A program made the position numbers and the translations under genes. 64,000 nucleotides of DNA from Malus domestica (taxonomy: Eukaryota; Streptophyta; Magnoliopsida; Rosales; Rosaceae). Below are positions 1 through 64,000 of the stretch, piece after piece. Within the stretch, counting starts at the first letter, position 1. Every line of letters begins with the position of its first letter. Below the pieces are notes generated by a model that was not told the origin of the DNA, made no database searches, and was given only the letters and a program-made list of their open reading frames with translations. Where the stretch lies: NCBI RefSeq assembly GCF_042453785.1, contig NC_091661.1, positions 27,829,501 through 27,893,500 on the forward strand, read 5' to 3'.

Positions 1-185
1 CCTTGTCGTCCTCACTGCACAAAACTGCACTGCCCTATCTCGCTTGCTGCTGCATCACCACTGCAAGGGGAGAGACAGATTGACAGTGCTTCCGAAGCTT
101 CTTCGCCACCGTCAACAGCGCCAATCTTCGCTCTCTTAGTTCAGCAAAAGCTTCAGGATCATTTGCGAGTCCAATGACCGAGTCA

Positions 186-340
186 TGAAGATGGAAAGCA
201 TGGATCCTGCAGCACCAACCCAAGTCATAACCTCAAGCCGAGTCAGAGACAACAATCTAAGTTACAACCTTCAAGTCCAGTGACTGAACTTGAAGATGGA
301 AAGCATGGATCCTGCAGTACCAACCCAAGTCACAACCTCA
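186..340. repeat. 50-bp direct repeat, period 105
   Basis: Positions 186-235 and 291-340 are near-identical 50-bp copies (only a few mismatches) separated by 55 bp. No coding role is apparent. The repeat belongs to the rearranged left end of the window. Confidence 0.75.
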
Positions 341-1214
341 GTCTTGCACTTCTTCCTTCTTTCGACTAGCTTTGGGAGACCAACCGAGAGAAGCAGCAGC
401 AGTGATAACACCAGCTACAACAGCAGAATTCCGGTACTTGTCAGTCGATACCTTGGCAGTTGACACTCCAGAGGAAGAGGCATTTGGTTTGGCATCAGAG
501 ACTGAGCCTCCTGAGCTTCCAGCTGATAGATCTGCTCGTTCAGAAAGCGGCAACTGTTAGTCGTTGATCCTGATCTACCTGGCATCCCAAAAGCATCTTC
601 AATTGGTGGAGCTCAAGAGGTATGGAACCAAGAAATCCTAAATCAGGGGCCAACGTTCCACAAAGATGAAAATATCTCTTAAATTCAGGATGACCACTTT
701 TCCATCTGAGCACTCCACCACGAACCAGGGAAAGTGATCATCTTCTCCGCGATTGTTGGGAAGGAGGAAGAGTATAGAGAATTTGGTGTAGGCGGGGTAT
801 TCGAGCAGCTCGTGGACGCTGGTGGCGGGATCAATGGCGGTGGATCCGTTGATGGTGGCTTGGTTTGTGAGGAGGCTGAACTATTTGCGGAGCTCCGACG
901 TCATGTGGAGATCTTCGCTGCCGGTGTTGAAGGCACCTGGGAAGATGCCGCGACTTTCTTCGTCCACTTGGGGCTTTTAAACGGCGCCGGATCGATTGGA
1001 ATAGGGGACGTGGTTGGTAGCGTCTGGAGGGAAAATGAACAGTCGAAGTTGGCGTCGGCGCCGAGGCCGAAGGCGGCGCGCGCGAGGTTAGTGAGGCGCA
1101 GCGTTTCCTGGGCATTGGGTTGTTCTTCTCCGTTGCATCTCTGAAGAGGATTTCAGTGGATTGTGAGGAAATGGGAGTGTGAGCAACGGTGGTGTAGATC
1201 AACGGTTGAGTCAC
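338..1214 (-). pseudogene. Unrecognised coding-like minus-strand stretch
   Basis: The minus strand holds discontinuous coding-like pieces: a Ser/Ala-rich segment at 338-553 (71 codons in its longest open stretch) and a more GC-rich piece at about 730-1150 with Leu/Ala-rich readings. GC content is well above that of the flanking spacer, as in plant exons. I do not recognise either piece. They lie downstream, in the same orientation, of LEUNIG-like and LRR-kinase-like fragments, so they may belong to the same captured or rearranged string of exon pieces. A non-coding origin is also possible. Confidence 0.3.
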
Positions 1215-1512
1215 CAGCTGTACCGTGCAAAACTTGCCCTGAAGGCTGGCCGGTTGCTGCGGCTGACTTCAATATTGAAGCATGACTTTGATCTAAAATC
1301 TGGCCCACATTATCACCAAATCTCTGCTTCATAGATGCATCATCCATAGAATCTCTCTGAAGAGGAAGTTTTAATCTTTCCTCATACATCTTTGTAGCCA
1401 TGGCATTTGCTGTTCCAGGATTTTGTCGCATGAGAGGATCATTTCCAACAAGCCCATTTGTAGGTCCATTGTGGAGATGTGCCCCATCTCTTATCTGATG
1501 CGGCTGTGGCGG
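1215..1512 (-). pseudogene. LEUNIG-like gene fragment
   Basis: The minus strand encodes a stretch closely matching the middle of the plant co-repressor LEUNIG or LEUNIG_HOMOLOG: readings such as [35 protein letters not shown] and [19 protein letters not shown] are characteristic of that protein between its LUFS and WD40 parts. Only about 95 residues are present. No LUFS domain or WD40 repeats are seen nearby, and the flanks carry unrelated coding pieces. Intact LEUNIG proteins are several times longer, so this is a gene fragment, either retro-copied or carried by a mobile element. The identification is from memory of the family, but the match is long. Confidence 0.8.
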
Positions 1513-1524
1513 TTTGACGGATGA

Positions 1525-1882
1525 GTGCATGCCGGCATCCGTAGCGACGGTGAAGGAGAGGCACCAGGTCCGGTGGATTCGCGGGAGATCGGTCCTGGGT
1601 TGGGCCGAGAGCATGATGATTTTCTGGAGGGTGTCGGCGGCGATGAACCGGAGATGGCGTTGTTCTGGAGCCCGATCGTGAGGAGCCGGGTGAGATTGTC
1701 TGGAAAGGGTCCCCGGAGGTTGTTGTCGGCGAGGTCGAGAAGCTTGAGCTTGGTGCAGTTGACGAGAGGAGAAACGGCTTGGTGCAGTTGACGAGAGGAG
1801 AAACGGTGCCGTTGAGGCGGTTGTTGTGGAGGTCGAGCTTCGAATCTCTCTGCACACCCATTTTCAAAAGCTTATCTGGCAT
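1525..1882 (-). pseudogene. LRR receptor-like kinase gene fragment
   Basis: Minus-strand readings resemble the first leucine-rich repeats of a plant LRR receptor-like kinase (for example [20 protein letters not shown], then in another frame a piece like [13 protein letters not shown]). No kinase domain or transmembrane segment follows. A 29-30-bp perfect tandem duplication at about 1748-1806 disrupts the frame. The fragment abuts the LEUNIG-like fragment in the same orientation although the two families are unrelated, which suggests a chimeric assembly of captured pieces. Confidence 0.6.
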
Positions 1883-2404
1883 GGACTCTGTGAAATGGAG
1901 GCAGGCTTTCTTGGAGGACCCAGGAGGGCTAGGATTTGGGCAGGGGGCCGGCCTTGGGCTTTCCCTTGATAAATGACAAAGAGTGAGAGTGGGCCAAGGG
2001 AGCTCGGCCTTGGCGTTGCTTGGAGAGTTAGGTGCGGATGGGCCTGGTGTTGCTTTGGAGAGATCTGGGTTTTGTGCTTCTTCTCAACCGAATTGGGCTT
2101 GTGGCTTAAACCTTTTGTTGCGGCTGGGCCGAGACACTCATACATCTACATTTTCTTTTTTTCTCTTTTTTTTTTTTGTAAATACATAATAACATATGTA
2201 TTCATTTTTTTTTCCTCTTTTTCTTTTTGTAATGAAATTGACTTTCTTTAATAAAACATTTTATTTTATTTATTTTTTTAGTATGACTGTACTCAAAGTT
2301 GAACATTTGAGTTGCCTACGTACCCTTCCAAAGAAAGAGATCAAGTCAAAACGTAGTTCAAATACATACATATATATTTTTTTGGTATTTTTTTTTTTTT
2401 TGTG

Positions 2405-2706
2405 CCGTTTGCAGTTTCAGCTCATGCAGGCAAGGAGTGTTGGTGTCGTTTGCAGTTTCAACTCGTGCAGACAAGGAGCGTTGGTATTGCCTTTTATGCT
2501 CGTGCAGACCAGGAGCGTTGTGCCATGCAGTTTAGGCTCGTGTAGGCGAGGAGCCTTGTGTCTTGCAGTTTAGGCTCGTGTAGGCGAGGAGCCTTGGTTC
2601 GTGCAGTTTAGGCTCGTGCGAACAAGGAGCATTGGTGTTGCCTTTTATGCTCGTGCAGACCAGGAGCTTTGTGCCATGCAGTTTAGACTCGTGCGGGCGA
2701 GGAGAA
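2405..2706. repeat. Tandem minisatellite (~38-60 bp units)
   Basis: About seven imperfect units share the cores TGCAGTTTAGGCTCGTG and AGGAGC, separated by variable spacers. Two inner units at about 2525-2600 are nearly identical. The array directly adjoins the gag-like region of the LTR element and is probably part of that element's interior or of its junction. It is preceded by T-rich runs at 2150-2400. Confidence 0.75.
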
Positions 2707-2719
2707 TTTGTGAATTTTG

Positions 2720-4656
2720 TCAAGTAATCCGGGAGAGGCGTTCCTCACAATTTTCATAGCAAGGAGCTTTGACCGCGTGATTGAAGAAGTCTTCGGGCAG
2801 GAAATCGCGCATCATGATGGGGATGAACGATCTATGTGTCGAAATTTCATCATCTTCAACACGTTCACGTTGCTTTGAAGGTTGACAATAGCTGCTTTGC
2901 CCCCTTTCCGATTGAGGAGACGTATGCTTCTTGTGCAATTTCTTAGGAGTGACTTGAGTCCATCCTTCAACTTTGCTTGTCTTTGAGGTTGCCCCCAGCG
3001 GTTGCGGTGAAAACTTTGAGTTGGAAGAGCCAAAAGTGAAGGTGGTATAGTTTGACTTCGCCACTTCGTCAAGATCTAGCTCGATGATTCCTTTCTGAGC
3101 CAGCTTCATGATGAGATCTTTCAGCACGAAACATTTTTCTGTCGGATGACTGATGAAGCGGTGGAATTTACAGTACCTTGGATTGTAGGTGCGATTCATC
3201 TCTTCCGGCCGTCTGCACTCAGGCAAACTGATCACCTTCTTGTCCAACAGGTCATCTAGCATGGCAACCACATCAGAGTTGGGGAATGGATAAGTCTTCT
3301 CTTCAAGCTCCTTCAAAGTGCGTCTACGCGTCTCTTGATCACGAAAAGCTTCGGTTTGAATCGCCTTGCCTCGTGTGGATATTTTGACAGGAGATGTGTT
3401 GATCATCATCGCTTCCTTGGTGGGTTTCCAAGCAGCCTTTTCCACCTTTGTCCCAAGAACTTTGTCGTTCTTGTAGTCGGCGATCGGTTCTTTCTTCCCA
3501 TGATGGGCGATGCTCAACTCCATGTCATGGGCGCGAGTGGCCAATTCCTCGAAGGTCCGCGGTTTAATGCCTTGAAGGATGTATTGCAAACCCCATTGCA
3601 TGCCTTGGATGCACATCTCGATTGAAGAGGTTTCCGAGAGCCTGTCTTTATAGTCGAGGCTTAGAGTGCGCCATCTGTTGATGTAATCAATGACTGGCTC
3701 GTCCTTCCACTGCTTTGTGCTCGTTAGCTCTAGCATGCTCACAGCGCGGCGGGTGCTGTAGAAACGGTTGAGGAATTCCCGCTCTAATTGCTCCCAACTG
3801 TTGATGGACTCAGGCTCTAAGTCCGTGTACCACTCAAAGGCATTTCCTTTCAGCGAGCGCACAAACTGCTTGGCGAGGTAGTCTCCCTCCGTTCCCGCGT
3901 TGTTGCAAGTTTCGACGAAATGTGCAACGTGCTGCTTTGGGTTTCCTTTTCCATCAAACTGCATGAACTTTGGTGGTTGATAACCCATTGGCATCCTTAG
4001 GGCATCAATCTTCTTGGAATAGGGCTTCGAGTAGAACAAGGAGGTATGTGAGCTCCCTTCGTACTGTGCTTTGATGGTGTTGGTGATCATCTCCTGCAGC
4101 TGCTGGATAGAAAGAGATCCCATGAGTGCCGCTGCTTGGTCTGGCTCCGGCTTCCCATCGATTTTCTTCATCGGAGTTCTTCGTCTCCGCCAGCTCCTCC
4201 CTTTAGTGGATCATCCTCTGGGTCGGGTTTATCGCCGTCCTGCGCCTCCAGTCGGTTGACTAGTGCTGCAATTTGCAAGTCTTTTTCTTCCACAGTTCGG
4301 GTTAGCCTTGCGATTGCTTCATTCATTTGAGCCAGCTGCTCATCGATTGAAGTTGCTCCAATGGTCATGACTTGCATGGCTGAACTGTCGCTTGAATCGG
4401 CATCGGATAGCATGGATTCGGAGTATTTCCTTGGGCTTTCCCCCTTTGGTGCCCTTAGTGAGGCTAAGGTGATCGAAGGCTCGTGCCTTGGGTGCTTTTG
4501 TTCCCTTGGCAGAGTTGATGCAGAGGTGAAAGAGGCGGCAGACGTAGCTCTTGCCATGCTTCGAGTCGTGATGCCCAAAGTGACACCAGTTGCGACGATG
4601 ACGCTTTTATTCTTTGCGCCGGTTGCGGGAACAGTTTGAGTCTTCCTTGATGCCAT
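2720..4656 (-). mobile_element. LTR-retrotransposon gag-like region (fossil)
   Basis: The minus strand carries coding remnants typical of a plant Ty3/Gypsy-type gag: a retrotransposon-gag domain with the segments FEWYTDLEPESINSWEQLE and EPVIDYINRWRTL, preceded by a Ser/Thr-rich leader. No protease, reverse transcriptase, RNase H or integrase similarity was seen between this region and the left edge of the window. The element is therefore either truncated or one of the non-autonomous gag-only elements (TR-GAG type). It lies just inside an LTR at 4736-5630. Treated here as a fossil. Confidence 0.85.
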
Positions 4657-4735
4657 TAATTTTGGAAGTGCGCTTGAATTTCTTGAACGGAGAAAGAGAT
4701 GAGAGGCAGAGATTGTCCCACTGGGCGTGCCAATT

Positions 4736-5630
4736 TGTGAACACGGAAAATTCCTGAAACGAATGAGACAAGAACAACGTGCACAAACAAATATTTGTAT
4801 TTGATGATTTTGGGTTACAATCTCTCTCTATTTTGATCCTCTGATTCGATCTCCGTAAGGTGTTGATTGGTGGATGTTTTGTTGATCCAAGGGCCGTTGA
4901 TGCTTGATCTTGGATGAATAGTTGGAAGTTTCTTCAAAGGGCCGTGGGCTTGATCTTTGAAGGTGGATTTGAGCGGATCTTCAAGGAGCCGTTGGGACTT
5001 GATCTTGAAGAACAGTGATGAACGGATCTTCAAGGGCTTTTGGGCTTGATCTTGAAGAACAGTGATGAACGGATCTTCAAGGGCTTTTGGGCTTAATCTT
5101 GAAGAACGGTTGGATGTGTGTGGATTTGTCGACGTTGTTGATCCAAAGGGCCGTTGGGGCTTGATCTTGGATGAACGGATGATGAACGATGGTGCTTTCT
5201 TCAAGGGCCGTCGGGGCTTGATCTTGAATTGGTGGATGATTGTTGATCCAAAGGGCCGTTGGGGCTTGATCTTGGATGAACGATGAACGAAGAACGAAGA
5301 GAGCTTTCTTGATTCTTCGGGAACCTAGATGCTTGAGAGCTTCGGAGTTTCAGAGCTTCAGAGCTTCAAGGTGTAATATCAATTCGTCCCCTTAAATGAA
5401 TGAAATGGGCTTGTATTTATAGAATTTTCCAAGGCCTAACTTTGAATATAATATTCCAGATGAAATAAGTTGTTTCTGCCAGGTGTTGACACGTGTCCTA
5501 TTTGATGACTTTTCCAACTCATTTCAATTTTCGTTGAGTCACACGCTACGTGTAAAATTTATGTAATACATGAGCGTTGAAACTTTGATTTATCGGTCAA
5601 CATTTATTTACCGAAATTTCGATGTCTACA
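4736..5630 (-). mobile_element. Long terminal repeat of the gag-bearing element
   Basis: The block reads TG at its plus-strand left edge (TGTGAACACGG) and CA at its right edge (GATGTCTACA), giving an LTR of about 895 bp. Just inside it, on the gag side, is a primer-binding-site-like stretch (minus strand TTGGCACGCCCAGTGGGAC). Inside the LTR, 4900-5290 holds several imperfect ~50-bp tandem units built on the core CTTCAAGGGC/GGGCTTGATCTTG. No second LTR copy is visible before position 2700, so the partner LTR is outside the window or lost and age cannot be judged. Confidence 0.8.
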
Positions 5631-6748
5631 AGAATTTATAAATGCTCGTGATTTTAGGCGATGGTTACGTGGTCGTTTAGCTTTTTAAAACCCTCAAAAT
5701 CTCATGAATAATGTTTTTTATTTGAGTGCAAAATTAATAATAATTATTGTAGGAGAATGAAAAATGTAAAATAAATATACAACCATTCGTAATGACAAGC
5801 TTTACAACTTTCATGAAATGGTCAACTCCGAAATCAGACACCATAATCCATAAACCTTAGATTTAAATTTAACCATTGAATGTCATTTACGCTTTATTCT
5901 ACTTACCGAATTTTATTTTTAAGATTTTCATTATTTATTGATTTAAAACATATTTTCTTTAACGGGTAACAGATTGGGTCAAATTACTTGATAATATTAA
6001 CGGGTCAATTTCGGATCGGGTCATATTACCCATTTACTTTAACAGGTGTTACATGACATGACCTGTTAAGATATCAGGTATGTCATCAAAACAACACGAA
6101 CACAAAAAACACGACACGAATGTCAGATTTAGTCTGTACAACTAATTAGGGCTTAACTATGTTGTTGGGTCAATCAAGGACAAAACTATGTTGTTGGGCT
6201 GAATTTGCAAGCTCACTGGGCCCTCAAGTACGCAATGTTATTTCCCGCGTGGTAAAACGTGTTCCCGCCATAGCAGATTCCGGAAGTACAAATTAGGTTT
6301 TCACCATTTCCCATTATGCTAGGCTTTTCATCTCTCTCTCTCTCTCACTCTCTGTGCCAGTAGCGCTGCAATTCTTCCAGGGAATTCCTCTCAACCCTTT
6401 CCTACTTCCTAATTTTAAAACTCCATTTATGTATTTATTTTTCTTAATTTATGTTTTAGATTCTTAGACTTGGCACAAAACCGAGTCCAATAACGTTTTA
6501 AAGTTCATGCACGTAGTGGAATAAAGCTTAATTGTTATTGTTGTATGTTTTAGATTCTAAACATATAGCCGACCCACTTAGTTGGATAAAGGTTGATCGT
6601 TGTTGTCGTATGTTTTAGGATATAATTTTGATCATAAGATTCTCATCTGAGCAGTAAATATTCTTCGTTTTTATTAACTGATGTCATATAAAAGAGTATG
6701 GTTTTTTTCCCACTTCAGTGATTTTTCAACTAGATTGAGACAACGGCC
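5631..6748. other. Spacer upstream of F-box gene, with LINE-tail-like piece
   Basis: This AT-rich spacer has no gene. At 5960-6130 it has GGGTC/ACACGAAC-rich sequence of the kind found in plant TIR elements. At about 6535-6620 the plus strand reads GCCGACCCACTTAGTTGG followed by GTTG-rich sequence, like the 3' tail of plant RTE-type LINEs. A short CT run lies at 6331-6347. The last ~100 bp would be the 5' leader of the F-box gene. Confidence 0.45.
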
Positions 6749-8870
6749 ATGAAAAGGAAAAGAAAGTCAACAGCTTCTCCTGCCACCCAAATGGTGAAAA
6801 ACGATGAACACATTCAACAACTGGGAACTAACATAACCGATCTTCCAAAGTCTTTCATTCACGATGTTCTACTGAAGCTCCCGACGAGGAACATTATTGC
6901 GTGCAAATGTGCATGCAAGACTTGGTATGGTCTAATTTCGGACCCCGAATTTGCTAAGTTACACTTTTCACAAGCACAGCCCTTTCCCATCATCCGGCCC
7001 CTGGATCCGTCCCGTGTGTCAAGAATCCTTTACTTGGCTGAGCTGGAAGACGGGTCTGGTTTTGATTTGAGGAAGTGCACCTGTAAGATTAACTATGATC
7101 GGTCTGGGGGTGGAAAGTCTTACATCCACATGAAACTCACCAAATACAAAATCCCGTTGCGCAATGCGGATGAGGTAATCGATAGCCAGGGCAATGTGGC
7201 GAGTTCGGTGGGTGGGAGGAACCATCATGGCAGGAAACGGAAGCCTTGTATCAGGATAAGGCCGAATCATCACAAGTACAAGGTGGTAAATTCGTGTAAC
7301 GGCTTCCTTTGCCTGTCTAGTCCAGTCACTAATGACCCTGTTGTTGTCTGCAATCCGATCACCGGCGAGTTTATACACCTTCCGGAATCAGCCTCTAAGT
7401 GCGAGAAGGAAAAGGAATCGTATGATTGTGGATTTGGTTTCAATCCAAAGACAAATGAATATAAGGTGTTGAGAATATTTCAGCAAAGGGAACCCTACAC
7501 TAAAGTGGCTGAGGTGCACACACTTGGGACAGACTCGTGGAAATTTGTTGGTCCTGCTCCATTCTTCCTATCCATGCTAGAACACACCACCTATGTGAAA
7601 GGAGCACTTTATTCGTTCTACTACGAGAGTTTAGGTTATAAAATATACTCTTTTGACTTGGAAACCGAAAAGTCTGAATCTGTTCCATCACCTCCTATTC
7701 GACTGGAGAAATCTCGTACTGTGAGCATGGGAGTTTTGGGAGATTGCCTTTGTTTGTGTGATTATGACGTTTTACGCATCAAGTTTTGGGTATTGGATGA
7801 TCACGGTGCACAGAAAATATGGAGGCAGAAGATTTCTGTTTATACTGAAAATTGTGGAAGGTGGCCATATGGCTTATATAAATCGATGAACTACTTAAAG
7901 AATGGGGCTTTGTTGATGTTTCATTCCCGCACTAATTCCTTTTTCTACTATCACCCAAGAAGATATCGTAAGGCCATTTATCTTAAGATTCGTGGGTTTA
8001 AGTCGGATTTTGAAGCAATTAGTCATGTTCCAAGCTTGATTTCACTCAAGGACATTCTGGTGGGAAGTGATGTACAAGTCCTGCATATACATTCAAGGTA
8101 AGGATGTGAAACATTGAAATATCTTTTTACCTTCTGTGCTTACACCTTATCTGAATTGTTTGTATTTTGATCTAGTCCTGATTTTCTATAAATAGCAAAA
8201 ATTTTAAGCTTTTTAAGTTCATCAGGGTCCCAAGTTACTTGTTGTGATATACGGAAAACATGTATGCTTTGCAACTGCAACTCCGCAATCTAAACATGAA
8301 TACATCACTTGGTATGTTTACGATTTGCTTCCCAATCGATTTGACTGCCATCAATGATTTTTATTGTCTTTAGATCTAGGTGATTGAGTTGCTTTCACTT
8401 GGTGCTGACAAATTGGGTTAGCATCTCGTTGGATCTTTACACAAACGGATGCTTACTGCTTACATAGACACATATACGTATGTATTCATGTATGTGCGAG
8501 TACTTTACGTAAGGGCAAGTAGGATTCAGTGTTTTTCATTTCCCATATATTGCTTGCCTTAATATGTATTGTCTTTTGACATCTGATTTGATCGTGCTGT
8601 GAAAGTCGGGCAAAGATTGATATTGCAATATCTGTTTTCTCAAACGTTACTTCTCAAGCATCGAGAGACGAACATCTTGGTATTATTGACTGCTATTTGT
8701 TTCAAAGTATTGTACTTTTAATTTGTCACATCTGTTGACACAGGTGCGCAGAGTTGAGGCTGCTAGGAGAGTCCAAAGCTCTTTTTCTGGATGAAGAAAT
8801 TGCGGAGTTGGCATCTGATTTTAATTCTTCCGACAGTGGTGGTGAAGATGAAGATGAAGATGAAGAATGA
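6749..8870 (+). CDS. F-box protein with FBA domain
   Basis: Predicted SCF ubiquitin-ligase substrate receptor. The CDS is join(6749..8097,8744..8870), 491 residues; the junction keeps phase (AG|G, Arg) and both splice sites are GT..AG. An N-terminal F-box is at about residues 30-75 (LPKSFIHDVLLKLPTRNII, CKTWYGLISDPEFAKLH), followed by an F-box-associated domain at about 170-440 (VVNSCNGFLCL, CNPITGEFIHLP, FGFNPKTNEYKVL). The second exon adds an acidic tail ending EDEDEDEE. The family is large and fast-evolving in plants, and FBA domains are thought to bind target proteins. The target cannot be inferred. It most resembles the At3g07870/At3g23880 type. No defect is seen. Confidence 0.88.
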
Positions 8871-9955
8871 AACAAACATAATAGCGGAGGTGATGCAGTC
8901 TTACAATGGCGGAGTGTTACCTGTCTAAGGCGGTAAACTACCATTTTGTTAAAGGGTTTAACTGCCCTTAGTGCTATATATTTGGACACGAGAACTTGGA
9001 TTCCCATCTAGCCTCAATGACCAACTACTGTTTTGGTTTGAAGTTACTTTGAATTGTTTTGGATCAGAAAATTACTTGCTATGTTTATGGAACACTTGAT
9101 TATGTTTGAAGTGACTTTGAGAGGTCAATCTTCCTCGTCTAAAGCTGACTTGTTCATGGCTAATTAAATTAGGTAACAAAGATAAGAATAATTAAGCTCG
9201 TGTTATCACTTTTTTCAATGTCATAAGAAATCTTAAGTTCGAGTCTTCTCTTTCTTACATGGATATAGAAAAAGAGACGATTGGAAGTTTGAAACTACAG
9301 TTTATATGTTTAATTGGACTAATTTTCAATCCCATTGGACTATGAGTGCGGACATGCTTTATTTTTCCGTCAAACAAAAAGAAAAACTAATGAAAAAGGT
9401 TTAAAAACTTTGAGTTTTAACCAAAAAGATAAAAATGTGTTGTAAGTGAATAGTAGCATGAGTGATTTTTAAGTAAAAATGTTCTTAACGTTAAAAGTAA
9501 ACAGTACTACGAGTGTTTCGTTAAGACTTTCTTTGAAAATTCAATTAAGTATGCATATATAATCAGAAAAAATAAAGAAAAAAACTCAATCGAAAGGATG
9601 AAAGTACCAATTTAGTTAATCGATTCAACTATCATCTTGTACATGCATGGACCAAGATTACCTTATCTGCAGTACGGAAAATGTCGGTACGCACACAAGA
9701 TAACATATGATGTTTGTTATAGGAACATAAGAATATACACATCAGGATAAAACGTGATGTTTGCTACAGGAAAACGGGTTATACATGTCGGGATAACTAA
9801 ATTTTTCTCTTGTATGTCCTACTACTGAACAAGAATGTATGCCATAAAAGTTCAGATTGGAGCAAAAGAAGATGAGCACAACGATCTAAGGATCATTTAA
9901 GTAGAAGATGGCATTTTCATTGATCAAATATATAAGAATTTGTTGGCGGCAACAG
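8871..9955. other. Spacer between F-box and QWRF genes
   Basis: AT-rich with no coding evidence. Two diverged ~55-bp direct copies occur at about 9690-9790 (cores AACATATGATGTTTGTTATAGGAA and AACGTGATGTTTGCTACAGGAA, with a 20-bp gap). It holds the 3' ends of the two convergent flanking genes. Confidence 0.5.
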
Positions 9956-12900
9956 TTACATTGACTCCATTTGGATTAGATGTGCTCTTACACTTGCCTC
10001 CTCCTCCTGTTAATAATATAGAAGATCAATTTACAACTTCCAATTATTTGCCTCTAAAAACATGATTAATTTGCAAAATTTCATTCAAATTAAATTATCA
10101 AATTAACGGTTCGATCTAGGCCACTGTTCTAATATTATACGGCCCAGAGATTTGGATTTGGTGCAAGTAAAACAATCCAACCCGGTAGGGCAACTCTTAC
10201 ACAATGTGTTCGAGAGGGACTAAATAGGTACCTTACAAATGATGTTGTCGAATGTATCTGTATATAAGATTTTCTCCTTAATTAATTGTCTAATGCTGTG
10301 TGTGTGTGTGTATTTATCACTAAGAAAAATGGTTGAGCTTGACAGCAAGAAATTATGTTACTCACCGCAAGTGCAGAAACCAAGGCTAAATTATTCTCCA
10401 ATTCTCTCTGTTGTTTTTGTGCGATTAAAAGCTCCGTAACCATGTAAAGCACCTTTTCCAGCTGAAGAAAATCATCGGAATTAGTACTTAATTATATACA
10501 AATAGTGATCCAATGAAAGATACCAAACTACATTAGGCTTTTTTCTGCGTTAATCAACTGTATTAAGAGGAACTAACCTGCGGCAACAGTTTAGAGACCA
10601 TTCCTAAAATACCTTCCATCATAGCCATGGCCGTGGTCATGGATTCGTACAGAGACTCCACATCTACCTGTGATATACAAAAAGAGATATTCAAACTTAA
10701 GTACAAAGAAGCGGACAAACTACTCTATTATGACTAACTGACTTAATTTTTTAATTATTTTATATAAAGTGAGGGATATTATACCTCCGCGTCATGTACC
10801 AAAGGGATTGTGTTTGAAATTCCAGACAATTTTCTCACCAACCTGCAGACGGATTCTTGATTTTTTTTATCTAGTTTTCCCCATTCATTCAATAGAATAA
10901 TTTGTGGGTTCAAAATCTGGTACACCTTAATCTCATGCTTTAGCTTTTGCACTTGCATTCTTTTGTCTAGGATGAAGTTTCTCACCTTCAATGTTCTAAG
11001 CCACACACTAAATATTTTATCCTGAAAAAAAAAAGACAATCTATTAAGCAAATTACAAAGTGTGCCACTTAATTTGTTAAAAAAAAAAAAAATTTAGGAG
11101 TGCTTACCTAAAATTCCCTAACTTTTTAGTATCATTTTAAATTGATCTCAAAGTTTTTAAACATTTCAAACAAACACTCAATTTATTGAAAATGTAACCA
11201 TCCGTTAAGTCCTAGTTAATTTAACATAAATTTAACTAGGACTTCTTTTATCTCCAAAATCAATAGAAGATTATGAAAGTATGGCCTTCACCAATTAATG
11301 TTCACCACCAACTCCACCCTACAACTCTAGGCCACTCCAAACATGAGCAAAACAAATATGCTATCGCTGATCACCTTATCAAATATCCTAGGACTTAATA
11401 GTTTCCAACCACCAAGTAGGCCAATCAAAGCGTTCAGAGTATAAAAGTTGTGATGGACTTTGGTTGTCGTAGGTTGAGTTTAGAGGTGGCGAGGGCTTGA
11501 CAGTTCCCGATTTTATTTTTGTTTTCTATTTTATTTATGAATTTATTTATTTTTATGTTTTTTTTGAAGTTATTTTTTATTATTGGTGTCCAAGTAAGCT
11601 AAAAAGCGGGACCTATTGTTGCCACATGTACATTTACCGAAAAATTAAATGGGGTTTAATGGATGTGACATTTTGAATAGATTAGATACTTATTTGGAAT
11701 GTTTTAAAAGGATGAGACAAATTTAGAATGACACTAAATAATTGGGGGTTTTAAATATTTAATCCAAAAATTTTTGTGATAGAATTTTGTGGATTTCATA
11801 GACTTTTATTGACTATTAGAAACTCAAATTTACAGACTTTTCAATAATAGACTTCTACATATCTTTGAGAGTTTAATGACAGACTTAAGTAATAATTATA
11901 CCCTTTTTTTTTAAATTTCTTCTACTAAGAAACCAATTAGGAGTAGGCAAGACTACACTTACGTAATTTTACTTTTTCTACTATGACCAAAATTGTTAGA
12001 CATGTGAAAGAATCCTTAACTGATGAACATTATATATTTTTCATTCCAAATTCTTGTAAGTTGTGTGTTTCTGATGTGGTGTCGGGTGGTGGAGGAGTAT
12101 GGGTTTGGGTGGTGGTGATGGGCAAGGTAAGACGAGGGTAAATGTGGCGATCAAGCGATGTTAGTAGTGGTCATGGATGGGGTTGGTGGTGGTAAGGTGG
12201 ACGTAGAAGGTTATGGTTGATGACCGTGACAAGGCGGTTATAGTAGAGGAAGTGGTGGGAGTGGTGGTGGCGGACAAGGCAAAATAGTGGTACTATAGGT
12301 GGCGATCATGGTGGTTGTATCGATTACAACATAAATATATTTGTATGAGGTTGTGGTATAGTGATGATAAGTATGACAAGGTGGTGGTAATGGTGGGGCT
12401 GGGCAACAATGCTGATTACGGTAGCAGCAATTGTGCCGATGCCAGCAATACGGTAGTGGAGGTGGTCATGGTTATGTGGTGGTGACGACATATATATATA
12501 TATATATATTATAGTGTGGCAAAAGTGAAAATAGTGATCCTCAATGCATTATGATAGGTGGTTGAGTATCAAAGTCTAACAAATCCTATCAAACTCCATA
12601 CACAATACACCTTCCTTAAATGTTGTTGTGGCACAAATAAGTAAAATAATGAGCTCCATTATGCCTCGCCAGCATGTTGGACGGAATATTTTACGGAATT
12701 TAACGGCATAAACAAAGTGGTAACAAAAACATGGTTTAGCGGGCCGGTGAATTGGGTCATAGGAACATCATGAGGCAAATAGTAATTTACAAACACCTTC
12801 AGGGTCAAATAGTGAATATTCAAGCATTAATATATGATTAGTACCTGTGAACTTTTCTGTGCAGCAATCTTAGCAGCCTCAGCTCTGGCATTTGCAAACC

Positions 12901-13516
12901 TCCACTGCAGTAGCCTATTATGCAAAAGCCGAAACCGGTGGAAGTCCTCCTCTTGTACCGGCGACACTTTCTTCTGCAGCCTAAAATACTTCAAAACCCC
13001 ACCAACCCCGCCACCACTAGACTTAACCCTAGATGCTCTTGTGGAAGGCACAGCCGCCGGGGACTCCGGCGCCACCTTCCATGGCAAAGACCGTCCCGGC
13101 GACAACGCCCATGCGGACGGAGACCTCGGAGGTGGCACGGACACTGATATCCGAGGGCGTGGACTTGGACTAGTACTCCCACCCTGCAACTTAGCAAAAC
13201 TTGTATTTAAACCTAAATTATTAGTACCTTGTTTTCTACTGATATTTTCTTGGCCGCCCTTCTTTTGCTTGAGTGCATGTACTTCCTCTTCCTTGTGATC
13301 CTTATTGCCTCTTGATTTTACGATAGATTTCGAGCGGCAGGGGGTGGTGAATCTTTGGCTGTTGCATGGCGTGGTAGTGCATGATGAACTTGAAATGTTT
13401 TGCGGTATGGTTAGGGTTAGGGTTGTGGTCGGAGAAGTAGTTCCACTTCTGCTTCTGAGAAGTCGAGGGCTGGATTGCTGCTGCTGCTGCCTGCGTGACA
13501 TGTAAGTGTCGTTCAT
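9956..13516 (-). CDS. QWRF7: QWRF motif-containing protein (QWRF7-like)
   Basis: Plant-specific DUF566/QWRF family; characterised members (AUGMIN8/EDE1-like) bind microtubules. CDS complement(join(9956..10006,10366..10461,10578..10667,10785..11021,12845..13516)), 381 residues, all junctions in phase 0 with GT..AG sites. Exon 1 encodes a Ser/Pro/Arg-rich disordered N-terminus with Gln and Ser runs, then RLLHNRLLQWRFANARAEAA with the QWRF tetrad at about 204-207. Exons 2-5 give a Leu/Glu/Lys-rich helical region (IFSVWLRTLKVRNFI, WGKLDKKNQESV, SLYESMTTAMAMMEGIL) matching the family C-terminus. The protein is shorter than QWRF1-4 and fits the short QWRF7-type clade. Intron 1 is 1.8 kb. Confidence 0.88.
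12060..12510. repeat. GGTGGT-rich low-complexity tract and (TA)n in QWRF intron 1
   Basis: About 420 bp of the plus strand is strongly G/T-biased with many GGTGGT, GGTGGTGG and GTGGTAATGG units, followed by a short TA microsatellite at 12491-12509. It lies inside intron 1 of the QWRF gene (11022-12844). Gly-rich readings from this tract are artefacts of composition. Confidence 0.7.
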
Positions 13517-14468
13517 CTCATGAATTAATTTCTGGGACTAATTGGACAAGTGATGACTTTGATTAATATAAGTCATGGATATTGAGGGAGTTGGTCGCAC
13601 GTTAGGATTGAGCATGCAAACTAGACAGCTAAATTAATTCATCATGTCATGCTAGTCAGTATGTACTCACCAACTCTATTGTTTTCTCTATCGCATTGGT
13701 CAACGCTACAGAAATATATAAAACAAACAACTATGTATATGCATACATGATTCTATCGTTTTTCACTTAATTACAAATTTACCAGCATCCAATGGCTAAT
13801 TTAATTACTAAGCTGTCATTTGTTTCAGAAATGCAAACTTAGCAACCTCAAACCATTTTCTTTTTCTGTTTGGTTAAATTCCACAATGTTCATGAGGTTT
13901 TGATTCATTGAATGTACACCAATTTACAATGAAATCCAACAATTCATCTCTATCCTATAGTATATAAGGGGGAAAATTCTCAATACTAAAGCCTCTACCA
14001 ATTTACAATAAAATAAAACAAAAATATTTGTTATTAACCTTGGCATGGTTTTAGGGAGGAGTAACTAAAATCGTCATTAAGTCTCTTAATTAATAATGAA
14101 ATTTAACATTTTGTCATTCAATCAAAGTACTCAAATTAATAAGGTTTCAATCTAAGATTTTAGTCTACTAGAGACCAGATCGAAAGTTTCCTTAAAAAAA
14201 AAAATCAGTCTAATATTTCATTTTTTGACCTTTGCTTCCTTGAATACAAATGTTAATTGACATTTCACGAGATATTTTTTAGTGTGGAGTGATAATACAA
14301 TTGATTGTAATTTTTTTTTTCAAGTTTCCAACCAATTATATTAGACACTTGGTGTACCGGGCTCTGTTCGCTCTAAAAAATCTCTCGACATTTCACTTCC
14401 TTATACGTGTACTTTTTGAAATTAAGGTTATAATTAATTACTATATTTGATATGAAAGTTTCAATTTT
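13517..14468. other. Upstream spacer of QWRF gene
   Basis: AT-rich sequence with no coding evidence. The first few hundred bases should contain the promoter and leader of the minus-strand QWRF gene, but no convincing core promoter stands out. Confidence 0.4.
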
Positions 14469-14824
14469 AGAGTAGAATTCTCTCTCCTTCTCTCTCTCAT
14501 CTTATTTGAACGGTCACGATTAACTCACATCAACATCTTGTGTTGATTTTTTTATAGAGAGAGAAAGACAAAAAGAAGAGGAGAGATTTTTCAGTGTTCC
14601 CGTCACACGAAGTGGTACACCACGTGTTCCTATATAAATGGTGAGTTATGTGTGTTAAAAGGTTAATAACTTAAAAATTAAAATTTTCCACCACTTACAT
14701 AAAAACACGTGGTTTATCATCCCTATTCCCGTCACAACTAAAATTTTTCCAAAAAAGAGTTAGAGAGAAGGGGAGAGAAGTGGAGAGAAGGAAAGAAAAA
14801 TTAGAGGAGAGAGGATCCTAGTCC
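14469..14824. mobile_element. MITE family A (MULE-type), carrying a nested MITE
   Basis: The ends AGAGTAGAATTCTCTCTCC (left) and the reverse complement of the right end, GGACTAGGATCCTCTCTCC, are inverted repeats matching at about 15 of 19 positions. Both sides carry the 9-bp direct repeat TTCAATTTT (14460-14468 and 14825-14833), the target-duplication length of Mutator-like elements. The element is interrupted by a second MITE at 14581-14750. Without that insert it is about 180 bp. A related sequence lies at about 44510-44675. Confidence 0.75.
14581..14750. mobile_element. MITE family B, nested in MITE A
   Basis: A 170-bp element with imperfect terminal inverted repeats (GAGAGATTTTTCAG and the complement of CTAAAATTTTTCC) and internal CACGTG-like inverted motifs. 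Flanks AAAGAAGAG (14572-14580) and AAAAAAGAG (14751-14759) match at 8 of 9 positions, consistent with a 9-bp target duplication. A clear sister copy sits at 44251-44419. It inserted into MITE A and so is younger than it. Confidence 0.75.
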
Positions 14825-15641
14825 TTCAATTTTGGTTGTTATTAACTTGACATTCTTGCAATGATGATAATTAATGGCGAGGATATCTCTCTACTTTATC
14901 CTATCTTCCGATTGGATCTTCCTATTGATATTTTATTTTATTTTATTTTTCTTTTAAATGATAAATGCCGTTGTTAACAAAGGGTCTTTTTCGACCCCTG
15001 AAATAATACTGGCCTAGGAAAGCCCCAAAAAAGGCCTAAGGAAAGAACATGAGACCAATCAAAGGGCTCATGAACTAGTCCAATAAAATTAGAGGAAGCA
15101 GCTCCTAGTGCAATAAACGACCACTTAATAGTCTGGTTTGACTTTTGTCAAGTAAGCTGAGCACATTACCATAAGGTATTTTCTGACCGCTTGAAGCAAA
15201 TTGTCATACTAACAACTTTATAGCACGGAGACAGGGACATGCCTACTCAAACACCAACCCTAAGCCACATGTTAAATATCAGCAAGGACAGAGGCTTATG
15301 AAGGGACATAAAAAAATGTCAGACCGAGTGCTTGAATTCCTCAAACGCATACGTATCTAGTTTTCAAACTAATTAACAATTAGATAAATGCACAATCGGG
15401 TTCAAATAATATTAGGCATCACTACGCTCTCCGAGTCCAAATACTGAAATGAATGAGCTTATCCAAGTTGGACCAAAATCAATTAAGCAAATCTTCACTT
15501 ATCCCAAAAATCTTAAATCCACTGCCACGAGTTTAATTTGAAGGATGTTTTTCTCTTTCATTTTGGAAAAAAGTTTGAAAGGATTGAAAAACCAAGGTTC
15601 ATCTGGAATATAAATAACGGTTGGTTTGCAATATTATCGAC

Positions 15642-15862
15642 TTGGACCTGGATTGTCTGCCATTCTCATCTTATACCCTTCCCAACCCCTCTTACTTCTG
15701 ATCACGGTTAAGTCACGTCAACATTTTATATTCTTATTGTTTTTTGTCTTATTATTTCTATAAAAAAATCAATATAAAATGTTAACGTGGCTTAACCGTG
15801 ACCACATAAATATGAGGAGATAAAAAGGGTATGAGATGAGGGAGGACAGACAATCCAAGTGC
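15642..15862. mobile_element. MITE family C, copy 1
   Basis: A 221-bp foldback element whose arms contain GGATTGTCTGCC (left) and GGACAGACAATCC (right), plus long subterminal inverted repeats (ATCACGGTTAAGTCACGTC and its near-complement at 15780-15808). Flanks carry TTATCGAC at 15634-15641 and 15863-15870, an 8-bp (possibly 9-bp with one mismatch) target duplication. A second copy lies at 26974-27183. Confidence 0.8.
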
Positions 15863-16214
15863 TTATCGACCTAGCCTACTTCTACCCATCATTCTATCCA
15901 CTCTTTCAATTAGTTTTTTTTATACAAGTAAGAGTAATTTTATAATCTAACCTAAACTACATAATACAGATTTGAACTTAAATGCAAAAGAAACACAAAT
16001 TTATCTAACTTGGGTACACTGGAGACGGCATAAAACAGGGTAGGTTGGGACTTGGGATGTCTTGGACTGAAGATTATATTTGATTCCAAAACCCCATTAT
16101 TTAATTAAATGCAAAATGGCATTACGTGACATGTCATGCTTGACCATGCATGGCTTCACCTCACAGAATTACTACAGCACACCAGAACTAAAAGGAATCC
16201 AGAAGAAGAAGATA

Positions 16215-16215
<1 letters not shown>

Positions 16216-16246
<31 letters not shown>
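16216..16246. repeat. (AG)n microsatellite
   Basis: A run of AG dinucleotides of about 30 bp, followed by a CT run at 16260-16273 that could pair with it as a short hairpin. The surrounding spacer (15870-17127) has no gene that I can support. Several 45-50-bp diverged repeats (core CCGAAGTCGAGTTCAACG) occur at 16670-16810. Confidence 0.8.
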
Positions 16247-16247
<1 letters not shown>

Positions 16248-16659
16248 GCACTGTGGAGGGCTCTCTCTCTCTTGACTTCTTCACCAACCGTGCAAACTAA
16301 AAAGGAGGCAATGACAGGTAGAAACTTAAAGTATTTTGGACTTTAATTTATCAACTTATATTTTTGTCCTCATATTATTCAACTTTTTAATTAAATTATT
16401 TTCCTAAAGAGAAAAATGAGGGAAACAGTTTTGATTGGGTAAAAACAATTCGATGGACAAGCATAAACAAGGGCCACCTTCACTGTAACTTTTTAATTTT
16501 GTTTGACAATTGACATTGACTTTCCTACGAGCAAAGAAAAATTCTCATCTTTTTAATGAGAATAATTGAATGTAAAACAGAAAATTTATTGCCTCATCTC
16601 CAATTCTTAATTGAGCTTCGAAATTGTAAAGTTCATGGAATGGAATAGCTCGTGTTTAG

Positions 16660-16815
16660 CGATTTTGGCACTTCCAATTTAACTTCCGCATACCAAAATC
16701 GAGTTCAAAATTTGAACACTCCCACTTTAACTTCCGAATGCCAAAGTCGAGTTCAACGTTTTCCACACCCATAATTTAGCTTCCAAAGGCCGAAGTCGAG
16801 TTCAACGATTTCCAC
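16660..16815. repeat. Short diverged tandem repeat, ~55-65 bp unit
   Basis: Three diverged units share AACTTCC...CCAAA.TCGAGTTCAA (around 16680-16712, 16730-16760 and 16780-16808). No coding potential. It lies 3' of the zinc-finger gene. Confidence 0.6.
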
Positions 16816-17127
16816 TAAGAAGCTAAAACTGGAACTGCCAAAGTCGCTACCCTATTTCGTCTCATGCAGTACAAAGCATAAACTATTAAAATAATCAAAA
16901 TAAAAAAAGAACCTATCTCCATTAAACTATCCAAATCAAAAACCGCTGTATAACATTCTCAAAAGGGAAACGAGAAATTTCTAGTTCATCAGTATATACA
17001 ACAAAAAGAAAACCATGTGTTGGGAAAGCAAAACAACATGATGAGCACTTTTTTAACTTTTAAGTTGTCAATGATCATTGATCAAAGATTTCAACTTATA
17101 ATTTAAAAGCACTTTTTTTTAACTGCA

Positions 17128-18084
17128 TTAATCGGAAACTGTTGATAATTCAACCTGGCTAACCTCTTCATCTTCTTCTTCCTCCTCCTCTGGTGCAGGG
17201 AGATTGAGGTCAATGACCAAATTGTCCACAAAATTAGTAGAAGATGATGAGAAATTAACATTCCTAGCAGGGGCATTGTTGGTCAAATTATTGTAGTAGT
17301 GTACTTTTTTATGCCCACCGAGTGCTTGGCCGGAATCAAACCGTCTGAAACAAACAGAGCACTCAAATGTCCTGTGATTCTCCACCACCGCCAAGTTACC
17401 ATCCTGCCCATCACCTTCCTCAAAATCTTCATCTTCTTCCTCTTCGTAGTCATCAAACACTTGGGTTTTGATGGTTTTCTTGTGACTCGCTCTGTGCCCT
17501 CCGAGCGCTTGATAAGATCGGAACACTTTGTCACAAGTCTCACACTTGTACTTTCCCTGACTCCGGACCCGATCCTTGATCCGAAAATCTGAACGGCCGC
17601 CGCTGTCGGACTCATCTTCCTCCTCCTTCTCCACGGACTCAACCACCCCATTTTTTACTTTCACTGTTTCCCATTTATCCATCGATAGCATGATGAGACA
17701 CCTGGCAACATCTTCAGTTGAAAAAGTATCGGAAACAGAACTCACCTGTTCTGCCTCGAACGGCAGCGGCGAAGATTTGCCAATCACTTTGCGGCGCCGC
17801 TTGGATCTTCTCCGCGTTGGGTTTCTCGGGTGGGACTCGCTGTCGCTGTCGTCGTGGACCAAGGCTGAATCCAGAGAAGAATGCATGCCCCTGTTCGAGG
17901 TCGAAAATGGAAGAGACGACGACTCCGGCGAGTTACTGAGTTGGTGATGCTGCTGCTGCTGCGGCGGCGACTGCGGCTTCGGAGGGAGAGGAAGCTTGGC
18001 GAGGTGGGACCTCATGTGACCCCCCATCGCTTTTCCATTAGAGAACCGTTTGTTGCAGATCTTGCAGATTCTGTGCTTCTCCAT
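17128..18084 (-). CDS. C2H2 zinc-finger repressor, ZAT4/ZAT9-like
   Basis: Intronless, 318 residues: a nuclear transcription factor of the ZAT (C1-class) group. The ATG at 18084 is chosen because family members start just before the first finger; an in-frame ATG exists 47 codons upstream but would add a low-complexity leader. Finger 1 is at about 5-27 (CKICNKRFSNGKAMGGHMRSH, here with AMGGH). Fingers 2 and 3 (about 184-206 and 245-267) carry the plant QALGGH core. An RRRSKRRRK basic block is a likely nuclear signal, and a C-terminal EAR repression motif (DLNLPAP) precedes an acidic tail. These parts imply sequence-specific DNA binding with TOPLESS-type repression. Such genes often respond to stress. 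Confidence 0.92.
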   Translation of the reverse strand: MEKHRICKICNKRFSNGKAMGGHMRSHLAKLPLPPKPQSPPQQQQHHQLSNSPESSSLPFSTSNRGMHSSLDSALVHDDSDSESHPRNPTRRRSKRRRKVIGKSSPLPFEAEQVSSVSDTFSTEDVARCLIMLSMDKWETVKVKNGVVESVEKEEEDESDSGGRSDFRIKDRVRSQGKYKCETCDKVFRSYQALGGHRASHKKTIKTQVFDDYEEEEDEDFEEGDGQDGNLAVVENHRTFECSVCFRRFDSGQALGGHKKVHYYNNLTNNAPARNVNFSSSSTNFVDNLVIDLNLPAPEEEEEEDEEVSQVELSTVSD

Positions 18085-18149
18085 GGAAGATGAAGAGCAA
18101 GAAATCTCTCTGCTTTCTCTCTCTCCCTCTAAAAACTCTCTGCGTTTGA

Positions 18150-18176
18150 TGTGAGGAGAGAGAGAGAGAGAGGAAG
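18150..18176 (-). promoter_or_regulatory. GA/CT-rich tract in ZAT-like 5' leader
   Basis: A (GA)n run lies 70-90 bp upstream of the chosen start, a typical GAGA-type 5' UTR tract in plants. It supports this stretch being leader rather than coding sequence. Confidence 0.5.
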
Positions 18177-18225
18177 GGAGTGTGTGAAACTTGATAGGGG
18201 ACTTAATATGGTGAGTAGGTGACAA

Positions 18226-19810
18226 GCATTTCCTTACGCATAAGGAACAAAACCAGAAATATATGTCCTTCGGAGGCCGTGGCCATTTGGTGCATGATGC
18301 TTTTTATTTTTTGTTTTTTGTTTAGTATTTGAGCGCTCCTCTTATATATTTTCGATTTTATTTCTTTCTATATGGTGCAATTATAATCGTATCTGGCTCA
18401 CATTCATGTAAATCCGAACGCATTAAATATAAGTTTAAAGTTCATCCCAAAAGAAAAATAATAGTTCATTTTTTCAGATTTTGATTTCGTTTTCCATATT
18501 TTCTGCTCCTTTTTAAGTTTTATCTTTTATTTTTATGGCTTGAATGCGCCTTTATTTTATGGTCAAACAATCTCTCAATGTGGATTACTTGCCCTTTATT
18601 ATTTACGGTGAAATATCAAGTTTTTATCTTGAATATTGGTCGTTTTAATATAAAGTGACCTTTAGGTTTCAAAATTATCTAATTGTGACTTTAAATGGCT
18701 GGTCATCAGTTATGAAGAAAATCAAATGGCACAAAACAACATTCCTAATTTGGACGATTCACTTATAATGATAGCTTCGCGTACTACTAACTTTTACGTG
18801 GACGTTTCTAAACACGGCTAAATTTTATACATTAATTATAGCGCCATGTCAATTATAACATGCCGCGTACATTATAAATAAAGTTTCACGTTAATAACAA
18901 AACCTAAGTGACACGTGAGCACGATTCTCTAATATTTTTTTTATTTGGAGATACCATTTACCCGGTTAGGCTAGTTTAATCCATATTTTTTTATATTGTC
19001 GAATGTGCTAATAAAAACACACACACACGTACGCACAAATAATATTACCAGTAATTTGTGTGAAATAATTCTAAAAATGGTGAAATCTAAATCTTGATAA
19101 TCTGGAATTATCCAAAACGATGGCTGTAAATTCGATTTAATATCTGATTAATTTGCATGGATTGGAAGCAGTCTTTGAGAAAGGAAGATAATTTTGATTT
19201 GCTTTAATTATGAGGTGGAGTTTTAAGTTGGACTGAATCACCGACATGAGTTGGGTTGGGCTGACTTGGTATGGGGCAGCGTGAACTGTGTTTTGCTAAG
19301 CAAGTTGGGACTCCAAGTCATGTCCAGGTGCGGTGCAGATAATGAGTCACGTTGAGATTTATCCATTTATAGAAATAGGCGGATCTGTGGTACTGTTTTT
19401 TTTTACATATGTTTTTGTAGAGTTTATTTTGTAATGCATATTAACAATTCGAACTGTTTATGGTTAGATCATAAGTTATAGATATCCATGCAAAATCTAA
19501 ACAAATCGAAAAATATTAAGACATTTATTTACAAGAAAATGAACAAATACAGTTCTACAAAGAAACCCAAAACCATTAATCCAGTGATCATATAGTTTCA
19601 AATCTGGGTGTTTTTTGTAGACATAACCTTTGATGGAGGACCTAAAAGATAGATGACTCGAATCTTTAAAATATATTACGGAGTAGATCCTATAAAAAAG
19701 GTGGACGAGAACAACGTGTAAAAGAATGATTCTACAAATCCGTCCCTTGTATAAATGTTGTGTCCGTGAGTAACTCACGAGTGGATCAATATGCATTAAA
19801 AAGATGGTCT
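18226..19810. other. AT-rich spacer, no gene seen
   Basis: Sequence upstream of the zinc-finger gene. It has a short CA run at 19016-19026 and no coding evidence. A 99-codon minus-strand open frame at 19497-19796 has no recognisable features. Confidence 0.45.
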
Positions 19811-19819
19811 ATCTTTCAA

Positions 19820-22132
19820 GTGAAATCCAGGAATCAAAGTCCAAGCAGTGTTGGAGGCGTCGGAGTTTGATTGGAAGCCGAATCAAAGCACACTTTTTTC
19901 TAGGGTTTCGGCGGGTTTGAGTGAAATTGAGGTTTTCCCGGCCAAATTGGACTTGGCCACAGGTATAAAGTTTGCTCTACTCTTTGAGATATTCATTTCT
20001 GTAATTTTTGGTAATTTTTAAAAATAGTTGAATTTTCCGGCAAGTCGGGGCGGCGAACCGCCACCCGCGGCGGCGCGTGCGGCGGTGGCCTGGCCAGTGG
20101 GCCGACGATGTCCTTTTAAGTTCAATTATATGCCCTGATTTCATAATTGACATCCTTATGATATGGTTTGATTGTTTGAACCTAATTTCATTACGATACG
20201 TGGTTAGGTCAAAATATGATTTGACGATCCGACCGTTGGATCGTCACCAAACCTTAATGCGTGATAGAACATAATATTTTTGGATCATAGAAACTTACGG
20301 ATCGAGAATCCGACGTACGGATCTTCCCTAATTGGATTTCTAAGTTGTAAAATTAAATGTCGCCCGCCACTTGAATTTTGAAATTGGCGGAGATCCGATC
20401 GTCGGATCGTGTTGAGATTTTAGTATGTTGATATATGAGCATAATGTGGACCTTGAAAATTTACGGATCTGAAATCCAATATGTGGATCTTCCGGATTGA
20501 ATTGTGTAGAATTGTGGACCTTACCTTTGACCGAAAGTTGACTTTTGATCACCATGTCTCGAAACGTCCTAATCACTAAAATTAGTACTACGGGGACTAA
20601 GTGAAGTCTAGTGGGCCTACATTGGTTAGATAGCGACTTGAATATATGAAATATGATTATTATCTTAATTTCTTATATTAGTATCATTTATGAATATGAA
20701 TTGGTCTTATAAATATGATTTCTATTGAAATGTGAATTTTATATATTTAGCCATAGACCTATGCTAATTAAATATGAATTGGCTTATGTACGAGTGATGA
20801 TTGTGATATATGTGCGTTTCATTATCTTTTAGTAATGTGAAGGGTAAGTCCGATAAATGTGGTGACAATGTGATCGTATATTCCTATTAGAAGTATTCTA
20901 TAGAACTTATATGCTTGTGTGACATATTGGTTGGTGGCCATGAGAAGTGAATGTGGTAAGTGACTACGTTGTAATTATGGAGATGATGAGGTTTAGATAT
21001 ACCTGGTACATTTGGTAGGTATCATATGCTTGCTTAGATTCCGTTGAGTGATGGTCCGAAATCGTATCCCATTTTGGATTCCGTTGAGTGATGGTCCGGA
21101 ATCCCTTCTACTCTGCGATTCCGTTGAGTGATGGTCCGGAATCGTATCCCAGTTTGGATTCCGTTGAGTGATGGCCCGAAATCCCTTCTACTCCGCGATT
21201 CCGTTGAGTGATGGTCCGGAATCGTATCCTAGTGTGAATTTCGTTGAGTGATGGTCCGAAATCCCTTATACTCCGCGATTCCGTTAAGTGATGGTCCGGA
21301 ATCGTATCCTAGTGTGGATTTCGTTGAGTGATGGTCTGAAATCCCTTTGGTGTCTTGGTCCCTCGGATTTGTTTTCAGCTTCAGAGATGTAGGCTTCGGC
21401 CGAACTGTGTAACTCTAACCCAACTTTTCATGGTGTTGTATGAGATTATGATTCTGAGCTGCTGTGATTTGTTTCAGACGAACCGTTGGATGTTTAGGTG
21501 ACTCCTTCGGAGTTGTTAGAGTTCCTTGGTTAAATTTGTGAAATGATATGTTACTGCATTCGTTGATTGAATAATTAAATGCTAAGATCACGTATCTTTG
21601 ATTCATGATTAATTAATTGATGTGATTGTGGAGTGACGTTGAGTATGATTGAGATTATTATGATTATAGTAATTGATTAATGTGACTTGAGAATAACATT
21701 GTGCTTCGTTGGTTCTGGATATGTTACATACTATGATTTGCGGTATTCTGTGAAACAGAGTGATTCATATGATGGATGAATTGGAAAGTATCTGTGTGAG
21801 AACGGGTTACATACGTGTAGGGAAGATGATAATTGTTGTTTGACGTAAGATTGAGGTGTAATATGGTGCATTATGATTTTATGTTAGAAGTATTTTACGA
21901 AAAGATTAGAGTTGACGATTGGTGAACTACGAATGGCTTGATTCCTTTTGAGGGTACGTAGGCAGTCTAACGAGGAGGTTAGATGCAACCATAAAGTATA
22001 AGAAAAATTATCACGAAATTCGAATCTTGAGTTGTGCATTGTCCATATCTCGGAGGCGGGGTATGTGAGTGTTGCGGGTATTTTGTAACGTCACGTGTCG
22101 ATCTTGGACATATGTCGGGATCGGGGCGTGAC
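19820..22132. mobile_element. LTR-like block, probable solo LTR (fossil)
   Basis: A block of distinct composition with no coding potential: a GC-rich start with short CGGCGG-type motifs at 20040-20110, several paired palindromic motifs (e.g. GATCCGACCGTTGGATCGTC at 20225-20244 and 20394-20409), a tandem array at 21036-21350, and a right edge reading GGGGCGTGACA (22122-22132), which looks like a plant LTR 3' end. No primer-binding site, gag or pol follows, so a solo LTR is the likeliest reading. The left edge is uncertain. Confidence 0.5.
21036..21350. repeat. Tandem array, ~28-bp half-units in ~58-bp pairs
   Basis: About ten half-units contain the core CGTTGAGTGATGGTCCG flanked by GATTC and GAATC/AAATC, so each is itself a small inverted repeat. 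Alternate units end in CGTATCC or CCCTTCTACTC, giving a higher-order period of roughly 58 bp. It lies inside the LTR-like block. Confidence 0.88.
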
Positions 22133-22628
22133 ATTTCATTTTTTGATAAACAATAAGATTAGTATAACGGAGTGTATGATGCAAACTATATTATCAATAT
22201 TAGTCACAATTACATTTCGAGTACATTACAAATATATATCGTTTGGTCATTTATACGAGTCGAAGTTGAGACATCTGAACAAACGTATATCTATTTACCA
22301 AATGTTTGTTTACGAGGATAGTCGACCAAACGACACAAGGAAAGAGTAGAAAACTCAAATCATTTTCCTTCCTTTGCGCATTGTTTTTCTTTTCTTTTGG
22401 GTCCTACCATGAAGAGAAATTTGAATTAAACGGCTATTTAACAGTATTATTTGATGAGTGGACAACATAGGCAAACTTCTTTTGCCTAATTTTGGCTGGA
22501 AAATATATTCCAAAAAAAATAATTATTGGCTGGTGAATTTTAAACATACCTAAACCATTTTGGTTAAAAATCTTCATCACATTGTTTGTTGTGTTTCTGG
22601 TCTAATTCATCACCAAATAAAATTTGTA

Positions 22629-23024
22629 ATTCTTTTTTTTGGTAAACTGGATTTATAACCAGGGCAAAGCCAAAAAACTACAAGGAGTTCCACACCAAGG
22701 AACAACCAACAAACATAATACAAATAAACTACTTCAGAGTGATATAAGGAACAAAGACCCGACACAACCACACCATTGTGTCACCCTAAATCACTCGATC
22801 CTAAACAAGACTAAAGGCGGACATGGTAAACCATCCTTGTTCAATATATAAACTATCAAAGATGGAGGTATGTCGACCCAAGTACAATCGCTCATCTCCG
22901 AGGAAGAAGCAAGTTGATTAGCAACCATATTTGCCGATCTAGGCACCCAGGACCAACGACACATTTGGAAAAGTTCCTTCACACGCAAAATTTTCCTTAA
23001 GATTGGAACCGTGTCCCACTTGCC
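22629..23024 (-). mobile_element. 5'-truncated LINE with 12-bp target duplication
   Basis: Minus-strand readings around 22791-22990 resemble the RNase-H-like tail of plant LINE reverse transcriptases (WSWVPRSANMVANQLAS). The LINE 3' end is marked by a T run at 22633-22640 (a poly-A on the minus strand). Both flanks carry the perfect 12-bp repeat ATAAAATTTGTA (22617-22628 and 23025-23036), the hallmark of target-primed insertion. Only about 400 bp of the element was inserted. Confidence 0.85.
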
Positions 23025-23080
23025 ATAAAATTTGTATTTATGTCAAATTACCCACCAATATGTTCAATGTGGCGAAAACG

Positions 23081-23494
23081 TCAAAACATTTTGCTGACAT
23101 AAAATTTTAATCAGTTGCGATCGTGTGCCGCTCCTTGCATTAAAATTTGAATCTTCTCCTCAAATATCACCTTAAAAATACTAGATACACACTTGACACT
23201 TAATCGAAAAAGAAAAAAAAGGAAAAGATTTACATTTGGAAAAGAAAAAGAAAAAGAAATTACATTTGGCCACAAATGGAAAAGAATCTAGGTAGTCAAA
23301 TATCAAAACATTTTGCTAACGTACAATTCTAATCAAATGTGACAGTGTGCCACTCTTTGCATTGAAATTCGAATACCCACCTCAAATATTACCTTAAAAA
23401 TTCCAAAGAAAAAAAAAAGGAAAGAAATTTACATTTGGCCAAGAAAATGAAAAAAAAATTGCATTTGGCCACAAATAGAAAAGAATTAAGGTAG
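23081..23494. repeat. ~220-bp diverged tandem duplication
   Basis: Segments 23081-23296 and 23303-23494 are diverged direct copies sharing TCAAAACATTTTGCT at the start, GTGTGCC.CTC.TTGCATT in the middle and ACATTTGGCCACAAAT near the end. No coding role. It lies upstream of the F-box/LRR gene. Confidence 0.75.
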
Positions 23495-23813
23495 ACTTTC
23501 CAAAAGGGTAGAAAGAAATCAAATTTTACGCAAAGACTTGATAAAAGTCCAAATCTTCAAAACTTGTGAGTAAAAACAAAAAGTATCACTTAAATTATGA
23601 TGTAATGATATTCTTTTTTATTTGTAGGTGAAAATTTTTAAGTTTAATTCTCGTCAAAAACGAATTTAAACCATATTAATAATAGTATATTATGAGACTA
23701 AAAGATAATTTTTGTTAAAATAAAAGCAAAAAGCGAAGCGCCACACACCCATTCATTCAAAACTCGCATAAAGTTTAGAGAGAGAAAATCTAGCGGTTCA
23801 TAGATACTGAAAA

Positions 23814-23816
<3 letters not shown>

Positions 23817-23851
<35 letters not shown>
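23817..23851. repeat. (GA)n microsatellite in 5' leader of F-box/LRR gene
   Basis: A perfect GA run of about 34 bp ends 47 bp upstream of the start codon at 23898, so it probably lies in the 5' UTR. Confidence 0.8.
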
Positions 23852-23854
<3 letters not shown>

Positions 23855-23897
23855 CATTGTGAAGAAGAACTGAGACAAACTGAAAGAGAAGACAAAA

Positions 23898-25807
23898 ATG
23901 GGATACAGAGCAACAGCGGAAGACGACCCTGAAACGATGTCGTTACAGGCAGTGAAAGCGAACTCAAAGACCGGCCCTTTACCGTCGTCGAAGCGGCGGA
24001 CGGCGACCTGGGCAGACATCTGGCTCAAGAGGAACACCACCCCTCTCAAGAACCTGATATTCGCTATGCAGCTGGCTTCCCCCAAATCGAAACCCGCCCA
24101 CGAGACCCTTATCCCCCATTGCGAAAACATTGATCGGACTTCCGTGTTATCCGACGAAATCCTCCTCAAGATTCTCGCCAAGCTGCCGGAGTCGCAGCGG
24201 AAGCCTAGCTCCGTCGTCTGCAAGCGGTGGCTCAACCTCCACGGCTGCCTTGTACGGTCAATCAAGGTCTTGGACTGGAACTTTCTCCAATCTGGTCGGT
24301 TAATTTCTCGGTTTCCCAATCTGAATCAGGTGGACCTGCTAGCTGGGTCGTTGATTCCGGACCAAAATTCTGAAATTTTGTTGAGTTGTGGGATGTTTCC
24401 GGTGCATACCGGTTTCGGGTTTTCGCCGAATCAGCGAGTTCTGGAATCGAGTTTGCTTCCAGCTGAAGTTGTTGATAGAGGGCTTGACGGGTTGGCGAGC
24501 GGGTGCCCCAACTTGCGGAAGCTTGTGGTGATTGGCGCTAGTGAATTGGGGCTGCTGAGTGTAGCAGAGGAGTGCCCCACATTGCAAGAACTGGAATTGC
24601 ACAAGTGCAGCGACAATGTGCTGCGTGGGATTGCGGTGTGTGAGAATTTGCAGGTGTTGAAGCTGGTTGCAAATGTAGAGGGACTTTACAGTTCAGTGGT
24701 TTCAGATATCGGATTGACGATTTTAGCTCAAGGGTGTACTAGATTGGTAAAGCTGGAGCTTTGGGGATGTGAGGGTAGCTTTGATGGGATTAAGGCAATT
24801 GGGCAGTGTTGCCAAATGTTGGAGGAGCTGACTTTCTGTGATCATAGGATGGATGGTGGGTGGGTGGCCGCCCTTTCGTACTGCGAAAATTTGAAGACTT
24901 TGAGGTTTCAATCGTGTAAGAGGATTGAAACTGTTCCGGGGCCGGACGAGTATTTGGATGCTTGTCCGGCTCTGGAAAGGTTGCATTTGGAGAAATGTCA
25001 GCTGAGGGACAAGAAGAGTGTGGGAGCTTTGTTTATGGTGTGTGGAGCCGCCAGGGAGATTGTTTTACAGGACTGTTGGGGATTGGAGAATGATATGTTC
25101 ATGCTAGCAAACACTTGCAGGTCTATTGGTTCTTTTCTTTCTGTTAAGTCTTTTGTTGCCTGAGATTTATATTGCATTGGCATGTATAAAATTCATCCTT
25201 ATACAGTTATACTAGAGATTAGTTATCTCTTATCGATCGACGAATGTTCATAACGTTATGAATAGGTTTGATAGATCTGAAGTTAAAATCTTTCTGAGAT
25301 TGGTGATGTTTTAATGAACTATAGATACTTCGATATGCTTGAATTGTCGAAAGTTCATGTGTATCATTCAGTAGCTCGTACTGTTTGAGTTGCTAAGATT
25401 TTTGTCATCGAATTCTTCTTGAGAAAGAGGATATTTGGGGAAATGTAGTTAGTAATTACTAGTCCTCTAGACTGGATTTGATATTCTTGAATTGGATTTT
25501 TACGGGTGTTTGGTGTTGTCACAGGAGAGTGAAGTTCCTATCACTAGAAGGATGCTCGGTACTAACAACAGAGGGTCTGGAGTCTGTAATTCTTCCCTGG
25601 ACGGAGCTCGAATGTCTTCGAGTAGTGTCGTGCAAGAACTTAAAGGACAAGGAGATATCTCCTGCACTCGTAACCTTATTTTCTACTCTCAAAGAGCTGC
25701 AATGGAGACCGGAAACCAAATCTCTTCTCCCGTCAAGCATTATCGGAACCATCATAGGAAAGAAAGGCAGTAGATTTTTCAGGAAGAGTCGAAGACACGA
25801 GATCTGA
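23898..25807 (+). CDS. F-box/LRR protein (At5g51370/At5g07670-like)
   Basis: Predicted SCF substrate receptor with a leucine-rich-repeat (RNI-like) target-binding domain. CDS join(23898..25120,25525..25807), 501 residues; the junction AG|G restores Arg and the ring of repeats continues across it. The F-box is at about 78-118 ([30 protein letters not shown]). Then come about ten LRRs, for example [20 protein letters not shown] and [20 protein letters not shown]. The C-terminus ends with a basic [13 protein letters not shown] stretch, a feature I recall in this small conserved clade. The retained 404-bp intron contains no competing exon. No defect is seen, and substrates are unknown. Confidence 0.92.
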
Positions 25808-26099
25808 AGATGCTGTTCATCGATCAGAATCCGCCCCTCGAATTTATACACAGCTGAGATGGTCTCTTGTATGAAGAATGTATGAGGATAGTGTAGTTAG
25901 CTGTACTCATTTGTTGGCCATTTGGATGGTTAAGAACACAGAGGAAAATTGTTGTTAGTTTTAATCTTCCACAATAAGGAAACAGCCCAGATTGTACAAT
26001 TATATTACAGTTTGCCCGACCCACTTCTCCCCTGGTGAATGTTGGGCAAAACCTTTTCTCCATAACGTTGATTTTATGGTACAAATGTTTTAGTTCTTT

Positions 26100-26180
26100 A
26101 TTGTTGCAAAGTAAGGGTAAAACTGTGTACGATAGATGTTTTTTCCCAACTCTTGCAAAGCGGGGAGCTTTGTTGGTTTG
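26100..26180 (+). mobile_element. Degenerate SINE 3' body (Au-like)
   Basis: The stretch with AAAGTAAGGGTAAAACTGTG and TGCAAAGCGGGGAGCTTTGT resembles the 3' body shared by Au-type plant SINEs, seen intact at 51438-51612. No tRNA-like head or target duplication is identifiable, so this is an old fragment. Confidence 0.45.
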
Positions 26181-26300
26181 GAGCCACCATTTTTATTCTT
26201 TTTTGCTCCTTCAACACATTATAAGAAGTATCTAAAACCCTAGATCTTCTTTACTGTTTAGAAAATTGTTACCAATGGCCCTCTAAACTTAGGACTTCTT

Positions 26301-26500
26301 TGGAATGAGATCCTCTCCGGATTTCTTCTATCAAGGCCACCGAATGGAGTAATCCGAGCCCTTAAAATTTAATCCAACGGCTAAAAATGGGGGCCCTTTT
26401 TATAAGTTATATAACTTTAGTCGTTTGATCAAATTTCAAGGATTCAGATAACTTGATTCGGTGACCTTGTTGGAAGAGATCCGGAGAGAATCTCTTTCCA
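26301..26500. mobile_element. MITE family D, 200 bp
   Basis: The inverted termini TGGAATGAGATCCTCTCCGG (left) and, as reverse complement of the right, TGGAAAGAGATTCTCTCCGG match at 18 of 20 positions. The direct flanks ACTTCTT (26294-26300 and 26501-26507) give a 7-bp, possibly 8-bp, target duplication, in the range of hAT-type elements. Non-coding. Confidence 0.8.
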
Positions 26501-26973
26501 ACTTCTTTCGAATTAGTTTTGAGCCCTCTGTCCATTTTAATGCTTAAATTCTCCCTACCATTAATTTTGTCAATTGTTCTGTTAAGTTGAGGGTAACTTT
26601 CATTCATCTATAGGACATTGCTTACAAAAAAACTACTTTGGTCTGATTACTTTATCCGTACCTCTCAAAAAAGCATGAGATTCTGCGTATTTTAATATCA
26701 TCTCATTATATAATGGACAAATAATCTCACCGTGAATTGCCCGGAGTCTTACCCAAGCTTCTGATCATTGCATTCAAAGGCAACATTGGAAAATCCCTTT
26801 GATGGGTTCTGTGATCAAATCCTAGATTCCTACGTGTGTGTGTGGAAATTCCAAAAAAACCTCAATCTATAAAGAATAACTTTACAATTTACATAACTCG
26901 TTATATAACAATTTAAAACTTTATAAACGAAATAAAGACACGTAACGAAAACACATCCATGTCTTTATTTAAT

Positions 26974-27183
26974 GGACAAGCATTGTTTGCCCTCTTTTTT
27001 TCCATGCCCTCCTGTTTGTGTGGTCACGGTTAAACCACATCAACATTTTATATTACTATTCATTTCTATCTTATTATCTTTATAAAAAAATAATATAAAA
27101 TGTTAACGTGGTTTAACCGTGATCACACAAAACAGAAAGACGTGGAAGAGCATGAAAAAAGAGAGGGCAGACAATTCTTGTCC
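26974..27183. mobile_element. MITE family C, copy 2
   Basis: A 210-bp foldback with termini GGACAAGCATTGTTTGCC and complement GGACAAGAATTGTCTGCC, the same family as 15642-15862. A perfect 9-bp direct repeat TTATTTAAT flanks it (26965-26973 and 27184-27192), indicating Mutator-type integration. The inner arms pair CACGGTTAAACCACATCAAC with its near-complement at 27100-27125. Confidence 0.88.
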
Positions 27184-27329
27184 TTATTTAATTAGATGAA
27201 AACGTCATTGACAATATACAGTGTACTCGTCATATAAGTTCTTTCTCCTAGATAATACTCAAGTATTATAACATACGACTTTTTTAATTTAGTCCAACAA
27301 ATACATCCTTCCAATTTCTTATTTTTAAA

Positions 27330-28160
27330 CAGTAATGTTATTCTTACCACATTAATATATCACATTAATGTACCACATTATGTGACATCTGATGTGGCTG
27401 TCCACATCATCTAAATTAATCATATTTTAATTTAAATTAAAAATCATTTAATAAACCAATAATAAATAAATAAAATATGGAATTAAATGATATTTGTGGC
27501 ATACGAGGAGTCTTCTTATTCCTTCCTTCCTTCCCCGTTGCACAACGAAGGTTTTCCAGTCGGCGAAAACATGAGAAGGACAATGTCAATGTCGCATAGT
27601 ATAGATAATTCATTAGCCTTTTTCATGATGCCATTCTTCCTTTTAGCATAAGTTGCTTGACGCCCATTTGTATTCTCCAACCCCTTAATTTTTAGCTTTA
27701 CCCTTCCCATCCTGCACTTTGGACCGCGAATCTTACGCTTGAACTCCCCTTCTTTGACAGTCCAAAATATCGAAAAGCCTACCCAAACACAAAAACCAAT
27801 AATTTCTTCATCACAATCTATCCAAATAGGGGATCATCGATGAATCTTTGTTGTATGAGAATTAGTTGAGATTGTGGTATCCACACTAACGTGAAAAAAT
27901 TTGGGCTGAAACAAAAAAAATGGTGTGGAAGAAGAAACGGGAGAAGAAGCAACGGGGAAGGAAGGAAGGAATAAGAAAGACTCCTCGTATGCCACAAACA
28001 TCATTTAATTCCAAATTTTTTTATTTATTATTGATTTATTAAATGGTTTTTAATTTAAATTAAATTATGATTAATTTAGATGACGTGGACAGCCACATTA
28101 GATGTCACATAATTTGGTACACTAATATGGTATATTAATGTGGTAAGAATAACATTACTG
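27330..28160. mobile_element. Mutator-like element carrying a MADS-box exon (Pack-MULE-like)
   Basis: An 831-bp element with very long terminal inverted repeats: 27330-27541 and 27949-28160, about 212 bp each, starting CAGTAATGTTATTCTTACCA. A perfect 9-bp target duplication ATTTTTAAA lies at 27321-27329 and 28161-28169. The ~407-bp interior holds no transposase; instead it contains the first coding exon of a MADS-box gene (27542-27710, minus) and about 238 bp of what looks like its 5' leader. This matches the definition of a Pack-MULE, a non-autonomous Mutator-like element that carries host gene pieces. The TIRs are still highly alike, so the insertion is fairly recent. Confidence 0.9.
27516..27710 (-). 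pseudogene. Captured MADS-box first exon (MIKC*, AGL30/65-like)
   Basis: The open frame from ATG 27710 encodes 64 residues. The first ~56 form a nearly complete MADS DNA-binding domain (MGRVKLKIKG, LENTNGRQATYAKRK, GIMKKANELSILCDID, VLLMFSPTGKP). From about residue 57 the frame runs into the element's left inverted repeat and stops. The sequence is most like the MIKC* MADS proteins (AGL30/65/94-type), pollen-expressed regulators. There are no I, K or C regions, so it is not a full gene, though the frame through the MADS domain is open. A product could be a short DNA-binding peptide, or transcripts could feed small RNAs against a parent gene; both are inference. Confidence 0.85.
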
Positions 28161-28298
28161 ATTTTTAAATTCAAGAAAAACTAAATAATGTCCATTATTT
28201 AATAAAATATGTGTCAAAACAAAAAGTGAGGACTGACGTTATTGACATCAGCTGCTGACGCTTGGAAAAGTTTTCTTTGATTCTCCTCCCACCCACGC

Positions 28299-28332
<34 letters not shown>

Positions 28333-28393
28333 CTCTCTGCAACTCCATTCTCCAACTGCAACAACAGTGGGATTCCAGCCAGACACCCAGAAG
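28161..28393. promoter_or_regulatory. Probable promoter and 5' leader of LPA1-like gene
   Basis: The 230 bp between the Mutator-like element and the start codon at 28394 includes a CT microsatellite at 28301-28338, typical of plant 5' UTRs. The element's right end thus sits within about 235 bp of the coding start. Confidence 0.5.
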
Positions 28394-30162
28394 ATGAACA
28401 ACAACAAAGGCAAAGCAGTCGCCGTCTCAAGCCCCAACGTCAACGACATCGACGACGACGACGACGGCAACGGTAACATCAGCGAAGACGAATTGGACGA
28501 CGACAACAACAGAAGCAGTGGCTTCTCTTCCACTTCCATCAGATTCTCGTCCCGCAACACTTCCTCCAAATACGACTTCGTCAAGGTTCTCCGTTTTATT
28601 CTGACCCAAATAACAAAGATTCTTCATTTCTGTTTGGTTCCCGAGAAAATGATTCAGAAATCGAGTATCTTTTCTGTTTTGGTCATCAGGTGAAGGTCTG
28701 GCTGGGTGATAATGCAGACCACTACTACGTTCTGTCCAGATTTTTGCTCAGTCGAATGTTGACTGTCACCAAGGTATCGATTTCAGTCGACCCAATTCAG
28801 TATTTTGATTCAGCTGTTTGTTTGTTTTTGGCAAATTGTAATGGTTTTGATCATGTTATTTAGTGTGAATTTTTGGTGTGGTGATTTGCAGATCCCGAAT
28901 TATGTAGCGATTAAAATAGCGCTGGAGCTCAAGAAGTTGCTGATTGACAACAGCCTGCTAGATGTGTATGCTGTCTCCACATTGATTATGTTTTGTTATT
29001 CTGATGTTTCTTGTTGTTTTGGTTGGATTTTTATAAATGGGTTCACTTTTGGGTTCGCCTGATGTGTTGCAGTTCGCAGTCCGATTTGGAAGTGAATTTG
29101 TTTAAGGTAATGTCGTATGCTTGTGTAGTTGTCGGAAAAGTAGTGCACTTTGCAAACTTTCTAGATGCTGAATGAGTTCATGCTGTATGTGTAGCTTATG
29201 GAACGAAGGGGTTATGGGGAAGAGTACATAAATCGGTACAAGATGATGACCAGGTCAGTCTAAAATCTATGTACTCTTAGGAAGTGCCTAGAAACCGAAT
29301 AAACAAAAGATCGTAAATTTTACTAAATTAATACTGATACCAGTTTTTTTCTTTGGTGGGACAAATTCTTACAGATTTCACCATCAACGAGTGCCTTTAG
29401 TTATTCTTGTATGTGGAACTGCCTGTGTTGGAAAGTCGACCATTGCTACCCAACTCGCACAAAGACTAAATTTGCCTAATGTCTTGCAGGTTCTAATATT
29501 TATCATCTCTCTCTCTCTCTCTCTCTCTCCCAACTTTTTTTCAAGGTGCACAGAGATGTCTTTGATATTTTCAATTGATCCTCTGTTTCCTGTGTAACTG
29601 TTACAGACGGATATGGTATATGAATTGCTGCGCACGGCAACAGAGTAAGTTCCAATTTCACACATTTCCTTTGTTTTTCATTTGAATGTACACAAAAAAA
29701 TAGTTTGCAAAAGAATAGCGTGTCCTATGTTAAGCTGATTAGTTATGGTTGTGTGTAAGTCTTTTGTTTTGACGAACGATATTAGAATGCTTATTCTCTC
29801 TTTTTATCCAATTCAGTGCACCGTTGACATCTACTCCTGTATGGGCACGAGATTTCAGCTCCTCTGAGGAATTAATTACTGAATTTTGTAGGGAATGCAG
29901 GATTGTCCGTAAAGGTAATGTCTTTATTAATCCATCTGCTGAGATGTGCCAGATGACTACTTTTGAAGTTATAACATTGAGAAATTAGAAATATCTCTTT
30001 GGCTGGTGTATTGATCAAAGTTCTGAAACATGTGTTTACCAGGATTGGGTGGTGATATGAAGAAAGCTCTGAAAGATGGAAAGCCAATAATAATAGAGGT
30101 GTGTTTATTATTAACATTCATGGATCACAATCGCATTGTAACTTACTTTTGTCCTCTCAAAG

Positions 30163-30207
<45 letters not shown>

Positions 30208-32553
30208 TTTTCATTTCTTTTTTTGTCATCGAAACAATCTGTTTCAAATATTAAGCATGAAAAAGCTCATACAGATTTGACGCTCCAAAATTTTTGTTCT
30301 CTCCTTGCTTAGTTTGTTTGGAGATTCTGCACAAGTCACGATTATCTTGTTATGTACCTGAACCTTGTCTTGAAGTGAGAGTCAATCATATGAACTTTTA
30401 GTGCTCTATTTGCTTAGGTTGGTAATTTTCAGTAAGAAGTGTCGGAACAAATTTTATTGTTACTACTTTTAACAAAGGATTGGGTGTGCATGTATATCAT
30501 ATGGCTTAAGAATCTTTCCTCACGATGTTCCAGTTTGGGTGCTAAGTTCATGCTTATGTTAAAAAATCCATGATATTTGCTGCAATCCATGTTGCAGACA
30601 GGACTTTCTAGTTTACTAGAAGGATAGAGAGAGAATGCTTATCACGGCACTGCATGGACTATTGAGTTTTGTAATGCTGAACAATAAAGAGGGACTTTTT
30701 TGGATAACAAATTATCAATGACAATGTCATAAGCTTTAGCAAGCCTCTGTCCACTTAGTTTGTCTCGCTCTCAGGTTGGATGATTTCATTTGTATGATGA
30801 TAATGGCAGGGAATACATTTGGATCCAAGCATTTATTTAATGGAAGATGATAATAAAACACAAGAACAAGAGAAAACTCAGGAGGCAGACCCCGTTGCAA
30901 TAGATGGCTCCAAAACACAGACGGAAAACAATTCTCCAAGTGGAAGTTCATCTGAAGTTTGCAATGGTACTGCACATGTCAGCTGCAAAGAAGGGACACC
31001 AACTAACAAGGTGGATGAAGTCTCGAATCACCTGGAAGCTATTGGTCTAGCCGGAAGTGTTTCTGAGGAAAAAGGTTGATCCCCGCTGTGGATAATTCTC
31101 AGATTGTTTATGTTCTGTTCAAACACTCTTAATTTTGGTCTGAAACATATTAGGCACAGTGCAGACGTCAGTTCTCTAACTACTTTTGTGTGATGCAGGT
31201 GAAAGTGTTACTGATCCAGAGTTGAGTAAAAGTACTTATGTTAAGAAAGAGAAGTCTGGTACTAAACCAATTATTATACCTATAGTTTTGAATATGGCTG
31301 AATTTGATCATAAGGTGCGGTCACATTCTCTTTCACTTATATAGTTTATTTTGGTACAAACTCTTTTTCCCGCTGTCCTCATTTTCTTTGTGAGTGCATT
31401 TGGCCTTGATTGGTTTTGGTTTCGTTTCACAAGTAACTTGGCATTTATGCCAAGAAGTAGTGGTGACTGCTATGCTTGTGGATGCACATTTATTAGTGCT
31501 GTCTTCACTCTCCTCTCTTAATCATAGGCCTCTAAATCCTGAATTGGTTTCATTTAGAAATTCGAATACATATATTTTTAGTAGAAAAATGAATATAGAT
31601 TTTCGTGCTTTTATTCTTGGCTCTTGGTAAAGAATTTCTTGAGTTTTTCATGTTGGTGATGTAACTGCAAGTTTTTCATTGTTTGTGTTATATTCTGAAT
31701 CTTTGCGTTATTTTGTAATTTGTGTACCTGTACTTCTCATTTGCAGGCATTACTAGAAGAGGAGATCTCGACTCCTACATTTAGTGAAAAATCTATAGTC
31801 CAGGTACAAAATATTTTTTGCTATCCACGAAGAATGCTTAAATGGACTGTTTTGCCAATTGATTAATCTCAAATTACAATAGAGTTCATGTGATGCTTTG
31901 TAGTTTTGGCCTATTGGTGTTCTGAACCCTTTTGTCTTTTCTCTTCTTATTCCCTTTAGTTCTTAAATGTTAGTTAAATGAGGAGTTTCCCGTTAGATAA
32001 GTTAGAAAAATCCCCTCAAACATTCGTATTTATCATTTCCAGGATAAAGATAAGCTAATACGCAACTTAAAGACCATCCAGGACTATCTTTGTTCATTCA
32101 ATTCGCAGGTAAGTTCTTTCATGTGTTGTAACTCCTTTTATCTATGGGCTAGTTGATTGTTTATTATTGGTTGTCTTATTCTATCATCTTTGATTCAAAC
32201 AGGGATTGAAAGTCGTCAATATATCAGCAACCACATTTCCGCAAACACTGGATTGGCTGCACGGTTATCTTCTTGAGGTACTTCTGATGAACTTTTTTAA
32301 ATTTGTGCTGTCCTGGCCTCTGTAGTGCTGCTAAAACCTGGAAATTTTGGATGTTTAATGCCCAACTGATGGCCCCAAATGATACCATCATGTTATACCT
32401 TCACCAATACAAGATTACATAAAATTTAACTGCCACTGTGGCCGGAATATGAGAAAAATACATTAACCGGTTCCTTGTTTCTTTATACAGTGTATAGAGC
32501 ATGGTATTTCATCAGTGTCCAATGAAAATAGTAGGCAGCCTGCGGAAATTTAG
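28394..32553 (+). CDS. P-loop NTPase, LPA1/2-phosphoglycerate kinase-like
   Basis: The family of rice LOW PHYTIC ACID 1, related to archaeal 2-phosphoglycerate kinase and needed for normal seed phytate; the exact reaction in plants is unsettled. CDS join(28394..28585,28690..28773,28892..28965,29073..29106,29195..29253,29375..29489,29607..29644,29817..29914,30043..30098,30810..31074,31199..31314,31747..31803,32043..32108,32203..32277,32491..32553), 463 residues, all phases consistent. An acidic N-terminus is followed by the Walker A-type loop GTACVGKST (about 159-167), then PVWARDFSSSEELI, KPIIIEGIHLDPSIYLM, PIIIPIVLNMAEFDHKALLEE and LKTIQDYLCSFNSQ. The donor after 31074 (GTTGAT) is weak but keeps frame. 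I recall family members of about 700 residues, so this may be a short form or lack an exon that I missed. Confidence 0.85.
29507..29530. repeat. CT microsatellite in intron
   Basis: A pure CT run of about 24 bp in intron 6 of the LPA1-like gene. A second, longer CT run sits in intron 9 at 30171-30203. Confidence 0.75.
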
Positions 32554-33479
32554 ACTGCATTGCAATGTTAGCTGACGGCTGGTATGAGTTGGACGTCCAT
32601 TGTTTTGATCTATATGATACATAGATTCGTATTCATTGTTTTTTCTTTAAACGTAATCATTACATGGAAAATTCAATGAAATTTATATTGAAGAAAAAGT
32701 TGCATATTATCAGTCTGATTCTGAACTGTTGTGCTCTATAGATATTGTAAAAGGGGGAAAAGATGATGGTAGAGGTAAAACAAACACGAAAAATATTATG
32801 CTCGTCACCAACTTTACATTCATTCGTTTGTGCTTAAATTCATTCCTTGATGATATCTGCTTGTGATTCACATAGAGCTGGAGAAAAGAACCAGTAACGG
32901 TATTGAAACAGTGATCGGCTGGACGATATAGATCAAATGTCGGGAAACAAAACGGAGAACAAATACTTACAAGCACCTTTGCAGCAGCGGCCGCAGCAGC
33001 TTGCAAAACAAATTTCTACTTGCATTATTTGTTCTTCGATACGAGATGCCAGACTTCAACTAAATGCAGCCTCTTTAACGCGTCCAAGACTTCTCCAAAA
33101 TTCAATTTTTCGATACAGGACACTAAATTTCGGGCTTGGGAGAATCTTGCTGGCATGCAAAATCAGTCAATAAGTTGTTGTCTTCGTAGTGTTCGTATAA
33201 CTTAAGGGATCCTGTTTTGAATATAATGGTGTTCTTAACCACTTGTTCGATGGTCGACACATTATTTGGACTGCTTCAGTTGTATGTGCATCTTCTTTGC
33301 CTTTTCTCTGTATATACAAACAAGGAGACGCAATAAATTGTCTGTCGATTAATGCTAGGGATATCACATATTTGTAGCACATTTTGATACCGCATGACGT
33401 GGCATGATGCATTCAGAGGAATGCCAAAGGTAACCTCGTATTAATACCACATGATATGGTGTGTGATGTATTCATATCC
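32554..33479. other. Spacer between LPA1-like and AKR fragment
   Basis: No gene that I can support. Overlapping open frames of 61-98 codons on both strands at 32710-33205 have no recognisable domain. Near 33385-33470 two diverged copies of a short inverted motif (GCATGACGTGGCATGATGCATTC and a relative) mark where the aldo-keto reductase similarity ends. Confidence 0.4.
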
Positions 33480-34006
33480 CGTGATTTTAGCGACGTGACT
33501 GTTACACCGCATAACTTAGATGTCACAAAAAATGTCTTCCCTCTTTGCATTGCCTCTGTCAAAGCGTTTCCGAGAGCTGGCTCCAAACCATATATCTTTG
33601 CCGTGTCGAAATGCCTGTAACCCATCTGCATCACTCAACCATGCATTAGTTTCAAGTAGTTAAGAAGAGTTATACATATACTCGAAATCCTAATTTTGGT
33701 TTGTCCCTCCCATGTATCGCTTGTATAAAAAAAAGTATATGAAAAGGAGTGGAGAGAAGATAACTGTTGTGTCGCTAGAGTATATCTCCTTGTGGCTCCA
33801 ATGCTGAGTATTGTAGACACAAAAAGATATATTTCCGGTTGTACAAGAGATTCTCTTGTGTGTGTGCGCGCGCGCAGGGTTTGTACCTTGAGGGCCATAT
33901 GGACAGCAAGTTCTATTGTTTTCCTATCGTTTTGGAAGGAATAAGTGCCTGACCCAATGGCAGGCATTGTAATTCCACAATTCAATCGAACCTGGTTGCT
34001 CCTCAT
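33480..34006 (-). pseudogene. Truncated aldo-keto reductase (AKR4-like) gene
   Basis: Exon 1 (34006..33887, 40 codons) encodes the family N-terminus (LNCGITMPAIGSGTYSF) and is followed by a proper GT donor. Exon 2 starts at 33625 after CAG and gives GYRHFDTAKIYGLEPALGNA, containing the catalytic-site Asp and Tyr region (FDTAKIYG), then FVTSKL. After that (about 33510) the similarity stops. The usual codons between ALTEA and FVTSKL are shortened, and the rest of the (alpha/beta)8 barrel, about 240 residues with the catalytic Lys and His, is not found down to 32700. Relatives are plant NADPH-dependent reductases such as codeinone- and methylecgonone-reductase-like enzymes. The start and TATA box look intact. 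Confidence 0.85.
33855..33877. repeat. (TG)n(CG)n alternating purine-pyrimidine tract
   Basis: The plus strand reads TGTGTGTGTGCGCGCGCGCA over about 22 bp just inside the intron following exon 1 of the AKR fragment. Such tracts can adopt Z-DNA in vitro. Confidence 0.6.
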
Positions 34007-34100
34007 CTTTCTTTCTCTCTCTCTCTCCCTCTCACTCTCACTCTCACTCTTTCTACTTTCTATCTGGTATGTGTGTTTCTCAATGCAAATATGGCTCCTT

Positions 34101-34107
34101 TTATATA
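34101..34107 (-). promoter_or_regulatory. TATA box of the AKR fragment
   Basis: The minus strand reads CTATATAAAAGG, a strong plant TATA box, about 95 bp upstream of the ATG at 34006. A CT-rich leader (34011-34050 on the plus strand) lies between. It suggests the truncated gene may still be transcribed. Confidence 0.65.
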
Positions 34108-34474
34108 GAGACATCACCAACAATGTCAAACATTTTAAACTGTTTTCTTAATCCACTTCAAACCCATAAAATATGTTTTAAAATTAATTAAACTTGTTTA
34201 TTGGAGAGCTAATGACATCGAAATATATACAAAATCAAGGCATGGGAGATCTTCCATGTCTCTAGGGATTTTTCATGAAATGGCAAGACTTAGCTGTACA
34301 TAAAATAAAAGGAAATTATATTATTTTTGAAAAATATTGTGCAAAAGTCAACTAATATATTATATATGCATGTGGGTCACCATTAAAGCAACAGTTGCTT
34401 CTATGAACAACAGGTGTTACCTCCTCCTACCTTTCTCTCAATCTCTATCATCCTTTCGCTCAAGCCAATGAGGA

Positions 34475-34714
34475 TTGCTCCAGTGGTAAGGGCGTGTTTT
34501 TAGTGAATCCCTAATTCAAGTTCAATTTCACTTGCCAACAGTTCTTTTAGGTGCGCGATATGTAAATTTTTATAAATTCATATCTATATCAGCGGTAGCT
34601 AGTAGTTAAGTAGTACGCGTAAGTTTTTCTGATTTAAAGTTGTGAGTCTATACTAATGCTAATGGTGAGAGTTACTAATCACCTTCTAAACTTTTCGTTA
34701 CCCAAAAAAAAAGG
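34475..34714 (+). mobile_element. Possible tRNA-derived SINE
   Basis: The 5' end contains box-A-like TCCAGTGGTAAGGGCG and box-B-like AATTCAAGTTCAATT about 35 bp apart. The 3' end at 34704-34712 is an A run. No target duplication was found, so the call is tentative. Confidence 0.35.
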
Positions 34715-35109
34715 AGAAAGAAATGGAAAATGCTTGGGCGTGCAAAAAGTTAATTTTTTTTTTGTTGGGTTTGTTGACTCTAAACCATAATTAAATAAAT
34801 TAATCAAGTAATTTGGTATTCGACTTGCAAATTTGTCAAGGAATCAGGTCAATCAAAATTTGAAAAGTAACTCATTTATATTAGCATTATTATTTATTAA
34901 TAGTCTTGCACACTGCACGCTCTTAGTTGACATTGCTCTAAAGTCAAATACAAGTACATTTGGACGGTTCTATTTTTAGTTTTCAAGAAGATTGGAAGAT
35001 TGTAAGTATGAGATTGTTGCTTAATCTTGTGGCTTATACAGCCTAATTTGCAATTCTGGACTCTTTAAGCAACAACCCTAAACATTTTTTTTTTTTAAAT
35101 TATAATACA

Positions 35110-35490
35110 ATTATTTAATTTATCGTCAATCAAACTCAAGACCTGCTGACATTTAATTATTACCCCAAAAATCTTTTTTTTTATTTTAGAAAAGAATAGC
35201 ATTAATAAGAAGCTTCGGGAACATCCTAGGCCTGGAGGGTCATGCAAAAGCACATTTCCGGCTTGATGCAGAATACAACCATTCAAAATCTAAATATTGT
35301 TACAATTATAACCTAGCAAAGTCATAGCATCCGCCGTGAAGTTTGTCTCCCATTAGACATGGTTCCGTTTTATCCCATGCAAAAAAAAAAAAAAAAAAAA
35401 GAGGCCAGCCATGATATCTTCCAAAAATCGATTGATTTTATTTATCTTTAGTCAAACTCAAGACCTGCTAATCGTTAATTATATCACTAA
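35110..35490. mobile_element. Old retroposon debris (LINE-tail-like) in AKR-SMC2 spacer
   Basis: Between a T run at 35175-35182 and a 20-bp A run at 35381-35400 lies about 200 bp whose minus strand has a conserved-looking 3'-end sequence (CATGACCCTCCAGGCCTAGG), as in plant LINE tails. The block is bracketed by diverged copies of CAAACTCAAGACCTGCT at 35128-35144 and 35454-35470. The family and edges are uncertain. Confidence 0.35.
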
Positions 35491-35796
35491 ACCAACAAGT
35501 TACAAAGTAAATATAAATGCGTTAGTTTCATGTTTAAATTTACAGTTTGACAGTTTTACACGTGCGGTCAAACAAGAAGTTTCCGTACACATGTTTCGGG
35601 TAAATAACCTTCACCGGCAGAGCTCCCGATCTGGAGACACACCATCTGAATTCCCAACCAAAACAAAAGGTTTAACCACCGAAACGCAGCGTTTGAGTGG
35701 TGTTTCTGTAAGTAAGAAAATTCAGTAGAAAAGACTGGTAAGGAGGGCGGGTGGAGAGGTACCTTGGTTTGCAAGAATCTCCAAAAGCAATCAAAA

Positions 35797-38700
35797 TCAC
35801 TTGTGCTTGGCTGCAGCAGTCCTTTGAACAGTCGAAACTCCATCCACGAATTTCGTTCGGAAAAGAACGTTGGCATTGTTGAACATGCCTTCTTTCAGCG
35901 AAACCACGATAAACTGCAAAATGTGGAAAACCGAGAGAGAGATCAAGTTTCAAAGGATGTTTTATCAATAAGAAAGCGATGCATGCCGTGCAAGGCTGTT
36001 AATATGAAGTTTCGAAGATCTGAGAACCCTAGATACTTATTAGCCTGCATTTGACGCATACTTTTGGAATTTAGAATCATGTCGAATATGTATAAGTTGC
36101 GAACATATGCTCTATTAAGGACACAAGAGAAACCACCAAACCTGGGAGTGGGGGAAATGAGTTTTGATCATTCTTCCAATGTTCTGCGTGTGGCTTAGAT
36201 CTAGAGCCGCATCAACCTGTAAGTGAAATGACATCCCGACAACCACCTCGTGTAAGCAGAATAGCAAATAGAGAACAACAAGACATTGAAGGAGTTTAGT
36301 AAAGTGGAGAAGCTGGTTTTTGATACAGGAAAAATTAGGCGTACCTCATCCAGTATGTAAAGTGGGGCGGGTTTGAAGAGAAGCAATGCCAAGATCAGAG
36401 AAAGTGCAAGCAGAGATCGCTGACCTCCACTCAGTTCTGACAAGGACTGTTTCCAAACACCCCCAAATGCAACACGAACCTCAAGTCCATCTAAGAAGCT
36501 GCACCCTTCAGGAGGTTCAAGCTTTCCCATTGTGCCAGGCAAAAGGGTAGAAAAGATAGATCCAAAGTCACTGAAGAAAGAAAATATGAATTTGTAATTG
36601 TTGGATAAAGAACCAAGAACATTACAAACATAGAGAACTAATTAGCTAATTGTAAAGCCGCCTATCGGTTTGAGAAGAAGACTCACCTGTTAACTTTTAC
36701 CCAAGTAACTTTCAGTGTTTCCTTCTTTTTCTCATCCAGCTCTTCAATCACCTTCTTGATCTTAGACTTATCATTCTACGAAAACCAAAAGTAGAGTAAG
36801 TAAAAGAAAGCAATAACATGTATGTGGCCAGAAGAAAAGTAAACAACCTCAATGATGTTCTTCTTAGACATTAGGTCATTGTACTCATCTTCTGCTTTCT
36901 CGAACATGGCCATAACTTTCTTATTCACCCTTTTCTCAAGGCTGCAAAAAGGAAAAAAGTCACCTTCTTGGCACCATGCAAGATACTAATAGCATAACTT
37001 CAGAAGTTTAGAGCATATCAAATTGAGAATTCTTGTGTCCTAGAAGCAACCGATAAAAACCAAAATGAAGAGAAAGAGAATTCCAAGTCACGAACCCAGA
37101 CTGTTGGGCCTGCAGTCTCTCAAATTCTTCCCTTGCATTACGAGGATCCCGCAAGGAAAAATCATAATCAGTCCCATTTTTACCAAATAACTGTTTCTCA
37201 GATGCAATCCAGGCATGTTTCTCTACCAATCTATCAACTTTGGTAGAGCAATCTTTCTGCTCCATTTCCATTCGTTTTACCTAGAAAATTTGAAAAGGAG
37301 GTTGGTTAGCATGTAATGGTGTAGAGAACTTTACAAATATATAGAGGATAATTACCTCATTTTCCATTTTCTTCCTTTCAAGATTTGTCTCACTAAGTTT
37401 ATGCTGAAGTGTTTGTTGCTCCTTAAGAATGCCACTAATTTGGGAATCACATTCCTTCATCTTCATACGAATTGAGTTAAGCTCAGATTGAGCACTATCA
37501 TGAATATTTCTTGTACAACCTACCTGCAAAGGAGAAGCACGCACCATGAAGCTTGTATCCAAAAGATCTAGCCAAATCAAATATCAGTGTTTACCTTTGC
37601 TCTCTGTTCTTCCACTTCTGAAATTAGGTTGTTAATTTGTGTTCTCAAAGAAGCTAATTGAGTCTCTAAAGATGCAAGTTCCTTTATAACAGCTTCCTTT
37701 TCCATAATAAGCTTCTCTTTTTCATTCTCATGACCCTAGCAGTGAATAAAATCATGTCACACAAAAGTTGACGGGCTACCGCAGAATCAGGCAGCTACTT
37801 CAAAATCCAGCAACTAAGATAATACCATGCAAAACTAATCATAACCTACCTTGAGATTCTTTGAAGCTGATTGCATTTGAGTTTTTGTTTCTTTAATCTT
37901 CTTTTCAAGATCTTTGAGCCTTCCCTCCCGACTATTATCATTCTCTTTGATTGATTTCTCAAGTAATGAAACTTTATTCACACAATCTTCATACAACAGC
38001 TGTTTTTCTTTTGCTGCAAATTGTGCCTCTAGAAGTTCCTGCTCAATCCTTTTTACTAATTCACCAAGCTAGTAACACCAAGAAATCATTAAAAACCATG
38101 TCACTATAGGAACTAGTAAAGGAAGTTGCAATATAAAGCATGTGGTTGGTATGCAAAGTGAAAGAGAGGACTGCAAAACCTTATGATGCTCATTTTGCTC
38201 AGCCCTGCCCTGGAATAATGAAAGGTCATAGGATTTAAGTTCTAACTGTGCTTTAATGTCCATGAACTTCTTCTGGAGAGGCAGAAGCTCTGTAATCTGC
38301 AATTTGAGAAGTTGACAAAATATAAAACCTGTGTAAATGCTTCCAATTTGCAAAGAAATGCAAAAACATCTCTAAAAATACAGTATTTAAGATATGCAAA
38401 CAAGAAGGATCCTAACTATCACAAAATTCATTTCATTTGTTCTTATTTAAAGAAAGAGAACAAGATTCTTATGGTCAACCTTAGCTTCAATTTCGGTCAA
38501 TCTTCTCTGATGCACGGAAAGTTTTTGTTCAGTCTCTGCCAGCTCGTGAAGTTGCCTTAACAAATCACCCCCACCCCTGTGACAGAGTAAATGGTTTCTT
38601 TAATAGGCTGACTAGCTAGATGTAGACAAAAGCAATTAAAACAACTTTTAGAGAAATGTAAGATTTTAGTTACTCAGTGTAGCATGCACCTCTCCCAGAC

Positions 38701-41700
38701 CCTGCGTAAAGCGGGAGCCTTGTGCACTGGGTACGACCTTTTAGTGTAGCATGCATATTACAAAGAAGACAATAACTAGTTTGGAGCATTCACCAGGAAA
38801 ATGTTAACGACAACAAGAATTTGAAAGATGGGGACAAAAGTAACAGATATATGGCTATTCCAATTTGAACTAAGGAGACAAACAACAATGACTTACTTGC
38901 GGCTTCCACCAGTCAAAAGGCCACTAGGCTGAAAGATATCACCTTCAAGAGTGACACTTGGGGTGCGAATTTCCTTGTTAAAAGCAACCTAGAAAACATT
39001 CAAGGAGATGCAATTTGTGTCATGCACCCTTCTAAATATAGATTTCATTTTCATAAAAGTACAATATTACAAAATCATTCTACACCAAATCAAACATAAT
39101 CAAGATGAGAAGCATGTGCACTGTTAAAGAAATATTATACATGAACAAATTAGCAAAGTTTGGCCTACCTCCTTTGCAGCATCTACGGTTTTGCAAACAA
39201 AGGTTGAACCAAAAACGAATTCCATAGCACTCTGCAATAAAAATTGAAATTCAAAAAGAGCAGAATATAAAATTCCAAAATCCATTGTTTGAGTCTGCAT
39301 AATATCCCAAAGAAGAAAGAAAGAAGCCTACAACAAAAAGTATCAATCATTGTCTCAAGTATAGAAAACACACATCAAAGAACTCTACACTCCATAGTAT
39401 ATGTATTAAAAATAATATCAGGTTTAAGTTTTATATGGGGCTGCTTGATGCATACCTTCAATTCATTATCATACCCAACCAAAGAAAGTGCAAGCTCTGC
39501 ATTCTCCTTGCCAACCTGAAATTGAAGCCAAGTTTCAGCAAATACGCTACACAACTGAGAGAATAAGGGTGGTGTGAAAGGGGGTGGGTTCTATTGGTAG
39601 AGAAACTAACCAATTTAGAAGCAGCTTGTTGAACCCTAGGATGAACAGTATACGGTTGTATTTTGTTAAGAGGTATAATTGTTACTCTTCTTCGAAGGTT
39701 GCCATTCTGAAGAAGTTGTTTTCCTGTACTTTCTGTGTCTACAACAACATTAAACAACTTTCCACCAGCAGTAACCTGCAAAATGAATCAATCTAAGAAT
39801 TAATACATTATCTAACTCATGAAATAAAATTCTCAGTTAAAAATTCATTCTGACCTCTAAGGCAGTCATGGTGGAGCTATCCTTCACTTTGATAAGTTTT
39901 GCAACTACCCCCTTGACCTTGGACCTATCAAAGTTATTCACAGGATCCCGATAGGCAAACTCAACATTCGATAATTGAGCTGAAAGATTTCGCATTTCAT
40001 CCCTCAACTTCTGCACCTCCCCCAACTCAGACGCACGATCCTGAAGAAATATTCATAGAGCTAAACTGAGATTGAACTATTTACGTGCAGAGAAGATGAT
40101 CAAACATAAACCACGTTTACCTTTTGTAATGCTTCCATCTGGCCCTCTTTATATGGAACAGACTTCAGTGCATTTTCAAGATTTTCCAGATCTCTTTTTC
40201 TAGCGGTAAGTTCACTCTTAACCGCATCAGCTTCTTCACGTTTTGACATTAGTTGTTTATTTTTCTCTTTTAACTCCCTTTGACAATGACTTATTTTTGT
40301 GTTCAGCTGTTTTAGTTCTGTTTCAGCATTCCCAACAGCTACTTTGGCATCACCCAATTGATCTTCGAGGCATTTCTCCTCATTTCCACTGCTCTTGCCC
40401 GCTAGTACACCCTAAACATAGTATATTTAAAATATTAGTCGCCTCAACCATTGTGACTATAATTTATAATAAATAATATGGCTTTCATGCACATTGATCA
40501 TTGACAATATAAAGTAGAAAACCAACATATAGATACAAATTTACCTGATAATCCTTTTCATACTCATTCAGTGTCTGAGAAAGTTCCTCTGCTCTCTTTT
40601 TCAAATCAGCTGCTCCTTCTTCAGCCTTTCTTATAGCAAAGTCCGTCTCTTTTACAGACTGCTTCATGTCTTCAATATTGTTAACAATCTGCCAGCATCA
40701 AGGATGTCATAATCCAATCGTTAAACTAAGTAATATAAGGAATAACAATAGAACAAACTTGAAAGCGCCTGACAGCATTAGAAGAATCTAGCGAGTCATA
40801 GAGTACAACATTTACCTTTTCAGCATTTTTATTTTCAATACCAAGAGTGTCCTCTTTATTACTCAACACGGACACTTCCTTCACAAGATCTTGAGAAAGC
40901 GCATCTAACTTGTCAGACAAAGATTTTACTTCTCCACCCATTCTAGCCTCCTTTTCAGCAGTCAACTTCGACACTTGTGTCTCCATTTCCTGTATTTCTC
41001 CCTTCATCTTTCTCATATCATCATCAACCTCGGAAATCCTGGCCTTCACTTGTTCCAGCTCAGACGCTGCACTGTCTCTAATTCTCTGTGCTTGAATATA
41101 TTCATGCGCAATGCAAAACCTTTTCAGGCGATCCAAGTCAGCGTTTCCATTAGCCCATTGCATATATTGGGCCCTTTCTCTCCTCAACTTGTCCAAGGCA
41201 GGCAGTATCTCCTGGTCAAGAAGCGTATTGATCTCATCAACTTTACTCTGCTTCTTCTCAAGTGTCTTCAAAGCGGCCTCTTTCTTGGTCTCATACATTC
41301 TCGTCCCAGCAGCCTCCTCAAGCATAGAGAGAATCTCGGGTGGTTTCATATTCAAAACCTTGGTAATGCGCCCTTGCATTATCAGAAAATGCGGGTTGTT
41401 AACATTGAGCTGCACTGAATGAAAAAGGTTCTGGACCTGACTAGGCTGTGCAAGTTTCCCATTGATCAAATACTTGTTCCTTCCACCAACCACAATCTGT
41501 AAAGCAAACAAATAGCTTCTCATCAACCACTTAGCACTCGCTTTGTTTGAGCCCAACAACAAAAAATTTAGCATGCAATTCGATACCATGGAAGTTATTA
41601 GCCCTCACCAGATTGTCACCAAAATCAAGATATTTTAAGAAAAACAAAAAAATCCGAAGTTGAACTAAAAAAGGAACAGCAAATCTCATCACACACTTAA

Positions 41701-42228
41701 CAACAGTTAGTTCATTTCTACTCAAAATTCTAAAATATGGAAAGAATTAGAAAATTCAATTAAAGGGGACTTACAAGCAAAATAAAATTGAACACCAATT
41801 GGACACCAAAACTAGACCCGATTGACAAAACCCAGCAAAATTCAAGATAATGTAAGCAAAATTGAACAGTAAAACGAGACCCAATTGTGAAAACCCGGGA
41901 AACGAAATACCTGACGGGTGACGGTGATTTCGGATTGTGCCTCGTATCCGAGGGGACTACGGGCACGGTCTGAATTGTCGAAGACGATGGAGACCGTGGC
42001 CTTGGTGATTCCCGCCTGGCCCTGCTTGTAGACGAGTTCCTGGAGGTTGGCGGCGCGGACCTGCTGCAAATTGGTTATGCCCAAGACAAAGCAGATGGAG
42101 TCGAGGATGTTGGACTTGCCCGACCCGTTCAAACCCGTTATGGCGTTGAAAAAGGGGTCGAAGCCGGGCACCACCGTCCTCGTCGCGTAGGACTTGAAGC
42201 CCTCCAGGCATACCTCCTTGATGTACAT
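35797..42228 (-). CDS. SMC2: SMC2, condensin ATPase subunit
   Basis: Core subunit of condensin I and II, paired with SMC4 in chromosome compaction. CDS complement(join(35797..35913,36142..36216,36345..36570,36687..36775,36848..36941,37096..37280,37356..37523,37595..37735,37850..38068,38180..38296,38480..38576,38897..38988,39169..39231,39456..39515,39611..39775,39855..40040,40121..40411,40545..40688,40816..41496,41911..42228)): 20 exons, 1175 residues, the expected family length. Walker A GLNGSGKS is at 32-39, followed by [12 protein letters not shown]. Two long coiled coils flank the hinge at about 520-667 (ending [16 protein letters not shown]). Signature LSGGQ is at 1083-1087 and Walker B LYILDEVDAALD at about 1107-1118. 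All phases close. It appears fully intact. Confidence 0.97.
38689..38742 (+). mobile_element. 5'-truncated Au-type SINE in SMC2 intron
   Basis: A 54-bp 3' body (CCTCTCCCAGACC...GGGAGCCTTGTGCACTGG) is flanked by a perfect 13-bp duplication AGTGTAGCATGCA (38676-38688 and 38743-38755). It matches the 3' part of the full-length SINE at 51438-51612. It sits in the intron between exons 9 and 10 of SMC2. Confidence 0.88.
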
Positions 42229-42772
42229 TTTCTGCCGTGAGCCGAGAGCCGAGAGGGTTTTCGATTTCAATGGAGGGTGTACGGACAGTGAGAGATTTGA
42301 AAACCCTAGAACGAGGAGCTTTCTCTGCTTCTGCTTCTCTTTCCTCTCTGAAAGTCGAAAGTTTTCGAATTTTCAATCTCATCACGCGGGACGTGCAAGG
42401 CGGGAACTTGGGAACCCAACGACGTCGTTTGGAGTTTTATTGGACCGGTTTGTTAAAAAGTCAGTGGGAAACGTCAATGGGACTCTAAATAAACCACCAC
42501 GGAGTGGTCCCGTGGTTGGGGATGAATTCCAAATTTGTATTCTGTATGGTATGTTTTGAATTCGATTTATAACACTGATGAATTGCACGCCCGTATTTCA
42601 ATCTATGATAATTATTCAGTGTTTTAGTATAAAAATTAGGATAAATATTACTCCCCCACAAATAACAAAGTACATGAATTAATTAGTCTTGGAATTAACT
42701 ACACAAATGCTACACCAAAAACAACTAAAAAATGTTATAAAACAAACGAAGATTAATGCCTAATACAAATAT
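42229..42772. other. SMC2 upstream region and TIP5-1 3' flank
   Basis: The first ~150 bp is the 5' leader of SMC2; the rest is AT-rich and includes the 3' flank of the next gene, which has the same orientation. The two genes are thus head-to-tail, about 550 bp apart. No other feature was seen. Confidence 0.5.
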
Positions 42773-44039
42773 CTAAGAAACATTAATCGAAGAAAATCCC
42801 GTAAGAGAATCCGGAGATTGGGTAGGGTACACCACATTATCATACAGTAGTCCAGCAACCGCCGCGCCAATCAGAGGCCCCACCCAATAAACCGCCTGGT
42901 TCCTGAAACTGCCGGAAACGACTGCCGACCCGAATGCACAAGCCGGGTTCATAGACCCACCAGAGAACGGCCCCGTTGCTAAAACATTGGCTCCTGCCAT
43001 GAATCCAACTGCCAGGGGTCCAACGCCCCCAAATGCACCATGCCTTCGGTCACCGGCAACATAAACTGTGTACACCAGCCCAAATGTCAGCACGCCCTCC
43101 AAAACCGACGCCCCAAAACCCGTCATCTCTTCGGTGATTCCGTAGGTCGGAACATGCTGCGCAGTCCCAAAAAAAGGTTTGTCACTAGGGTGCGAGATTA
43201 GGGTTAATATTAGTTCGTTGAAATAATTTCAAAAAGACGACTCCAAACCAACAAGATTTGCGAGAATAAAAGAAACGCAAGTTGAAATCGGTTTAGTATA
43301 AAATGTATGAGATTCGTTGAAAAAAAAACTAGCTTGCATTGAGGTCCAAAAACTTACAATGAAAAATAGTTACATGGAGAAAAGTTTTTTTTACCTGTCC
43401 AACAGTTGTGACTTTCAAGAGAAGGCATGCCATGATAGAAGCCATCATCTGAGAAATCCAGTAGCAGATGGCATTGAGAACACTAATGTGTCCTCCGACC
43501 GCCATGCCAAAGGTGACTGCCGGGTTGATGTGGCCGCCGGAGACGTTGGCTGCAATGTACATGGTCGAGGACAATGCGAAGGCGTTGGCGACGGCAACCA
43601 TCACCAAACTTGCTGGATCCGATGCAGTATCCGGCATCAACTTCCCTGCCACATTATAACACAACCAAGTACTTAAAGTGACGACATTTTTGTCTCAGTG
43701 TAACGGACCCAACATACACAATAAATTAAATTTTATTTTTGAAACTTACATTACACTAAAACTATAACAAAAACTTTTAAGTTTAAATTACGATTTGCTT
43801 CTTTTTCACACGTCACTTGAGATGCGTGAGAAAGAAACGTATACATTTCAGGATAGGAAAGTAATTCCGCTAACACAAAAAGTGAAAACTAATGGAAAGA
43901 AAGACTCACTTGACGACATCATGGAGCCAACAACGGTGAACACGAAGAAGAAGGTTGATATGAACTCTGCAAGATAAGATCGGAGGGCGCTGGGAGTGAT
44001 TGCTTTCTGAAGTCGAGCGGTCAATGCAATCCTAGCCAT
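42773..44039 (-). CDS. TIP5-1: Tonoplast intrinsic protein TIP5-1 (aquaporin)
   Basis: A membrane channel of the MIP family; in Arabidopsis TIP5;1 conducts water and urea and is expressed mainly in pollen. CDS complement(join(42773..43156,43395..43645,43910..44039)), 254 residues, three exons. Six membrane spans are expected, and both pore NPA motifs are present (HINPA at 82-86, MNPA at 196-199). SGGHINPAVTF and FSGGSMNPACAFG are typical. The segments LAEFISTFFFVF and GASVLEGVLTFGLVYTVYVA match the TIP5 clade rather than TIP1-4, as does KLMPD at the second exon start. Intact. Confidence 0.95.
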
Positions 44040-44250
44040 TGATCCAAATCAAATGTAAAAATCAAAACACGATGTTGAAGAACGAATTGAATCCTCAGGG
44101 TAATTTTAGAGGAGAGTTTTGGTGTAAATGAGAGTGAAAAAACAGCGGTGAAATCGAACAGTTAACGCAACATTTGTTCTGTAAAGGAGTTACTTATATA
44201 TTTGAGCAAGAAAAAAATGGCAACGTTTTGGTGAAGGGCTGTGAAGGTTG

Positions 44251-44419
44251 GAGAGATTTTTCAGTATGACCGAAACACAGGTGGTACATCACGTGTCACT
44301 ATAAAAATAGTAGATATGTGTGTGAAAAAATTAATAACTTAAAAAGTAAAACTTTCCACCAATTATATAAAATCATGTGGTGTATTTCTCATATTTCGAT
44401 TACAATGAAAAATTTCTTA
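44251..44419. mobile_element. MITE family B, copy 2
   Basis: A 169-bp element with inverted termini (GAGAGATTTTTCAGTATG and complement TAAGAAATTTTTCATTG) and a perfect 9-bp target duplication TGAAGGTTG at 44242-44250 and 44420-44428. It shares the ACACGTGGT-type internal motifs and overall layout with 14581-14750. It lies about 200 bp upstream of the TIP5-1 start codon. Confidence 0.88.
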
Positions 44420-44509
44420 TGAAGGTTGATGGAGTTTCCAAAAATGGTTAAACACCAAGCCACGGGGCAATGTACACGTTCGCATGATTGGGATGACATG
44501 GGTGATTGG

Positions 44510-44675
44510 TGGATTCTTTTTCTTCCATATTTCCTATCCTCCTCTTTAAATAGTTACGATTAAGTCACGTCAGTATCCAATGTTGATTTTTTTATAGAGA
44601 GAGACAAAAAATAAAGTGTGAGAAGAGAAGAAGGAAATGGAGTGAATTAGGAGGAGAGAAAATCTTACTCATGTA
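44510..44675. mobile_element. MITE family A, copy 2
   Basis: It resembles the two halves of the interrupted element at 14469-14824 (shared GTCACGTCA and TGTTGATTTTTTTATAGAGA stretches, with pyrimidine-rich left and purine-rich right ends). The edges are approximate and no clear target duplication was found. Confidence 0.65.
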
Positions 44676-45241
44676 ACTATACCGTTACACAACTTTCTTC
44701 AAAACACAAATGTGTTTCCTTTGTTTGATACGAAATTATCATGAGAGTAACAAAATGGTGAAACATTTATAATATTCAAATTGTGCTTCTCTTATTAGGA
44801 GTTTCAAAAAATAAATAAATAAATTTCACAATCGTGATTGCGCATGGACGTAATTAATAACAGCTCTTATTTTATTTGCTTTTTTGATTTGCTACATTTC
44901 AGGTCCATATTAACATACGTATTTTGTAATTAGTAAGATTTTGGATCGGAATAACGACACCCTAATTCAGTCTTATTTGGCATTCAAAATCTTTTTCATA
45001 CAAAATTAGTACTAATACCAACAAGTGATCGCTTAAGCTACAAGTCATTCATTCAATATATTTCTTTTACTATATACCAACAAATAAAACATCATCTCAT
45101 AACGAAAGTTTGTTGTATTGTCGAATTATAAAAAAAATGACAAAAATCTTAAAACATATTGAGCAAATTAAAAACATTACAATACATGAAACAAAAAAAA
45201 AAGAACCAAATTGATTAACCCTATGATCTAAACTCAAGATA

Positions 45242-45622
45242 TTAAAATTTGAGGCAGAAAATAGTCTTCAAGAACTCCAAACAACCAGCAAGCGAGGCAC
45301 GTCTCTTTCTTTTAGCCCTATATATTACCGCACTCCTCATGTGCGTCTCCAGGTGATCTTCTATCTGCATATATTTACTCCTCCTGTGCTTCTCCAGGTC
45401 ATCTTCTCTGTACATAAAATCCCTCACGTCGTTTTTACCATAAAGGACATCTCCCACCCCAGTCTCCGCCGCTGCACTGCTGTATTTAGTAGAACAAGCT
45501 GGGGACAATATTGAAACTCCATAACAAGGTGGTGAGTTTTCCGCCGCGTGCTTTTGCTCAGCGTACGCACCACCACGACCGAGAGAAAATTCACTGTGCA
45601 TGATGGAAGAAGCTAAAAACAT
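45242..45622 (-). CDS. Unrecognised small basic protein, tandem copy 1
   Basis: An uninterrupted 126-codon frame with no domain I recognise. The N-terminus MFLASSIMHSEFSLGRGG could also start at the second Met (45601). The middle has PACSTK, AAAETGVGDVLY and several Asp/Arg/Tyr-rich charged segments. The C-terminus is strongly conserved with copy 2: VIYRAKRKRRASLAGCLEFL then TIFCLKF, a basic patch followed by a Cys/Phe-rich hydrophobic end. No signal peptide is convincing. A TATATATATA tract lies on the minus strand about 50 bp upstream (45669-45679). The frame has stayed open in both copies, which argues that it is a real gene of unknown function. Confidence 0.65.
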   Translation of the reverse strand: MFLASSIMHSEFSLGRGGAYAEQKHAAENSPPCYGVSILSPACSTKYSSAAAETGVGDVLYGKNDVRDFMYREDDLEKHRRSKYMQIEDHLETHMRSAVIYRAKRKRRASLAGCLEFLKTIFCLKF

Positions 45623-45839
45623 ATATTCTTTCTTGTGGGAATTTAATTTAGTGAAGAGTCCCGTACATTATATATATATTGTTTTTTTCTGTGAGGCAAA
45701 TATGTATTTTATTTAGCATAGGAGAAGGAATGATTATTCCGTTTTTATATCTTAAAGCTGTTAGAACTTGGCTACTAAAATGTAATTAGTCCTTATAGGA
45801 TAAGAAGTCCTTATGTGTTTATAATAAAGAAGAAATTAG

Positions 45840-46990
45840 GTTCACATCATTCTTTTTGCTATTCCATTGATTAAAATTCTATTCATTTTTAATTTTTGAT
45901 CAATGTCATTGGGTGTTAATAGCATCATTAATTATTTGAATAATAAAATATTTTTATTTTTAAATATATTCCTTTAGTGTTAAATTGTTACAATTAATAT
46001 ATTTATATTTATAGCTAAATTTTTTATCATATATTTTTATTTTTAGTTTGTACCTATTTTTAATTTGTACCAATTTTTTTTTCATTTTTAATTTGTACCC
46101 ATATATTAGTTTCTTTTTGTGCCCTATTTTTTTAAGTTTTATTTGTGTTTGTACCCATATGTATACTGTCACGTGACATTGTATATTTAATCAATGATAG
46201 AAAAATTACATATGATATATTTATGTTTTATGCCTAAACTTTGTATCATATATTTATATTTTTAGTTTGTAACCACTTTTAATTTGCAACATTTTTTAAA
46301 AAATTTGTAGTATTTTCTTTTTAGTTTTATTTTGTACCCATATATTAATTTCTTTTAGCGCCTGTATTTTTTAAAAATTCATTTGTATTCATAATTTTTT
46401 AATCTTTTATATGTACCCTAATTTATTTATAATGTACACTTTATTCTTTATTAATGTACCACTTTGTTATATGCGAAATGTACCAATTTTTTTGTAAAAT
46501 GTACCAATTTTTTTAAGCGGTCTTTTGATATGGGTCAAAAGTAATTAAAAATTGGACCTATTTCAAAAGTCAAAAGTCACTAAAAATTTGACATATTTCA
46601 AAAGTAGACCTATAAAATTGAACCTATTTCAAATTTTCCATTTTTTTAACACCATGGATACATTCTTTTGCCATTTATTATTTCTTATTTTTACATAGTT
46701 TTTATCCATTTATTCAATCAAAATGTTTGAATTTTTTTATTGTAACTGTTTCTAATAGTATTATAATGAGATATTTTAAATTTATAGGATTATAAATCTC
46801 ATAAAATATCAAACAATTAATGTCAAAACTATAAAAATATTAATATTAATTGTAATATAATGAGGTGTACAAAGTCAAGGGATTTTAATCAAACTTTGAA
46901 TACCATTAAGGTTTTAGTAAAAGAACGTTAAAGATTAGAGACCGCATCCAAAGTATCCCAATAAATTTGTTACTTGAAATTTGATTAGAA
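45840..46990. other. AT-rich insertion between the duplicated units
   Basis: Very AT-rich sequence absent from the equivalent place in the second unit. Internally repetitive: phrases such as TTTGTACCCATATATTA and TTTTTAGTTTGTA recur at about 46040-46110 and 46255-46350, suggesting an old internal duplication of ~200-250 bp. No coding potential or clear terminal repeats were seen. It is probably a decayed non-coding mobile element of unknown class. Confidence 0.5.
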
Positions 46991-47456
46991 TTCATTAATA
47001 TGTGATGAATCTACGCGAACTTAATTAGAACTAATTAATATGTGATTATCCACTTTTGTTTTGAATCATATGGTTGCTTCTTTTCTTTTTCGATCGAAAA
47101 CGTTGGATTTCATTCCCAAATTAACATCGTTGTTTTTTTGTAATTAGTATTATTTGGAGCGGAATAACAACACTCTAATTCTGTCTTATTTGCCATTTAA
47201 ATTATTTTTCATACAAAACTAGTACTAATACCGTTACATGTGATCGAGCATAGACCTCGAGTGCAAGGCAGCCAAGAGTCATAGACCTCCGGTGCAAGGC
47301 AGGAGAACTGATCGCTTGAGTTACAAGTCATTCATTGAAAATATTTCTTTTACTATATACCAGCATATAAAACATGATCTCATAACGAAAGTTTGTTGTA
47401 TCGTCGAATTATAAAATATGATAAAGATCTTAAAACATATTGAGCATTTTTTTTAG

Positions 47457-47600
47457 TACATCGATATGTTTACATTAATGGGAGAGTGAGTTTGGTTAAA
47501 CCATACTATAAGCAGCCTAATTTGGTATCGAATTCGACATCCACGAGATTCGAACTAAGACCTTTCACTTCAAAATAAAGAGGAATACCACCAGACCCTA
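47457..47600 (-). mobile_element. tRNA-derived SINE-like insert
   Basis: The minus strand begins AGGGTCTGGTGGTATTCC (box A-like), has GGTCTTAGTTCGAATCTCG (box B-like) about 45 bp on, and ends in an A run (plus-strand T run 47457-47464). It is absent from the matching position of the first duplicated unit, so it inserted after the duplication. The target duplication is unclear. Confidence 0.65.
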
Positions 47601-47629
47601 GTACTGAGTTATGACCTAAACTCGAGCTA

Positions 47630-48061
47630 TTAAAATTTGAGGCAGAAAATAGTCGTCAAGAACTCCAAACAACCAGCAAGCGAGGCACGTCTCTTTCTTT
47701 TAGCCCTATATATTACCGCACTCTTCATGTACTTCTCCAGGTTATCTTCTCTCTGCATAAACTTCTTCGTCCTGTGCTTCTCCACATCTTGTCTGTAAAT
47801 AAAATCCCTCACGTCCTTTTTACTATAAAGGACATCTCCCACCCCCGTGTACATATAATCCCTCACGTCCTTCTTACTATAAAGGACATCTCCCACCCCC
47901 GTCTCCGCCGCGGCACTGCCGGATTTAGTAGAACAAGCCGGGGACAATAAAGAAAGTCCATAACAAGGTGGTGGGTTTTCCGTCGCGTGCTTTTGCTCAG
48001 CGTACGTACCACCACGACCGAGAGAAAATTCACTGTGCATGATGGAAGAAGCGAAAAACAT
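47630..48061 (-). CDS. Unrecognised small basic protein, tandem copy 2
   Basis: A 143-codon frame, paralogue of 45242-45622 with about 80% identical residues by eye. It carries an internal tandem duplication of 18 codons: TGVGDVLYSKKDVRDYMY is followed by a near copy ending RDFIY, so the charged region is repeated without losing frame. The C-terminus RAKRKRRASLAGCLEFL is unchanged. As in copy 1, a TATATATA-like tract lies just upstream (48113-48122 on the plus strand). Function unknown, with no homologue recognised. Confidence 0.65.
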   Translation of the reverse strand: MFFASSIMHSEFSLGRGGTYAEQKHATENPPPCYGLSLLSPACSTKSGSAAAETGVGDVLYSKKDVRDYMYTGVGDVLYSKKDVRDFIYRQDVEKHRTKKFMQREDNLEKYMKSAVIYRAKRKRRASLAGCLEFLTTIFCLKF

Positions 48062-48711
48062 ATATTCAATTTTCTTTCTTGTGGGAATTTAATTTAGTGA
48101 AGAGTCCCATACATTATATATACAAACTTTTTTTTCTGTGAGGCAAATATGTACTTTTATTGGCGTAGGAGAAGGAATGATTATTCTGTTTTTATATCCT
48201 AAACCTGTTAGAGCTTGGCTACTAAAATGTAATTAGTCCTTTTCGGATAAGAAGTCCTTGTATGTTTATGTTTTCTACTTGGCAATTGCCAACTAAAAGA
48301 GAGATTAATCCACGTGGACTTCGTTAAAATTAATATGTGATTATCCACTCCACTTTGTTATGAATCATATAGCATGTTCGTTTTGAAAACGTAGGATTTC
48401 ATCTCCAAACAGAAAGATTATGGACTCGTTTAGAAGTGCTTTCAAAGTGAGGCTCCCCTCCCTCCTAAACTTAAAAAAACCAAGCACACAACAATGTATC
48501 CAATTAGACGTGAAATCTTTTCAAAATTAAAATGTCTCCAATCCTCACTGCAATGGAAAAGGATAAGATTCTATATAGATTGAGGTTTATACAGATTAAT
48601 ATTAAGCAACTGTGTAGACGACTTCCCGTGTATGTGCCATCAAACCATTTTACAACAATGCCGGCAGCTCACACACATAAAACCCTAGTGAAATGATGCT
48701 TAGCTTAAATC

Positions 48712-50795
48712 CTACAATGCCTGCATCTCCATATTGGTGTGGCCATTATTGTTGGTATTGTCGGTAGAGGATGGTGCAGCAGAATCCTGGTTGTCGTCAG
48801 CAGACTTCATCTGTTGAACTTGGGGCGGGTTGACGACAGTCATTGGCATCACAGCATTGTCCGAGAGGCGTCCCTTCATCTCCCTGTGCTCTTGGCACAA
48901 GGCGCACCAGTGCAAGCAGCAGTGTGTCAAGCATGGGTCACACGGCGAGTTCTGCAGTCAACAACGCAATTAAGCATCCAGCAAGCTTCAGTTAAGAAAA
49001 ATATATTCCACATGACATAAACTTGAGATACAGATAAACAAAAGGTTACCTTTAGATGATACTTCTTCTGCAAGGATTGCCGGACAAGACCTGTATATAT
49101 CCCACACATCCACCAAGAAAATAACAGACCCTCGCAAATAAGAAATGAAGTCCTTGGGTCAATGCCATGGAAGATTGCAGTTAATGCTGCCAGAGTCATA
49201 CCACCTTCAATACAAACGGCATGACAAATGCACGGTCTGTTCCAAGGGGTATCGTCTCTTAGGCTCTCAACATTGCGCCCAAACAGAACACATGGACAAA
49301 ATAACCCTGTCAAGCCTGAAGAGGTAACGAAAGGCACGGTGTTATCAGTAGACCATGTTTTTATATTGCAGAAAACGAATTACTGGAACTAGAGTCTAGA
49401 TACACAGTAGTACAAGCAAGGAATTTCATGCTTATCAATCACAAGACTATGGTCAACCAATTGAATGGGCAGAAACATCCTACTTGATAAAGTTAGAGGC
49501 GGCATTCAGAGCATAAGACTAATAAATTGTAATAAAAGAAGGGAATTGTTATTGGCACTCCAAATTTCTCATTCTACACTCCAAAATTTCTATATTTAGA
49601 AAGAAAAATACACTTAGCGTAGAATGAGATTTTTGGAGTGCCAATAACACTTCCCTAAAGGAATATGAAACAGGGCAATGCTAGAGTTATAAATTTCAAA
49701 CTTTTGAAAGGCAAGCATGATAGCTTGTTCCGAGCATTCAATATTCCAGAGACAAACTCCAACAGACGCAAAATACCCCAGACAAATCGAAAGGAAGAAG
49801 ATATCTTATCAAATATAGCCATAAGCATCATAGAATTTAACACATACACCGCTATAGTTGCATATTTGTGAAAGAAAAAAAAACCCTATTGCAAGGGCTT
49901 TGCGCTTTGTTTATGAGGCAAGCTCAGTGGGCCACCAAATCCCCCGCAAAAGGAAAAGATCAAAATAAATGGAAATCAAAGGTAAGCAGCAGTACAAGAA
50001 ATGAAAAGCTAGTTCCCATATCAACTTACAACTTTCTCTATCTTCAGCACAGCCAAAAATTCCGGTTGTCCAAGGCTCATCTGCAGGGGCCTGATAGCTG
50101 TCAGGTAAAGGCTGTCCACATTCGTTACACCTGTGAACATTCAACTGGCCCATAACACACAAGATCAGTTGCCGAATCACATTCTCATCCGATCCAACGA
50201 CTTAAAATTACAACCCTCCAATGCAAACAAACTCACATGTAAAATTCACAAATTCATCAACATCTACCCCATAAACCTACAACATAAATGTAGTTTATCG
50301 ACCATATTCAAGTTGTAGCCAAAACCAACTACGAAAATTCTAGATCTGAACAATTCCGTGATGTACCAATACGACTTCAAAAATCTGATTTACATCTTAT
50401 CCCGGAAATGGCATTATACAAATTACAAAGCCCCAATTTTTTTTACTATAAATTTCTTCAATCCCCCCAAAAACCTTCTAATCAGAAATACATACAAAAA
50501 ACTAGAAAAAATTAACAATCCAAACCAAATCTCACCAACACAAATTTAACGAAATACAATTCATACAAAATCATACAGGAAAACAAATGGGATATTAGCA
50601 ACGGAGTTTCCAGAGCAAACCCATGTCAAATTAACAAAAAAATACGACGAACCGGTCTAGAGAGAGAGTGTGTGTGGGTTGAGAAACCTGAGGAACTTCG
50701 ATGGGCTGATTGAGCTCGCCGGGATTAATGTCCTCCGCCGGCGCTTGTTCTTTCGTCAGCTTCACATACCGCGAGTGCGCAGTCCCATCCGCCAT
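48712..50795 (-). CDS. CNR6: PLAC8-domain protein, cell number regulator 6-like
   Basis: A plant PLAC8/CNR family member; relatives act in organ-size control or as membrane-associated cadmium/calcium-related proteins, but the role of this clade is not settled. CDS complement(join(48712..48951,49050..49315,50030..50144,50688..50795)), 242 residues, four exons, phases consistent. It opens MADGTAHSRYVKLTKEQAP, then NECGQPLP and DEPWTTGIFGC. The PLAC8 core follows, with CLTGLFCPCVLFGRN (CPC motif), DDTPWNRPC, a hydrophobic stretch (MTLAALTAIF, FLICEGLLFSWWMCGIY) and CDPCLTHCCLHWCALCQEHRE. The tail is Asn/Gln-rich. Intact. Confidence 0.92.
49541..49655. mobile_element. Small foldback MITE in CNR6 intron
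   Basis: A 115-bp near-perfect inverted repeat: GGGAATTGTTATTGGCACTCC at the left pairs with GGAGTGCCAATAACACTTCCC at the right, and the inner arms CTCATTCTAC/GTAGAATGAG also pair. It lies in the intron between exons 2 and 3 and would form a long hairpin in the pre-mRNA. No clear target duplication. Confidence 0.8.
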
Positions 50796-51437
50796 CCGAT
50801 CTGCTCTGCTCCCTCCGGCACCGCTTTGGGAAAACCCGGGACTAATTAGTGAGGGAAGATCCGGACTGGGACTAGATTTGCGCCGGTCAACTTTTGTCTT
50901 CTTAACGCTTACTTAATAACATGTCTTTGCGAGTCTCTCTCTTCCGCTTCGGCCTTCAGATTTGTTTGGATTGCTGTCTTCTTTCCCCGTCGTTCGGTGT
51001 AATACGACTTGTCGATGTCCGCCGATAAATGTGGTTGCATACGATGTCGTTTCGAGAGACGGACTTGGGTTTTCTACGACATGTCCTTTTTTTGGCGACT
51101 ATTTAGATTTCTAACCAATCAAATTGTATCTCAATGGCGACTATTTAGATTTCTAACCAATCAAATTGTATCTCAATATCTCTTTCATTACGTGATTAGT
51201 CAAAATTGAAAATTTAACCTGCTTACTTATGAGACCGTCCCAGACCATTTAGTAATCATCTATGTATATGAGAATTTATGGTTTTGAATTTAAGATACTC
51301 CTTCATAACGATTGGACTCAAAACTCAAATTTTGATTCAACACTTTGCTTCCTTTCCTCTTTGTTATAGGACGCAAATTTTGAATTTCCAGTTAAACGCA
51401 ACCTTAATTTTAGATCATTATTTAAAAACATTATTGT
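50796..51437. other. Spacer CNR6-PEX11B with 42-bp perfect duplication
   Basis: Promoter side of the CNR6-like gene. At 51093-51134 and 51135-51176 a 42-bp unit starting TGGCGACTATTTAGATT is repeated perfectly in tandem, a recent event. No other feature was seen. Confidence 0.75.
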
Positions 51438-51612
51438 AGAGGTCGCACTTGGTACGATGGCAAGTGCCTTCGCCCATAAACGGTAGGTCTTGGGTTCGAG
51501 ACTTTGGAGCAGCATCTTCATAAAATGGGGGTAAGGCTAGCCGACATTCACCTCTCCCAGACCTACGTAAAGCATGAGCCTTGTGCACTGGGTACGACCT
51601 TTACCTTTACCT
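51438..51612 (+). mobile_element. Full-length Au-type SINE with 20-bp target duplication
   Basis: A 175-bp SINE: tRNA-like head with box A (CTTGGTACGATGGCAAGTG), box B (GGTTCGAGACT), then the Au-type body GGTAAGGCTAGCCGACATTC and GAGCCTTGTGCACTGGG, ending in short ACCTTT repeats. A perfect 20-bp duplication starting TTATTTAAAAACATT brackets it (51418-51437 and 51613-51632). It is intact and recent. Confidence 0.92.
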
Positions 51613-51767
51613 TTATTTAAAAACATTATTGTGTAGTACTGAAATACGATTATGTGATATTACAACTTCACTTGTTAAGATAAAGCATGTATACATATTA
51701 ACGATGCAGTAGAGATGCTGAATTTACAAACTTCAGCTCTAAACACAATTAACAAGAGCGTAATCAC

Positions 51768-52448
51768 TTATGAAGGCCAGTTTCTGTACCAACCGGACCA
51801 TGCAGATACCAAACCACTAATCCCGAGAGTGACAGCATGATTACAGAACGGATTAGGCTCGATGTCCGCGATTCCGATGATCAAATCCGCAACATTAGCC
51901 GCCACTGCCATTAATCTCATCACTCTATCAGCCCTAATCTTTCTCAAACTCTCGCTCTTCGTCTCCGCAGACTTGTCCTCCAAGGCAGCAACCTTTTTCT
52001 CCGTCTCCACGCCCTCTTTCAACGCAATGAAATCCAAAACGATGAAGAAAACATACCCAAACGACTCACCGAACGCCGATATAAAGCTCATCTTTCGCGC
52101 CAGATTCGGGTTCAGAGTCCCGATTCTGGACAGCCAGAGAAAATGGTCGAAAAAGAAGTAGACCATCTCCCCAGCATTAGCAAGAACGGCTAGGAACCGA
52201 AGCGTAGGGGTGGAGCCGGGGCTTCTTCTCAGCGCATTGAATCCCGTGAGAAACCGCCCCGTTCGAAAGGCCTTCCGGCTAAGCCCGGATGCAACTTCCC
52301 ATTGCTTGGCTCGCTGCGCGATTTCGGGGTTCTTGGCCTCGGCGTGCCAGTGCGCAATCTTGGAGACGTATTGGAAGGTTTTGACAAGCTTGTCAATGCC
52401 GTCTCTCTTTGCCAGGAAGATAACAAGTTTGTCTACTGTGTCGTTCAT
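51768..52448 (-). CDS. PEX11B: Peroxisomal membrane protein 11B-like
   Basis: PEX11 family; elongates and helps divide peroxisomes in the peroxisomal membrane. Single exon, 226 residues, close to the 227 I recall for Arabidopsis PEX11B. Conserved segments are VDKLVIFLAKRDGIDKLVK (N-terminal amphipathic region), WEVASGLSRKAFRTGRFL, GEMVYFFFDHFLWLSR, FISAFGESFGYVFF and the very conserved end NPFCNHAVTLGISGLVSAW then GWYRNWPS. A Lys/Glu-rich linker at about 145-170 is variable in the family. The B assignment rests on length and on the neighbouring TIP5-1 and SMC2 genes; the C/D/E clade is the alternative. Confidence 0.9.
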   Translation of the reverse strand: MNDTVDKLVIFLAKRDGIDKLVKTFQYVSKIAHWHAEAKNPEIAQRAKQWEVASGLSRKAFRTGRFLTGFNALRRSPGSTPTLRFLAVLANAGEMVYFFFDHFLWLSRIGTLNPNLARKMSFISAFGESFGYVFFIVLDFIALKEGVETEKKVAALEDKSAETKSESLRKIRADRVMRLMAVAANVADLIIGIADIEPNPFCNHAVTLGISGLVSAWSGWYRNWPS

Positions 52449-53590
52449 GATTGAAAATTTGCGCAGCGGATGGTTTGGTTGTGATTGGCGATGAAGAAGT
52501 ATGAATCCCGCTAGCTGGATGGGAGGATTTTGGGGTTGGATTAGTAGAAGAAACGAGAGATAAAGAGCACCACAGAAGTTGCAGGATTTTGGATAATAGC
52601 ATACAAGCTTCTGTGGTTGGACTGCATGCCATGCAACTAGCTAACGGTAGTAGGCCTTCTTGTCTTTAGCCGATAACGGTCCAAGCTTGTTATCTCCACA
52701 AAACTAGACCTCAAATTTAACCTCAACCAAAAAATCATTTAGGTGACGATACGTCACGTGTTCGAATTTCCTTCGCCAATATCGCTTGTATTTTCTACTT
52801 GTTTTTAGACTTGGTTTCAACATATTGGATGTGTAATTCGTTGTATCTTATGGAAAATTTGTAAAAGTTATCTATTATCTCCAACCAAGGGTGAATGTAC
52901 ATTGAGACCAAAGTAGTTTCAGGACCTTTTAGAAGTTGGAAAACAAGCATGTAAAGGTCTTTCAAATTTGTCAAGTGTTATCGATAGCATTTGTTAAGTG
53001 TGTCAACGCAACATGCTAATGCCAAGATATGCCTAGTAGGTTTACATCAAATACTTTATGGGCACAAAAAGGACCAGACCAAACATTCGAAGAATTTGAC
53101 CTTCCTTCGACTGGTCTTGGGACCACCTTGGTCCCAATGTACATCCGTCCTTTATCATGTATTGTTGCTCTTCGGATTTTTTTGATGAGAATTTTGAAAA
53201 TCCGTTCATCGTACGGTCAGTTTTTGTCAAGTACTATTTATATTTAATTTTAAATAAAAATATTTAAAATAATTTCTACCTCATCCTCACAAAGAGGATC
53301 AGGCGAGGATCCGGGTTAAAAAAAAAGTTCAATTCCGGTGACCAAGAGTACCTCGCACGGATACACAGACAAGACCAGGCCCGGTTCGCCTCTTTTCTCT
53401 TCTCGAATTTCTCTCTCAGATTCTAGTCCTTGGAGAGCAAAACCCTAGAAGCCATTGATACCTATCCCACTGCTCAATCCACACTGGTTGCTCCGCTACA
53501 AACCCTTCTGAATTTCTTCTCTCCAAAAGCCCAAATCGGTTTCTTTTTGTTGTTCCCCTTCCCAATCCCAAATCATCACTTGACACAGCC
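52449..53590. promoter_or_regulatory. Divergent intergenic region PEX11B / LUC7-like
   Basis: A shared 1.1-kb region between two divergent genes. 53340-53590 is the likely 5' leader of the LUC7-like gene, with a CT-rich stretch at 53392-53420. The middle part shows no feature that I recognise. Confidence 0.45.
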
Positions 53591-56385
53591 ATGGATGCTC
53601 AGAGAGCTCTGCTGGACGAACTTATGGGCTCAGGTTCAAACCCTAATTGATCGCCGCTCTGTTTAGAAACGATAATTGCTGATTATGAGTTGGGGACTTT
53701 GGATTTGTTTAGAAAAGATAATGGCTTTAATGGGTTTTAATTTGTTTGATGTTTTTCTTGGTTGATTTTGGTTTGAATTGGTTTAATTTGGTTTTGGAAT
53801 ACTGATTTGTGGTGAATTCCAGCTCGTAATTTGACGGAGGAGGAGAGAAAGGGGTACAAGGAAATTACTTGGGATGATAAGGAGGTTTGTAAAGCCTATA
53901 TGGTTCGATTTTGTCCTCACGATCTCTTCGTTAACACTCGAAGCGATCTAGGTGAGTTGCGATTGGAAATTGTATTGATGTTCAATTGTTTAACACTATG
54001 TTTCTTGCTGAGGAATAAGATCAAATGCTTGAACCATGATTAGGGATTTCAGCTTTTCGTATCAGATGCTTAAATTTGTTTCTGTGGAGGGCACGCTTTC
54101 GCTGACCGTAAATTTTTTGTTTTCGTATCAGGACCTTGCTCTAAAATACATGACCCAAAGTTGAAAGAAAGGTGATAGACTGAACATTTATAGAGTTGAG
54201 GGTTTTTATTTTTTTGGCAATGTGAACCTATCACAATGTTATCTAATGTTTTCTCGTTCTGCTATGTACGGAGTTTATATTTGCAATCAAAAGAGGGTCC
54301 TTTGTGCTTGTTTGGAATTGTTTTGTCACGAATTCTATCAAAAGAACGATATGATTTTTGAAAAAGCTTAGCTTGCTAACCCATAAAGACTTTTTGATCA
54401 TTTATATGCTTCTGTTGTAAGAATGTTGTTTCTCTTGTCTTCCTACAAATCTGTTGTAAGAATGTTGTTTCTCTTGTCTTCCTACAAACAAGTTTTCTGC
54501 TTCTTATGTGTGGTGTAGGGTGTAGGATGAAACTTTGACATGCCTTACATGGTATTCTAAGCGGTAGCTGGGTTTTTGTTTTTGAGGTAACTTATTTACA
54601 CATTTGAACAGATCTTTCCTCGAAGGGGAGAATCGTTTATCAATTCCAAGTCAGCAGTAGCTAAATAGTTGCTCATAATATAGAGTAAAATATTTGTTTA
54701 GTGATGCTCTGCTGCATGAGACGTCAAATAAAATGTCTGCTGCATGAATCGTCTATCAATTATTTATTTTGGCAGATAATTATGCGTGGTCTACTCTCTT
54801 TTGTATTCAGTAGGGGTTCGGTTAGAGGTTATTTGCCACTGTACAGATTAATTATTTAATTTTTCTTACCTATGCATTGTTGATGTACAGATATTTTGCA
54901 CAGATTATCAGGGAAGTGATATATAATTGCTATATTTATGTTTATAAGATGAGTATCTAGAAGGGTTTGCAAAAATCGAAGTTTAATTTTTGACCTTGGG
55001 TGATGACCAGAGATCATTTCATACACTCTCCCCTTTCATAAGTACCCCAGGTATATTTTAGTTTTGATATCACAATTCAATGCACGAGACCAGACCAAAG
55101 ATTATCCATATCATTCTTTTTTGTTTTCGCTTTTCTGGTTTTGTTCTCTAGCTCAAAACTCGCTCGTTTTTGCTTTTGTTTTAATATTTCTGTTGTTTCC
55201 TGTTCCAAAGTTGTCATTATATTATGTAGTTCCAGTTTTAATTCTTTATGTTATCGATTTTAGTTTTGAAGAGTCCCCGCGGCATGATGCTTATGTATCC
55301 AAGTTTGAAGCTGAACTTGCTCACTTTTGTGAGAAATTGGTATGTTTTGCATGTCTCCTCATTTCTCTTCGTGATGTATGCTTTTTCACCTATATTTCTG
55401 TGTCTCATTATAATTTGCTTTTCAGGTGATGGATTTGGATAGAAGAGTAAAGCGTGGGAGAGAACGCCTTGCTCAGGAGGTGGAACCTGCGCCAGCTCCT
55501 CCACTGTCAGCTGAAAAGTCTGAACAACTATCTGTTCTGGAGGAAAAGATAAAGAACTTACTGGAACAAGTGGAGGCCCTAGGTGAAGCTGGAAAGGTCG
55601 ATGAAGCTGAAGCACTCATGAGAAAGGTGCTGCTGTTGGGGATTTTTAATTATTACTGTGAAGTATACTGCTACATGAAATTTGACTACTTGATTTCTTT
55701 ATCCTTTCATTTGGTAGGTGGATATGCTTAATTCCGAGAAGACAGCCTTGGATCAGCAGCCCCAGAATGATAAAGTGTTGATGCTGGCACAGGAGAAAAA
55801 AATGGCACTCTGTGAGATCTGTGGTTCATTTCTTGTGGCCAATGATGCTGTAGAGAGAACTCAGTCTCATGTTACAGGGAAACAGCATATTGGTTATGGC
55901 ATGGTTCGGGATTTTATAGCTGAGTTCAAGGTGAGTCTCTCTGTTGATTAATTAAGTATTGAAGTTAAGGAAAAATATGATTTCTTGCTCAGGGACTGAA
56001 AAATGTGGACCTTATTTTTCAGGAATCTAAAGAGAAGGCAAGGGAAGAAGAAAGGTTAGCGAGGGAGAAAGAAGCAGAAGAACGGAGGAAACAGAGGGAG
56101 AAGGAACAGGAGGATAGAAGGAGAAGTAATTCAAGTGATAGGGACAGGTATCGTGATAGAGATCGTGACAGGGAGCGGGACAGATATCGAGAACGAGACT
56201 CGGATCATGAAAGGTCGAGGGAGTGGAATGGCAGAGGTAGTCGGGATGGAGCGAGAGGGGTGGACCATAGGTCCAGAAATGGAAGAGATGGAGGAAGGGA
56301 TAGGTACCGTGATCGAAGCAGGTCACGTTCCCCTGTTAGGCACAGTCACAAAAGGTCACCTAGAAGTCCAGTTCGCCCGTATTGA
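53591..56385 (+). CDS. LUC7-like U1 snRNP splicing factor
   Basis: Helps U1 snRNP recognise 5' splice sites in the nucleus. CDS join(53591..53633,53823..53951,54132..54171,55264..55339,55426..55626,55718..55930,56023..56385), 354 residues, seven exons. It starts MDAQRALLDELMGS. The CCCH finger spans exons 2-3 (CKAYMVRFCPHDLF, LGPCSKIHD). A Glu-rich coiled coil follows (EEKIKNLLEQVEALGEAGKV). The C2H2-type finger is CEICGSFLVANDA with SHVTGKQH (about 195-220). The C-terminus is an RD/RE/RS-rich tail ending SPVRPY, typical of splicing regulators. Intact. Confidence 0.95.
54411..54488. repeat. 39-bp perfect tandem duplication in LUC7-like intron 3
   Basis: The unit beginning TCTGTTGTAAGAATGTTG occurs at 54411-54449 and again, identically, at 54450-54488. 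Confidence 0.88.
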
Positions 56386-57717
56386 TGAATCGTGTAGAAT
56401 GATGTCTGAGCTTTGAAATTTAATGAGGTAGTTTCCATATCTCACATCTTTGTTGAGACTACCATCTCCCATTCATCAGTATTATTAGCGAAGAAAATGG
56501 TTGAGGTAGGTATAATTTTATTATTGTAACTCATTTTTACATTTCATTTTAGACTTGGGACGAGGCAAATTTCCTTTTGCTGTATGAAACTTCTGTCTTT
56601 ACACATATTTAAGACATCAGAACACCGCAGCTGGCGACATGATGATTTTTAATCATTTTTGAGGTAACACATTTATCGTATATTTACCGTCACCAACCCA
56701 TGCAATATTTCCTTCTTTCCATAGGTACACTTTTCCCTTTCTTTTCCATCCTCCTGTATCTGGTTTTTAGTTTTAACCACTCTGTTGCTGGTGCTGCTTG
56801 TTTAACCGGGATGGGGATCCGAAGAAACCAGTCAGTCAAATGCGCGGATTGTGTGCTACATGTTCATTCCTCTTGAGGTATTTAGGTTACTCTCCATATA
56901 CATCTAGAAATAATTGGTCTGGTTTTACCCTTCTAATGGTTAGATCGGTGCAAGCATTCTTTTCGGTGAGAGAATAAAGACCAGTCAAGACTGGGGATAA
57001 TCTGATAGACTACACTATCATGTGAAATAGGTAGTTTTGGAGTTCAAATTTCTGTCTCGGTCTCTGAGGAGCCGCTTTTGAGCAGAACTGTTGTTTCCAT
57101 GGGCATGGACATCTACTTCACCAGACTGGGATGCGATATAAGATTTGCCGTCAACGGTGAATGGAGGTAACTGCCAATCATAACTCTGCAGATTAGTGCA
57201 TTTCTTTTGAAGTTTTGCAGGAAGGGCAAGATAAAAACCGGCAAACCTCGACGATTAGATTTGCTACGGGTCAAATATCTCTCATGGCTAGCAATGGTTT
57301 GCGGAGGGCGTCCCTGTTCATCTTGCAGAACTAGTTTAAGAGTAGGGAGAATTGAGTTACCAAATGGAACTGAAATGATTGAATATGATCGGTATCACTT
57401 TTGACATTGTCGCATAATCGAGATCTTGTAAAGTTGTATGATCTCCAAACTTGTAGACGCCATGGTCACCGATGGGAAAGTGAAATACAATCATAATCCA
57501 GTAATCCACTCAGCACTTGCTGAAGCTAAATTCGAATGCGCTAAACCAAACCAATATTTCCATGGTTACTTTTAAGTATAAAATATTCATGAAATTGTTG
57601 ATAATCTTGTCGAAATATCCAAAACATTAAGGATTGATACGAAAGTGAAGTGAAATGCAAACTTCACACTATATCGACAAGATATAGGAAAATCAATGAA
57701 TATTGATGATATTTACC

Positions 57718-57862
57718 AAGGGCGAGCCTTGATGCAACATAAAGGTTGCTCATTTGTGATCGAAATGTTAAGGGTTTGAGTCGTGGAAATAGCCTATTTT
57801 CAAAGTAAGGGTAAGGTTGCGCATGATAGACGTTTTCCTCCTCCCCGCAAACCCTAGCGTGT
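57718..57862 (+). mobile_element. Degenerate tRNA-derived SINE
   Basis: A head with GGCGAGCCTTGATGCAAC and GTTAAGGGTTTGAGTCGTGG (box B-like), then AGTAAGGGTAAGGTTGCGC as in Au-type SINE bodies. The 3' part is diverged and merges with a foldback element starting at 57863. Confidence 0.55.
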
Positions 57863-58103
57863 CAAAGTGTTAGAAAAATACATGTCATGATTTGTCTTGA
57901 CACGGTAACCCTCGCATCGTGGCATGCCAGAACATCGCTATTGGCCATGACATGACAAGCGTCGCGAATTGTTGGTAGAATGCATGTCATGACACACCAT
58001 GCATTTTGTCAACAATTCACAAGACTTGTTATGACGTGCCACGATGCAAGGGCTAGAGTGTCAAGACAAGTCATTACACGCCATGCACTTTTCTAACACT
58101 TTG
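57863..58103. mobile_element. Foldback element (MITE-like), 241 bp
   Basis: CAAAGTGTTAGAAAA at the left end pairs with TTTTCTAACACTTTG at the right, and the arms continue pairing inward (TGTCATGATTTGTCTTGACA against TGTCAAGACAAGTCATTACA; CATCGTGGCATG against GTGCCACGATG). It is a long, nearly complete palindrome with no coding potential. The target duplication is unclear. Confidence 0.8.
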
Positions 58104-58149
58104 TCTACTTTCAGAATAATTAAAAAAAAAAGAATCTAAGAAATGTATG

Positions 58150-58320
58150 AAGCGTTCTTACTGGTAAGAACCTTCGTAAATATTCAACTCAAATAATGAA
58201 CGTGTTCTTGCAGGTAAGAAGATGTGTAAATATTCAACTCAGATATTGAACATATTCTTTTTTTTTTTGTCAAAGATATTGAACATATTCTTACCGGTAA
58301 GAAGCTATGCAAATAAAAGA
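58150..58320. repeat. Triplicated palindromic unit, ~50 bp
   Basis: Three diverged units contain TTCTTACTGGTAAGAA, TTCTTGCAGGTAAGAA and TTCTTACCGGTAAGAA. The first two are followed by GTAAATATTCAACTCA. Each core is a self-complementary 16-mer or close to it. The third unit is preceded by a 10-bp T run. Confidence 0.75.
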
Positions 58321-58410
58321 TGTATGTCATGACTTGTCTTAATACGCTAATCCAAAGTATCCGTAACACGAGCAGGTAGTTGGAAACATTTCTCGCTAAA
58401 GGCATTTCCG

Positions 58411-58785
58411 TTAGAAGATGTAAAATGTCTTGAAATCCCCCTTATACATACAATTCAAGGAGAGAATATTGATCACAATCTCAAATAAATGCCTCAGCCG
58501 GTTGGTCTTTCTTTGTGATGATGGAGTCGATCGACTTGTTCTCTCTTGCTCGAATAAACCTTGTATCAACGAAGGAAGGGCTTGAAAAACTCCGGTCTGC
58601 GATGTTGCACACACCATAATCTTCAGGTCCACAGCCTTGAACACAATCATCGCGGTGGAAGCATATGCAATTTGGTTGACATCCCAACTTTGAAACACAA
58701 ACAGACATTGAAGAGAGACATCACCGAGGAAAAGAGCAACATCATCGGTCATCACGTAAGTGTTATCCTCTCGCGGTTCATCCAT
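58411..58785 (-). other. Unrecognised open frame, possible decayed gene piece
   Basis: A 124-codon minus-strand frame with ordinary protein-like composition (VALFLGDVSLQCLFVF, VNQIAYASTAMIVFKAVDLK, SQTGVFQALPSLIQGLFEQ), including a possible hydrophobic segment. A purine-rich CAG just before its Met could be a splice acceptor. I recognise no family, see no upstream exon, and the surroundings are repeat-rich, so it may be a gene remnant. Confidence 0.3.
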
Positions 58786-58985
58786 CTGCCGTGGCGACCA
58801 CTTGAAATCGGAAGATACTTTGTTACCACCAATAGTTTTCTCTCATCAGAAACCACAAGATGTATCTTCAAGTTGCGGACCTTGTCTCGATCAATGCCGA
58901 ACAATCATTCAAGCCGGTTGCAACTGCATTTACATCCGAGCACTCTCTCACAATTACGTCACATGCAGAAATTTTAAGTAATTTC

Positions 58986-59419
58986 ACTGTTTTTGTTCAA
59001 AGCTTTACAACCCGGTAACCATATCAGTCATTTTGCTTTCGCGTTTTTTCTCCGAGTAGAAGTAAACTTCTACTGAGGAAATAGTTATCTAGAAATAGTC
59101 GCTAAAGAAAAGAACAGCTCCTTTAACGACGAAAAATTGTTTGAAGATCGTCATAAAAAAGCTTTAGCACCAATTTATGTTCTCTCTGTAAATTTTATTT
59201 AAAAAAACTTAATAAGCACATGCAAAGCATGTATACGATTGCTAGTATTTCAAAATTTTACATACTCGTTGCCAAAGCACATGATAACTCCATTAACTGC
59301 AAAATGTTGAAACATCGAACCGATGGCTAATTCAGACACAAAAACAACCCGACCCTCTGTATAAATTCAAGAATGTACTGCACATCTTTCAAACAATTTC
59401 GTCCAAGATGAAATTATGA
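58986..59419. other. COG7 3' flank, no gene seen
   Basis: AT-rich sequence. The part next to 59420 is probably the 3' UTR of COG7. No other feature was seen. Confidence 0.45.
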
Positions 59420-62400
59420 CTAGTCTAGACTCAAACGCCGGATCTTACATACAAGGTTTGCAGTTGGAAGGTCGAGATTTCCTGCGTCCGACTTCACAAG
59501 GTCCTTGAGCTGGTCTCTTGGGGTAGAAAGACAGGTGTGGAATGTGGCAAGGACAGGAGGAATTGGCATTGATAAGGCAGAAAGCACATTGCTTAGATAC
59601 TCTATGTCAACAGATAGCTGTTGCGCTCCACGATCTGTGATGTACTGAATTCCTCGCAGTTGCTCCATGTAAAGAGCTGTGGCACCCTCTGCAACCTTCA
59701 TTGCACAAACACAGCATTGTCAAAACGGAAGAGTGTCGTGGAATCATCTATTACACAATTTTGATAAGATTCACAACGTTACTACAACATATTGCAGATG
59801 TAAGTTGGTACCTTGAACATCCATTCTGTTGCAAAAATCTGGGCTTCATCATTGTTGGCATCACTGTTCGAAATGCCCTCCGCAAGTGGCTCTAACTGCT
59901 GAGGTAAAGTAAGAAGATATTCACCGATACTGGTCACATAGGCCTGCGGGTAAGCACTGAAGGTTGGGAGATGATATGCACTTTGTTCTTCAACTGAGGA
60001 CCATATTGGTAATCGAGAAACATCACTGAGGCGTTGCCGTACTTTGGAGATGAGAACATCGTATACAAGTTCATTAACTGTGTCAGCAAATGCTGTAACC
60101 CTCTGAGATGCGAGGGGAAGTGCATGAAACCGAGGATCTTTAGACTGCATTGCACCAAAAGGTGATGTCAATTTATATTTCGACCCCCAAAATAATGTTC
60201 TCATTTAAACTGAAGGGGGAGTATATGGAAGAGAGAACAGCAAGGCTGAAACATTAATCTAATCATACCTGACTTAAAAGGTTAAAGAGTTTTCGAGCCT
60301 TCTCAGGAACATCAATGAGCCGCACAGCCGCCACATCCAGGGCAGCCCTTCCGCCCAAAGATGATGAACCATTTCCATCATCACTAGCAAGATGAGATAG
60401 GTTTTGGTCCACACTTGAACCAAACACGGAAACTGAGAGTGTAGTGCTCAATCTCGCAAGAGTAGCTCTCAAGGAAGCTTCAAATACAGAGGACCTGCTA
60501 GTTAGACAATCTGCAACTGTAAGGATTTGTAAAGCACCTTGCACGATGGACCACTCCTCCTCATTCGAAATCGAATCAACCTTGCGTGCACTTTGGATGT
60601 CCTTCTTATCCAACCCTGTCTCCTTCTTTGAACCAACACCGTCACCACCATGATCCACTCCACAGACAACTCTTAACGATTTCAGGGTTTCTTGCAAGGT
60701 AGAAATATACTGTAACATTATGTCATCAATTGCAAGAATTAACTCATCTGCCTCAGAACCTCCAGTCAAGCTGATGCATCTTTCAACAGCTGCTTCAAGA
60801 AGTACAATAACTTGGGGAATTGATTCCTCCATTCTGCGAACTGTTTCACTAAGTTCAATTCCTTGAGCTCCCACACCACGGGTAACGGCTCCTCTTAGAT
60901 CCACTCCAGCAATCTCAGCAGAAAGTATAGCACGCTCCATCTGTCCATACCTACCACACGTTTCACCATAGATCAACCAATAAAAAAATTAACAAATAAA
61001 AGACAGCACCATATCGAGTATATCAAAAAGAAGGAAATCAAGGGCCAATCCAAACTGAACCAAATGCAAGTAAGAAAAGAAAACCAGGCCTGAATGAAAA
61101 TTCAAACCCTGATCTTTCTTACCTTTGCTTAAATGATTCATATGGAAGATAGACTGCCTTTAGCGTATCCATTAAAACACGTAGATCAGATTCCGAAAAC
61201 AAATGCTGAATATTCCTTGCAAAGGTCTGGGTCATATTGTGTAATTCAATCAAAGCCTCCAGATGCTTCGTCTGGATCTTGATACCCTTTGGCATGTCAC
61301 CAGAAAGAATATCTAATATACCTAAAGTTTAAAAATAAGAAATTTGAGATATGATAATAAAGAATTAATCATTAGAATAATATCGAAATGGTGAAAGGTG
61401 TGAGAGGTGGGGCAAAAACTTTGTATATCCATCCAGCACACAGAATCAGAATATCAACCCTCTAATGAGTAGCAATGTATCATTTCACACCACCTAATAC
61501 CAATGCAATACCCAAGTCATTCGGACCAGTACAAGTTTTAAGAGAAGAAAGATGGTAAAATAGAACAAGTCTCAGATCATAATCATTTAAAACATCATCT
61601 AATAATAACAGAACAAAAATTCACATCCAACCTTTTGCCAATGATTTTGTTTCAGGAACAACATCTCCAGTAGCAAGGTTGATACGGGAAACAAAACTTG
61701 CCCCAACAGCTACCATCGTCTCAACCAGCAGTTTTGGGACAAGAGACTTATAATCCTCAGGAAAGGCAACCATGCACCTATACACAACAGTTGAAGCTAA
61801 TTTTGATATTCCATGACTTTAGAATAAAATTCTGTAACTTCCTAAACCTTTCCCGAATATTTATTTTTTCTTCTTTAGAGGGGTATAAATTCAAAATTTT
61901 CTTAACATTAAGGAAGATAATAATAGTGAACATGAACATGCATAAGCCTCAAAAGTATGTCTTGTCCCCATTTTCTGTTGTAAAACCAGATAAAGAACAT
62001 AAGGAAAAGACAGTTTACATTGCTGAGTTATATACAAATGCAATATCTCATGGTAACACATTAAGGGCTCATTTGGAGAGTAGGATTGGAATGGAATGGA
62101 TAACTTTCTAATCTCAAGGCATGTTTTGAGGGGAGACATGAAAAAATTATGATCAACAACAGGGTAGAAGATTTTACTCACTAAGGAAACATATCTATTC
62201 CAATCCTCTCCAAAATGGTAGGATTAGAAGGAATGAGTTTTCTTCATGTCTAATCCGCTTCTCAGTAATCCCCTCTAAATGAAATATCATTCACTTCTAC
62301 CATCAATTTGCCTTGAAATTGGAGAGTTATTCATTCCAATCCAATCCTACTTATCAAACGAGGCCTAAGAACAAGGATAAAATAGAAAAATGTCTGGGAA

Positions 62401-63670
62401 TCAAAGAGTGAGAATGTACCACTTCCATTCTTGTTCAAGATAAAGTAGCAATTCATCATAGAAATTTGGGAGCCAAGTGGAGAATAGAATTGTGGGAGCA
62501 GCTGACTGAGACTCATTAGTAGCGGATGGTCTTTCAAATTGAGACTTCTCAGTTGCAAGCTTATTAGGCGGTGGTTGTTTTGCGTCAAAATCTTCCCATA
62601 GCTGCTTTATGGGCTTTAGGTGAACTTTTGTATAATGCAACTCCATGGACTTGAACCTCCCAATTCGAATGAGAATCCCACGCAAATCTTGAGCAATTTC
62701 AACCTGTAAAGACGTATAAATCGTCATTTTTCATCTAGAGTCTAGCCACAAAAAAGGCTGTTGGACTATAATAGAAAGGAAGCAATTCAATAAGAAAAAT
62801 GTTAGGGATTGTGACCTTGCGATTGGATATTGCGTCGGTAAGACGTGGTTGCACCATTGAATCAAGCCTATCCTCTAAGACCTCAAGTTGCTTCCTCACA
62901 TTTGCAAATTCCGCAACCTAAAATCACGGGGTTGATCATCGATATGCCTTCATTATGACCAAATACATACAAAAAATGCACTATGGTACTGAATCAACTA
63001 CAAAAATGCAAATCTTTAAAAACATAATATGCAGCTTCCATTACCTCCCCAACAGCAGACAAGCAATGCCTCATGTTGGCTAAAGTTTCGGCCACGCGAG
63101 GAAGATCACCACTTGCAAAAACATCCTCGACTGTCGCACTCAGTTGAGTTAACCCAGCAGCATCTTGCAATGTCTCGTATGCAGCTTCCATCCTCTGCTT
63201 CACAATATCGACTTTCGCAAGCGCCGCTATAGATTCAGCTGAAGATCCCTCTGCCTGCACAAGGCATATTATTGATTGATTGTTCAATTCCCAAATAATC
63301 CCAAATCCCAATTCAATTATCCCACATTTTCTCAGCAACCAAACAAGAGTATAACAGACAGAGGAGGCTGGTAACGGTAACCTACCTTCTTGAGCTTGTC
63401 GAGAATGGAGGACACGGCGGAGCGGAGCGATACGGCATCATCGCGGAGGCGGACAACGTCACGTGTGGCACGTGGAACGCGGAGGAGGGCGGAGGCGCTC
63501 TGCTCCTCGAGCGAAGCTGCGATCTCCTCCGAGACCATCTGGAGCTTCATCTCGAGATCCACCATGTGCTTGTCTACCGAGTCCTGCGGGTGCCGGGCCT
63601 GGCACGCCGAGTTAACCCACTTCTTCGGGTCGAAGTTCGGGTCCGAGAACGGACCCAGATCCAGCATCAT
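59420..63670 (-). CDS. COG7: COG7, conserved oligomeric Golgi complex subunit 7
   Basis: Lobe-B subunit of the COG tether for retrograde vesicles at the Golgi; the Arabidopsis gene is EMBRYO YELLOW. CDS complement(join(59420..59695,59812..60144,60269..60950,61123..61321,61632..61777,62420..62703,62816..62917,63045..63254,63386..63670)), nine exons, 838 residues, close to the ~836 I recall for Arabidopsis. It opens MMLDLGPFSDPNFDPKKWVN and contains LRVPRATRDVVRLRDDAVSL, GLTQLSATVEDVFASGDLPR, a mostly helical body, AVTRGVGAQGIELSETVRR, SSVFEASLRATLARL and DRGAQQLSVDIEYLSNVLSA. The last exon uses an AAG acceptor (59696-59698), unusual but required by phase and by the conserved FK|VAEGA junction. 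Intact. Confidence 0.96.
62065..62365. mobile_element. PIF/Harbinger (Tourist-like) MITE in COG7 intron
   Basis: A 301-bp element with inverted ends GGGCTCATTTGG...AGTAGGATTGGAATGGAATG and their complement (CATTCCAATCCAATCCTACT...CAAACGAGGCC). The flanking TAA/TAA (62062-62064, 62366-62368) is the 3-bp target duplication of the PIF/Harbinger superfamily. A related inner inverted pair occurs at 62190-62235. It lies in the intron between exons 4 and 5. Confidence 0.88.
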
Positions 63671-64000
63671 TGCTTCCCGCGCTCACTGACTCGGTTCGAA
63701 ATCGGACGGATCGACTCGCTTTTTCGACTCGGTACCGAATTGCCAACTGCCGAGTCTCAAGCTTTTTTCTTTTTTTTGGGAAAAAGCTTCAAGCTTTGGG
63801 AGTTACTTCTCTACTGCTCTGAATCATCCGAATTCCGATCCCGAGGATATGAAGAAGAAAGAAGAAGGGCCAATTGGCAAAAACATTCCAATACGACACC
63901 AGAGTTTGGGGTCGGTTTGTGAATAAGGATAAATATGTAATGACGATTTGCCCTTATGTAAAAGTGCGGGCCTATTTGACGTTGTTGTTCAATCTTGTCC
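63671..64000 (-). promoter_or_regulatory. COG7 upstream region
   Basis: 5' flank of COG7 (minus strand), including its leader. A T-rich run at 63764-63778 is present. No TATA box is obvious, as is common for housekeeping genes. Confidence 0.5.

Follow-up and report, generated by a model that had tools for sequence, protein, structure and literature searches.

Gene-carrying Mutator-like elements, or Pack-MULEs, have been described in rice, tomato, Arabidopsis and maize, and share, according to PMC3310237 and PMC8277862, a non-autonomous structure with long terminal inverted repeats (TIRs), target site duplications (TSDs) of 9–11 bp, a gene fragment and copies with distinct TSDs. Elements of this type number more than 3000 in rice, according to PMC8903248, and 220 and 46 in tomato and Arabidopsis, respectively, according to a table in PMC3310237. 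The tomato PM-ZIBP family, as described in the latter source, is a dicot Pack-MULE with a single-TIR form of 944 bp and a parent in the same genome. Pack-TIR elements attributed to template switching (gap-filling/FoSTeS) show short microhomology at their capture joins in the sections of PMC8277862 devoted to them, whereas FAR1-domain MULEs encode transposases with FAR1, MULE and SWIM domains. For the Rosaceae, PMC11197308 (Rosaceae transposons) and PMC6355818 (Prunus mume) hold the word Pack-MULE once each, and a MADS-carrying Pack-MULE in apple was not found among the titles and abstract openings of the literature matches listed.

The window analysed here is a stretch of 64,000 nucleotides of apple DNA (C1:27829501-27893500), and the genome searched comprised 651 Mb in 19 contigs. 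Self-alignment of the window placed a left TIR at 27330-27541; the right TIR, at 27949-28160, corresponds to the 5' side of the transposase gene in a relative on C5. The repeats measure 212 bp each and agree in 200 of 213 aligned columns; direct reading found ATTTTTAAA on both flanks, at 27321-27329 and 28161-28169, as a perfect 9-bp direct repeat (none of these four features carries a strand). Both the long inverted repeats and the perfect duplication had been claimed in an earlier sequence-only reading of the window, and both were confirmed. Six-frame reading showed no transposase of the element's own. With its 212-bp inverted ends, 9-bp duplications at both of its copies, no own transposase, ends related to those of the C5 MULE-transposase element and a host-gene fragment whose parent lies elsewhere, the element is, as judged from its sequence, a non-autonomous Mutator-like element and a genuine Pack-MULE. 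It differs from the Pack-MULEs of rice, tomato, Arabidopsis and maize in its apple host, in its number of only two copies and in belonging to one TIR family with two segments of one parent. It resembles PM-ZIBP as a dicot element with its parent in the same genome, but lacks tandem TIRs and carries a different gene (PMC3310237). Gene-carrying elements of this sort are already known, and the distinctive point appears to be the presence of two pieces of one gene in one family.

When the genome was searched with the 407-bp interior, one other full-length match was obtained, at C14:7580163-7580569, with 98% identity. This copy spans C14:7579948-7580850 (locus L023) and is flanked on both sides by TAGAAAAAC, its own perfect 9-bp duplication, and therefore moved as a unit; the recurrence of the whole element with a different duplication of its own rules out chance or a plain hairpin as the origin of the window element. 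The C14 copy is longer by about 70 bp adjoining its left repeat, and no match to the C5 transposase was found in its locus. The left repeat of the window element showed 94–95% identity to the C14 copy's ends; the corresponding value for the right end of the C5 element that bears the transposase was 93% over 205 bp.

The MADS-derived share of the interior was found to be 286 of about 407 bases (27540-27825, minus strand, from alignment to C16), of which 115 bp are leader and 171 bp belong to the first exon of a MADS gene presumed to be of the MIKC* type. The parent of this segment is the MADS gene at C16:4883390-4883677 (97% DNA identity), with a homeolog at C13:4607091-4607375 (92% identity to the captured segment), so that the outcome of a single-copy interior with no parental gene did not occur, and the proposal of a Pack-MULE that carries the first exon of a MADS gene, probably of the MIKC* type, was supported. 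The window element differs from the C16 parent by seven substitutions and one indel over 286 aligned bases, and the C16 parent from its C13 homeolog by 18 substitutions and two indels over about 286 bp; the smaller number of changes in the former comparison (7 vs 18) indicates that the capture is younger than the homeolog split. Five substitutions are common to the C1 and C14 copies against both parents, while private substitutions number four in the C14 copy and none in the C1 copy. C13/C16 is one of the related-locus pairs met in the genome, along with C6/C14, C1/C7, C5/C10 and C8/C15. The C16 parent locus has further exons downstream that are also conserved in a MADS paralog on C14, and these we take to resemble those of Arabidopsis AGL30; the parent would accordingly be an AGL30-like gene of the MIKC* type. 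The source of the captured exon is probably a MADS-box regulator gene of pollen; AGL30 in Arabidopsis acts in pollen as a heterodimer with AGL66 or AGL104, according to PMC2258202. A remnant of the same TIR family beside the parent was considered as the cause of the capture and rejected, with no match (E ≤ 0.1) in 9.9 kb around each of the two parents. Elsewhere, a MADS exon at C8:21264142-21264318 (L049) is close to an exon on C15 (L047) but has an in-frame TGA, and is possibly a pseudogene.

The earlier claim that the interior holds only the MADS exon and its leader proved to be wrong, for 27826-27948 is element sequence common to the relatives. The whole-element genome search gave 449 candidate places, 40 of which were scored and yielded at least 121 matches. 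The transposase-bearing relative (L027, about C5:4858362-4865888, read outside 4858611-4860999) resembles the window element by 93% over 205 bp in its right arm and by 163/187 (87%) in its left arm, and ATTAACAGCG lies beyond both of its ends, as 9 or 10 bp depending on the placement of the left end. Its 798-aa stop-to-stop frame matched FAR1, MULE and SWIM in Pfam, with E values of 2.9e-13, 3.2e-36 and 3.3e-6, respectively, and exon 2 of the transposase is read as joining this frame. The C5 element is thus like the FAR1-domain MULEs in its domains and has ends similar to those of the window element, which is without transposase. The right join was compared in 12 rows from 10 relative loci, and in 10 of the 12 rows ATCCAAATAGGG (with small variants) was preceded by native element sequence; these rows represent eight loci (L024, L027, L032, L033 twice, L034 twice, L037, L038 and L039), and the rows from L035 and L036 showed no match at that point. 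On the minus strand, the relatives read TATTG/GTA... at this join, which is splice-donor-like (TATTA/GTA in one row), with GTAAGC in 6 of the 10. In the C5 relative, two exons of the transposase, in the same orientation, come after the splice-donor-like site, and together these features led to 27826-27948 (minus strand) being read as a MULE-derived subterminal block that would represent the 5' untranslated exon of the transposase gene. The MADS leader may accordingly be interpreted as fused in sense to this MULE exon, the putative order on the minus strand being MULE end (with a putative promoter), MULE 5' exon, MADS leader, MADS exon and MULE end. The right capture junction (27820-27825) has 6 bp, ATCCAA, common to the parent gene and the MULE relatives, and the left one (27539-27541) has 3 bp, TGC, common to parent and MULE, neither with a strand; the 3-bp microhomology is probably not far from chance level.

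The best explanation, and one that we hold with high confidence, is a two-copy Pack-MULE whose MADS segment would have been copied from the C16 gene by template switch before the element moved to C1 and C14. In a progenitor akin to the C5-type FAR1/MULE element, a break or gap may have arisen near the first exon of the transposase gene, repair would have switched template to the C16 MADS gene at the short common words ATCCAA and TGC, and the leader and exon 1 would have been copied before a switch back to the MULE; the product, with intact ends, would then have been moved to C1 and C14 by a MULE transposase as the putative mover. Short microhomology at the capture joins is shared with the Pack-TIR elements treated in the relevant sections of PMC8277862; those are animal elements, and for the window element it is the joins that point to the mechanism. 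The locus is of value as a well-dissected gene capture in a dicot, with the parent, its homeolog, a second copy, a transposase-bearing relative and both joins in one assembly.

A middle segment of the same MADS gene was also found in elements with these ends. The parent locus (L021) was searched in the stretches 1700-2900, 2900-4000 and 4000-5700, and positions 2951-3931 recurred at three other sites (C16:38602974-38608849, C5:20654427-20657772 and C15:31356495-31357532), with inverted ends of the same type on both sides in the C16 and C5 places and one inverted end among the scored matches in the C15 place. Positions 1700-2900 matched in the two parents only, and positions 4000-4890 at no loci other than the parents and the paralogs on C6 and C14. 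The C16 element, which is the one of these that was read (L051, C16:38602600-38609300, 6.4 kb), carries MADS exons with splice-like sites, in sense, between its right arm and transposase exon 2. A separate feature of L051 is a 65-bp MADS piece in both inverted arms, which shows that captured host DNA is now part of the inverted repeat. The exon-1 and middle-segment elements could in principle descend from one extensive capture of the MADS gene that deletions later split, as both segments come from the same parent with the same homeolog nearer; this is unlikely, however, since the stretch searches found no element holding the part of the gene between the two segments, and since the arm tree (3 of 27 inner branches well supported) places the exon-1 copies with the right end of the C5 element and L051 with its left end (88/77, 96/79). 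Additionally, substitutions relative to the parent amount to 7/286 for the exon-1 segment and 48/872 for the middle one (P = 0.037), the latter counted in L051 alone, with gaps excluded and an overlapping arm piece with 10/141 left out. The lack of intermediates, the arm tree and the unequal divergence from the parent favour two captures, the last two being modest evidence, and the middle segment is probably a second, separate capture of the same gene by the same MULE end family. A bolder version makes the MIKC* gene a capture hotspot: two non-overlapping segments of it would have been taken up separately by a FAR1-type MULE family, each in sense and each into exon 1 or intron 1 of the transposase gene, supposedly because gene and family are both active in the male germ line. 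The pieces would then be driven by the promoter of the transposase gene and might silence a regulator of pollen; this version was considered quite improbable. If one family did capture one gene more than once, as appears to be the case, it would become possible to ask what renders a gene prone to capture.

As for the consequences of the insertion, the MADS frame starts with an ATG at 27710 on the minus strand and runs for 64 codons to a stop inside the left repeat (27516-27710, stop included), giving 57 MADS-domain residues and seven from the repeat, with a Pfam match to SRF-TF (E 8.5e-22) and 95% identity to the C16 gene product over 60 residues. The sequence-only reading was right that the frame runs into the inverted repeat, and its tail of about eight repeat-encoded residues is corrected to seven. 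It had also suggested a dominant-negative-like peptide, and such a product, of 64 aa (87 aa in the C14 copy), could interfere with MIKC* dimers, given that the frame is open in both copies and that three of the four coding changes on the element lineage are silent, which is below the neutral replacement share, albeit with n = 4 only. Nevertheless, the sole replacement, R10G, removes the basic residue 10 in both copies, a position that is R or K in all eight non-element MADS loci read (the best 8 of 128 non-element matches). The tails are unlike between the C1 and C14 copies, the interval from the right repeat to the ATG contains the starts of two short upstream ORFs (8 and 10 codons), and the region downstream of the MADS domain, which plant MADS proteins require for dimer binding, is missing. 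The lost residue, the missing domain and the upstream ORFs made the suggestion less likely; a working DNA-binding peptide is unlikely, and interference by it with MIKC* dimers is a very improbable outcome.

Less improbable, though still unlikely, is action in trans through hairpin or antisense transcripts giving rise to 21–24-nt RNAs that would lower the AGL30-like parent, mainly in pollen. The element ends form 212-nt arms, and of the 266 21-mers of the captured segment, 147 match the C16 parent locus exactly and 64 its C13 homeolog, with none matching any of four other MADS loci tested, so that small-RNA action, if it occurred, would be specific. Gene-carrying elements including Pack-MULEs are described as siRNA reservoirs in maize in a 2026 review (PMC13317346). 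In a hairpin of the ends alone, however, the MADS segment would sit unpaired in the loop, in one orientation, and its pairing would call for an RNA-dependent polymerase or for transcription in antisense. An effect in cis on the promoter of the downstream gene, as the main consequence, is somewhat harder to credit and was thought unlikely. That gene starts at 28394 on the plus strand (first coding exon 28394-28585, its end judged by eye) and is presumably LPA1-like; Pfam gave no clear family for its pieces beyond P-loop kinase-type matches for one exon. The element stands directly upstream of its 5' end, and the distance of about 235 bp given earlier was borne out, at 233 bp before the ATG. Promoters are present in maize MuDR ends, and Pack-MULE ends drive their own interiors, in the portion of PMC3310237 dealing with expression. 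Against this, the upstream region of the C7 homeolog is too diverged to serve as a control: no element match was seen in the 901 bp read there, and the idea of an empty site at that locus was dropped, as the upstream DNA hardly aligns and no clean empty site was seen. C7 carries two LPA1-like copies about 5 kb apart (C7:32379764 and C7:32384748); one exon match of the second contains an in-frame TAG. At present the element would most likely be a passenger that is silenced or transcribed at a low level, and not a supplier of active protein; its RNA may enter small-RNA pathways directed at the MULE family and perhaps at the AGL30-like parent.

The remaining relatives of the element were characterized to a lesser extent. 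Target duplications were checked in 13 relative loci at unrefined ends, and an exact 9-bp end repeat was found in six of them (L023, L024, L028, L029, L038, where it is A-rich, and L039). L051 presented a 9-bp repeat once one end was shifted by a base, the flanking repeat of L032 was A-rich and ambiguous, and L030, L031, L033, L034 and L035 showed none at the given, unrefined ends. Of six relative frames compared with Pfam, one alone gave a match, to DUF1685 in L035 (E 5e-05); this piece in turn matched sequence on C10, C5 and C13. The interior of L040 had matches on C15 (94%) and C8 (88%) and none in Pfam, and by eye might be taken to resemble PPR. The C5 element (L027) holds host-like DNA in its presumed first intron, common to L024, which matches C2 (94% for the L024 copy) and C15 (79%); this C2-matching fragment showed no clear coding frame and is hence described only as host-like DNA. 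A scan for promoters and terminators, based on a bacterial consensus, returned chance-level counts and was set aside. A sense bias of the captured pieces was likewise discarded, since every piece enclosed by inverted ends reads in sense from one of the two sides; orientation is informative only in the asymmetric exon-1 element and in the right arm of L051, and no bias is claimed. Within the window, minus-strand open frames at 33413-34129 resemble those of an aldo-keto reductase gene. Immediately to the left of the element, at 27005-27183, lies a MITE-type inverted repeat with 46-bp arms (89%), the relatives of which were found at 15641-15860 of the window and near the C13 MADS gene.
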